Source: Dermatophagoides farinae (taxonomy: Eukaryota > Arthropoda > Arachnida > Sarcoptiformes > Pyroglyphidae). Taken from it: a stretch of 64,000 nucleotides of DNA. How positions within the stretch are numbered: position 1 is the stretch's first letter; each line of letters starts with the position of its first letter. The position numbers and the translations under genes were made by a program. Of this stretch, positions 1 to 64,000 are shown one piece after another. Where the stretch lies: the NCBI RefSeq assembly GCF_024713945.1, contig NC_134681.1, forward strand, positions 3,759,501 through 3,823,500, in the 5' to 3' direction. A model generated the notes under the pieces. It did no database searches and was not told where the DNA came from. It saw only the letters and a list, made by a program, of their open reading frames with translations.

Positions 1-28
1 ATCGCCAACTACTATTATATCCACTATC

Positions 29-871
29 ATGATACCGATCACAGAAACGGAAACTAAATCTAATGAATCCGATTTGGAAGAAAAACCTAAAATTATTATT
101 TCTGCCAGTACTACTACTAGTAATGATGATGGAAAACAAATGAAAGATTTAACAACAACGATAACATCAATGAAACCATCATCATCATCATCATCATCGT
201 CATCACCATCATCGATCTTTGAAATTAAGAAAAAACGTAGCAATGATGAAACGAAAATAGTGATGCCCGTTATTACGGAAATGCAATATTTATGGCACTG
301 TACTTGTTATCGAAATTTTATACGCTGTATACGTAAATCAGCAAGATCATTAGAACATTTGGCATTCGTGTTTCGTTATTGGTTAGAGTATGATCGAAAA
401 TTATTATCATCAGAAGCATTCAATAATGTTATAGTGAAATATATTGATGCCGTACGTAATTCATTGATCAATACAATAATGTCGATTAAAGCATTGATTG
501 CATTAACATCGTCCACATCATCATCATCATCATCATCATCCTCGTCGTTATTGAAATCACAATCGGATGCTAAACAATCATTTTATGATCAAATAATGAA
601 TGAATGGCATGTATTGAATAATGAAATGGCTAACGATCATAATCGCCATTGTCCTGGTAAACATTTGATGGATAAATTTAATTATGTTTCCCAACAAGGA
701 CATGAAGTATTTCGGGCAACACTTTTTATGTTAAGATTTGAACAAGAAAATTTACGTGATCTAAATATTGATCTCTATATGAATATGTTGATAAAATTTA
801 TTGCCTATCTGGATTTTTTTATCACTATTATGCGTAATCATTGTCAATCTCATCATGGTCAACAACCATAG
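29..871 (+). CDS. Unrecognised protein, 3' part of a gene; possibly 5'-truncated by the window edge
   Basis: Open frame of 280 codons ending in TAG at 869-871. The same frame is also open through the first 28 bases, so the coding exon may continue upstream of the window; the ATG at 29 is only the first Met visible. I do not recognise the family. Residues 1-80 are low complexity (Thr/Ser/Lys/Glu with a long Ser run). Residues about 88-160 and 188-275 look like folded helical protein with regularly spaced Leu/Ile/Phe and several Cys/Trp near residue 90 (WHCTCYRNF). A second Ser run of about 13 splits the two helical blocks. No signal peptide or clear membrane span is seen. It faces WDR45 tail to tail. 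Being a real gene is likely because its non-repetitive half has normal protein composition; function is unknown. Confidence 0.6.
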   Translation: MIPITETETKSNESDLEEKPKIIISASTTTSNDDGKQMKDLTTTITSMKPSSSSSSSSSPSSIFEIKKKRSNDETKIVMPVITEMQYLWHCTCYRNFIRCIRKSARSLEHLAFVFRYWLEYDRKLLSSEAFNNVIVKYIDAVRNSLINTIMSIKALIALTSSTSSSSSSSSSSLLKSQSDAKQSFYDQIMNEWHVLNNEMANDHNRHCPGKHLMDKFNYVSQQGHEVFRATLFMLRFEQENLRDLNIDLYMNMLIKFIAYLDFFITIMRNHCQSHHGQQP

Positions 872-1289
872 CCAGCCACAGCAAGCCGCCACAGCCACCA
901 TCATCCAGATGAATTAAATAGTAAACGCCCATATAATTGTATCCATTTACACAAACCATTTTGTACATTTTTTTTTTGTTCTTCATAAAAAAAATTATTA
1001 TTTATTGTATATATTTTATTGATTGATTGACTGAAATAAAAAATAAAGAACACAAGACAATACAAAAAAAAACGATAAATTTTTGAGCATTTTTTTTCCA
1101 TATGTAACCATTAAGAAAGGAAAAAAAAGATAAGGTGTGACAAAATGGCAATCAAAATGATAATAATGGCATATATAGAGGGATGGAAGAATATAACAAT
1201 AATTTGAATTAGAAGACAGAAAAAAAAACGGTTTAAAAAAATTGAATAAATTATTGGTTTTTTGTTTTTGTTTTGTTATGTGTTTGTTT
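872..1289. other. Convergent 3' UTR region between the first gene and WDR45
   Basis: No coding signal. The interval is A/T-rich with runs of A and T. It holds poly(A) signals for both converging genes: AATAAA on the plus strand at 1035-1040 and 1042-1047, and on the minus strand (seen as TTTATT) at 1015-1020 and 1001-1006. The two transcripts may therefore overlap by a few tens of bases. Confidence 0.6.
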
Positions 1290-2609
1290 TCAGAGTAAAA
1301 TATGATCAGCTTCTTCTGGTACATTTAGAAATGTATCAAAATTATCTCGAACACATGTACCATCATGTTTGAAACTATATTTATGAAATGTTCCATCAAC
1401 ACAGATAGCATAAACCGAACGGCGATCATTACCACCACCAAATGAACAAACACAAGCACATTCAGCTGTTAATGTAAATTTAGCTAATGCATAGCTAGCT
1501 AATTGCATATTATTCACTAATGGCATCGATGATAATGTTGAACGTCGATTTAGACGTGTATCTTTCAATGCAAATATATGCACAGTACCTTTATCACTTG
1601 AAACAAGAACATATTCAGAATCTGGTGAAAATACAATTCCATATACCATAGCCTGATCGATACCACGACGAAATTCAATAATTTGTACTGGTGATAATGG
1701 TACATATTGTTGTTGTTGATGATGATTATGTTGATAATGATTATTGATATTTGATTTATTTGCTATATTACCATCTGTATCGATTGTACGAAATATTCGT
1801 ATTAATGTTCCTTTACGTGATGCAGTTGCCAACAATGTACCTGTTCGATTCAATGCTATTGATGCTATATCGGAAGTATGTGCTGAAATACTTGATGGTG
1901 ATATTGAGGATGATGCCGACGCAGCAACAGTAGCTGCAGTCATATTACCATTGGTCATTGTTTCATCGGACTCTTCAACAGTGTCCAAATTTTGTTGTGC
2001 ATTGTAAAGCTGATGATGATGATTATTGACCGTTAACAATCGATTTGTATGTGATAGATCCAATAATTGAACACTACCAATACGATGACCGGGATAGGCA
2101 AGTAATTGAATTTCAGCTGCATTGGTCAATGGTGTCACTTCACAGATGCCCATCGGATTATCACGTGTTTCGATTGAAAATAATTTTGTTGGTGAATTTG
2201 GAAATGAAAAACAATGTATTCGATTACGTTCGACAACGAATAAACGATCACGTCGTATTTTCAACGCTAGTACACGATTAGCGAATGTAAATTCCAGAAC
2301 GAATTTTTTCTGATAATCATCCCAAATCAATACGGTATTATCAGCAAATTTGGGCCGTTGACCACCACCAACAATTGCAATTAAATTTGTACGATGTAAT
2401 AATTTACATATCGATACGGATCCAATAATTGTTGAATCGATAAATAATTTACCAACTAATGGTTCCATATTATAAATACGAACACCTGAATCCATACAAG
2501 CGACGAATAGATTACCTTCATCATTAATCGATACGTTTAGAATTTCACGCTGATGTTGATTCATTATCAATTTCGAATCCCAATTGATTAGTGTTAATTT
2601 ACGAATCAC
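1290..2609 (-). CDS. WDR45: WDR45/WIPI4-like PROPPIN, phosphoinositide-binding WD40 autophagy protein
   Basis: Single-exon gene, 439 residues. PROPPINs bind PI3P and PI(3,5)P2 on autophagic membranes, and WDR45 works with ATG2 in lipid transfer during autophagosome growth. Diagnostic features are GVRIYN and the following EPL near the N-terminus, VGGG in blade 2, LIWDD, TRDNP and the PGH motif mid-protein, the lipid-binding FRRG motif at about residue 312, and the near-invariant SSDKGTVHIFALKDTRLNRRS and CVDGTFHKY segments (quoted in parts). WDR45 fits better than WIPI1/2 on these blocks. Human WDR45 is about 360 residues; the excess comes from two low-complexity loop insertions (about residues 194-242 and 275-305, rich in His/Gln/Ser/Asn). 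Met16 (codon 2562-2564) aligns with the usual family start and is an alternative initiator. No intron is needed to keep the whole propeller in frame. Confidence 0.93.
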   Translation of the reverse strand: MIRKLTLINWDSKLIMNQHQREILNVSINDEGNLFVACMDSGVRIYNMEPLVGKLFIDSTIIGSVSICKLLHRTNLIAIVGGGQRPKFADNTVLIWDDYQKKFVLEFTFANRVLALKIRRDRLFVVERNRIHCFSFPNSPTKLFSIETRDNPMGICEVTPLTNAAEIQLLAYPGHRIGSVQLLDLSHTNRLLTVNNHHHQLYNAQQNLDTVEESDETMTNGNMTAATVAASASSSISPSSISAHTSDIASIALNRTGTLLATASRKGTLIRIFRTIDTDGNIANKSNINNHYQHNHHQQQQYVPLSPVQIIEFRRGIDQAMVYGIVFSPDSEYVLVSSDKGTVHIFALKDTRLNRRSTLSSMPLVNNMQLASYALAKFTLTAECACVCSFGGGNDRRSVYAICVDGTFHKYSFKHDGTCVRDNFDTFLNVPEEADHILL

Positions 2610-2727
2610 AGATTGAATTTAGACTGTTTTGAAACAAATAAACAACAACAACAAAAAACAAAATAAAATCTGATGATGATCATCACAAACAAATAAATTA
2701 CGTCTTGGAGTGAGCGCGCAGGTACCA

Positions 2728-2740
2728 GTGCCGCCATCTA
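2728..2740 (-). promoter_or_regulatory. TAGATGGCGGCAC motif, CTCF- or YY1/Pho-like
   Basis: On the minus strand the site reads TAGATGGCGGCAC. Its core fits the known CTCF core (AGRKGGCRS) and also resembles the YY1/Pho core ATGGCGGC. It sits upstream of WDR45 and downstream of RACGAP1. A near-identical 13-mer occurs at 38088-38100. Assignment to a factor is inference. Confidence 0.35.
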
Positions 2741-2779
2741 TCGATGGTAGAATGAATTTTTTATGTGTGTTTTAAATTT

Positions 2780-2785
2780 TTTATT
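2780..2785 (-). terminator. Poly(A) signal candidate for RACGAP1
   Basis: AATAAA on the minus strand, 131 bases downstream of the RACGAP1 stop codon; an ordinary distance for a compact 3' UTR. Confidence 0.4.
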
Positions 2786-2915
2786 TGATGATGTATTTTT
2801 AAAAAATTGATCATTAATTAAAAAAAGATTTTTAAAAATTGCTGCTAATCAGAAACATAAATTTGGTGTTTGTTTGGTTAATGTTCAAATTAAAAAAAAA
2901 TGATGACAAAAAAAA

Positions 2916-5439
2916 TTAATAAAGAGAATCCTTTAGGTTATTGACAATTGAACGTCGCTTGGTTACTGCCGATGCATTCATTTGTTCAGTAGTAACAATA
3001 CATGATTTCATTCCATGCAATACACGATTACGTCGTTCATCATTATCATCATTGTCATTACCATTATCATCAGGATTCATTAAATCTTTTAGACTTGATG
3101 AAGAAATTCCGACCAATTTGGCACAAAAATCAGCCTGATCTTCAGATGATGATATTGATTTCCGGCCATATTGTTCAGTTTTTTCTGCAAAATAAAGCAT
3201 CATTGTCATAATATCAATAATCACATTTTTGAAGCGATGATGAAACTATACCTTTAAATGGGCAAAAATCCTGTTCACTTAGTATTCCACGCCAGAATGC
3301 TTCATCCACTTCGAACAAAGCTTGCATAACATTAATCTGTTTAGGTATCTCTCGTTGCATGGCTTCAGCTGATGGTTGTCGAAATTCTGAACTACCAACA
3401 ATGGTTGGTGCAAATATATTGGCCAATGCCTGACGATTCATTTTCGTAACAAGCTCAGCTTTAGCAACATTTTGTAAATGAAGAAACAAAAACGCCAATG
3501 AATCACGATTAGGCAATGGTAATTGACAGATGACACGTTTAAGAACCATGATTGGACTATTCATATCATTGTCACCAACATCATCATCTACACCTGAATC
3601 GAGTGGTTTATTCGAATGTGATGATTTTACTGAAGTTTGAACAATGTGAACTATAAGTATGAAAGAATGGAGAGAGAACAAAACAAGATCAGATTAGAAA
3701 CAAACTAAAAATTATAAGACTTACCAGAAGCACGATAGAAATCATTCCACATAATGCGAGAAATAAGTGAATCATCAAGATCACGTAGAAACATTTTAAC
3801 AACACCGCAAATTGTATTCACCGATATTATGGTCGATAAATTAGGCATACCGAATTCTGCTTTAAGAATTTTTCGTCGTAATTCTCGTGTTTCTTGATCA
3901 GTGCCAGAGATACGATACACACCAATAACCGAGGAATCATCCTTGGTTCGTGAATCTTCTAATGCTAAACAAATACGACGATCAATTTCATTACAGCAAT
4001 GAATCAATAATGGTGGTATACATGGTCGAACCGAGTCAGGTACAAAATCACCAATAATAAGAAATTTACCACCAACCCTACGACTATCTCCGGTGAATGC
4101 AATCATTTTCTTGATACTTAGATTGGTCGACATGTATGGTAAACATGGTTTGGGCAATTTATCACGACAACGATTATGACAAACACCACGACACTCAATG
4201 CAAACGCCATATGAACAACAGAAACCGATATTTTTATTACAAACGGTACACATTATTGTTTTGAATGCTTTCTTATCGACAAATCTATGCGGTCGGCTAG
4301 CCAAACGATCGGCATCCAATCGTGTTGCCTGTGCATTACGAAGCATTGTTAGTGTTCGTGTTAATGATGTTGATGGCTGTCGATTTAATGATTGACGAGC
4401 TGCTTCTGATAAAGATCGCATTGTTGGTTTAAGAAATTTATCATTATCGTTTGTTGTTAATGTCGGTTCTTTTTTCATCAACGATTTCTGTACTTCCGAC
4501 ATATTGGGCATTAAACAAAAACCAACATTTAAAACTGATTCATTACTAGAATCTTTTTCATCAGTAACTTCTGCAATTGTTTCGAAACGTGATTGTGATA
4601 TCATTCTCGATGTGATTCGTTTAGCTTCTGTTTGTTTGCCACAATTTTTAGACGACAATGATGACGATGGTTTTGGCGGCGGCGGAGGCGGTGGTGGTGG
4701 CGTTGGTATTGGTGCACTTGATAATGTTTGTGAATTTCGAATAGTAATAGCCGGTTTATTTGAATGATCGATACTATCATCAGATTTATCAAATAAAAGT
4801 CCATCATCGGATTCATCATCATCATTATTTTGTGGTACCAAAGTGTCTACATGTTCTAATATTGAAATCAAACTGGTAGTTGATTTACTAAGTCCAATAT
4901 TTTGATTTAAAATTTGTGCTGTCTTTGTTTCTGAATTTTTTTGACTATCCATTTCAAGTATCATTTTTCGTAATATATCCATCTTTTTCTTTAAATTATC
5001 ATGAGATTTTTGAATGGAATCTTTTTCTTTGATTTCACGTGCATATGCACGTTTAATACGATCCCAGCGTAATTGCATTTGTATTACATTATCTTCAAGT
5101 TTCTTTATATGACGATCTTTTTGTTGATTTTCTTCAATAGTCTGTGATAATTTTATACGACATTTATCAAAATTTTCAACTAAACCAATGAATGCTATGG
5201 TGAAACAAACAAACAAACAAATAAAAAAGAAAGTGGTGATCCATTTTGTTGGAATTGAATAACTTAAACTTACATTTTAGTTCATTTTTTGTAATCAATG
5301 TAGGTTGTACCATACGAAACATATCATCAAATTGTGCTAATAATGATAAATTTGTACCATTCGATGATGTTGATTTTGGTGTAGAGCTGATTTTATCACG
5401 CATTTTAGACTTTAAAAATTCTTTTGGGTCATTTGCCAT
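2916..5439 (-). CDS. RACGAP1: RACGAP1 / MgcRacGAP-like Rho GTPase-activating protein (centralspindlin subunit)
   Basis: Four exons on the minus strand: 5439-5274, 5194-3725, 3650-3252 and 3184-2916. All three introns have GT-AG ends and the phases agree (1, 1, 1), giving 767 residues. Order of domains: an N-terminal coiled coil (about residues 55-130), a disordered Ser/Pro linker, a C1-type zinc domain (about 357-407, HRF...CTVCNKNIGFCC...C..C...CHNRC), then RhoGAP (about 430-650) with the arginine finger in GVYRISG (Arg483, codon 3914-3912). This order is the MgcRacGAP/RACGAP1 signature; it forms centralspindlin with the kinesin MKLP1 and drives cytokinesis by acting on RhoA/Rac. Chimaerins share C1-RhoGAP but lack the N-terminal coiled coil. 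The linker has a run of about nine prolines. The start MANDPKEFLK is the first Met of the coiled-coil exon. Human RACGAP1 is about 630 residues; the excess is linker and a C-terminal tail. Confidence 0.92.
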
Positions 5440-6295
5440 GATTGAAATGATTTGATTTTTGTTTTTGATTTGATTAATTATTATTATTAGATTATGATGA
5501 CAATAATAAATAAAAACACCAAGTAAATAAAACAAAAATCAAACCAAGTACACAAAACGAACAAACCGATTGATGACCGTTGGATTAACAACAACAGTGA
5601 AGCAAAGCGCGATTTCGAAATTACAACCGTCATGTTTTTAAATGATTCGGTTAATTTAGCGCTTTTTTTCTTAATTTTTATGTGTTTTATGCTATGCTAC
5701 TACCACTGCTATACTACTACTTCTACTACAGTGCTGCAGCTAACGTTTTCACTTTGCTTTCAACCAAATAACCAGTACAACGGCAACCAATCATGATCGG
5801 CATGCATATCATCAAAAAAAAAAAATAAAGTAGTGGCAAGCAACACAAACCACGTTCATATAATACGTAACAAAATTTAAAAAAAAAAATTTCAATAAAT
5901 TCTGCATTTTGAACCACAACATATAGAAATTGAAGAATTTGAATTTAAATTCTTGTCTTCAATGAATCAATCCTAGAGAAAAAAATGGGTATCATCTATG
6001 TGTACATAAAAATAACATACAATTCTACAATAATTTTCAAAAAAAAAAAAAAAATGCCACCTGTTGAGAAAAAAATAAAAATATCTTCTCAATAGGGCGA
6101 CAAAGATTGATGGATAGATAGATATTCTTGCATCCTCCACTATACTTCACATACACCATCATTACAACCATCACATCAAATACACAAACACACAGATGTG
6201 TATAACTTATACACCCACATTCATCATCATCATCATGTATGATGCATGGATTCAGTGTTGATACATTTACAATACAATAACCGGACGGACAGACA

Positions 6296-6317
6296 GACAC
6301 ACACACACACACACACA
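6296..6317. repeat. (CA)n microsatellite
   Basis: Uninterrupted CA dinucleotide tract of about 22 bases in the divergent intergenic region. Confidence 0.8.
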
Positions 6318-7558
6318 AACACAAGCTGGATAACTTGGATGGATGGCAGAAAAAAAAATAAACTTGTTGCAAGCAAAAAAAAAAAAAAAAAGTGAGAAGC
6401 AAAGCCTCACCTTGTTGTGTTTGTATATGTGTGTGTGTCAGTTTTTTCGTATTCAGTGAAGATGATGGTAATAAGATGGTAAAAATTCTCTTATTTTTCA
6501 AAAAAAAAAAATTCATTTCAATGTGAGATGATTTTTTCTTATATTTATGTTTGTTTGTAGTGGGTTGGTATTCAAGTGGTTAAATTTTTTATCATTATTC
6601 TTTCCCTTTGTCGAGATCATCATCGTTGTTTGACTTTTTTTTTCCTATTCGGCTATCTCTCTTCTCTGTCCTTTTTTTTCTGTTTTGTGGTGTGTGTATG
6701 TGTGTGTTTGAGCAACAAGTTGTGGCCACCATCATCATTATCATCATCATCATCATCATCATTATTATTATTAAGGTTGATGATTATATTTGGACACACA
6801 ACAAACACTCGATTCGCTTCTGAAGAATACATACAACATTGATGATGTGCCGAACGATGACATTGCAATAGATCATCACACATCAGACACACACACACAC
6901 ACGAAAACAAACAAAGAAATGATGATTCAAATTTCCATTTATTTTATGTGTTTTAAACAGAATAATAATATAATAATCTGAATCAGTAAAATCAAATAAT
7001 TAACCGGCGTTTTTTTTCATTTATCTATCTCGATGTTGTTGTGGCAAAACAAACGAAATAAATTTGGAACAACCGAATCAAATTACCATCGGTGCGGGTG
7101 AATCATCATCATTTTGTGTTTGTGATTGTTTTTTTTCCACAATGAATTGGCTGTTTTTTCATCATCATTGATTTCTGGCCAGTTCGATGGCTTCATCTTT
7201 CTGATGACATGACAATGTGTTTGTTTAGTATTACCATCATCAGTGATTTGTGAATTTGGCCATCACAACATCATTCATTCATCATCATCTTTATTATTTA
7301 ATTTTTACAAGTATTACAATCCAGGTATGAACCAATTTTCACATCCTTACATTGAATCAGAAATTGTCACATTAGATTAGAAACAATAACAACGACGACA
7401 ACAACAATAACAACAACAAAAATTGATCAATAATCGATAAACAAAAAATTACAATAAACATCAGAATAACCTTGGCTTTTTGTTTATTCACAAATGTTGA
7501 TCATTGGTACTTGGCAAAAAAAAAACATGTCATCAAAACCTAGATATCCAATCCATTG

Positions 7559-7581
7559 CACACACACACACACACACACAC
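7559..7581. repeat. (CA)n microsatellite
   Basis: Uninterrupted CA tract of about 23 bases, within the presumed 5' UTR intron of dystrophin. Confidence 0.8.
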
Positions 7582-7823
7582 GTACAGATAATATTATTAA
7601 CCTGTTGTCATCGTGATGATGATGATGATTTAAAAAAGTAGAGAATTTCCATAGTGATCATCATCAATTTTCAATTATGATTAACAACAACAACAACAAC
7701 AACAACGATACCAACACCCAGTCTAATATTGCCTTTTTTTAAAAAATTGTTTTCTTTTCATCTTTTTTTTTCTATTTCTTAGGTTGAATAAACATCACTT
7801 TGTGCAAATAAAAAACATTCCAC

Positions 7824-7960
7824 ATGTAAACGCATTCATACAGTTAAAAAATCATGATGTGAAATTTTTTTTTTTGGATCAATCGATCGATAATCAAGTC
7901 TATTGTATTTTTCAAATGATCATTATATTGATTCGAAAATGTCAAAACAAAATGATTTAG
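7824..7960 (+). promoter_or_regulatory. Cluster of three short upstream ORFs before the dystrophin start
   Basis: In the presumed 5' UTR exon starting at 7783, ATG-TAA (7824-7829) is a start-stop element, ATG-ATG-TGA lies at 7854-7862, and a 15-codon frame opens at 7916 and overlaps the main ATG (7939), ending at 7958-7960. An in-frame TAA at 7891-7893 closes the main frame upstream. If the exon assignment is right, these could dampen translation from the CH2 start codon. Confidence 0.35.
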
Positions 7961-10900
7961 AAAAAAAATTATTAGCCTGGTGTCAAATGGCCACCAATGG
8001 CTATGAAGGTGTACAGATTAATAATTTCACCAACAGTTGGAGTGATGGTCTTGCTTTCAATGCATTGATACATCATTATCGGTAAATGTTTTAAATTTTT
8101 TTCCACCTCCAAACAATCAAACACATTGATTGATTTCTATATTTCTAATTTTTTTTTTTTGAAAACCAATACAGACCAAAATTATTCAGCTATGGTGAAA
8201 TATTATCAATGGACACCAATGATCGTCTTAAACATGCATTTGAAATGGCCGCTAAACATTTCCATATTGATCAATTACTTAAACCAGATGGTTTGTTATA
8301 TTTACAATTCATAATTGATTTTTTTTTACTTAAAATCCATTTACCAAATATCTAGATGTCAATACGAATAGACCGGATAAAAAATCTGTGATGATGTATG
8401 TTATGTGTTTTTTTCAAGTGATCGAATTACAGCAACAACAACAACAACAACAAAAACAGCAACAATCAACAGAAATTATTCCATCCGGTATTAGCAATAT
8501 TCCAAAACGTTCAATATCGCATTCATCATCAACTACTACATCATCATCATCAACATCATCGGGACATAAACATTCGGAACAAACAAGTATTAAAAGGCAA
8601 TTAAATATACAAACCGGAAAATCGCCGATAATGGATCAATCATCACCATCATCATCGGGAAAGAAAATGAAACGTACCACACAATCTGGTATACCGGTTT
8701 TATCACCTGCTTATCAACGACGTCTTACTACATCCACCACCATCAGCAGTAGTGGTGGTGGTGGTGGCGATCAACAAACTAAATCATCATCAAATGATTC
8801 AAGTGGCAATAATAAAACAATTAACGCATCCAAATCAGATGCTAAACTATTGGCAGGATATAATAAAATTATTGAAGATTTAATGACATTATTATTAGAT
8901 GCCGAAGATCGGCTACAACAAAAACAACATGATGATCATGAAAAATTTCGTTCTGCCAATTTTGAATCATCATTGAAAACGAATGAATCGACAACAACCA
9001 CAACAACAACAACAATGGGACCATCCACCGATTTTAATCAAATATTACATAATCGAATAATGGCCACAATCGAAATGGCTGAATATGCAAAGATGCGGTT
9101 CAGTGAACATGAACAATTCTTAATCGAAATTTCCGATTATTCAGGACGTATAAATCATGCATTTATAAAAGGCAAACGATTGATTGATTCAAATTCAAAT
9201 TTTCGTACAATGTCAACAACGCAACAGCAACAGCCAAATGTGGCTGTATTAATGGATCCACAATCGAAAAATGAAATAGTCATACAAATGAATCTATTGA
9301 ATCAACGTTTCAATGATCTGCGTTCAGCTGCAATTAAACATCAACGTTATCTACAAGATATGCTTATACAGGCACAGAATAGTCAGCTAGAAGAATTACG
9401 AACATTAATGACAAAAACTGAACAAAAAATTTCGCTATTGATTCCGGAAAAAATGGATGAAATTCCATATTCATTTCAATCATTACAGCAACAAATTGAT
9501 ACATACAATCAACTACAGGAAACAATGGATTCTGAACAACAATTATTGAGCGCAATATCAAATTTTGTTGTCGTCGATAGTGATAGTGATGGTAATTCTG
9601 CAATAAGCAACGATTTTGTTGATCAACTTGATGCATTGAATGAACGATGGGCAAACGCTTGTAGAATAACTGAAAATCGTGGAAAATTTCTGCAAAAATT
9701 ATTTGAATGTTGGTCAGCATTTGATGATGAAAAGAAACGTTTGAATGATTGGTTTCAACGTCTTGAAAGACGTTTATCCGATATTGAAGAATCGGCCGAT
9801 GAAACATTGGCCAAAACAACAATGACCGTACAAGATATACGATTTTTGAAAGATATACAACGACGTTTGGAACGAATGCGTACCGATATTGTTTATGGAC
9901 CGGATCAATTACATCATCGTCGTAAACAGCAACCAAATAGTGTAGAAGAAGAAGAAGAAGAATTGAAAAGTTCACCAATTTCAAAAATAACCGGCCATTC
10001 ATATGCATTATTGAAATTGGATACAAAAGGTGATTCAAGATTTAGTCAAAAAATTATTACAAATATTGAAGATATTGGACGTCGTTGGGAAACATTGGTA
10101 GGACAAATTGAATCGATTGAGAATAATGTTCAAGATTGTATTAATCGATATCCAACATTAATGACCAATGATGATAAACCGATCACCATTGCTACAGCTA
10201 AAATGATTGATAATCATGAAATGAAGAGCCCTGTTGTTGATAATGATGAATCAACAACAGAACTTAATAAACATCGTAGTAAAGTAGTAGTCAATCTACA
10301 TGATAGTAATATTCGTGAATGGGAAAACCTAGTCGATTCTTTGATTAAATGGATCAATACGACAGCTGATACAAGCAATAATCTAACTATTGGCCAACAA
10401 GAATTTATTGATTTATTTCAAATGATGAATAAACAAAGTGATATTGTAGCCATCGATTTGATCGATTTTGACTTGACAAAACAATCAAATACACAACAAC
10501 AACAATCGGTAATTGAAAAATATTTAAAACAATGTTCACCTCAGTTACGACAAAAATTACCGCAACCACTATCATCGATATTATGTGAATTATCATTAGA
10601 TAGTGATCATTATGATGATGAAAACGAATTATCATCAATGATTATGGTATTAAAACAAGAAGATCAAACATTATCCCAACTACAACAGGAAATCAAATAT
10701 CGAACGACAGATTTTCGCCAATTAATTCAACGTGCTAATCAACTTTGTAATGAATATGAATCGCAAACATTTCATGAACAAATTGAAAAACGTTTGACTG
10801 AATTGGAACAATGTTGGAAACAATTAGAACAACGTATTGATTCGTTTCGTCAACGTATACGAATCATATTGTCATTGGATAAAATGCATTATGAAACCAA

Positions 10901-13900
10901 TCAATTGATAAATGTATTGGATAAATATCGTGATAAATTTGAACAATTTAATAAACAATTAATGATGACCAATGATAATGATGATCATCAGCTACAACAA
11001 CAACAGATGCAACAACAAATGGAAATGTGTAAAATATCTATTATCGGTAAATTAGATAAAGTACGACAAATGAATCAACGTCTAAATGATTATCGTAAAG
11101 AAATGTCAAATATTTTCATTTGTTGGCCGGATACAGATTCAATCAATGTTTGGCAATGTTTTCGTTCATTTAATTTTGATGATAGTATGATGAAATCATT
11201 AAGTCCATTACAAAAACAATCTATCGTGATTATTATTGATCTTTTACGATTTGAAAGAATTGTTTTACTTATGAAAAATTTAGCTGAATCATTACAACAA
11301 CAAATGCATCAGGTGGCTATTGAATATAGTGAAAAAGAAGAAAAAGAAGCGAAAAATGAAAATGAATCAATCGTGATGAAAGCTGATAAAGTTCGTATTG
11401 CAATTGAACAATTTAATACTTGGTTAGCCAAAGTTATAAATCTAGTTGATGAATATAATGATGATGACGATGACGATGACGATGATGATAAAGATAAAGA
11501 TAATATTCTGGAACAATCAACACACGATGTTGGTGATAGAAAAAATGGTGTTACCATTGTCAATGTGGAACATCATGAACAACAATCCGTTACGGAATTA
11601 CAAAGACAACAGCAGCAGCCACAGCCACAGTCCGGTTCAAAGTTACGTTCATTTGCCGATCTTGCCAATGCAATCGATGGCCGTATATTAATATTGGCTG
11701 ATCTACAAAAAACCGTTGATAATGAACAACAAAATTATAGTTTTGCTTGTCGTCGTGCAGCTGAATTTATTTTTGCTGGCCAAAATGATATTGAACAAAA
11801 AGAATTGATTGAAATCGAAGATGCAATCATGTCATTGAATTGTAATAATTATGATCAACAAACTGGACAATTGATTAGTTCTATACAATCGTTGATTAAA
11901 CGTTGGTCATTGTTGTTTGATCGATTCAAAACATTATTACCACAATTAGAAGATATATCGCCATCGATAACGGTGTTGGAAACGGAATTTTCACAATTAT
12001 TAAAATTCGTCGAATCATCGGATCAATTTCTTGATGAATCCATTGCTATTGGTGACAATGAATCATTGTCATGTCAATTGGCTGAATGTTCACGTCTTAA
12101 ACAATATATGCAAGGTACGGCTGAAGAAAATTTCCAAACCATTATCGATACAGCACAAAAAGCATTGAAACTTTTACTTGGCAATGATGTATTCTATGAT
12201 GTTATACCGGTCATACGTTATATTAAACAAACATGGCTTAGTTTATGTCAACGTATTCTGAATAAATTGGATCGTTTGGAACAGGCACAAAAATTAACAA
12301 TCGATTTGATCAATAATTTGGATGATTATAGACGACGTTTAAATCAATTGGAAAATGAATCACAATTATCCGCTATGGATGATCGTTTAGGGTTGAATGA
12401 ATCACCTGATTATGATTGTATTGATGAACGATCCACATCAACATCGAAATCGAATAAAATGACAACAACAACAACAATGATGATTTATGATCGTTTGATT
12501 TATAATTTACCAACAATTTATTTGAATCGATTGAAACAATTACGTGATGAATATGAACAAAATATTTTAAATGGTGAACAAGCAATCATTATGCAAATGT
12601 TATCATTGATAACATCATCGAATGGCAGTAATAATAACAATCAAACATTGGCATTTGAACAGCTATTAACGCAAGCACGAATACAGATTCCAGAGAAAAT
12701 GGCTCAATTGCAGAATCGATTGGAACAATATCAACATTATTTTAATTATCTAATCGATTCATTACAACAATTGGAACGTTTATTTGATGATGAAAGAAAA
12801 TTCATTGAATTAATCACCGATGAACAAGAACGGCTACAGCGAAGACAGAAAAATGTTGAAGATTTAGAAGATGCGTCACAATTTATGGATCAAGTTGAAG
12901 AATGTATTAATCGCTGTCATAATGATGAACATCGACAATCAAGACGAAAACAAATTGAACAAATATTCACTAATGATTGTCTATTGGATTATTTTCAACA
13001 TTTGTCCAGTATTTCTCAGATATTTGATAAATATCACATTGAATTCAAAAGTTTATGTCGTTTTGATAAAGATTTCTGCACAAGTTTAGAACAATTAATA
13101 CAACGTACAGATAAATTTATTGGTCAATGTCGTGAAGCTGATCACATGATTTGTAAAGTACAAGAATGGATTAATCAAAAATCAATCGATATCATCAACA
13201 ATCAACAAGATGATATGATGTTAACAAATGAATTTGAAATGAAAAGAAAACAATTACTCACTATGCATAATGATTATGGTGAAAAATTTGAAAAATTATC
13301 ATTCAATGAAGCAACAAAACGATTGCAAAGTAAAGTTTATTTTGTCATCAATATTATGGATGATTTGATCAAACAACAACAACAACAACAACAACAGCAA
13401 AAACAAATGCAACAGCCAAACAGTATCAATGAAACTGAATCGATTAATAATAAACGTAACATTATCGTTGGAAATCGAAATCATCAACAACATCATCATC
13501 ATCATCATTTGGCCATTAATTCCAAAATGAATATGGATTCTGAATTATCAACATTGGAAAAAGATTTAGCTGATTTAGGTTCATCAATCAATGAAATGGA
13601 AATAGTATTTGAAACAACAGATAATGAACAAACAATACCGACAATATTGGAACGATTAATCACTGTAAATTGTCGTGAATATGAAACACAATTGTCTGGA
13701 TTTAAAAAACGTTTTGATTTTATACGTAAAATTGCACAACAAGAAAAATTGAATACATTTCAACAGGGACGTTTAGATTATCTGGATAATACACGTACAG
13801 CATTGACAAAATCATTATCATTTCGTGTATCGGTTCTACAAGATCTATCAAAATTATGTCAAGATATTAATGATAATCTTTTGCGATTAGAATCTGAAGC

Positions 13901-16900
13901 TGATCGTCTTAAATTATTCAATGATGGTGATGATGAATCCAAAAACGTTAATCTAGATGATCAAATGGATTCAATTGAAGTGAAACAAAATTGTCGCCAA
14001 ATATTATCCGATATATGTGCGTTGAAAGAAAAACTTGATATTAGCTGTATACGGCATTCAGATATACTTATTGGTATTGAAGAAGTTGGTGCTTGTTATG
14101 ATGAATTATTAACATTGGTTGCTGAACATTATGTTCTCGATGATCAGGATGATCTTGATGATGACCATGATCATCATGATGATGATGATAATCAGAAGGA
14201 TTCATTTGTCGATGAACAACAGCAGCAGCAACGTATAATTGAATCGGAAGTGAAAAATGAAAATGAAAATGAAAATTCGATGGATGTAGATCAAACGATA
14301 ATTGATGATAATCAAAGTGAACAACAACAATTGAAACAATCACCAGTGGTTGAATCTGTTGTCGACAATGATGATGAACAATTGATTGAAAATATAAAAA
14401 TTACTACTACCACGGAATTATTTATGGACACCGTAAAACCATTGGCTGAACGTATGATTAATAATCTACTACTAGGTGAACCAGATATTGATCCAGGTAA
14501 TTCATATTCATTTCAATCATATCTTTGTACATTGAAACGTTTGGAACAAACAATCGAATGTATTGGACAACGTGATCTGATTGAATTATCGCAACGTAGA
14601 CAACATAATCCAAATCGTATGTTTCCATTCATGTTGGAAGAAGAATTATATGTACTGAATAAACGTCTAAATCAATGTCGAAGTCAATTGGAACAATTAT
14701 TATGTATTGCCACTATTACTGGATTAATAACACCATATTCTGGATCATCAATATTGACTAATGATAATCATTGTTCCATACATAAACCATTTGATATTGA
14801 TGCCAGTGCCAATGATAATTATGCAAATATGGAAATAGAATGGCCAATTGATTGTAATCAGATGCCAACATCATCATTAACTGATGATTGGTCAATCAAT
14901 ATTGATCGATCCATTGATTGGGATCGTTTCTCATGTCAATCAATACAATTATTACATTCATTGGAAACAAAATTTGATCAATCGAATCATACATTTCTTA
15001 CATTACATCGTCATCTTAAATTAATACACGAAGATACCATGCAATTTAATGTTGAAATACGTAAACTATGTGATTGGTTTGAGAATGTTGAACTACAGAT
15101 CAATAATGGCCGCATTACAATGATATCGGCTGATCCAAATCGTTTGGATGAAAGTGATTTAAATATGAATGTTGTTGCACGTACACAATCATTGTTGGTT
15201 ACACAGCTACGAACCCATGTACCAATTTATGGACGATTGAAAGTAATCTATGAACGTATTGTGCGTCATTTTACACCGGAAATGGATAAAAATTTTTGCC
15301 ATTATTCATTCGATTTAAAAGCATTATTGGATGCAAAAAATCGTATAAAACATGAAATGGATAAAGTAACGAATAAATGGAATTCAATTGTTCATGAATT
15401 AACATGGCGTCGTCAATGTTTGATTGATATTGCAATGGCACGATCAACAGCAACCATTAATGGCTATCCATATCGTCGTGGTGATGATATTGATTTTGAT
15501 AATCTAATCAAAGATGCTGTACGTCATGAATTATTATTGAATAATAATAATACTACTACTACCGATGATTATCATGATACATTACCATTGGAACAATTAG
15601 AACAATGGCTACAAGAAACCAATGATGAATTGATTGCTATTCGTATGCAAACAAATATATCTGATAGTAATCGTGATAGTATCGTAACGTTACATCGTAA
15701 ATTAAAATCAATGGAACAATCAATGGCAAAACAATTTATGAATTGGATGTTATTGACACGACAACCATTTGCCAATAAATTAAATGTAGCTAATCTTGAT
15801 GAAACGGGACGGAAATCATTATCGAAACGTTTTGAAAATGTATCAATTAATCTTTATCGATTAGCATATTTTGTTGATATGTTTATAACTAGTATGTCAA
15901 ATATTGGCCATATGATTCGTGGCCAATTGGATTGGCTACTATTGGCATTAGAACATTTGCATTGTGTTGATGATTATGTTATACAACAACAACAACGACA
16001 ATCAACAAACGATATGACATTTCCGATTGAATCGATTACATTCCTAGATAATGTTCGTCATACATTAATCAATCATGAACGTATTATTAAACAGATTGAA
16101 ATATTGATCGATGAATTACATGATCATTGTAAACAAATTCAATTGACAAATTGTCATATGGATCATATGATCGGTGAATTTGCCAAGATAAAAAATCTTT
16201 ATCAACAATTGGTTAATAATTTACGTAAATATGGCCTAACAGCATCGGCATCGATTCATTATCAGATGAAAAATGCTTATACATATTTTAATTCATATCG
16301 TCAACGGAAACAACAACAACAGCAACAGCAGCAACATCAACAACAACATAATAGTAGTAGAAGCAGTAGTAATAGTAGTATTGTAAAAAATTGTGATTGT
16401 CGTACAGGAAATAGTAATAGTAACAGCAGTAATAATAATAATAATAATAATACAAATTGGTGTTGCCATTGTGAATATAATCCAAATGAATTAGCAAATT
16501 ATTATCGTCAATCAACAATACAGCTAAATCAATGGCTTACATTTGAAATATATTTGTTGGATTTATTATTGATTAAAATAACTACTAAAAATGCGACAAC
16601 AACAACAACAGCAGCAGCAGCGGTGTTGATGCCATCAAATATTCTTAAATTTACAATTCGACGTGCAGAGGTAAGTAAATAACATTTTGTTTGTTTCTAT
16701 CTATGATCTAATCAGTGATTTCCAACCAATAAGTGTTTTTTTGTTTTTGTATGAAAAATATGTTTTTTTTCTGTCATGAAAAACTATAGAACTTGGTTGT
16801 AAAACACTGTACATGTGTGTGTGTGATTACTACTCTATGATTATGTTTTTGTTTTTTTAGTTTAATAATTGATAATAATGATTATAATGGATTCACTGGA

Positions 16901-19900
16901 TCACACACACACACACACACACACTAAAGCTTTAGTCAGAATCTTTCTGTCTTTCTGAATCTAATGATGATGATGATGATGATGGTTTACTGGTCGATCC
17001 ATTTGGAATAGATTCGGCCCATAATGATAACCATATATTTCATATATTTGTTTTTTTTCATTGTTGTAATGGTGTATATTATCAATTTTATAAACTGATT
17101 ATGCGCTACAAGCATAAAAAAAAACAAACTAAGAGATAGATGAATGAATGAATGAATGATGATGATCCAAATATATCTATATATAAAATACACTGATGGA
17201 TGATGATTATTGAGAGGGGATGTATGGGGGGGGGATTATGGGCTACCCAAAAAATTATCAATTTAAGCTATGTGTGTGTGTGCCAGTGTAAAATCATAAA
17301 TTGTTGTTGCCGTTGTCGTTGTTGTTTTTTTTTCTGATGAAAAAAATGGGAAAAAAAATCAATTTTGTATTTGATTCAATTGAATTTTTTTTTTTTTGAT
17401 TTTTTAATTTTATAAACTAAACACACAACAGACGATATATATACACACACACGCACCAAAATACAGACATACCATTGCATATATATATCAACGGCAAACA
17501 CCACCACCATTATTATCATCATCATCATCATAGAGGTCCACCACTACAACAACAATTCATATATAAATGAAAACAAAAATAAAAGTTTGAAATTGTTCAT
17601 CATCTATATAATTTAGCCATTTCAACATGAATGAATATATCAACAGAAAAAAAATGATCATTATCAAATAGATACAAATGGTGGTGGTGGTGGTGGTGGT
17701 TTGTTGGTTAGTTGGTTAGTTAGTGGAACTTTATTCGGGTTCTCTCTCTCGTTATCCTGAAACCTAAACCAGAAAAAAAAATTATATTCGTTTATTTGGC
17801 GTCACATATGTGAATTTTCATCATCATTTAATGGTAGTGGTAAATGTCCGATTTTTTTCCATATATAACATTTGATTCGGGCGCCATTATTATCATTTTT
17901 TTCTTTTCTTTCTTCATATTATTGAAAAACAAAAAGAAAAAAATTTTTTTTTGTTTGGTCGAATTATTTATTTAGATCATTTGTTTCCAGCAGCAGCAGC
18001 AGCAGCGACTCAGATTCATTCGATACGTGTGTGTGTGTGTGTGTGTTTCTTGTGTTCTTTTGAATGTTTTCTTTGATCGTTTGTTTTTTTTCGGCTTTCA
18101 ACTGGCAGTAAAAATTATTTTGGAACCATAGATAGAACACAAATGTTCCACCAATGTGTGTGTGTGTGTGTGTGTTGTACCATAAAGAATTTTTTCTTTT
18201 CATTTTGAAACCTGGTAGAAAAACATTCAGCAGCTATTCTGTGTCTGTATGTGTGTGTGTGTGTATGAATTTGAACTCAATTATGTTTGGGTTCAAATTT
18301 TTTTTCTTCTCATTTTTCGCCGAAAAAAAAATTCTGGGCTCAATTTTCACCACACACCACACATACATACACACACACACACTTACACAGGCTGACCATT
18401 TAGTCCATACTTTGTGTGGTACGTGTGTGTGTGTGTGTGTGTCTATCGCATGTTAGTCTTGTGATTTTTTTTGTTTGTTTCTTAATAGATTTGATTGATT
18501 TGATTTGATTCATGTATTTTGTTTGTACAAATTTGTATTTTCGATAATAATTTTTTTTTTGCTTTCCATTATACACCCACTCACTCACACACATACACAC
18601 AATCATCATATATAGGATTTACTTACCGAGCTACATTTTTCCGTATTTATATTACAACAAATATGGCTACAATTATCAACAAATAATGAACATATCATCA
18701 TCATCAATAATCAATCGACAATCAATCAACAACAAAAATCACAGCAAATAATTAATAAACAATCAATTAAATTGAATCGTACACAATCTATATCTACAAC
18801 AGCAGCAGCAGTAGCAGCAGCTACTGACCACAATCATCATAATCGATTTCAACAACAAAAATCATCAACAAATCAATCATATCTTCATCATCATCATCCT
18901 ATTGATAATCATGATGATGATGATGATGATGAAGGTGATTTATATGATTCAAAAAAACGTTTCAATTCATTAGAACCACATCAACGGCGGCGACGACGGC
19001 AACAATTGCCAAAAATAACACGTATTATCAATGGTCAATCTTCAGTTATTGAATCATCATCATCATCATCATCAATTAATGTTAAATTAATAGCACCAGA
19101 TATTAATTATTATAATCATATCGAACAGACAATCATGGAACGTATGCGTGAAATACAACGTGAACATCATCAACGTTCATTACAGCAATTATTATTGGCT
19201 AAACAACAACAACAACAACAGCAACCAGCAGTGGATATTGATAAAAAAGTGGACAATGTTTATGATACAGTTGCCGATGTAATAATGACGACGAATAAAT
19301 CCCATATTGTGGATAGTAGTAGTAGTGGTTATTATAATCGTCCAATTGATTTGCCTGAAGTTTCAAATCATTCAAATCTAGATATGCAAAGACAAGATAT
19401 TGAACAATGGCTTGATTCAATGGAACAACGTTTAGCCAATATTAGTGTTAATAATAATAATCAACAATCAAATGGACAAAATAATGGTAATAAAACATCG
19501 ATTATTGAATCAAAAGATTTTAAATCACAATTATCCATTTTATCGGTAAGTTGATCGATAATAAAAAAAAAATAAATTCTAAATTAAATTCAATTTTTCT
19601 CATTATTTTCCATATTCTTAATCATTTAGGATTATGAAAGTGAATGTAATCAATATAGTTGTCGATTACAAACATTATGTAATTCGATCGATGCTCGTAT
19701 AGCATCATTAACACCATTAAAATTGAATGAAAAAGGTCAACCACAACAACAACAACAACAACAACAATCATCATCATCATCAACATCGACACCGACAACA
19801 GCATTGATTAATAGTAATAACATATCGATGCCCTATTATGAGCATTTGATCAAACTTCGTAAACAAGCTAGTGATATGCAATGTCGTAGTAATTATCTAT

Positions 19901-22471
19901 ATTTATGGTAAGTGTTATTTGATCCGATTTTGATTTGTTCAAATTTTTTTTTTCACTAATAATCATCATCATATCTTATTATTTTATATTGTAGTATTAA
20001 ATGTAAAACACGAAGTCTAAATGAATTATTATCATTAACATCGTCTTCCTCGAATCGTAATCTTTTAATGTCAATGGTGAATGGTGGTTCATCATCCGGT
20101 ACCGAATTAGGTGATTGTTTGTTTTTTAATTTAGAATTTTGAGAATTTTTTTTCCTGTTTCAATTAATTTTTTAATTTTTCTTTTTTTTTCCTAGATAAT
20201 TACGGTACACAATCATCGAAAAAGTCTTCCAAATCAATTTCATCAATTAAATCATCATCGATTACCGGTGGTGGTAGTGTTAGTGGTGGTCAAATGACCA
20301 CCAATAATACATTATTATCAAATGATATGGCAACAACAGCCACATCACAACAACAAATGATGAATCAATCATCATCTGCAAATAATAATTATAGCCTTCA
20401 TGAACAATCAGAAAAACGATTCAATAAATGGTTGGCTGAAATGGAACAATCATTGGATTTTATTGAAAAAGGATTAGCAGCTGAAAGTGCACTTATCAAT
20501 ATTAATCAGGATGGATCAATAACAAATTTCAATACAGATGATACAGCTCTTTATAGTAATGTTTCGGAAATGCAACAGATGCATATGAATTATTATGAAA
20601 AGATTAAGGTAATGATCATTTTTTTTCTATTGATCAATAATCGATAATTGCCATTAAAAATAAATTCTCCACATTCATTTATTCACAGATAATACAAAGA
20701 GAGATTGAACAAAAACGAACTGATCATCGATTATTGATGGAACTATTGGAGAATCTTCCTACAAATGATTCAAAAATATCAGCAACAACAACAGCATCAT
20801 CATCGATTGGTAATCGGCAACAACAACAACAACAATCCATTGATCCATGGTTAATACGATTTCGTAATCGTGTTGAACAAACAAATAGCCGTTGGAATAG
20901 TGTTAGACTTCGTGTATTAACATTACGTTCACGATTAGAATCAAGTTCATTTGTTAGTAAATCAACGACAACTACATGTCCGGTACCTGTTAGTCATTCA
21001 ACAGCATCATTATATTCGGTTATTCAAAATAATAACGTTATTACTGGTGGCGGTATTCATAATAACGATAATGAATCAATAATGGCTACAAATACGGCCA
21101 ATATTGCTTATAATGTTGTTATTAATGAACGTGCAACACAATTGGTTTTATCATTACGTGAATTAACCGAATGGATCATTAAAAGACAAATGGAATTTCA
21201 ACAGAAACAACAAATATCACATTATTCTGATGGTGGTGATGTAGTAGTAGCTAGAGAATCAAAAGACAATGTACCATTAGATATTGCAAATGTTTTGCAA
21301 CAAAAATCATCATTACTACAACTTCGAAATCAATTAATAGAAAAACGACCAATTATTGATAGTAGTCTATTATCATGTCATAATTTTCTTCGTCGTCTTG
21401 GTGTTAAAAGAGCACATGATGTACAACGATTTGGTGGCAATGCTCGTATGTCAGCATCAGCATCGATGGCATCATCGATTGCCGGTTCATCAATTATCAA
21501 TAATGATCAACAACAACAACAACGTCGACAACAACAAAATGGACAACAGATTGAAAAATTAGAAATATCATTGAATCGTGAAATGAACAAATTATTAGAA
21601 TTATGGCATTCAGTGCAAAGTACTGTTGATCTTGGTTTACAACGTTTGGATGAAGCACATCTGGTAAGTCGATTGTTTGTTTGGTTAAACTTTGAATACA
21701 AAAAATACAATGCAAAATTGTGAATTGTGAATTTTTAACACTTAAATTGCCACTATTGAAAGTATTATGTAAATTTTCTTTTCCTTTCTGTCTCTTCCTT
21801 TTGGGGACAAACTGGAAAATTTTTTTTTCATTGTTTTTTTTGAGGATGAATATATGTCATTATCAGTCATTTTTTTCCTCCTTTTTTTCCATTGTATTGT
21901 ATACAGTTGTGTGTGTGTGTGTGTGTGTGTAAGTGGTTATCGGTGTGTTTTAGCATCTAAAACCTTGAATCAAAAAAAAAAAAAAAAACTCAACACATGG
22001 TCGATATGTGTTTTTGAGAGAAAGAGAAAAAAGATTAAAATTTCTGTGTAGTCATGTTATTGTGATGTGATGTGATGATCTACATTTTTTTTTCTTCACT
22101 CAGTTTGTTTGAAGGATTTTCACTAATTTTTTTTTCTGGTGGTGGTTGTTTGATTGTCATCACCATATAGAATATGATGATGGAAAGAAAAACCAGAGAG
22201 TAAAAAAAAAATTGATCCAACATACGCACGTCATCAATATAACGTATAACAATAACAAATAGACACATGTGGCAGTATATAATAATCCATTGTTATTGTT
22301 ATATGTTTGTGATTGATTTTTTTTTTGTTTTTGTTTTATTGCTATATTTAACACTTTAGATTCTATATATAAACATATATATTCTTTTGATTCTTTGATT
22401 TTTTTTTGTTTTTTTTTCTGCAGACAAACATCAGTATGTTTTTAGCAAACAAATAAACAAACATCATTTTG

Positions 22472-22521
<50 letters not shown>

Positions 22522-25500
22522 GGGTGGGTGGTTTTTCATTTTTTTTTTTGATTGTTATTTGATACAAAAAAAAAATTTGCCAAAAATAGCTACTACAACA
22601 ACAAGTGAAAGAAAAGAAAAAAAAATTAGAAACCCAAATTTTCGGGTTCTCACTATATAAACAACTGGTTTATTGAATCAGCCATCCATGTATATATATA
22701 ATAATAATAATAATTTGTTTATTCTTGATTCATATTTTTTTTTCTCAATTCCGTGTCTGTGTGTGTGTGTGTTTGTTTGTTAGAAAGACAGACATATGAA
22801 TTTTATTCATTTCAACGAAAAGATGAAGGGTCAAGATTTATTTTTTATTCCGTTGTTTTTCATTTTTGATTTTTTTTTTTTTTTTTTTTGATTAAATCGA
22901 TTATTAAATCAATATCAATACCGATGATTAATGTTTCATTCATTTGTGTGTGTGTGTATGGCTGTGTGCCAAGTGTAAGAATATCATCATGTAATTCAAA
23001 TCAATCAGTCATTGATCTAGTCATCAAACGTATCTCATACATTGTGGTTTGTGTGTGTGTGCGCGTTATTTGTGATCATTAATCAGTGTGATATTTACAA
23101 CAAACGAACAAACAAAATGATTTCAAATGCAAATCAATGCAATTCATCAATAATGAACATGAATCACATTTTTGTTCATCATCATTATAGCCGTAATAGA
23201 AAATGGCCAAATAATTTGATTGTAAACAATGAAAAAAAAACTGATATACACACAGAACACACACTATTTTAATTGACAATCAAATCAAATCAAATTAATT
23301 TTTTTTTCGTGTTTATTAATTTGTTTTTTTGTTTCCCCCCCCCGGTCACTCTAATAGCGATTAACTGATCTACAACGTGTTATGGATGATTTAGCCGCTA
23401 AATTACATGAAGCTGAAATGGTCAAATCAAAATGGACACCAATATCGAATATAACATTCGACGATTTACCTCAACAAAGATCTCAATTGAAGGTAATCAT
23501 TGGTTCATGTTAACCCACTTTCTTAATTGTTTTTTTTTATATTTTAAATTAGACATACAATCAGATGTATGTAGCACCGGTATCTCGTGATGTGATTCAT
23601 GTGAATGAAATTGCTGCTCGTTTAACTGGCCGTAATGTACCGTTATCACATGGTAATCTTAAATCATTAGAAGAAGTAACTACACGTGCCCGTCTATTAC
23701 GTGTGGCCATTGATGAACGATCACGTGAATTGGATCAAATTCAACATGATCATGGTACGGCCCAACAACATTTTCTTACCGAAGCTGTCGATGAACCTTG
23801 GGAACGTGCTGTCACTAATAATAAACTGCCTTGCTACATCAAGTAAGTACACATCTTCACTTTTTGTATATTGAATTTAATTCTTTTTTTTCTGTTTTTG
23901 TTATAGCCGCCAAACTGAAACTGTACATCTTTTTTCACCACGTTATACAGAAATTATTGATTCAATGAATGAATATAATGAAGTACGTTATGCTGCATAT
24001 CGTACAGCAATGAAATTAAGACGATTACAAATACAACTTGGTCTTAATAATGTTAATTTAAATAATCTTGCCAATGCATTTGAACAACATGGTGTCGGTC
24101 CTAATGGTGGTGGTGGTGGTGGTAAAAATAAATCTACGATGATGAAAAATGATAAATCCACCACTAATTCCAATGATTCATCTGCTAATAATAATAATGA
24201 TAACAACGCTAAAAACAACAAACAAGAATCAACAACAACCAATAACCATGAAGATGGTATTAATGATGAATTACCATATGAACTTCGATTGATTGCTGTA
24301 CCAGATATTGTATCCTGTTTGAAACAAATATTTGAAACAGCTGAAATGGAACGACAACAACAACATAATAAACAGGAACGAACATCATCAAGTAACAAAA
24401 AACAGCAACAATCATCAGCAACAAAAGATAAAGAAAATAGCAAAACAATGGCCAATAATAATAATGATGATCATTCCAAATCATCATTATCAACATCAAC
24501 ATCGTCATCATCATCAGCGGCCATTAATGTGCCTCTTTGTGTTGATTTATGTCTCAATTGGCTACTAGATCTTTATGATGCGTATGTTTTATTTTTTGTT
24601 TTGTTTTGTTTCGATGACTCGAATCTATTTTTATTCAAATTTTTTTGTTCTTCCGAAAAAAGGCCTTCACGTGCCGGTTTTATACGACAATTTTCATTCC
24701 AAGTTGCCCTGGTACTTTTGTCACACATATCATTGGAACAGAAATATATTTGTAAGTTTTTTTTTCTCAAATCATTTCTGTTTTGATGATTTTTTTTCGA
24801 AACAATTTTTGTTCTAAAGATTTATTCAATTTGATTGCCGATGAAAATCAACGTGCCGATGAACGACGTTTCGGTCTGTTAATCTATGATTGTCTTCGTT
24901 TACCAAAATTATTGGGCGAAGTGGCCGCATTTGGTGGCACAAATGTTGAACCAAGTGTTCGTAGTTGTTTAGAGATGGCATCGGCATCTGGTTTACGGCC
25001 ACCGAATGGTTCCGGTATCACTGTAGATCAGGTATTGGCATGGATACGTGCTGAACCACAATCATTAGTATGGTTAGTTGTATTACATCGATTACGATTG
25101 GCTGAAAGTAGTCGCCATCCAGCTAAATGTAATAGCTGTCGACAATATCCAATTCAAGGTTTTCGTTATCGTTGCCTAAAATGTTTTAACTTTGATCTAT
25201 GTCAGTATTGTTTTCTATCCGTCAATTCGGTTAAAAAACATAAACCATCGTAAGTGATTCTTTTTGCCGTCGTTATTGTTTTGAATAAATCTAATTTTTT
25301 TTTCTCTCTTTCTCTTTCTTTATAAAGACATCCAATGCAAGAGTATTGTGTAGCCACTACGTCAAAAGAAGATATGCGGGATTTTAGTAAAATTCTTCGA
25401 AATAAATTCAAATCTGGCCGTTATTTTAAACGCCATCAAGCATTAGGTTATCTACCTGTACAATCATTACATGAAGGTGATCGATTAGTGGCTGAAGAAT

Positions 25501-27515
25501 CGGCACCATCATTTGTTCATACATTACATGGATCATATTCACATGCACCATCATCAAATACAACACCGGTTCATACGTTGTCCTATCCACAACGAGCTGC
25601 TAGTCCTGGTTCTATGACCACTAAAAGAGATTTAGATTTTATGGTTGATTCACGTTTTGTTCAAAATAATAATAATTCACTTCATCAACAACAACAACAA
25701 CAACAACATCATTACACACCAATTCGACCTGGTCCATTACCGCCATTACCGGTGAATACGAACAACACTGTTGTTGGTATCTATGGTACACGGCCAATTC
25801 ATCAACAAAAATTACAACAGTTAACACCACGAAAACAGTTGCAAACATCTGCGGAACATCATCATCATCAATTAATGGCCGCTAATCAATCACCATTATC
25901 TGGACATCGAATTACACCAACCACCACTATTACATCATCAACATCATCAAATACAGTTGGTGATCATAATCAATTTGTACGAATGTCACCATCACGTTCT
26001 AGTCTTAAATCTAATGATGATATACATCAACGTCTTGGTAAATATGCAAATCGATTAGCCGAATTAGAACATCAACAGCAACGACAAAATAATCAACATC
26101 AGTTATTGAATCGTAGTGAATCACTTCGATCTGGACGTGCTTCACGTTCAAGTAGATTTGATTCATTACCACCGGTAGCAATGCAAGCAGCATTGCATCA
26201 ATTACCTCCACATCATCCACATCGTCGTAGTTCATTAAATCATCCAACTGCTGCTGGTGGTGGTGGTGGTGAACGTCATCATAATCAGATTATGATTGGT
26301 CATCATCAACAACAGCAAAAACAATTTCTATTAACATCAGCACCACAACCAACAATACAAAGTCCAACGGAAATGTTATCGAAAATAGCTGCAGATCAAC
26401 GTAATGAGCTTGAAATTATAATACAACGATTACAAGAAGAAAATCGGTTAGTTTGTTTTGGAAATTTTCTATTTATAATGAAAACTTTTTTCTATTCTAT
26501 TTTCAAATATAGATTATTGACGAATGAATATAGCCAATTGAAAGATAAAGATGATGATGATGATAATTATAAAAATAAATCATCGAATGATCCAACAACA
26601 ACAAAAAGAACAACTATCAAGAATGAATCGATAAATAATAATAATAATACTATGGAAACAAAATCAAAAACAATAAACAATCAAATTGAATTGAATGATA
26701 AATCCATAATGACCAATGGTAGTGGTCGTCGTAGTGGTAATAATAAAACCGATTTAACACCTTCACCGACGTCATCATCACAAGCATCACCAAATTCACC
26801 GGATAATAATAATACAACAACAATAACCATCGCGGATAATCAGCAACCACAATCAACATCATTACCATCATTTTGGTTGGATGAAGTACGACGATTAAAA
26901 AATGATCGAAATCATCTTGAAACAAGAAAATTTGAATTGGAAAAATGTAATAAATTATTGGAATTACAATTGAATCAATTTAAAACTTATATCAACACCA
27001 CTGGTACATTGGATGAACGTACGAAACAAAAATTAGAGAATCGTATACAGGAAGCAGAAAAACTTCTCGATGAACAGCAACAACAACAACAACAACAACA
27101 GCTGAGTGATCAGAATCGAGATGATTCATCATCGTCGATAAAAAAATTACCTAAAAATCAAACAACAACAGCAGCAGACATTTTAAAATTTGATGATGAC
27201 GATGGCTATGATGATGAGAATAAAGAATCGAATAAATCAATAAAAAATAGCCAATTATCGTCAACCACATATCATCAGCCATTATTACATACGGCAGCTG
27301 ATCGTATAAATAATGCAATGGAATCATTGGTAGATGTATTGAATCAAAACGATAATAATAATGATGATGATGATAGAGAATCATCAACAAATGGTCATTT
27401 TAAAAATGGTAAAACAACAACAACATTATCGATGACAAATGGTCAACAACAACAACAATCATCGGCAGCAGCAACAACAACGGTAGCTACTAACAAACAT
27501 TCAAGTCGTGTTTAA
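7939..27515 (+). CDS. Dys: Dystrophin (CH2-spectrin rod-WW-EF-ZZ-coiled coil), very large and lacking a visible CH1
   Basis: Fifteen coding exons, all GT-AG and phase-consistent: 7939-8081, 8175-8290, 8356-16670, 18616-19545, 19630-19907, 19995-20110, 20196-20608, 20689-21663, 23358-23492, 23553-23842, 23907-24581, 24663-24751, 24820-25249, 25328-26446, 26513-27515. The sum is 15,027 nt, 5,008 residues, against about 3,685 in human. Dystrophin ties cortical actin to the dystroglycan complex. Order: CH2 domain (residues about 5-115), a long rod of helical spectrin-like repeats broken by Gln/Asn/Ser/Asp runs, a final spectrin repeat (exons 9-10), a WW-like domain (about 3889-3918), EF-hand region, ZZ zinc finger (CNSC...RCLKC...CQYC...), and a tail with two coiled coils ([31 protein letters not shown]) that in the family bind dystrobrevin. 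Start: the first in-frame ATG after a stop at 7891. Oddities: CH1 not found; WW ligand residues changed; most of the rod in one exon. Confidence 0.93.
8356..16670 (+). other. Dys: Giant 8.3-kb dystrophin exon encoding the end of CH2 and most of the rod
   Basis: One uninterrupted exon of 8,315 nt (residues about 87-2858) between acceptor TCTAG at 8351-8355 and donor GAG|GTAAGT at 16671. It begins with the last CH2 helix ([14 protein letters not shown]) and a Gln run, then a Ser/Thr/Gly-rich hinge to about 8830, then helical repeats with recurring Trp (for example [25 protein letters not shown]). Low-complexity insertions include an Asp run near 11460-11490, Gln-His near 13372-13506 and Asp-His near 14140-14190. 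In vertebrates the same rod is split over dozens of exons. Confidence 0.85.
16671..18615 (+). other. Dystrophin intron 3 (1.9 kb)
   Basis: Starts GTAAGT and ends TATATAG. No exon recognised inside. It holds CA/GT tracts (for example 16902-16924, 18148-18176, 18423-18442), a GGT run at 17680-17700, A/T homopolymers, and a pair of degenerate hAT-like inverted termini at 16713-16809. As one of only two long introns in the gene it could house an internal promoter. Confidence 0.6.
16713..16809. mobile_element. Possible decayed hAT-like MITE (97 bp)
   Basis: Left end CAGTGATTTCCAACCAA and, inverted, right end CAGTGTTTTACAACCAA match at 15 of 17 positions. The left end differs at one of 15 bases from the terminus of the intact MITE at 51909-52031. 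No 8-bp duplication is visible (GATCTAAT versus TACATGTG) and the interior is unrelated, so this is either a degraded copy of another subfamily or chance. Confidence 0.3.
21664..23357 (+). other. Dystrophin intron 8 (1.7 kb)
   Basis: Donor CTG|GTAAGT at 21664, acceptor CTAATAG ending 23357. It contains GT tracts (21909-21930, 22474-22518), homopolymers and many short repeats, and no exon I can support. It lies just before the exons for the last spectrin repeat, WW, EF-hand and ZZ, the place where short dystrophin isoforms commonly start in other animals. Confidence 0.6.
22474..22518. repeat. (GT)n microsatellite, about 45 bp
   Basis: Perfect GT dinucleotide tract inside dystrophin intron 8. 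Confidence 0.9.
23796..23940 (+). other. Dys: Degenerate WW domain of dystrophin (split by a 64-nt intron)
   Basis: The segment aligns without gaps to the dystrophin WW domain: PWERA and the closing Pro are kept, with KLPCYIN before and [11 protein letters not shown] after the intron at 23843-23906. Compared with the family, the first Tyr of the YY pair is Cys (codon 23832-23834, residue 3901), the His after Asn is Arg (23908-23910, residue 3905) and the second signature Trp is Leu (23929-23931, residue 3912). In WW domains those positions form the proline groove and the Tyr pocket for PPxY ligands such as the beta-dystroglycan tail. Confidence 0.8.
26447..26512 (+). other. 66-nt stop-free, frame-preserving intron in the dystrophin coiled-coil region
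   Basis: Flanked by CG|GTTAGT and AAATATAG|A. Removal joins ENR to LLTNEY, continuing a clear heptad pattern; retention would add 22 mostly hydrophobic and aromatic residues without a stop. The homologous join in dystrophins (LEEENRNLQAEY-like) supports splicing as the default. Confidence 0.7.
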
Positions 27516-27528
27516 AATTTATCAAAAA

Positions 27529-27534
27529 AATAAA
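27529..27534 (+). terminator. Poly(A) signal candidate for dystrophin
   Basis: AATAAA 14 bases after the dystrophin TAA in an A-rich stretch. Because A-runs create this hexamer by chance here, confidence is limited; cleavage further downstream is possible. Confidence 0.4.
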
Positions 27535-29841
27535 AAAAAACTAACACAAGAAGAAAATGTCACATTCACAATCAATATTACAACATATCTTCAAAAATTA
27601 TCATTGGAAAAAAAAATTATGCATATCGTGCCCTTATCAATCAATCAATTATTGACCACACACACACACACAGCCACACCACCCACATCCAAACACAAAC
27701 ACACACACACAAGTACGGATTAAGTGAATTGTGAACGGATTAGAATTAAGAACGATCATTTTTTTCTCTTCTTCTTCACCTCCTAATATTAGTGATGTGA
27801 TTATTTTACATTTTATTTATTATTCATGAATATTTCATAATTGTGACCATTTTTTTTGTTGTTGTTATTCGGTGTGTGTGTGTGTGTGTGTGCGTTTGTA
27901 TGTACTTTTGTGTTTGCAATCAATCAATATAATCAATCAATTTTCGGTGTTTAAATCAGAAATCAATGCAATCAATTTCATCACATGTTTTTTTTTCTTG
28001 TTGTTATTGCTGTTGCTGTTGCTATTGCTATTGCTATTTATCGATAAAATGAGAATGTTCATGATAGGTTTTTTTTCTATTATTCGGTGATGATACACAC
28101 ACACACACCCACACACAAACAAACCAGCATACATTATTATAAAGATAATCATCATTATTATTAATATAGACCACACCAACACACATAAACATACACCGAC
28201 AACGATTCTTGCATTTTTTTCATTTTTTACCATTTTTTGTTTATTTATTCGTTGTGTGTGTGTGTGTGTGGATAGTATTCACCACCACCACCAAACAATA
28301 CACACACACAGACACATACCCTGGATTACTAAAAGAATATTCTTGACCACCAATGTTTCAATTTGATAAACATAAGCACACGCATTTACATTTTTGCATT
28401 TTTCAATCAGAGAAAAAAAACAAAAATTCATTTTGCATTTCGTAATTACGATTATTTCCATTTTCATTTATTCATTCATTTATTCATTAATTTTTTGTCA
28501 TTTAAATTCAATTTTGAAAGTTTAAAAATAAAACAAAAAAAAAGAGCAAATGCAAATGGTCAACCATATATTCTATTTCATTTCATTTCAATTGTCACCA
28601 AGAAAAAAGACAAGCAAAAAAAAATTTTGAAAAAAAAGAAAAGCGAAACATACAGATTTCATTCTGCTTTCGTCTTTTTTTTTTGCATCCATAAATATTG
28701 CCGAGATAAGAATGGAAAATTTTCAATCGGAAATCAACAATAAACGACGACAACAAAATTGAAACAAAATAATTTGGAATTCGAAACACAAAAAACAATC
28801 GATGATGAATATCAATTGATGAATATATAGGATTACATTGTAATCAAATAGTCTGTGTGTGTGTGTGTGTGTATGAATGTATGATGTATAGAATTATTGG
28901 ATTTCAAATCTGCTTGGTAATAATAAAATTTTTTTTCGTTTTCTATTCTATTCATTTGATCGATGTGTTGACAACGCCAACAACAACAGCAACAAAAACA
29001 ATAGGGATGACAATCAACAAAAACAATCGTCATTCATCAATTGTGTTGTTGAAAACCATTAAAAATTTGAAAATTGAATTTGATTTGAGACTTGTGAATC
29101 ATGTGTGTGTGTGTGTGTGTAATGCGATGAAAATCACGCCAATTAATCAATGAAAAACAAAAAACAAAAATGAGTCATCAAAAATCAAAAAAAAAAAAAA
29201 AAACAAATCTACCCGTGTGTGTGTGTGTTTGTATCTATTTTGATTTTTTAATTCGATTGCCAGAAAATAAACCAGAAAAAAAATCAATCCCAATTTAAAT
29301 GTGTGCCGATTTATGAATGGGCAAGGTCAATTTTAATTTTTTTTTATTGTTTCCATGAAAAAAACCATATTTTATGATTTTTCTTTGGTTGTCTTTTTTC
29401 TCTCCATTGTTTTCGTCGTCGTTATATAACCACACACACATCATCATCATCATCATCATCGATCAGATTATGTGAATTTTCATTCTGCAACCAAAAAAAA
29501 AAACATCAGACACAGACATTTCATATATAAAAAAATTGGTATTCAGGCCAGTAATAATCATCATCATCATCATCATCATCATTTTGTGAATAACCAGGCG
29601 GTTGTCTTTTATGTTTTATTTTTTTTACAACGAAAAGAAAAAAATCGACAAACCAAAATTCAAATTCAAAAATTGAATTTTAAACCCAGCACACACACAC
29701 ACACACACAAACAGAAAAACTGGGCCGCCAACAAGATTTGGTTTGGTTTTGTTTTGTTTTTTTTTTAAATTTCTTGTTGTGTAATTTTTTTTTGTTTTAT
29801 TTTGAAAAAAAACTGGTAACAACTAGTTCATCATCATCATC

Positions 29842-29844
<3 letters not shown>

Positions 29845-29884
<40 letters not shown>
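29845..29884. repeat. (TG)n microsatellite, about 40 bp
   Basis: Perfect TG tract between dystrophin and SLC41. Confidence 0.9.
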
Positions 29885-29890
<6 letters not shown>

Positions 29891-31101
29891 GAAAACAATC
29901 AAACGAGAAATCGGCTATTGATGGATTCGTTGCTGTTGTTGCAGACCAATTGGCTTTTTTTTCATTTCTAATTCGTTCGTATATACTACTGTTTGTTGTC
30001 GTTGTCGAAGTGTATGTGTTGTTTTTGGATTTCGAAATTCATTTATTTTTTCGTTTATCCAGTGTATTCTGGTGGTGTGTTGCACGTTGAATACGTTTGT
30101 TTTTTTCACTTGTTGTCTAATCTCTAATTCCCATATTTTTCATCATAAAATAAATTGAATATTCGTATTGAGAAAAAAAACCGGATATTCAATGTGTGAT
30201 ATATTGTGACGTCATTCGAATATATATATTTTTTTTTGTTCTGTTTGGCTGGCTTGCTTGCTTGCTAACACGTTGGTATGTAAATTTTTCTATTTTTTTT
30301 ATCGACATAAAAAAAATAGAAATAACGTGAAATCATTTGAATGAAGAAAACGAATTTTTTTTTTGTTTCATTTTCATCTTCACTTTACTGATCAATGATC
30401 ATTGAGTGATTGATCGAAGGATGATGAGCTTTGATCATCGAACAACGGCAGTCAAAAAAAAAAAAATATCGATAGGAAATAAATGTGTATGTGTGTGTGT
30501 GTGTGGGTGGGTGTGTGTAAGTATCATTGACGTTTGATTATCATCATCATGATATATTTTTTGGTAGCAATAATAATAATAACATAAATTATACCAGAAA
30601 AAAATAATCAAAACAAATCCCTAAATGGAGAGTTTTGTCAATTTTTTTTCTCTCTTTTTTTGTATGTTTTATTTATTTATTTATTTTTTTTTTTTGAAAA
30701 TGAAAAAAAAACGATGATGATAAAATTCAATGTCCGATCGATCGATCGGTTGATTTTTGTTCAACCATCAAAGGTCAGGTCAGGTGTTGAAAGAAGAAAT
30801 TTAATAAGAAAAAAAACCCAAAAGTGAGATAGTGAAAAGTACTCCAGGAACAACAAAACAAAAACAAAAAAATAAAAAAATGTGGATAAATGAATTCACA
30901 CTGCTGCACACTTCGATACACTGTGTGTGTGTGTGTATTATTATTGATCGATCATCAATCGATCGATCGATTTTTTTTCTTGTTTCATTATTTGATGAAT
31001 GCGTCATTATATTGAGAAATTTCTTTTTCATCATCATCATCACTACAATTTATTTTATCAAACGATAACAAATTAAATTGTCAACGATAGCAAACAAAAC
31101 G

Positions 31102-31136
31102 CACACACAGACACACACACACACACACACACACAC
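31102..31136. repeat. (CA)n microsatellite, about 35 bp, one interruption
   Basis: CA tract interrupted once by a G near 31110. Confidence 0.85.
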
Positions 31137-33036
31137 GAATTGTTCAAAAATCAAATGATTTGATTTGATTCAATTCATGAATTTCATTCATGTTATGTAT
31201 AGAGATAATGATAATGAAAAAAAAAATTTTTTTTCAATTTCCATTCAAAATTGCAATAACCGAACAAAAAATTTTTTTTTTTATCATAATGATGACCATG
31301 GAATCGTTGTATCCGCATCCGTCCTTGTTTGTTGTTTACAATTGATCATCATTGTTATTCGATAATTTGGTGATTGATTGATTAAATTTTTGATATTTTT
31401 TTTTGTCGACTTTGGAATCAAATATCGAATAAAATAAATTTTTTTTTCTCTCATGCTTTTCATCCAATTCATTATCAATATATTATAATATATTGGCAAT
31501 TCAGCAACTGACAAATACGGCAATTGCATTTTTTTTTCGTTTTTCGTTTTGGTTTTGTTTTGTTTTGTTTTTTTTTTTTTTTTTTTTTTTTGAATGTCAC
31601 CATTAAAAAAAAACAATGTACGTACGTACACACTGTCAATTTTTTTTTTTTGTATTCTTCTTTTTCTTTCAACTCGTAAATGCCGGTTTTCATTCGGTGC
31701 TTTTTTTCCCATTATATTCTTGTAATAATCATTTGCTGTTTTGTCAATGAAAAAAATTAAAAAAAAAAATCAGACAGACACAAACGCGCATAGACATTGA
31801 AGATATTTCAAGACATTGCAGCAGCAGAGGCAGCAGTATTCGTTTTATCTATATAGATAACCATAATATATACATATATTATGAATTTTTTTTTTATTGA
31901 CTTTTTGGCAAACTTTTTGTACGCGTTTAAGAATTTTTTTTTTTTTTTTTTTGGTCTTTTCGCTATAGCCAGCTTGTTATGTGCTAGCCGTTCATATATC
32001 ACACACAAACTTTTTCATCTTTTTTTTTCGTTTTCTCGAATAAAATATTGATGCTACTACAAGAACGACTAAAAAAAAAAAAAAAAAATTTTACGGCTAC
32101 CCATTCATTTTATATATGATGATGATGATGATTACCAATTTAGTAAAATATAATACACTGAATGAATGAAAAGCATGTGCGTATAGTGTGTGTGTGTGTA
32201 TACATTTATTTTTGTACAACGTCTATATATTCCCTATGGTCTCCTCCTTTTTTTTTTTTTTATTTAGCTATGGCCATTTCTTTTTTTTCTCTTTATCTTT
32301 TTTGGTGCATGAATAGGATCCATGTTTTTTTTTCATTTTTCATCATTATTATTTCTGCTATATAAATATTTTCACATACACACACAAACTCTGCTACAAA
32401 TGCAATTGATGATAATGATAATGATGATGATGAACAAACGTGCATATATATGTTGTTGAAAAATTATATAAAAAGCACATGCACATTGGTTGTGTGAATT
32501 TATATATGTGGTGTTTATACATCGATACAAATTTTATTTTTTCTTCTGTCTTACAAATTTTATTAATGAATCTCAATGAATGAAAAATACGCAACGAAAT
32601 ATTTGAAGAAAAATTTTCAAGCGAGAAAAAGAGAAAAAAAATTTTGACTTTTAATGATATATTAACTGTTACCATTTTTTGTTGTTTTCAAAAACCGTTT
32701 TTCTTTTCAATATATTCGTGAGATAACCAATCAATAAATCATCGAATTGAATTTCAGTTTTTTTGTCTGTTTATTCGTGTTTTTTTTTAAATTTCTGGCT
32801 CAATCTTTTATTTTGTGTGTCATCATCTATTTTTCATTCTTTCTGCTATTTTTTTTTTTTTTTTTTGGTTTCGATTTTTTTTTGCTGTTTAGCACAGAAT
32901 TGATTATTATCCATTGATATAGGTATCCCGGTAAGTGTTTTGTTGTTGTTGTTAATTTGAATATATCAAACTCATGATTAATCAATCAAACTAATTTAAA
33001 AACAATCAAACAATCAAAAAAAAAAAAAAAACACAG

Positions 33037-34563
33037 GAGATGAATACAAGCCTCAAAGGTCTAGTGCTGCTGCAAAAGTGTATCCAAAGGCTTCACGCTT
33101 CGATCCAGGTAAGTTTATTATTATTATTTTTCGCCTTTATTTTTGTTTTTTACTCACACACGTTTACGTTTGTTGTATTACACTTTAAATTGTGTGTGTG
33201 TGTGTACAAGCACAAACACAACAAGCATTTCGGCATGGTATATATTTTTTTGCATCAATGATTCTGACCATTATGCCATCTTTTGGTTGCCGATGTTTTT
33301 AAATTTTTTTCTACATCAAGAAATTGTGCAATGCTGTTGTAGCTAAAATGAAATCCTGGTGAATGAATGAATGAATGAATGCCAAAAAAATGATAATGAA
33401 AATCCAGAAAAAAAATTGAATTGAATTGAAGGTCAAATTGTATATATAAAATTCTCTTTATGTTCATGATATTTTGGCATTGGCCTTTAAAAAAAAATGA
33501 AATGAAATGAAATGAAATCCTTCAGATAAAATCAATTGCATTGCATACATAAAATAGATTTGAGAATAATGATAATGATCGTTTTTTTTTCATTGATTTC
33601 AATTGACATTTAAATAAATCAATCAATGATAACAAATCTTGAAAATTTTGATTCGGACTATTGGCCAAGAATGCCGTATTGTTGTTGTATATGTGTGTGT
33701 GTGTGTGTGTGTAAAAGTAACTCAACGGTAAATTGTATCATGGTTGTTTCATCGTATTCATGTTATTTTCTCTTGTTTTTTTTTGTTGGTGGTGGTTGCC
33801 ATGATTCATTATATGAACACAAGTGTCATAAAAAAAATGATGATTGATATTGTGATATGTATAAATATAAAAGACATCCGATTTTTTTCTGGTTATGATA
33901 TTTGTCGTGACGACAACAAGAAATAGCTGGAGAAAAAAAAAGATTAGTTTTGGATAAAGGTTATTATAAATAGAAACATTTGCGAATTGAATACGAAAAT
34001 GGATGATGATGATGATGATGATGAGGAGGAGGAGGAGGATGATGACTTGTGTTTTGTTTGTTTATTTTTCCTGTTATCTAACTGTTATTTTCCTGTTTCC
34101 TTTGTGTCACTATATATATATATAGGGCTTAAGCCAACAAGTGCACTATTACCTGGTCGCAAATATTGTTGTTGTTGTTGTTGTGGTTTTCGTCGTAGTC
34201 GTCGTCGCTGTTTCGCTTACCACATTGCGGCCAGTAATAATAATTCGACGATTAAACGTCGAAACATCAGTAAAAGCAGCATCAACAGCAGCAGCAACAA
34301 CAACAAAAGAATCAGCAACTTTTGTATTATTGGCAGCAATAATCATAAAAACAGCAGCAACAAAAACATTAACTGCCGGCAACGACAACTACGATAATCC
34401 TTATTATTCGGATCTCATTTCACATCAAGCATCACCAGGTAAAATTTTAAATAAATAAATAAAAAAAATTCCAATTCATTTTTTTTTCTTCACAAACAGA
34501 AGCAGCAGATTGAAGAATACGAATCAAATAAACAAGAGAAAGAAATATCTGGATGGAAATTAG
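33037..34563 (+). other. Candidate SLC41 5' exons carrying a small upstream ORF (131 codons)
   Basis: Three segments have convincing splice borders: 33037-33108 (acceptor ACACAG, donor CCAG|GTAAGT), 34126-34438 (acceptor TATATAG, donor CCAG|GTAAAA) and 34500-34563 (acceptor AAACAG, donor TTAG|GTACTG), then the coding exon from 34994. Joined, they contain a frame from ATG 33040 to TGA at 34509-34511: Leu-rich start, a run of about 15 Val/Phe that could span a membrane, then an Ala/Thr-rich stretch and the tail DNYDNPYYSDL. A second frame (DEYKPQRSS...KASRFDP, then a six-Cys run) is also open across the first junction and stops at 34397. Frames into the SLC41 coding exon are closed, so the simplest reading is a spliced 5' UTR. 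Whether either frame is translated cannot be told. Confidence 0.4.
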
Positions 34564-35024
34564 GTACTGAATTCTTAATTGTTTTTCTTTCAAACAAACA
34601 AAAAAAAACGAATGCTGTGGCACTGGTAATAATCCAACAACAGGAAAAAAAATTTAACCTTTTTTTTGTGGAACATATCTTACATATAAAAGCTTTAAAA
34701 AGCTGTAAGCAATCAATTGATCGATCGAATGAATTGTGCCCATATCATTGTGCATTGTGATATATATATATATTTGAAAGAAGAAATAACGGGATTAAGG
34801 AAAAAAACCGATAATCCAATTTGTTTTTTTGTTATTTATATCGCTTTTAATAATATCACCTCTCAAAGTAAGTGAAAGAAAAAAAAATGAAAAATGTAAA
34901 GAAATATTTTTCTCATCAACATCTCGTGATCAATGTACAGTTAATCATTCAATTGTTTTTTTTTTTGTATTTTTGTGTGTGTTTGCTTTATAGGAAACCA
35001 ACAGCAGCAGCCAAAGCAGTCAGA

Positions 35025-37720
35025 ATGGAAAGTTGTAATTCAAGACAAGGATTGCTGTTAAAATCATTTTCAGCAAATAGTGATTTTAGTGATGATTATC
35101 ATCAATCACAAATCATCAATAATAATGACAATGTGCCACAAATTTGTCTTGATAATTATGGATCTTCGGATATTACCAGTAATGGTGGTGATGGTGTTCA
35201 AAGTATTGATGGTGTAACAACATCAACATCAACAACAACATCAACGACTGCAGATACAGGTCCGGCAAAATTTTTTATTGGTGATGGTGATGAAACCATG
35301 ACGGTATCAAGTCATCAATCAAATTCAATAGGAAAATTGGCAAATTCACGAGAATTTGATAAAAGTTCTTGTTCATCAAATGAAGATGATGATCATATGG
35401 CAACAATGAAACAATCAAATACTGAATCGACAATCATTATAATGGATCAATCACCATCATCATCACCAGTGCCAATTGATCCATTTGATATGATTATGGC
35501 TAAAGGTAATGATTCAACATTAATCGATGATGATGATGTTATGATCAATGAACGATTACATTTCTTAACAAATTGGCCCGATAATATTGGTCGCACGAAT
35601 TTACCAGTAGTAGGTGGTGGTGGTGGTCCATTGACAGACAAACATTTCGTTGATGATCAACATGATAATAATGAAAAACAACATCATCAACATGGTGGTA
35701 TTGGATCTAGTTGGCAGATATTCATGGCGGTTATGATTGCAGCAAGTGGTAATTTTATTGCCGGCCTAATACTTGACAATAGTAAATCATGGAATGTATT
35801 TCTTTATACACCTGAATTATATTATCTTGTGCCGATATTGTTGAGTTTAAAAGGCAATCTTGAAATGACAATGGTTGCACGTCTAAGCACATTGGCTAAT
35901 ATGGGAATGTTGAAAAGTGTTCGACGTGTTTTACATATTCTATTATATAATATAAGTTTGGTACAAACACAAGCAATCATTGTATCGTTTTTAGCATCAA
36001 TTGTAACATTATTAGCATTACGAATGGAAGGCGAATCAGATATTGATCTGCCAATAATTGGTGATGCAACATTATCATCATTATCGATCATCAATGCAAC
36101 CACAAATGCAAATACAATGCAACAACAACAACAATTACATTTACACGGTGATGGTACTGCATTAACGCGTAAATGTTTGCTCATTTTTTCAACATCTTTA
36201 GCTACTGCTAATGTTGCCTGCCTTTTATCCAGTAAGTTGACATTGTGACAATTTTTTTTTCATTAATTTTTTCACTTTTTTTTATTATTTTTAGCTGTGA
36301 TTATGATCACATTGACTATTGCATTACATTATTATAATGTGAATCCAGATAATTTTGTCACAGCATTGGCTGCATCATTTGGTGATATAATAACATCATT
36401 TCTTATTGGTGTAATTGGTGAATTTATCAATGAAAGAATCACTTATCAACCGACAGATAATGATGCCGTATTTTTATTGGATTCTGTTCGTTATCATGAT
36501 GATCTGCAATCACCAATGATGGCTATATTGATTATAATGTTATTCATTGCCATATTTCCATTGTTGGCATGGTTTTCTTGTCGTGATGAATCGAATAGAA
36601 AAATTTTACTTGGCTTAGGTGCATGGCTACCAATATTATTATCAATGTTGATTGCATTCGTCTCTGGATTCGTGTTACGTTTTGGTGCAGTTGCATTTAA
36701 TTTCATGTCATTATTTCAACCACTTATTAATGGGTAATTATCATTGCATTTGTCAAATAATTAATTAATCTAATCTAATTTTTTTGTTTTTTTATTTGTT
36801 TGTTTCTACTTTCACAGAGTTGGTGGTAATTTGGCTGCTATTACAACTAGTCGATATTCGACCGAATTACATAAACAAAAAGCACAGGAAACGATTGTAA
36901 CCAATTTAGAACATCGATCAGCATCGGCATCAACTGCATCATCATCATCATCATCATCATCATCGAAATCACCATTGAAATCAGTCATGTCATCTACATT
37001 GCATAGTTTCTTACGATTAAGCGGTATGTGATTGATATTTAGGTTCGATTTAATTTTATCCAAAATCATTTGTTTGTTTGTTCGCAAAAAATTAGATAAT
37101 CGTAATCAGATGATTTTACTTTACATACTAATGGCCATTGCTGTACATTTATTCTATGGAATATTAGCGCCTGCTATTCATACATCGGATCATCATCACA
37201 TTACATGGTTATTCTACATGTTTTATATTCCAGCAACTATTCTACAGGTATGGAAACCGATCAATTAATCAATCAAATGCAATTAATTGTTGTCTATTGA
37301 ACAAAATAGGTTCTATTATTACTTATAGTGACACGTTTCTTCGTCGATTTTGTTTGGTGGTTACATTATGATCCCGATACAAGTGCTATACCGATACTAA
37401 CATCATTGGGTGATATATTGGGAACAGTTTTCTTATATATTGTTTTCATTTTATTACAATTTATTGGTGATCAATCTGCCGCACCACCATTGAATAATAT
37501 TGATGATTTAGCTACTGGCACTGTTGATATAGCTGCTAATTTAATATCGACAACAACAACGACATCCTTACCAACATTATATGAATTTATAACCAAAAAT
37601 AATGATCCAATCAGAATGGCTATTGCATTGGTATCAAATGAAAATCCGACAACAACAACAACAACAAATACATTTATACGACATTTGATGATGAATCCGA
37701 CAACACCAACAGCTATTTGA
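35025..37720 (+). CDS. SLC41A: SLC41 (MgtE-type) magnesium transporter
   Basis: Five coding exons: 35025-36231 (exon begins about 34994), 36295-36733, 36818-37023, 37096-37247, 37310-37720; GT-AG, phases consistent, 804 residues. SLC41 proteins are MgtE-like plasma-membrane Mg2+ carriers or Na+/Mg2+ exchangers with two homologous membrane halves. Seen here: a hydrophilic Ser/Asp/Asn-rich N-terminus (about 225 residues), then membrane segments and family motifs: LVPILLSLKGNLEMTMVARLST, NPDN...AASFGDI, FQPLINGVGGNLAAI..SR.ST and the second-half IPILTSLGDILGT (quoted in parts). The C-terminus has a Thr-rich tail. The start, MESCNSRQG, is the first in-frame ATG after a spliced 5' UTR with good context (CAGAATGG). 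Human members are about 510-570 residues; the excess is the N-terminal extension and a Ser-rich loop. The first-half TP of the family reads TA, and the second-half PDN reads PDT. Confidence 0.9.
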
Positions 37721-38061
37721 ATCATAATGATGATGATGATGAAAATTGATATAGATTGATTGTTTATGTGATATTGATGGATTGAATTTCAATTTTGATT
37801 TTATTTTCAATTCTGATTGATTGATTGATTGATATATCTATTTTTTTTTGATTGATTATAGATTGATAATGCCTTTTTTTTAGTACCACCTATGCATATA
37901 TTATATATTTGTAATAATATGAATATATTTGAATTTGAAAAACATGTATTTTTTTTTAATTTTTTTTATTTTTGCTATTTTTTCAAATTATTAAATTTTT
38001 TCCTCCGATTTGATTTGATTTTTCTTTTTGTGTTAACAGAAAGCAGCACATGTCAAAAAAA

Positions 38062-38067
38062 ATAAAA
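38062..38067 (+). terminator. Poly(A) signal candidate for SLC41
   Basis: AATAAA about 340 bases downstream of the SLC41 stop codon. Confidence 0.4.
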
Positions 38068-38087
38068 TTGCCAAAACACATACCAGG

Positions 38088-38100
38088 TGCTGCCATCTAT
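38088..38100 (-). promoter_or_regulatory. TAGATGGCAGCAC motif, CTCF-like
   Basis: Minus-strand TAGATGGCAGCAC differs at one base from the site at 2728-2740, and both continue into a TGG a few bases on (CCTGGT here, TGGTAC there). It lies between two convergent genes, a typical boundary position. Factor identity is inferred from the CTCF core AGRKGGCRS. Confidence 0.35.
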
Positions 38101-38614
38101 TGACATGAATCCAATCAATTACTGATTGATCGATAATCGATAAACTTTATTTATTTTATTATATTATTATCATCAATCAATTTAAATATGAAGAAAACAA
38201 CACATGATTTATATAGTTTTTTTTTAATATATATAGATTTGTAATTGATAAAATAATAATCTGTTATCATTATCATCATAATCATAATAATTATATTATA
38301 ATTTAAAGAATAAAAATGTTTTTTTTTGTATTCATACGGTTGAGATTCCAATATTATAGTAATAATGATAATAATAATACCGTGAAAATAATTTTTGTGT
38401 ACCATTCTTGTACTCATCCCTTAGTTTTTGCTTAGAAAAAAAATTCAAATTAATCACCTAAATTGTGAGTGAATCTGTTTTCTGTTTTTGTTTTTGTTTT
38501 GTTTTGTTTTTGAATTAGTTGAAACAATACATATGGGAAAGGGAATATATAAGAACCATAATCATAATATTATTATTTTATATATCGATCATTTGTTTTG
38601 ATCAGAAAATTCTT

Positions 38615-38652
38615 TTTATTTATTTATTTATTTATTTGTTTGTTTGTTTGTT
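38615..38652. repeat. (TTTA)n(TTTG)n tetranucleotide tract
   Basis: Five to six TTTA units pass directly into four TTTG units. On the minus strand the first part supplies overlapping AATAAA hexamers usable by SRPK. Confidence 0.75.
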
Positions 38653-38954
38653 AGTTTTATATATCCGTATAATTGAAAAAACATTCGAAAATCACAAATC
38701 AAATGGTTAGAGTAGTGTCACTGTGTGTGTGTGTGTGTGAATGAGAAAAAAGTGAAAGAAATAAAAAAAACGGTGGGTAAAATTTGAAACACATGAATTA
38801 CATGATGATGATGACAACGGTTGTGGATCTGTTGTTATGTGTTTAGTGGAATTGAGTATGCCATATGATTGATTGATTGAATGAATTAATGAATGAATGG
38901 ATGATAATGAGGACAAATTGAGAATTTTTTTTTTCTGTTTTTTTTAAATTAATC

Positions 38955-42225
<3,271 letters not shown>

Positions 42226-45200
42226 TCAAAAAAAAAAAAATTTATTTTTAAGAAATTTAGAAAAATAAAACCTTGGATGACGCCAAAAATATGCTGATTG
42301 TGATGATGATGAACTAAATATTGTTGGCAATTTACGGCCAGTTTTTATTCCCATTGTCATTTGTTGTTGTCCATATGAATGCTGTTGATGCTGCTGCTGA
42401 AGCTGTTGTCGTTGTTGTTGTTGTTGTAATAATTGTTTTGCCATTTTAATAGTTGATTCAACATCATTTTCAATATTAATCGATATTGATGAATCCGAAT
42501 AAGGTGATGGACGATTTTGATAATTAATTGATTGATTAATTGGCGGACTAAAGCCCAATAATGGAAATTGCGTCATCATCATTGTTGTCGCTGTTGTTGA
42601 TGGTTTATAATCAACAGAATCGACTGAATATTGTTTACGAATCATTTGTTGTTGCTGCTGCTGATGTTGCTGATCAAACGATGATAATCGATGAAGATGA
42701 TAAATTGATGAATAATGTTGAGACGATCCAGTTGTTAATGATATCTGCGATGTTGTTGTTGTTGTTGTTACCGTTATTGATGATGATGATGATGATGATT
42801 GTTGTGTAACGATTGTTTGATGATAGCCCGGTGATGCATTAATCCAAGCACCCGGTGTTGTTGGTGATGAATGTCTATTTGGTTCTGTCATTAGATTATT
42901 ATTATTATTGATTATTGTTGATGTCGATGATAACTGTGGTTGTAATTGATGCTGTAAATGTTGATGATGATCATCATCAAATGAATGTGTTAAACGTAAT
43001 GATGGTACAGATAAACGTGAATTATTATTTGCGCCATTAGCGCCACCACTTATTGTTGTCTGTTGTAATTGTTGTTGTTGATGTAGCTGTTGATGATGAT
43101 GAAATGAATTTAAACGTGATAAACGTGGATGCTGTGGTGAACGACGAAATAACCTTTGTCTTTGTTGTTGAGCTGTTGTTGTATTTAAATATGATGATGA
43201 TGTTGATGATGATGATGTCCGTTCATTCGTATTATTATCAGTATCGATTGTTGTTGTTGTCGTCATCGTCGTTGTTGTTGATGATGGTGTTGGTGATAAT
43301 AATTGATCTGTACCGCTTACAACAACACTAGATGTCACTGTATTACCATCCTCATTAGTTATTGATGTCGCACCAGTTTTATTATTATTAATCAATAATG
43401 GTAAACTTTTAATTGTTGGAAGTTGTCTTCTTCGTTGTTGACTAAAATTTGGATCATCATTCGTTGTCATTGTTGTAGTTGTTGTTGTTAATGATGATTG
43501 TTGCTGTTGTTGATTAATAGGTGATGAACTGTGGCTTGGACTTTGATTTTGTTGTTGTTGTTGTTGTTGCTGCTGCTGCAGAAAATTTTGAAAATCTTTT
43601 GGTGATAATCTTCGTGTACTGGATGATGAACAATTACCAGGTGCTGTGGTTGTTGTTTGTGATAATATTGATGTTTGTGTCAAATCACGATATGAACAAG
43701 GTGATGATGATGGCTGTAATTGTGTGAAATTCAATTGTGATTGTGATGGATATTGGCTATATGATCCGGATCCATATTGATAGGATTGTTGTTGTTGTTG
43801 TTGATGATGATGGTGATGACTATTATTATGATAATGTACATTACCATAACGATCCAATGTTGGCACATCCAATGAATATGATGATTGTACCGGTGGATGA
43901 TGATAATGATGAGTGTTAATTGGAAAATGACCACTTCTTGTACTACCACGTCGATTACCTAACGAGGTAGTCGTTCCACCACTTCCAGTACCAGAATCAC
44001 CGCCGATACTGCAATAGTCATCTTGTTTCCATGATGAAGTTGATGAGGAATTATTATTATTATTATTTACATTATTTCCACATTGAATCTGCTGTTGTGT
44101 GGACGATGATGATGATGAATTAAGAAAAAATTGAGGTGTTGATCCATTCGATGGCAATGGTAGATTCTCCAATGATGATCGTTCCATCATTAATGCTAAA
44201 TTTCCTGGATCAATCAAACCAGTACTATATTCATCTACTGATTGTGAAGCCATAATTGGTGGTGCTCTTGGACCACTACCACCAGGACTTCCACTCATTG
44301 ATAATCTGTTATTTGCACCACCAGGCGAATTATCTTCCAACATAAGATAAGGATTTTTGGTAAAATTCACTTTAGGTAATATTCTTGAACCACTTGGCGA
44401 TATAGAATTATTCCCTGATGAATGAGGCGGATAAAGATAGGCTGCAGCAGCAGCAGCACTACAATTACTATTATTGGAACTAATACTTGATGTTGATTCA
44501 TAATGGCAGCCACCACCATGTAATTGTATAGAATTATCATGATTATTATTATTGGCCATCATTAACAATAATGATGATGCCGATGAACTTGTACCATACA
44601 ATGATGGCGATTTCATTTGCTGTTGTTGCTGTCCATATGAATTATTGTGTAAATAATGATTATGATGTTGATGATGATGTAAGCTCAATGATGATGGATA
44701 TTGATGATGTGATGGATATGCCAATGTTGGTGCCAAATAATGATGATCAAATGATGATTGTCTCATCATCGATCCATTATTATTTCCAATATTAACATTG
44801 GATGTATTATCCAATGGTGATCGTCTAATTGGTGAATGTTGTGTTGTATGTAATGGTGATTGTTGTTGTTGTTGTTGTCCAACATTATTATTATTTGGAT
44901 GATGTGTAGATGATGATGGTGTATCAATAGTTACCATTATTGTTTGTGATGCTGGTTCCGTATTTGAACGTTCAATATTTGGTGGTCTTTGTCTAGTAGT
45001 AGCAGTAGTAGCAGCAGTAGGGTATCGTAGCCATGGTGATGTTTGCTGCTGTTGTTGTTGTTGTTGATATGATGAACGTGAATGATATGTGGATTCCATA
45101 AAACGATCATTATCATTCATATCATCCATATCGGCAGGTTCTTCCTGTATTAGATAATCTTCTTTATTATGATCTTGTTGTTGATCATCAAATTGATTTC

Positions 45201-46563
45201 GTTCTTGCAATATTGTTTGATCATCATCACGATCACGATGATCAAATGAATAAAGTCTTGATAATTGTTGTCGACGATCTGATGCTGTTATATTGATTGA
45301 TGATGGTTTCAATGTTGTCATCGTTGTTGCTGCTGCTGTTGTTGTTGTTGCAATCGATTTTTGTTGTTGTTGTTGTTGTTGATAATCTGGTGCTCTTAAA
45401 TGATAATCATATGATGATGAACAAAGAAAATCATCATCATCATCACCAGCATTTGAATTTTTAATTTCTTCATCATCACCATCATTATTGGTGATGATAA
45501 TTGATTCATTTGTTTTATCATTATTCCATAATAATTTTTCACATTTTTCACGTTCAAATCTTAATACTAATTCATCAAATTGTGGTTCACGATTTTTTAA
45601 ATATGGATCCATTGATTGTTGATCCAATTTCAATGGTTTTCGATTACGTCTTTTTGTACGTTTTCGATGTTTCGGTGGTTGTTGTTGTTGTTGTTGTTGT
45701 TGCTGCTGTTGCTGTTGTTGTTGTTGATTAGATTGATGATTTGTTTGTGATGATTGTTTTATAGCTAATTTCACCGTTAAAAATTGATTCGATTTTTGCT
45801 GTTGCCGTTGTTGTTGTTGTTGATATTTTTTTTGCAATGATTGTTGCTGATGTTGTTCATCATTAATCAAATTATGTATTCGTGATGGACGACTCTGATA
45901 ACGACGACATGGTGCAAAATTCGGTTCCTGTATTTGTTCTTGTATTGTTGGAGCCACCGATATGGGTGTCGAATATTTAAGAAGCTCGATTTTATTATCA
46001 ATATCAATATCAGTATCATCATCGTCATCAGTATCATCATCATCATCATCGTCATCTTCATCATCATCATTTTCATTATCACTACCATCATTTTTTCGAT
46101 AAGATGATGATGATGATGATGGAATCGGATGCTGTGGTGGTTGTTGTGGCTGTATTCGATATTCATATTGATGACGAAATTGTTTATTATTATTATTATG
46201 ATTATTTTTTTGAAATTGATCAAATATTGCAATTGTTGGTGATAATGGACGTTGATGTCTTACATTATCCATATCAATACATGATGATCGTATTATATTG
46301 TTTTTCTTTTTACCATTATCATCATCATCATCATTATCATCGTCATCATCATTATTTGGATAAAATTTTGTTTTATTTTCATGACCATTTTTTGCATCAT
46401 GTTTCATCATGATAGGTGTTGATTTTGTTGATAAATTATTATTATTGTTGGCAGTGTTGTTGTTGTTGTTGGTCATATTATTATTTGTATTATTACCACT
46501 ACCGATCCACCAACATTTTGCTGAACGAAAATATTTTTGTGCACGATCTTGAAATCGATCCAT
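42226..46563 (-). CDS. Large Gln/Asn/Ser-rich disordered protein, function unknown
   Basis: One uninterrupted minus-strand frame of 1,445 codons; an in-frame TAA lies two codons before the ATG at 46563 and no acceptor intervenes, so this is the start. I recognise no domain. Most of the protein is Gln, Asn, Ser, Thr and His runs (one Gln run of about 17 at 45677-45727). The least repetitive parts are the N-terminus (MDRFQDRAQKYFRSAKCWW), a basic stretch HRKRTKRRNRKPLK that could be a nuclear signal followed by a charged segment ending REKCEKLLW, and about residues 730-830 (PKVNFTKNPYLMLEDNSPGG ... MASQSVDEYSTGLID). The end is odd: the last codons are a poly-Phe read from a T-run, and a minus-strand AATAAA (42246-42241) overlaps the final seven codons, so the true C-terminus may differ. 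The very long open frame makes a real gene likely; function is not assignable. Confidence 0.75.
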   Translation of the reverse strand: MDRFQDRAQKYFRSAKCWWIGSGNNTNNNMTNNNNNTANNNNNLSTKSTPIMMKHDAKNGHENKTKFYPNNDDDDDNDDDDDNGKKKNNIIRSSCIDMDNVRHQRPLSPTIAIFDQFQKNNHNNNNKQFRHQYEYRIQPQQPPQHPIPSSSSSSYRKNDGSDNENDDDEDDDDDDDDTDDDDDTDIDIDNKIELLKYSTPISVAPTIQEQIQEPNFAPCRRYQSRPSRIHNLINDEQHQQQSLQKKYQQQQQRQQQKSNQFLTVKLAIKQSSQTNHQSNQQQQQQQQQQQQQQQQPPKHRKRTKRRNRKPLKLDQQSMDPYLKNREPQFDELVLRFEREKCEKLLWNNDKTNESIIITNNDGDDEEIKNSNAGDDDDDFLCSSSYDYHLRAPDYQQQQQQQKSIATTTTAAATTMTTLKPSSINITASDRRQQLSRLYSFDHRDRDDDQTILQERNQFDDQQQDHNKEDYLIQEEPADMDDMNDNDRFMESTYHSRSSYQQQQQQQQTSPWLRYPTAATTATTRQRPPNIERSNTEPASQTIMVTIDTPSSSTHHPNNNNVGQQQQQQSPLHTTQHSPIRRSPLDNTSNVNIGNNNGSMMRQSSFDHHYLAPTLAYPSHHQYPSSLSLHHHQHHNHYLHNNSYGQQQQQMKSPSLYGTSSSASSLLLMMANNNNHDNSIQLHGGGCHYESTSSISSNNSNCSAAAAAAYLYPPHSSGNNSISPSGSRILPKVNFTKNPYLMLEDNSPGGANNRLSMSGSPGGSGPRAPPIMASQSVDEYSTGLIDPGNLALMMERSSLENLPLPSNGSTPQFFLNSSSSSSTQQQIQCGNNVNNNNNNSSSTSSWKQDDYCSIGGDSGTGSGGTTTSLGNRRGSTRSGHFPINTHHYHHPPVQSSYSLDVPTLDRYGNVHYHNNSHHHHHQQQQQQSYQYGSGSYSQYPSQSQLNFTQLQPSSSPCSYRDLTQTSILSQTTTTAPGNCSSSSTRRLSPKDFQNFLQQQQQQQQQQNQSPSHSSSPINQQQQQSSLTTTTTTMTTNDDPNFSQQRRRQLPTIKSLPLLINNNKTGATSITNEDGNTVTSSVVVSGTDQLLSPTPSSTTTTMTTTTTIDTDNNTNERTSSSSTSSSYLNTTTAQQQRQRLFRRSPQHPRLSRLNSFHHHQQLHQQQQLQQTTISGGANGANNNSRLSVPSLRLTHSFDDDHHQHLQHQLQPQLSSTSTIINNNNNLMTEPNRHSSPTTPGAWINASPGYHQTIVTQQSSSSSSSITVTTTTTTSQISLTTGSSQHYSSIYHLHRLSSFDQQHQQQQQQMIRKQYSVDSVDYKPSTTATTMMMTQFPLLGFSPPINQSINYQNRPSPYSDSSISINIENDVESTIKMAKQLLQQQQQRQQLQQQHQQHSYGQQQMTMGIKTGRKLPTIFSSSSSQSAYFWRHPRFYFSKFLKNKFFFF

Positions 46564-49241
46564 AATTAATTAATTAATAAAGGCGTTGATGCAACAACAA
46601 CAACAACAAAAAAATATAGATAAATAAATGTTTTGTACACTTGTAACACGAGAGATTTCGATATGATTAATTAGACCAAAATAAAAATGTTCCCGAGATA
46701 ATAAAAAAAAAAAAAATTAAAATTTCTTGTTCATTGTTGTTTTGTTCAAAGAAATTGATGGCCAAAAAAAAATTGACTGATAACAGAAACGGAAAAAAAT
46801 TTTCCAGCAACAACATTAACATTAACAAAGAGAAAAAAAAATCACAGAATTTTTGATATAAATTTTTGCTTGCTTGAAAGTTACAAGTTTCATTGATATT
46901 CGTTGCTGTCTTTTTTTTCATTTATCCAATTTGTTCATTGTGTGTGTGTTTGAGTCCACACATCATCATCATCTTCATCATCATCGTTGGTGTTTTTATT
47001 GCTGGTGGTTTCGATTTTCATGATTTTTTTTTTATTTGCTGAAATTTTTCTTTTGTCATTGAGGAAGGAAGGTGAAGATAAAAAAAAATTTTTGTTTTTT
47101 TTTTGCTTATTTCGATAATTATCCAGATAGTTGGAAATTCACAAGATTGGGAGCAAGAATGGATAGTGAAAAAAAAAGATTCAAAAATTGTTTCCGTTTT
47201 CAGCTCACACCTCAACCAAAAAAAAAACGAGAAAAATTCATTCCTTTTTTTCCACAATGTAAAAAAAAACAAAAATGTACAAATCGATACAGAAACAAAA
47301 AAAAAACAAGTTAGAAAAAAGAAAAAGAAAAAAAAATTCCAAAGAATTCAAAGATAAGCAGCATTATATGTTCTGAAAGATATTTTTCGTGTTTGTGTGT
47401 GATTTTTTGTTTCATATTTATATTTATATTTATATATTCTCTATTTATCATCAAAATCATCTTCATCATGATCAAAATTACCATTCAATCTTTTAACCAA
47501 CAGTATTTTTTTTTCGAAAAAAAAAAAAATATTCACAGATTCTGCTAAACAGAATAATATATAGAGATAAAAGAGAGAAAAAAAAAATACCAGAATTCCA
47601 TTTTCCCAGTTATATGGAATGGAAGAGAGAGAGACAGAAAAAATGAATAAACTTTAAAGATGTACTTGTTGTGTGTGTGTGTATGAATAAAAGATTAACT
47701 AAATATAGTTTGTATGCAAGTGAAAACCACAAAAGAAAAATGTTTTTGCTTTGGGAATTTTTTTTTCTTTTTTGGTTTTGTTTTTTTGGTTATTCTTCCA
47801 TTTATTCATCATTTATTTTAAAACCTAAGCTTAGTATGTGTGTGTGTGTGTGTTGTTCATAAATGATGTGCTAAAATGTGAAAAAAAAATTTTTTTTTTT
47901 TCACTCAACCATAGTAGTAGTATAATAATGATGATGATGATATCATTATCATTAATAATTATATAATCATCATCATCATGGTTGATGATGGTGATGGATG
48001 AACCATCTATATCCATGATGAATAAAGTAGATTTTTTTTCTTGTTCACCGCTAGAGGCAGTGGTGTGGTTTTTATCAAACAAACAAACAAAAAAAATTTT
48101 TTCCTTGTGAATGAAATTTCACTTGTTTGTTTGTTTTTTAGTCATACAACAACAACAACAACATACAACAACAACTACAACAACAACGACAACAACAACA
48201 ACAACAACGAAAAATTCCAATGGGACTAGACAACCCTCGACAATCCTCATCATCATCATTGTCGTCATTGTTCTCAGAAAAAAAGATGAGGAAACGATTT
48301 GTGTTTCAAAAGATGATAATAGTAGAACGAAGAATAAAAACAAAACAAAAAAAAATGATGTGAAAATAAAATAAAATCGAAAAAAAAAATTCACTTTCAA
48401 AGAATCATCATCATCGTCATCACTGGTTATAAGATGATACAGAATAAAGAATCAAAAGCTAAAAATCGAAAACGATTCTTTGCCATACACTAACACACAC
48501 GAACATAATAATAGAATATATGAAAAGCATTAAAAAAAATGATGATTTTTCCATTGTTTTTTTATATTTTTACAAATATAAAAAAACCCAATTTGTTTTG
48601 GTTCATTCAATTGGCGGTATTCAGATCATCAAATTTTCAAAAGAATTTTTTTTTTCATTCATTAATCATCATCATCATCATCATCATCATCATAATGGTA
48701 GAAGTAGTTTTTTTTTGGTGATAATTATCAGAGAGAAACCGAGGACAGGTGTTGTTATTATAGAAATAATGAAAATGGAAATGAAAAAAAAAATGGAAAA
48801 TTAGAAAAAAAAACTTTAATTATTCCATTGTCATACTAGAATTATTATTACCATCATCATCATCATCATCATCATTATTATTATTATTGATTGCAGAATA
48901 TCATTGTTTTATTCTGCCTATTCTAACCGAACAAAACAAACAAAAAGAATGGAAAAAAAATGTAATGAAAATGAAATTTTCATTCCATTTTCAAACACAA
49001 AACAAAAAACAACAACAACAACATTTCTCTTTCTTTTTCATTTTTTTTCTGGTTAGTATATAGTTCTCATTGTCATCATTGATGTTCATTATATAATTCA
49101 GCTTGGATCGTGTTTTATTTTTTTTTTTTTTTTTTGTTCTTTTGTTTGAAAAAAAAATAAAAAATAACGACCGACATTTTTCACCTTTATATGGATTATA
49201 TATTTATGGTATAAATATATGATCCTTGTTGTTGTTTTTGT

Positions 49242-49261
49242 TGTTGTTGTTGTTGTTGTTG
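49242..49261. repeat. (GTT)n tract
   Basis: TTG/GTT trinucleotide run; one of many CAA/TTG tracts in the 46-64 kb region (others near 49854-49870 and 50310-50341). Confidence 0.6.
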
Positions 49262-50308
49262 TAGTCGTTATCGTTGTCATGATAACACAAAATGATGATG
49301 ATGATAGCGACAATTTTTTTTTCTGCTTTCACTATAATGTAGACTAAAGAATATTATATTCGTAACGAACAACCAAAAACCAACAACCAACAACAACAAC
49401 AACAAATGTCAAGACAAGTCAACAAAATGATGATGATGATGATGATAATGATGCATGAATTTTTTATTATCATTTTCATTATTTGTTGTTGTTGACATAT
49501 AAGAATATATAGAATCACAAGAATCAATAGTGTTTGGTGGTGGTGGTGGTGGTGTTGGTGTTCATTGAGATCATCATCATCATGAAAAATAAAAAATGGA
49601 ATTCACAGCAACACACACTATTATTCTATAAACTTTTGCTTGTGGCTTGCCACTGTAAATGACACATGATATAATGATTATAATAATAAACAATCGACAA
49701 CAACAACAAAACTGTAAAAACATCACCAAAAAAAAGGGTTAACACCTCCTTGTTGTTGTTGTTGTTGAATGTTTATCATTATTATATAAATATTAATGAA
49801 TGTCATGAATATTTTTCAATTTCAATTTCTCACGTTTCTCATATATTGTTGTTGTTGTTGTTGTTGTTGAATGTCAATATATAATGAGTAAAAACGCATC
49901 ATACCCAACCAAGCAACCAGCATCACATTTGAAAAAAATGTTCATGTTTTGAAAATGTAAATCAAAAATGAAGAACAACAAAAAAAAATCGAGTCTACAG
50001 CACCATTAATTTGAATATTTTTTTTTTTTTTTGTTTGTCATGTGACACATTTTGTTTCCAAAACAAAAAAAAATCGTTGTTTTTTTTCTAAAAATGAAAC
50101 AGACTAGAAAATAAACCTAACAAATTCCAGAGAATTTGAAAAAAAAACAACAACAACAACAAATGAACATGATGATGATGGTGAAAAAAAAAGTTATAAT
50201 TAATTATATATTGTCAATTAACATCACATGGTCAATCAGCATTCATGCATTATTATTGTCAACAATGTCGTCATTTTGTACACTAGTTGATATTATGATG
50301 ATGACAAT

Positions 50309-50340
<32 letters not shown>

Positions 50341-51747
50341 CGACAATTACAATTTTATGGACGTCATTTTGAAAAATTATTCATGAAATCAAACCAACAA
50401 AACCAGAAGAAAATAATGTTGAATTTCAATGAAAAAAGCAAAAAAAAAAAAATAGAATAGAAAAAATTCACTTTATCAATGTCTTAGTGGTCAATTTGAT
50501 TGACTGAATAATTCTGGTTTTTTCCTTTCATTCAATTTTTGATCATACAATCAATCGATCATTTTCACCAGTACCAGTTTTCATTGTAAAATAGTCATCG
50601 GGGTGGTGGATTGTATTGATAATTTAATTTAATTTTTTTGTTTTCTTGATAACGAGAAATCCGTATGATTATATTACACACACATATATATATGTAGAAT
50701 ATACATTTGCATAATAGAATATAGATAGATTCTTATCATGATAATTTTGTAATGTAATGTGATAATCAACCACTGTACTAGTGAGTGAGTGAGAAAAACA
50801 AAATTTTTTTCATTTCATTTTCATTTTCACAGTCACAACAAAAAAGCTAAGAATTTTTTTTTTTTTTTGTTCTGTCTAGATTTAATTAAGATTGAAAGAG
50901 AATAATAAGAATAAGAATATAAATATATTGATGGATGGATGAATGAGTGGTGGAAAAAAAAATTCCATTTATTCATTCATTCATTCATTTATCTATGTCG
51001 AACAAGATTGTTCATCGATCACAACAGACAACTTTTCATTATTTTTATTTTTTTATTTTGTAGTTCAAGGTTTTTTTTTTCATTTCTTTTCCATCTTTCT
51101 ATATTCATTATTAATGTTAATGCTAATACAAGTCTGAATTTTACAAAACTAATAGAATGGCAAAGAATTTGTGTGTGTGTGAGAGAGAGAAAGAGAAAAA
51201 ACAAACAAGCAAACAAGCAATCTGACAAACATTCACTATATACACACGTATATTTGTGTCATGATTTTGGACAAAATTTATATATCTAGAACATTTTCAT
51301 ATCTAATATACAAAATGAAATGGATTAATGGACAAACACACGCACACACCAAAAATTGGAAAGTTTTTTGATGAAAAAAAAAATTATTCCAAACACGAAT
51401 AATACAACGGTATAAATTACATATTTATTTATCTTGAATTGTTATGATTATTTTAATTTTTCTTCCTGATACAATTCTCAGGTATGATTAACCAGGACCA
51501 AAAAAAAAAAAAAAAAAAATTAAGCAAACAAAATATCCAATTGGTTGGTGCTGAAGGGGAATATATCACCAGCAGTTACAGTGAAAACTAAAACTAGAAT
51601 TTCATAAACACACACACACACAGACAAACAAAAACAAAACAAAACAAAACAAAAAAAAAAGTCAAACAACGGAATCCAACAACGGAATCTGTTTTCCAGT
51701 CTATTCTCTGGAATATTTTTTCATTCACACTGGTTTTTCTCTGTGTG

Positions 51748-51865
<118 letters not shown>

Positions 51866-51908
51866 CTACTGAGAAAACACAGTGGTGCCATTATTCTATA
51901 CTATAGAT

Positions 51909-52031
51909 CAGTGATTCCCAACCTTTTTTTCTTCGCGAACCCCTTTCAAAAATTCGAGTACATACAAAGTTACCCTTTTGCATATCCCACGAACCCCCAG
52001 GGGTTCGCGAACCACCGGTTGGGAATCACTG
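51909..52031. mobile_element. Intact 123-bp hAT-type MITE with perfect 8-bp target duplication
   Basis: Terminal inverted repeats CAGTGATTCCCAACC and GGTTGGGAATCACTG are perfect over 15 bases. The flanks are identical 8-mers, CTATAGAT at 51901-51908 and 52032-52039. CAGTG-type ends with 8-bp duplications are the hallmark of hAT transposons. Inside, TTCGCGAACCCC (51932-51943) pairs with GGGGTTCGCGAA (52000-52011), and CGAACCCC/GGGGTTCG (51990-51997, 52000-52007) makes a nested hairpin. No coding capacity, so movement would need a transposase from an autonomous hAT. The perfect duplication and ends suggest a fairly recent insertion. Confidence 0.93.
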
Positions 52032-54002
52032 CTATAGATGACCAGTGTGTGAAAAACAAAACAAAACAAAAAATTAATAATGAAAAATCTTGGACACACG
52101 TGCGTGAGAAGAGAGAAAAACAAAAGAAATGATAATAATTACCACAAAACCAAGGGAATTTACAAACACAAAAAAATAAATAAATATAATATAATATAAA
52201 TCCAACACATGACATGAATGTCAAATGACGAAAAACAAATTAAGTGAAGAAAAAAAAATAAATTTTTATTCACTTACAATTTATATTACAGAATTAAGTT
52301 CCAATTGTTATTATTGTTTTTTTTTATTTTACCATTTGATTTTACATTCGCATTAAATAAGATTTTCTATTTCTATTATTCTGCGTTGATGATCTGAATG
52401 GAGAGAGAAACAAAAAAAACCAAAACTAAACTAAACCAAACCAAACCAAAACGAAAAACCGGGTGACAAAATTAAATGATTTTTTTTTCATCTTTTTTTC
52501 TTCGTTATTTGTCTCATAATTGTTTGTGCTTATCACAAACAAAGCACAGTACACTGAACATACACACTGAACACACAAAGATATTAAAAGCATTCAATGG
52601 AAATGGCGAGAAGAAAACAGAAAAAAAAACGAACAAATCGAACTGGAAAAAAAAAGAATTTGGATCAATTTCCTTTTATCGTCGTCGTCGATATTAATAT
52701 CATTATTGACTTGCAATTGAGATTATGAAGAAAAAAAATAGACTAATATAATGATAAGAGAGAGAGAGAGAGAAAGCAAAATCCATATTACACACACACA
52801 CTGAATTCAATGTGTGTGTGTGTGTGTAGCTAGTATTCTTGTATTCTTGCTCAATGAAAAAAAAAATAGAATAACTCCATGATTCTCAAACACATGAAAC
52901 TTGTGTGGTTGAAATTTTTGTTTTTGTTTTTTGTTTTTTGGATTTCCGATATGAAAAAAAAGAAAACAAACAAAACCAAACCAAAAAAAAAAAACTTTTC
53001 TTAATCGCCTGGATAACAACGAAAACAAATCACATCATATATGAGTGGGCAAATATGTTTTTTTTTTTTATTTTGGTTGCATTTGCAAGAGTGAAAAAAA
53101 GTACACCAGATAAATATAGAGGAAAAAAATGCAAAAAAAAAAAAATTCCGATGGAAAATGTATTTAATATGTATGTATTTGGTGTGTGTGTGTAAGTGTG
53201 TGTGTTCGGTTATGTTAAATCATTCAAGCATTCAACCAAAGAATCCAAATCCAAAATATGGAAAAAAGAAAAACGACACGATTTATGCACGAAGTATAAA
53301 GTTTATATGATTTGATCCTAACAGTAACAACAACCTTAACTGGTAGATGGCAAATAAGAAGATGAAAAAAAATCAGAATTCAAGAATCAGAAAAAAAAGT
53401 CAAAACCAGAAATCCGTGAAAATAAGAGAGAGAGAGAGAGAAAAACATTCATTTTTTTCTGGTCATTTTTGACAGCTTTTTTTTCGTATTTGTGTGTGTG
53501 TGTTTGTGACGTGTATGATGTGCGAAATATTCACAGCAACAACAACAACAACAAAAATTTGAGCCTTTAGGCATTGGAAAAATGAACGAAAAAAATCGTT
53601 TGTTTCGATTTGCCCAATGCAACTGAAAAAAAAATTCATTTTCAAAACCATCAACGACTCATATATACCCATTTACAGATATAAACAAATGAAAAAGCAT
53701 AGCCTATGGTCAGTAAAGCGGAAAAATGAAAACATAAAAAAAAAGATAAACAGTGTTTCCGGCCAGTAAAAAAAAATGAAATGAAAACAACAAACGAAAA
53801 AAAAACTCAGTTTGACAGTTCAAAAGATCAGTTGAGCACTGGAGAAAAAGAATTTTTTTTTTTTTGCAAAATTCACGATCATCATCATCAATGACTTTTA
53901 TATCTTTCAAATTGTATTTGATGAAGATAAAAAAAAGTTGTTCAATCAAAAATGGAAAAAAAAAGAATTTTTTTCTCTCTTTAGTTTGACACCGTTACAT
54001 TA

Positions 54003-54006
<4 letters not shown>

Positions 54007-54089
<83 letters not shown>
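54007..54089. repeat. (CA)n microsatellite, 83 bp
   Basis: Perfect CA tract, the longest of its type in the window; potential Z-DNA. Confidence 0.95.
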
Positions 54090-54092
<3 letters not shown>

Positions 54093-54189
54093 CACTATAT
54101 TTTCTTGCAGATCTAGTGAAAAAGAAAAAAAAATTCCATTAGGTAAATTAATGGCATATATACAATCATGATGAAAATGAAAATGAAAT

Positions 54190-54218
54190 ACGCCGATGTT
54201 CGGGCAGTGTATCGGCGT
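54190..54218. other. GC-rich perfect hairpin (8-bp stem, 13-nt loop)
   Basis: ACGCCGAT at 54190-54197 pairs with ATCGGCGT at 54211-54218 around loop GTTCGGGCAGTGT. It is conspicuously GC-rich for its surroundings. Confidence 0.5.
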
Positions 54219-54341
54219 GTGTCCGTGTATATTTTAATGTGTTGTGGTGGAGGGTGGTGGTGCCGGTGGTGTTGAAAAAGAAGCACATACATATTAGAAA
54301 TTAGGTTTTTTTTCTATTTGTAAAATAGAACGGATCGTTGG

Positions 54342-54379
54342 TTTTCATTACATGGAAAGAAAAAAAAATGTAATGAAAA
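54342..54379. other. Perfect 12-bp hairpin next to nested palindromes
   Basis: TTTTCATTACAT (54342-54353) pairs with ATGTAATGAAAA (54368-54379) over a 14-nt purine loop. It is followed directly by overlapping palindromes around TAAGCTTTAGCTTAAGCTA (about 54381-54400). Confidence 0.5.
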
Positions 54380-56470
54380 TGTAAGCTTTAGCTTAAGCTA
54401 TTACAAGACCAAATACACCATCACACACACACATACACACAGAATGACAATTCATCTCATCCAGACAGAATGATGAAGAAAAAAAAAGACATTTATTCCG
54501 TTTTACTTTCTAAGCTATTATTATGATTATTGGCCAAAACACCAAAAAAAAAACACTTGAAGAATAAAGATGTCCGTCTATATCTATGTATCTATACAAG
54601 TATGTCATTTTGTGTGCAAAGTTTCTCTGCATGTAAATGGATCACACACACAGAGAAAACAATTATTTCAATTGATTTTGTCATCATCATCATCATCATC
54701 ATCAATGTCTTGAGACAATAAATTCAAACGACATTTGCTACACATGAATATTTAGCCATCCATTCATTTGTATTGCAAAAAAAATGATATTCCAATTCTT
54801 TTTGTTTGAAGTAGAAAAAAAAGGAATTCTAAGATTCTGCTTTGAAAATTTGATCAAAAAAACAATAATGACACACAGAGAGACACCAGAATTTTTTTTT
54901 GTGTGTGTGTGATATTGACGGCAAATAGAAAGAGTGAGAGAGAGAGAAATGAAACGGAAACAATTCTCGATTCTGAATGTTCACAACCAAAAAAAAAGGA
55001 AAGGAAAGGGAAAGGAAACTATTTGTACAAGAGCAACAAAAAAAAACTTACGATTGTGAAAAATTTATTGAATTATTATTATTATTACATTGATTGATTG
55101 AATGGTTGATTGGAAACAATTAGCTAGATGTTTGGATGAAAATAGTGAAAACAAACAAATCTGTTGCATCATGTTATGGAATGGTTTTTTTTCTGTCTGA
55201 CAATTTATTAGCAAAAAAAAAAGAAAAAAAACCATTGGGTTGTCGAGGCACTTTAAGAATTTTTTTTTTGAGAAACAATTCTTGTCCTATTAAGTGGAAA
55301 TAGTTTGTTTTTCTGAAACCACCCGTTGCATGTACACTTTAATTTGATTAATTTCGATTACTTTTTTTTGTTTGGTGATAAAATTGACAAGCAGCCAGTT
55401 ATAATGTGGTTGGTTGTCCGTACAAAAAAAAACAACAACAACAACAAATATAAATTCAACATCAAAAAAAATAACATCCGTACACAGAAAACTAAATTAT
55501 ATATTTTATGATGATGTTGCACAAAACAAAACAAAAAAAGATTCAAACACTACAGAATTTGATTCGTGGATGACCAAATGTTTTTTCTTTTTTTTTATTC
55601 TATTTCACAGAATTACACAGAACCAACGACAACGAAGGAGAATATTGGCCAACAAAAAAAAACGCAACAAAATGGGCAGGAAAAAAAATTATGCATCCAA
55701 AATATATAAAAATGAATGATCGATCGAGGCGGAGAGAGAGACAGAGAGAAATATTTCAATTGAATAATGTCTGTTTGTTTGTTTTGATGATTGAAAATCA
55801 ACATCGAAAATCAAAAACAGGAGAGAGAAAAAAAAACAAGAAACAAGATAACAAAAAAAAAAAAAAAACGATGTGAATGAAAATTTATTCCAATTCATCC
55901 ATATATATCATTATATCTCGTATCGATTGATTGGTATTGTTGAATTGATTGATTTTTTTTCTCTCGTTGAAATCACAGCAAATGTATTGAATTAAATCAA
56001 ATTGAAAGAGAAATAAAATTGATGAACAAAAAAAAAAAAAAAATAAGATTCAAGTCAATCACACACACAGACACTCGTATACACATTTGATGTATTAAAA
56101 ATGGAGACCAGATTGAAAATGTCGAGAAAATAAAATTTTTCTTCTCTTTTCATTTCATAACACACACACAACATGTACAAAGCTTGTTGCTTGATTCTGT
56201 TTGACTGTCATACAACTACTACTACTACTACCACCATCGATGTTGGTTGATCACTTTTTGTTTTTTGTTTAGGCCCAGATATTATCAACAAACAAACAAC
56301 AACAAAAACAGAATCTCAATGAAAAAGAAAAAAAAATTGGAACCTCAGATAATGATGATGAAAAAGTGAATCAAGAATATAGTATGATGATGGAGGGGCA
56401 AAAAAAAAATACCGTCTTATAGTAAAAAGTAAAAAGTTTTATATTACAACAATCAAAATGCGTATTAGTA

Positions 56471-56502
<32 letters not shown>

Positions 56503-59026
56503 TACGTTGATCGATATTATTCAGTAGTTGAATATCAAATATTTTCATGATGATGATGATGAAGTAGACAATCGAGAGAGAGATCATTATCATTTGGAAA
56601 AAAAATAAAATAGCAATCATGTATGTGTTTGCATTCGTATGTTTCTGAAACAACTGAATAAATTCCGTTTGTTTTTTTTATTCGTTAAAGATTCAAGAAT
56701 AATAAATTCACGCATATAGAGAAAAAACTGTAAAGAATACGGTAAGACCAAAAAAAATAAACCTAAACACAAAACAGAAACACAATAAATACTGGAATCA
56801 TAGAAAAAAAAATTATATCTAGCCATTGAAAAAGATAGAAAACCAATTGTACGCATGTAATTGTAGTGTTGTTCAAAAAAATATTCTGTCTGTGTCTCAG
56901 TGTGTATGCTGCATTTAATGTATTATAGAATCAAAGAATATTGTAGAATAAACGAGACAAATACATAGGATACAGGCAGGCATACATATAGGCAAACGAT
57001 ATGAGAATAGAGAGTGATCCAGAATTTTTTTTTTATTATTTTACTTTTTTCTTTTTTTACTTTTTAGCTGGTTAGTTTTCGTTTTTTCCATTGAGCAAAC
57101 TCGAACTATTAGATATCTGTAGTTGAAAAGTAGATGGACAGATAGATAGAGGAAATAACAGATTGAGTTTTTTTTTGTTTTTTTTTTATTCTCTTTGGTT
57201 CTTTGGCCTCACAAATAAAGTTCCTGTAAATGAAATGAAAATTATTCTATTGCTGTAGCCAGTTAATGTTGCTTATTCATATAGTTTTGTCTTCTGGTGA
57301 ACCATTATTATTATGGAAATGACAAAAAAAAAATTCTTTCACCACGAACACTGTATACATTTTTTTCTTTTTCTTTATTTTTGTTTTTGTTTTTAAATTT
57401 ATAGATAGATCATCTTATTGGTCGTTGTTGTTGTTTCCGTGTGTGGTGCGTGTTTTCGACAACAACAATTAGATGATGATGATATCTTTTTATATACCGC
57501 CCTCTCGCCCCAAATCATAATCGTCGTTTCATTTTATTTCTTTGCATTCAAATATACACATGGGAGAAAATGATAAATATCCACTATCTACTACTGGCGT
57601 GAAAAAAAAAATTCAATGGAAAAAAAAGACTAAAATTTAACAGACAAATGAAATCTACCACCAAGTGAGCATCGAATGAATGTTTGTATTTTATACAGGA
57701 AGTAAAGACATTTTATACAAATGACATTTAGGTGATGATATATATATCCTGTACGGTAGATAAATAAATAAATGAACAGATGTATGTATACACACACCTA
57801 CGTCCACCCACGCAGTACAAGATTAATAGATGTTTTGTTTGTTTTTCAATGATGATTTACAGCGAATAAAAAAATGAGAAAAAAAAAGAATCCAAGATAA
57901 AAAAAAACTTATGCATCATCATCATCATCATCATCGAATGACAATTTAATCAGACACACAAGTTTTTAATAATTTCAAATTCCTGGAAAAAAAATTCCAA
58001 TATAATGGAACAATGAATGAATGCAAAAAAATAATCATTTTGAATTTCAACCACTACTTTTTTTTGTCATTATTGTAGCAGTGGTAGTAGTAGTAGTAGT
58101 AGTAGTAGCATAGTAATGACATAATAAACGAAATGAATTTGAAATCATAATTTTTTTTTTTGATTATGACAATCAAATGATGACGTTTCGATGAATATTT
58201 TAGTTCACATTCGATTCGATTTTATCATGATTATTATTATTATCATCATGCAGGGTATATAATTTCCTAATGAATAAAAAAAAATGGCGACTAAAATGCG
58301 CATGAATGGAAATGGAAATTTTCTCTTTTCTTTTTTTTTTTAGTTTGTTCGTTTGTTTTTTTTTTCTTTTTAAAAATTTATTTTCATTTCAATCGTAAAT
58401 TACTTGATTCACTAAATTTTTCAATTAGTTTTTGGCCTTTGTTTTTTGTGAAAAAAAAAATAAAATAAAACAATAATGGCCTGCAAACAATATGCAAAAC
58501 TTTGTAAAACAAACAAACAAACAAGGAAGAAAAATTGTCATCATCATTCTGGATATCATCAATATTGATGTAGATGTGTTTTTGGTTTTGTTTCCCAATT
58601 GGGTTTTTTTCCCAATTTTTTTTTCCATTCAAGAATTGATTCTGTGTGTGTGCGTGTGCAATCAAATCAAATAAAGTTGATTCTTTATTTTTTTTTTCTT
58701 ACTACATAAATCCCCCTCCCCCCAACAACTCATTTCAATTTCATAAAATAATGTAAGAAATAATCTTGTGGAGATCAAAAAAAAAAAAAAAATTCCACAG
58801 AATAAAATTCAGATTCATTTGATCATGTATATGATATATGCAATCATGGCAAGCAAATACAAATCAATCACACACACACATTCGAACATTTAAACATGAA
58901 AAAATATTTACAATGAATGAAAAATCAATGAATCACATGAATGTGCAAAACATGGCAAGTTTTTTTTTTCTTTCATCCAGCGACTTTTGTATCTTTTTCA
59001 AATTTTTTTTATCTTGAATTTCAATC

Positions 59027-59067
59027 TTCGATGAATATATAATATAATCCAATATATATTCATCGAA
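59027..59067. other. Perfect 15-bp hairpin
   Basis: TTCGATGAATATATA (59027-59041) and its exact complement TATATATTCATCGAA (59053-59067) flank an 11-nt loop. Too small for a known transposon type seen here; could be an RNA hairpin or chance in AT-rich DNA. Confidence 0.5.
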
Positions 59068-62000
59068 AATGTATTTATCATCATGATAAGATGAACATAA
59101 TATCAATGATGATGATAAATAAAGAGAGAAAAAATTTGCGGAGTACAGAATTTTCAAAAAATGAAAACTTTTTTGTTCCTTGGAAAAATGGCTATGAATA
59201 TCATCATTATCATTATTATTATTCAGGAAAAAAAATTGAAACTCAAAGAATCCAAATCAAAATTGAATCATCATCATCACCATGATCATCATCACAATAA
59301 TTATCGTTTTGGACACCTGGCCACTACACACAAATTGATATATAAAAATTTTTTTTTTTATTTGCCACTCTATAAAAATTGTCACATTTATTTATTTATC
59401 CAAAAAAAATTTTTTTTGTTTTTTGTGTAGGTGTTTAAAGGAAGTGGTGGTGGTGGTGGTGGTTTTTTGAAGGGGAAAAAAGAAAAAAAGAAAATAGAGA
59501 TAGAGAGAAAAATGGATCCATTAATCTATGTTGAAAACAAACGAAACCAACGACGAAATAAAATGTTTGTGAATCATCATCATCATCAACCACTAGATCA
59601 GTTGTGTGTGATCATTATCATCATCATCAACATCATCGTTATGATCAACTGGAAATGAAAATGAAAAGGAAAAGCAAAAGATAAAAAAAAAGTCATTATT
59701 TGGCAATCATCATTTGTGATTTTCTTTCATACTGAATATATATTTGGTGTTTGATTTTTTTTTTGTTTCCTGAAATCGATATTCGTTTCTTTTTGATTGG
59801 TTGATTCTCTCTTTAGTCTAATAAGTGATGATGCTCGACAAAAAAAAAATTACCAGGAAAATTTCTTTTGTTCCACAACAACAACAACAACCAAGAAAAA
59901 AGCACACATTATCATATATAAACTAAATGATGATCATCATCATCAACACAATTACATTGGGGAGATGAAAAAAAAACATCAACAAAGAAAGAAAAATCGA
60001 TTTTTGATTGACGATCAGACATAAAAACATTCTGCTTCATATATATATTACATTGTTTGTGAATTGAACCTGGGTGCAAACAAACGAATCCTTCCCTTCT
60101 CTTTTCCTCCTCTTCTTCTTCGTCTTTTTCGGTTCATTTTCTTTCATTAATCATTGTCTCATTGTTTTCTATTGATGGGGTGGATTCTAGTTTTTTTATT
60201 CTCTCTCTCTCTCTCTTTTGATACTCAAATTGATGATGATGATGATGATGATGAAAAAGATTACTTTTTTTTCATTTTCAACTATCTAGATGACGATTGG
60301 TGATGATGATGACAACCACCACTAAAACTGATGATGTTAAACGAAAACAACAATGAACAAACTAAACTAAACTAAACTAAAAAAAAATAGAAAACAAAAT
60401 CAATACCAATCCGATTAAGGTGTACAAAACCAAACAACAAAAAAAAAACGATCCATCTTGAGCATTGGTGAACAAAAAAAAAGTGAATGAAAGAATATGT
60501 AACCGCAAACTATTACAATATGATCGATTCTTGAAATAGACGAAATGACATGGATAATGTTGTGGATGGTAAACTTTCAAACAAACAAAAACGGGGTGGA
60601 AAAAAATTTTGATTGAACCACACAGGATGCAGCGAATATAGAACATACACACACACACAGACAAACACACACCAGGTCTCCATCAACCCCCTACTTTCCA
60701 CCCGTCGAACATGAAATGTGTAATCGAAAAATTCTGAGAAAAAGAAAAATGGTCAAAAAGAAGAAAAAAAAACATGACAACCAACCAACCAACCAACCAG
60801 CCATCATCATCATTGTGGTTGGAATAAACAAACAAACAAACAAACAACAAAAAAATAAAATATGACAACCACACAAACCCGAAAAAAAACGAGCTTCCAA
60901 AAACCCAAAACCATTAACCACAACAACAACAACAACAAGACATTTTCATGGCTTCAATTTCTTCGTTACGTCTGCTGCATTTTCATGTCAAATTTGATAT
61001 GAAAAACAGCAACAACAACAACAACAAAAAATCAAATAAAGCTACTTTGTGTATCTATCCAACAAAAAAAAATCCATATTTATTCTAATGTTTGTTTGTA
61101 TGGCTCAAATGTTCATCATGAGAGAGAGAGAGAAAAAAAAACAAACGACAAGAAAATCAATTATCATCATTTTCAAATGATTTAGATGATCTTAAAATAA
61201 TTGAAAATTGAATCAAAAAAAAAAAAGATCATCGTCAAGAATAATCTCATAATGATAACGATAACGATAATTGTTATCACAATGAAAACCAAGAACGGAA
61301 CAAACAAACAATTCAAGTTTTCATTTTCTGTTTTCGTTTTTTCTGTTTTTGTTTTTGTTTTTAATTCTTCTTCTTATGATTATTATTAGATTTATTCTGT
61401 TTTTTTCATTTTATTGTCATTTTTTTCTTGGTTTCGTGTGTGTGTGTAGGTTTTTTTTTGCAATGGGTAAACAAAACAAATATAACAGTGGTAGATGATT
61501 ATATATATGATATATATATGTGTGTGTGTGTGTGTGTTACCAATAGGAAAATACTGAGATAGACGCACAACGCAGACACACAACGAGATTAAATGGCCAG
61601 AAAAAAAAGGAAAAGAATCTTTTACCGGTGCCGCAAAAAAAAAACAAAAATAGTGAAACGGTAAAACGATATGGATTCTGTCAATTTTTTTTTCTTTTTT
61701 GATTCTTGCCATTAAGAGTAAATGATTCACAAGAATAAACTGAATGAAATATGTATGTGGGCAAGAAAAAAAAAATATAATTGATGATGACAGTGATAAG
61801 AAGGAGAAGGAGAAGGAGAAGGAAAAAAAACTTGAAATGGAATATTTGAAAGTTTTTGTCTTAATAATGAGAAAAAAATATTTTCAAGTAGTGAAAAATG
61901 AGATACAGTTTTGAGAAAGAAAAAAAACTATATGAAAACTTCAAATGTAGAGCACTATTTGCTTATTATTTGAAGTCAAAAAGTTTCATCATCATCATCA

Positions 62001-64000
62001 TCATCATCAACCTGGAATTGTATCGATCGTTTTGCCCATTCTTTTCGGTATTTGGTTCCATTTCCATTTCCATTTTTATTTTCATTTTCATTTTTTTTTT
62101 TGGTCATTTCTATTAAATTATTCTCATTCTCATTCTGTTTAACAGGCCTTTGGAGATTTTGTTGTTGTTGTTGTTCCATTGTATTATATATAAATGTGTG
62201 CAACAGTCGTTTAAATTTCTATACCACCAAACTGGAATAATTTTTATTTTATTTTATTTTATTTATTTTTTTATCAAAAGAAAACCATGAAAACCAAGCA
62301 ACCAAGAAAAAGAAAAATAAACGTTTGTTTCGGTACATCAACAACAACAACAACGACAACAACACACATACACGAGCTAATTTCCTGGAACCTTGATATC
62401 TGACAACGACACACACACACACACACACACAGAATGTAGAATTGGGTCGATTTTTTTTCTGGTTCAATTCGATTGTTGCAAAATTTTTTTTTTTTTTGTT
62501 GCCTGCTTATTCGTTATTATCACTACCATCATATAGCGTTGTTATTGTGTGTGTGTGTGTGTGTGCGAAAAAAAAAACATTATTGAAAATCGATAATAAC
62601 AACAACAAAAAAAATACTGATGATTGAGATGATTGTGAACCAAAAAAAAAAAAAAAAATTTTTGAAAACAAAATGTCAAGTTTTTTATTCTATTTATTTA
62701 GGCAATGCCAACTGTGTGTGTTTGTGTTTGGCTAATACAATTTATATACTTGAATGATAATAATTGAATTGATGAAAAATTCTTGTTCAGAATTTTCATC
62801 AATTTTTTTTTTGCACTTTTTTTTATTCTTTCAAATTCATTTTCAATGGCCACATGGGGTGTTGAAAATTGTGTTGGTTTGTTAATAAAAATACGACAAA
62901 CAAAAACATACAATCATCATCATTATTAAATGAATTCGATTCGAAATCAATCAATCAATCAATACAATTTGATACATTTATAAATAGAAATTAAACATTA
63001 CAGTAGAAAAAAAAATTTTCATCATCATCATCAAAGCATAAAGAATATATGTATGCATGTATATTTAGGTGCAAACAAACCGGCAATCATTCATCACCAG
63101 AATCAATCAATTCTTTGTCAAACCAGAAAAAAAAACATGTGATCAACAAACGGACAGTAATGGATATATATGTAGAAAAATGTGATTGAACTGGAGAAAA
63201 AAAAATTTGCAAAACAAAAAAACAAAAAAAAAATTTCATCAATCATCAGATCTATGAAATTGGAAAAAAAACAAAAACTCACTATATATGGTGAGAAAAA
63301 GATTAGATAGATTCATGTATCAAATTAATCGATAATCGTTATGAAATAAAAAAACAATCGAACGCACACACTCACACACACACACACATTGATCCAAGTT
63401 GGCCTTTGCTTTTTTTTTTTTTTTTTTTGATTGGATTTTTTTTTTTTTGGTAAATTCTTTCCTTCTCTTTTTTTTTATTTGATTAATTTTATATGAACCG
63501 GAAAATGTGAAAATTCCAAATGAAAATTATCGAAATGTTTTTCTCACTCTAACACACACACACACACACACACCCAGAATATGCGAAAAAAACACATGAA
63601 TAAATGCCAATGAATCAAGCGAATGAATTGCGAAATATACAAAAAAAATCAATTTTGAATGCTTTCACTTTTCCTATGAAAAAATGAATGCTTTTCACTC
63701 TATATTGTCTTGTCTTGTCTTGTCATTGAATGAAATATGGTCCATACATAATAATGATGCTGTCAGTTTAGTTTGTGTTTTTTGTTTTTGTTTGTTGAAT
63801 CAGATCAGATTCATGTTTTGATTTCATCAAATTTAATTATCCAATTTTATTTATGATTATTCACTACTGAAATTCATTTTTATTTCATTCGAAATTTTCA
63901 TATCATCTTATTCATCTAATCTGATAATAAAATAATGATGATGATGATGATCATATTAGTTATGACATACTGCATGTTTTCTTTTCTATTTCAACGTCAT

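Follow-up and report, generated by a model that had tools for sequence, protein, structure and literature searches.

What is new here is that, in the genome of the house dust mite Dermatophagoides farinae, no dystroglycan was recognised beside a dystrophin with a disabled WW domain, and that other members of the dystrophin complex were found. The explanation that we favor, with a probability of about 0.68, is that the gene encodes a true dystrophin that has lost its dystroglycan partner, and whose WW domain would serve as a structural spacer without PPxY binding. These findings point to an animal in which dystrophin functions without the membrane partner that it classically has. The gene lies in a window of 64,000 nucleotides (C5:3759501-3823500), and the whole genome measures 62.4 Mb in 22 contigs. 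A group 7 allergen gene of this genome shares 164 of 165 residues with Der f 7, so that the mite is D. farinae or a species barely distinguishable from it. Positions below are those of the window unless a contig is given.

A dystrophin gene with a conserved C-terminal block

The gene and all its features described below are on the + strand of the window, and its 3' end is near 27.5 kb. The spliced region around the WW domain gave 410.7 bits to the dystrophin chain 9c3c_D vs 98.8 bits to dystrobrevin (structure 9c3c, which we take to be the rabbit complex, is termed mammalian here). Judged by its domain order and by its best match, which is dystrophin rather than dystrobrevin, the gene is a true dystrophin. 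On the spliced region, Pfam reported EF-hand_2, EF-hand_3, and ZZ in that order (PF09068, 102.3 bits; PF09069, 87.6 bits; PF00569, 49.2 bits), but it reported no spectrin repeat and no WW domain N-terminal of this EF block; the last spectrin repeat and the WW domain adjoining the block were seen by the alignment to 9c3c_D alone.

Five exons from 23553 onward join into an open frame, with four GT-AG introns of 64, 81, 68, and 78 nt. The first exon (23553..23842), recognised by its open frame, a GTAAG donor, and the 9c3c_D alignment, carries the last spectrin-repeat region, the first half of the WW domain, and two bases of an Asn codon. The second (23907..24581) contains the end of the WW domain, a linker, and the part of the EF-hand region matched by PF09068, and the third (24663..24751) continues the EF-hand region, as indicated by its splice sites and the open joined frame. 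The fourth (24820..25249) holds most of EF-hand_3 and most of the ZZ finger and is well conserved; like the second, it was delimited by splice sites as well as Pfam matches. The last is an open frame (25328..27515) that completes the ZZ region, encodes the C-terminal part, and may contain further introns; it matches dystrophin over the first ~55 residues, and no match was found in the PDB for the sequence past the ZZ region. Low-complexity inserts rich in Asn, Ser, and Gln fill a gap between aligned stretches of the EF region (24106..24516), where 137 mite residues stand against 25 in the mammalian chain (residues 3135-3159), an excess of ~112.

A 2782-residue open frame at 8334..16682 is the probable rod region of the gene. 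It gave a weak, spectrin-like match to PF25034 (19.7 bits, below the cut-off) and no match in the PDB, and its start appeared CH2-like, a possible sign of actin-binding CH domains, when read by eye alone. This frame has hardly any recognisable spectrin repeats, and its evolution far outpaces that of the C-terminal block.

Dystrobrevin and dystrotelin belong to the same superfamily and share the EF-hand and ZZ parts with the mite gene, but they are without a WW domain. The mite gene retains a spectrin repeat as well as the scaffold of the WW domain, and its best match is dystrophin. Dystrotelin is described as being without the dystroglycan-contact residues in the available part of PMC1790709.

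Three contact residues of the WW domain are replaced

The WW domain is encoded in two halves (23796..23842 and 23907..23940) separated by a GT-AG intron of 64 nt (23843..23906). Joined at 23842/23907, its 27 residues align ungapped to the mammalian dystrophin WW domain, and the joined exons align ungapped to 9c3c_D over 157 residues (129.4 bits). This alignment confirmed what an earlier note on this DNA had proposed: the groove Tyr is replaced by Cys (TGC, 23832-23834), the pocket His by Arg (CGC, 23908-23910), and the second signature Trp (Trp-2) by Leu (CTT, 23929-23931), with structural residues kept, namely PWERA including Trp-1, the Asn, and the last Pro. The second Tyr is retained as well. 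The codons start at 23796 with CCT TGG GAA CGT GCT, reach the intron (gtaagt...ttatag) with CCT TGC TAC ATC AA, resume with C CGC, and close with CAT CTT TTT TCA CCA, the last at 23938-23940.

The groove Tyr, the pocket His, and Trp-2 of WW domains contact PPxY ligands, and the dystrophin-dystroglycan structure of Huang et al. (2000) reportedly has the same contact positions. Compared with the WW-EF-ZZ region of dystrophin in PDB entries 1eg3/1eg4, 8yt8, and 9c3c, the mite protein is alike in domain order, in the ungapped WW domain with its Trp-1, Asn, and last Pro, and in its EF-hand and ZZ parts, but it differs in the three replaced residues and in the extra EF residues.

The Pfam WW model did not report the spliced mite domain at E<=10, whereas the mammalian sequence scored 41.3 bits. 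A genome-wide WW search also omitted the mite domain, but this omission is no evidence because the intron splits the domain; the valid test is the spliced sequence. Among the 29 other WW hits of the genome, which as Pfam hits were chosen for their resemblance to the model and are hence biased toward good scores, the groove residue was Tyr in 22 and Phe in 7 (aromatic in 29/29), and Trp-2 was W in 23, Y in 3, F in 1, and absent from the match in 2, with no Leu. The pocket His was found in just 17/29 of these hits and is therefore the weakest of the three changes: the losses of Tyr and Trp are exceptional, and the loss of His alone would not be. A local model was built from 25 of the 29 hits, the other 4 being dropped for gaps; the mite dystrophin WW domain scored 4.9 bits with it and the mammalian one 36.6 bits, and members left out in turn (n=25) ranged from 28.2 to 64.6 bits.

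Identity to the mammalian sequence was 8/12 in the first half of the WW domain, 6/15 in the ligand half, 12/12 at the start of EF1, and 7/25 in the remaining EF1. We do not claim that the ligand half decays faster than its surroundings: when the alignment of 157 residues was cut into 143 windows of that length, 29 of them, counting the ligand half, were as low or lower. Since the ligand half is not the least conserved stretch, our claim is limited to specific contact residues being gone. The suggestion of the earlier note that this dystrophin may not bind dystroglycan through its WW domain holds in one part: the predicted loss of PPxY binding by the WW pocket is well supported by the sequence comparison.

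No dystroglycan was recognised in the genome

It had also been asked whether a dystroglycan with a C-terminal PPxY is kept in the same genome. Two Pfam models and three motif patterns were used to look for one, along with a query of beta-dystroglycan, and none was recognised. DAG1 (PF05454) gave 0 matches at E<=1 over the 62.4 Mb, and the alpha-dystroglycan model a_DG1_N2 (PF18424) likewise gave 0 genome-wide at E<=1. As a control, the DAG1 model scored 456 bits on mammalian beta-dystroglycan and 241.7 bits on the tail alone. It should be noted that the search was six-frame and exon by exon on one assembly of a fast-evolving genome, and that its own controls gave no signal either, so that silence does not equal proven absence.

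The beta-dystroglycan query gave a single match genome-wide (L059, C4:5134037-5134234) with an E value of 9.31. This locus was rejected as a dystroglycan: it scored no better than chance, showed several hydrophobic stretches close to its start when read by eye, and gave no Pfam family at E<=1. It is a 430-residue frame with several PPxY motifs toward the C-terminus and is a possible partner of other WW proteins.

Codons for PPPYVP had 0 matches in the genome. The Ser/Thr-PPPYV pattern had 3 matches genome-wide, equal to the reversed control, and none resembled a dystroglycan tail: L061 has 23 codons before a stop but sits in a 43-residue frame amid non-coding sequence, L062 lies inside a longer frame, and L063 is in a 72-residue frame, with no dystroglycan-like frame adjoining L061 or L063. 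A juxtamembrane-motif pattern had 9 matches at 3 mismatches vs 5 for the reversed control. Inspection of all 9 found no PPxY in frame; eight of the frames were of 3-121 residues and one of 383.

The earlier note had further offered EF/ZZ binding of dystroglycan as a fallback. EF-hand_3 and ZZ are indeed kept, but long inserts of low complexity interrupt the EF region, and as no dystroglycan was recognised, such a fallback has no visible ligand.

Other members of the dystrophin complex

The genome in which dystroglycan was not recognised does contain sarcoglycans, together with a syntrophin and a dystrobrevin-like gene. In the same profile search as DAG1, Sarcoglycan_1 was above the cut-off at 4 loci. 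The best of these gave 37.5 bits to mammalian beta-sarcoglycan, and a second had no match in the PDB. At the locus C2:7494538-7495694, the match is split into four pieces, two with internal stops. Sarcoglycan_2 (40 bits) revealed an alpha/epsilon-type sarcoglycan. This gene (L060, C5:5273151) is ~11 kb from a Sarcoglycan_1 locus (L020, C5:5284216) and ~1.5 Mb from the dystrophin gene.

The syntrophin (L027) has a PDZ domain and a split PH domain (PH_17, 23.9 bits). The dystrobrevin-like gene (L010, C2:6183665-6183931, - strand; EF-hand_3, 29.6 bits) is strongly diverged and scored 146.1 bits to dystrobrevin vs 97.4 to dystrophin. It is the sole other EF-hand_3 gene: that model finds this gene and the dystrophin gene only, which argues against another dystrophin gene whose WW domain is intact.

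Probable partner loss and its alternatives

In the reading that we favor, dystroglycan would have been lost, or changed past recognition, in the mite lineage. With the ligand gone, the WW groove would have decayed, and the residues by which the domain packs against the EF-hands would have stayed under selection; retention of the WW scaffold residues is expected if the domain still packs in this way. The domain may then act as a spacer that sets the last spectrin repeat apart from the EF-hand/ZZ block, and the tie of dystrophin to the membrane might run via the sarcoglycan/dystrobrevin/syntrophin side. This would probably be a loss of partner and not a switch of binding mode. Whether house dust mites, and perhaps all astigmatid mites, have a dystrophin-sarcoglycan complex without dystroglycan, in which the WW domain is purely structural, is a question on which we would put even odds.

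If true, the mite would break a rule. A 2023 review states, in the portion available, that dystroglycan arose at the same time as dystrophin, that the two have coevolved throughout, and that phyla differ very little in the dystroglycan-interacting domain (PMC10293626). The mite would represent a natural uncoupling of two proteins described in this manner and a natural test of dystrophin function without the classic matrix receptor. According to the accessible part of PMC4582122, the dystrophin-binding site of dystroglycan is conserved in every phylum except Placozoa and urochordates, and an arthropod form of dystroglycan is reported in insects, crustacea, and chelicerates, with the tick Amblyomma triste used; the words mite, Tetranychus, and Ixodes are absent from its main text as available. 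None of the literature matches listed dealt, by title or start of abstract, with mite dystroglycan or mite dystrophin; the word dystroglycan occurs once in a paper on TRPA1 of bee mites (PMC5050203). Drosophila dystroglycan has two WW-binding sites and needs one or both of them, as far as the excerpt of PMC2660313 goes.

Reduced or divided complexes are described in other animals. In ascidians, a lineage that dropped parts of the complex, as the mite may have done, dystroglycan is kept and dystrobrevin and syntrophins are absent, based on the section of PMC1790709 at hand; the mite pattern is the reverse. In Caenorhabditis elegans, which offers an invertebrate complex of DYS-1, sarcoglycans, and DGN-1, the sarcoglycan and dystroglycan parts overlap spatially just partly, and dystroglycan genes are kept, with surface expression of DGN-1 needing DYS-1 (PMC11164867, in part); in the mite, none was recognised.

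The main alternative is that dystroglycan is present but diverged beyond our searches, and is bound via EF/ZZ or through a WW-tail pair that changed by co-evolution. We consider this unlikely, but it keeps real weight because proteins of the mite complex evolve fast: the best sarcoglycan reached just the score given above, and another sarcoglycan and the rod had no PDB match. It would also fit the good state of EF-hand_3 and ZZ and the finding, in the accessible text of PMC4582122, that dystroglycan has become extremely divergent in certain parasitic worms. In addition, mouse beta-dystroglycan 777-878 carries muscle and synapse health without the last 15 residues (PMC13250547, available in part), so that the two proteins could stay partners even if nothing but WW binding were lost. 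Against this, the diverged sarcoglycans were detected, both Pfam models for dystroglycan were silent at E<=1, and the tail query and the motif patterns stayed at chance level.

The WW groove could instead have been rebuilt for a new, non-PPxY ligand. The kept scaffold and the hydrophobic Leu-Phe around the Trp-2 position are in line with such a change, but nothing positive speaks for it, and a groove Cys and a Leu at Trp-2 each occur in 0/29 of the other WW hits; we regard it as improbable. As the earlier note proposed, the mite dystrophin may have a ligand other than dystroglycan.

Gene model and neighboring frames

An alternative exon that restores the contact residues is unlikely. Reading through the intron inside the WW domain leads to a stop at once (PCYIK*), and the introns of this part of the gene, 64 and 81 nt long, leave hardly any space for a hidden exon. 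In a scan restricted to YAG acceptors and GTRAG donors, the next pyrimidine-AG sites after 23906 were at 23950 and 24007; their use would remove 44 and 101 nt, respectively, and shift the frame. Rescue by RNA editing was rejected as well. A-to-I editing changes A to G, and rescue of the Cys and Arg codons would need the opposite change.

The weakest alternative, an artefact of misassembly or of a wrong gene model, is very improbable: one assembly is the whole basis of our analysis, but the five exons keep an open frame across four GT-AG introns, homology is ungapped on both sides of the 23842/23907 junction, and, while changing one base would turn the Cys or the Arg codon into one for Tyr or His, a single base error cannot explain the Leu because CTT and TGG differ at all three bases.

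Four other frames of the window were named by eye. A WD-repeat, ATG18/WIPI-like frame (1290-2618, - strand) and a RacGAP-like frame with C1 and RhoGAP (2916-5538, - strand) lie on one side of the dystrophin gene, and an SLC41-type transporter-like frame (34872-37720, + strand) and an SRPK-type kinase-like frame with a long insert (38955-42107, - strand) lie on the other.
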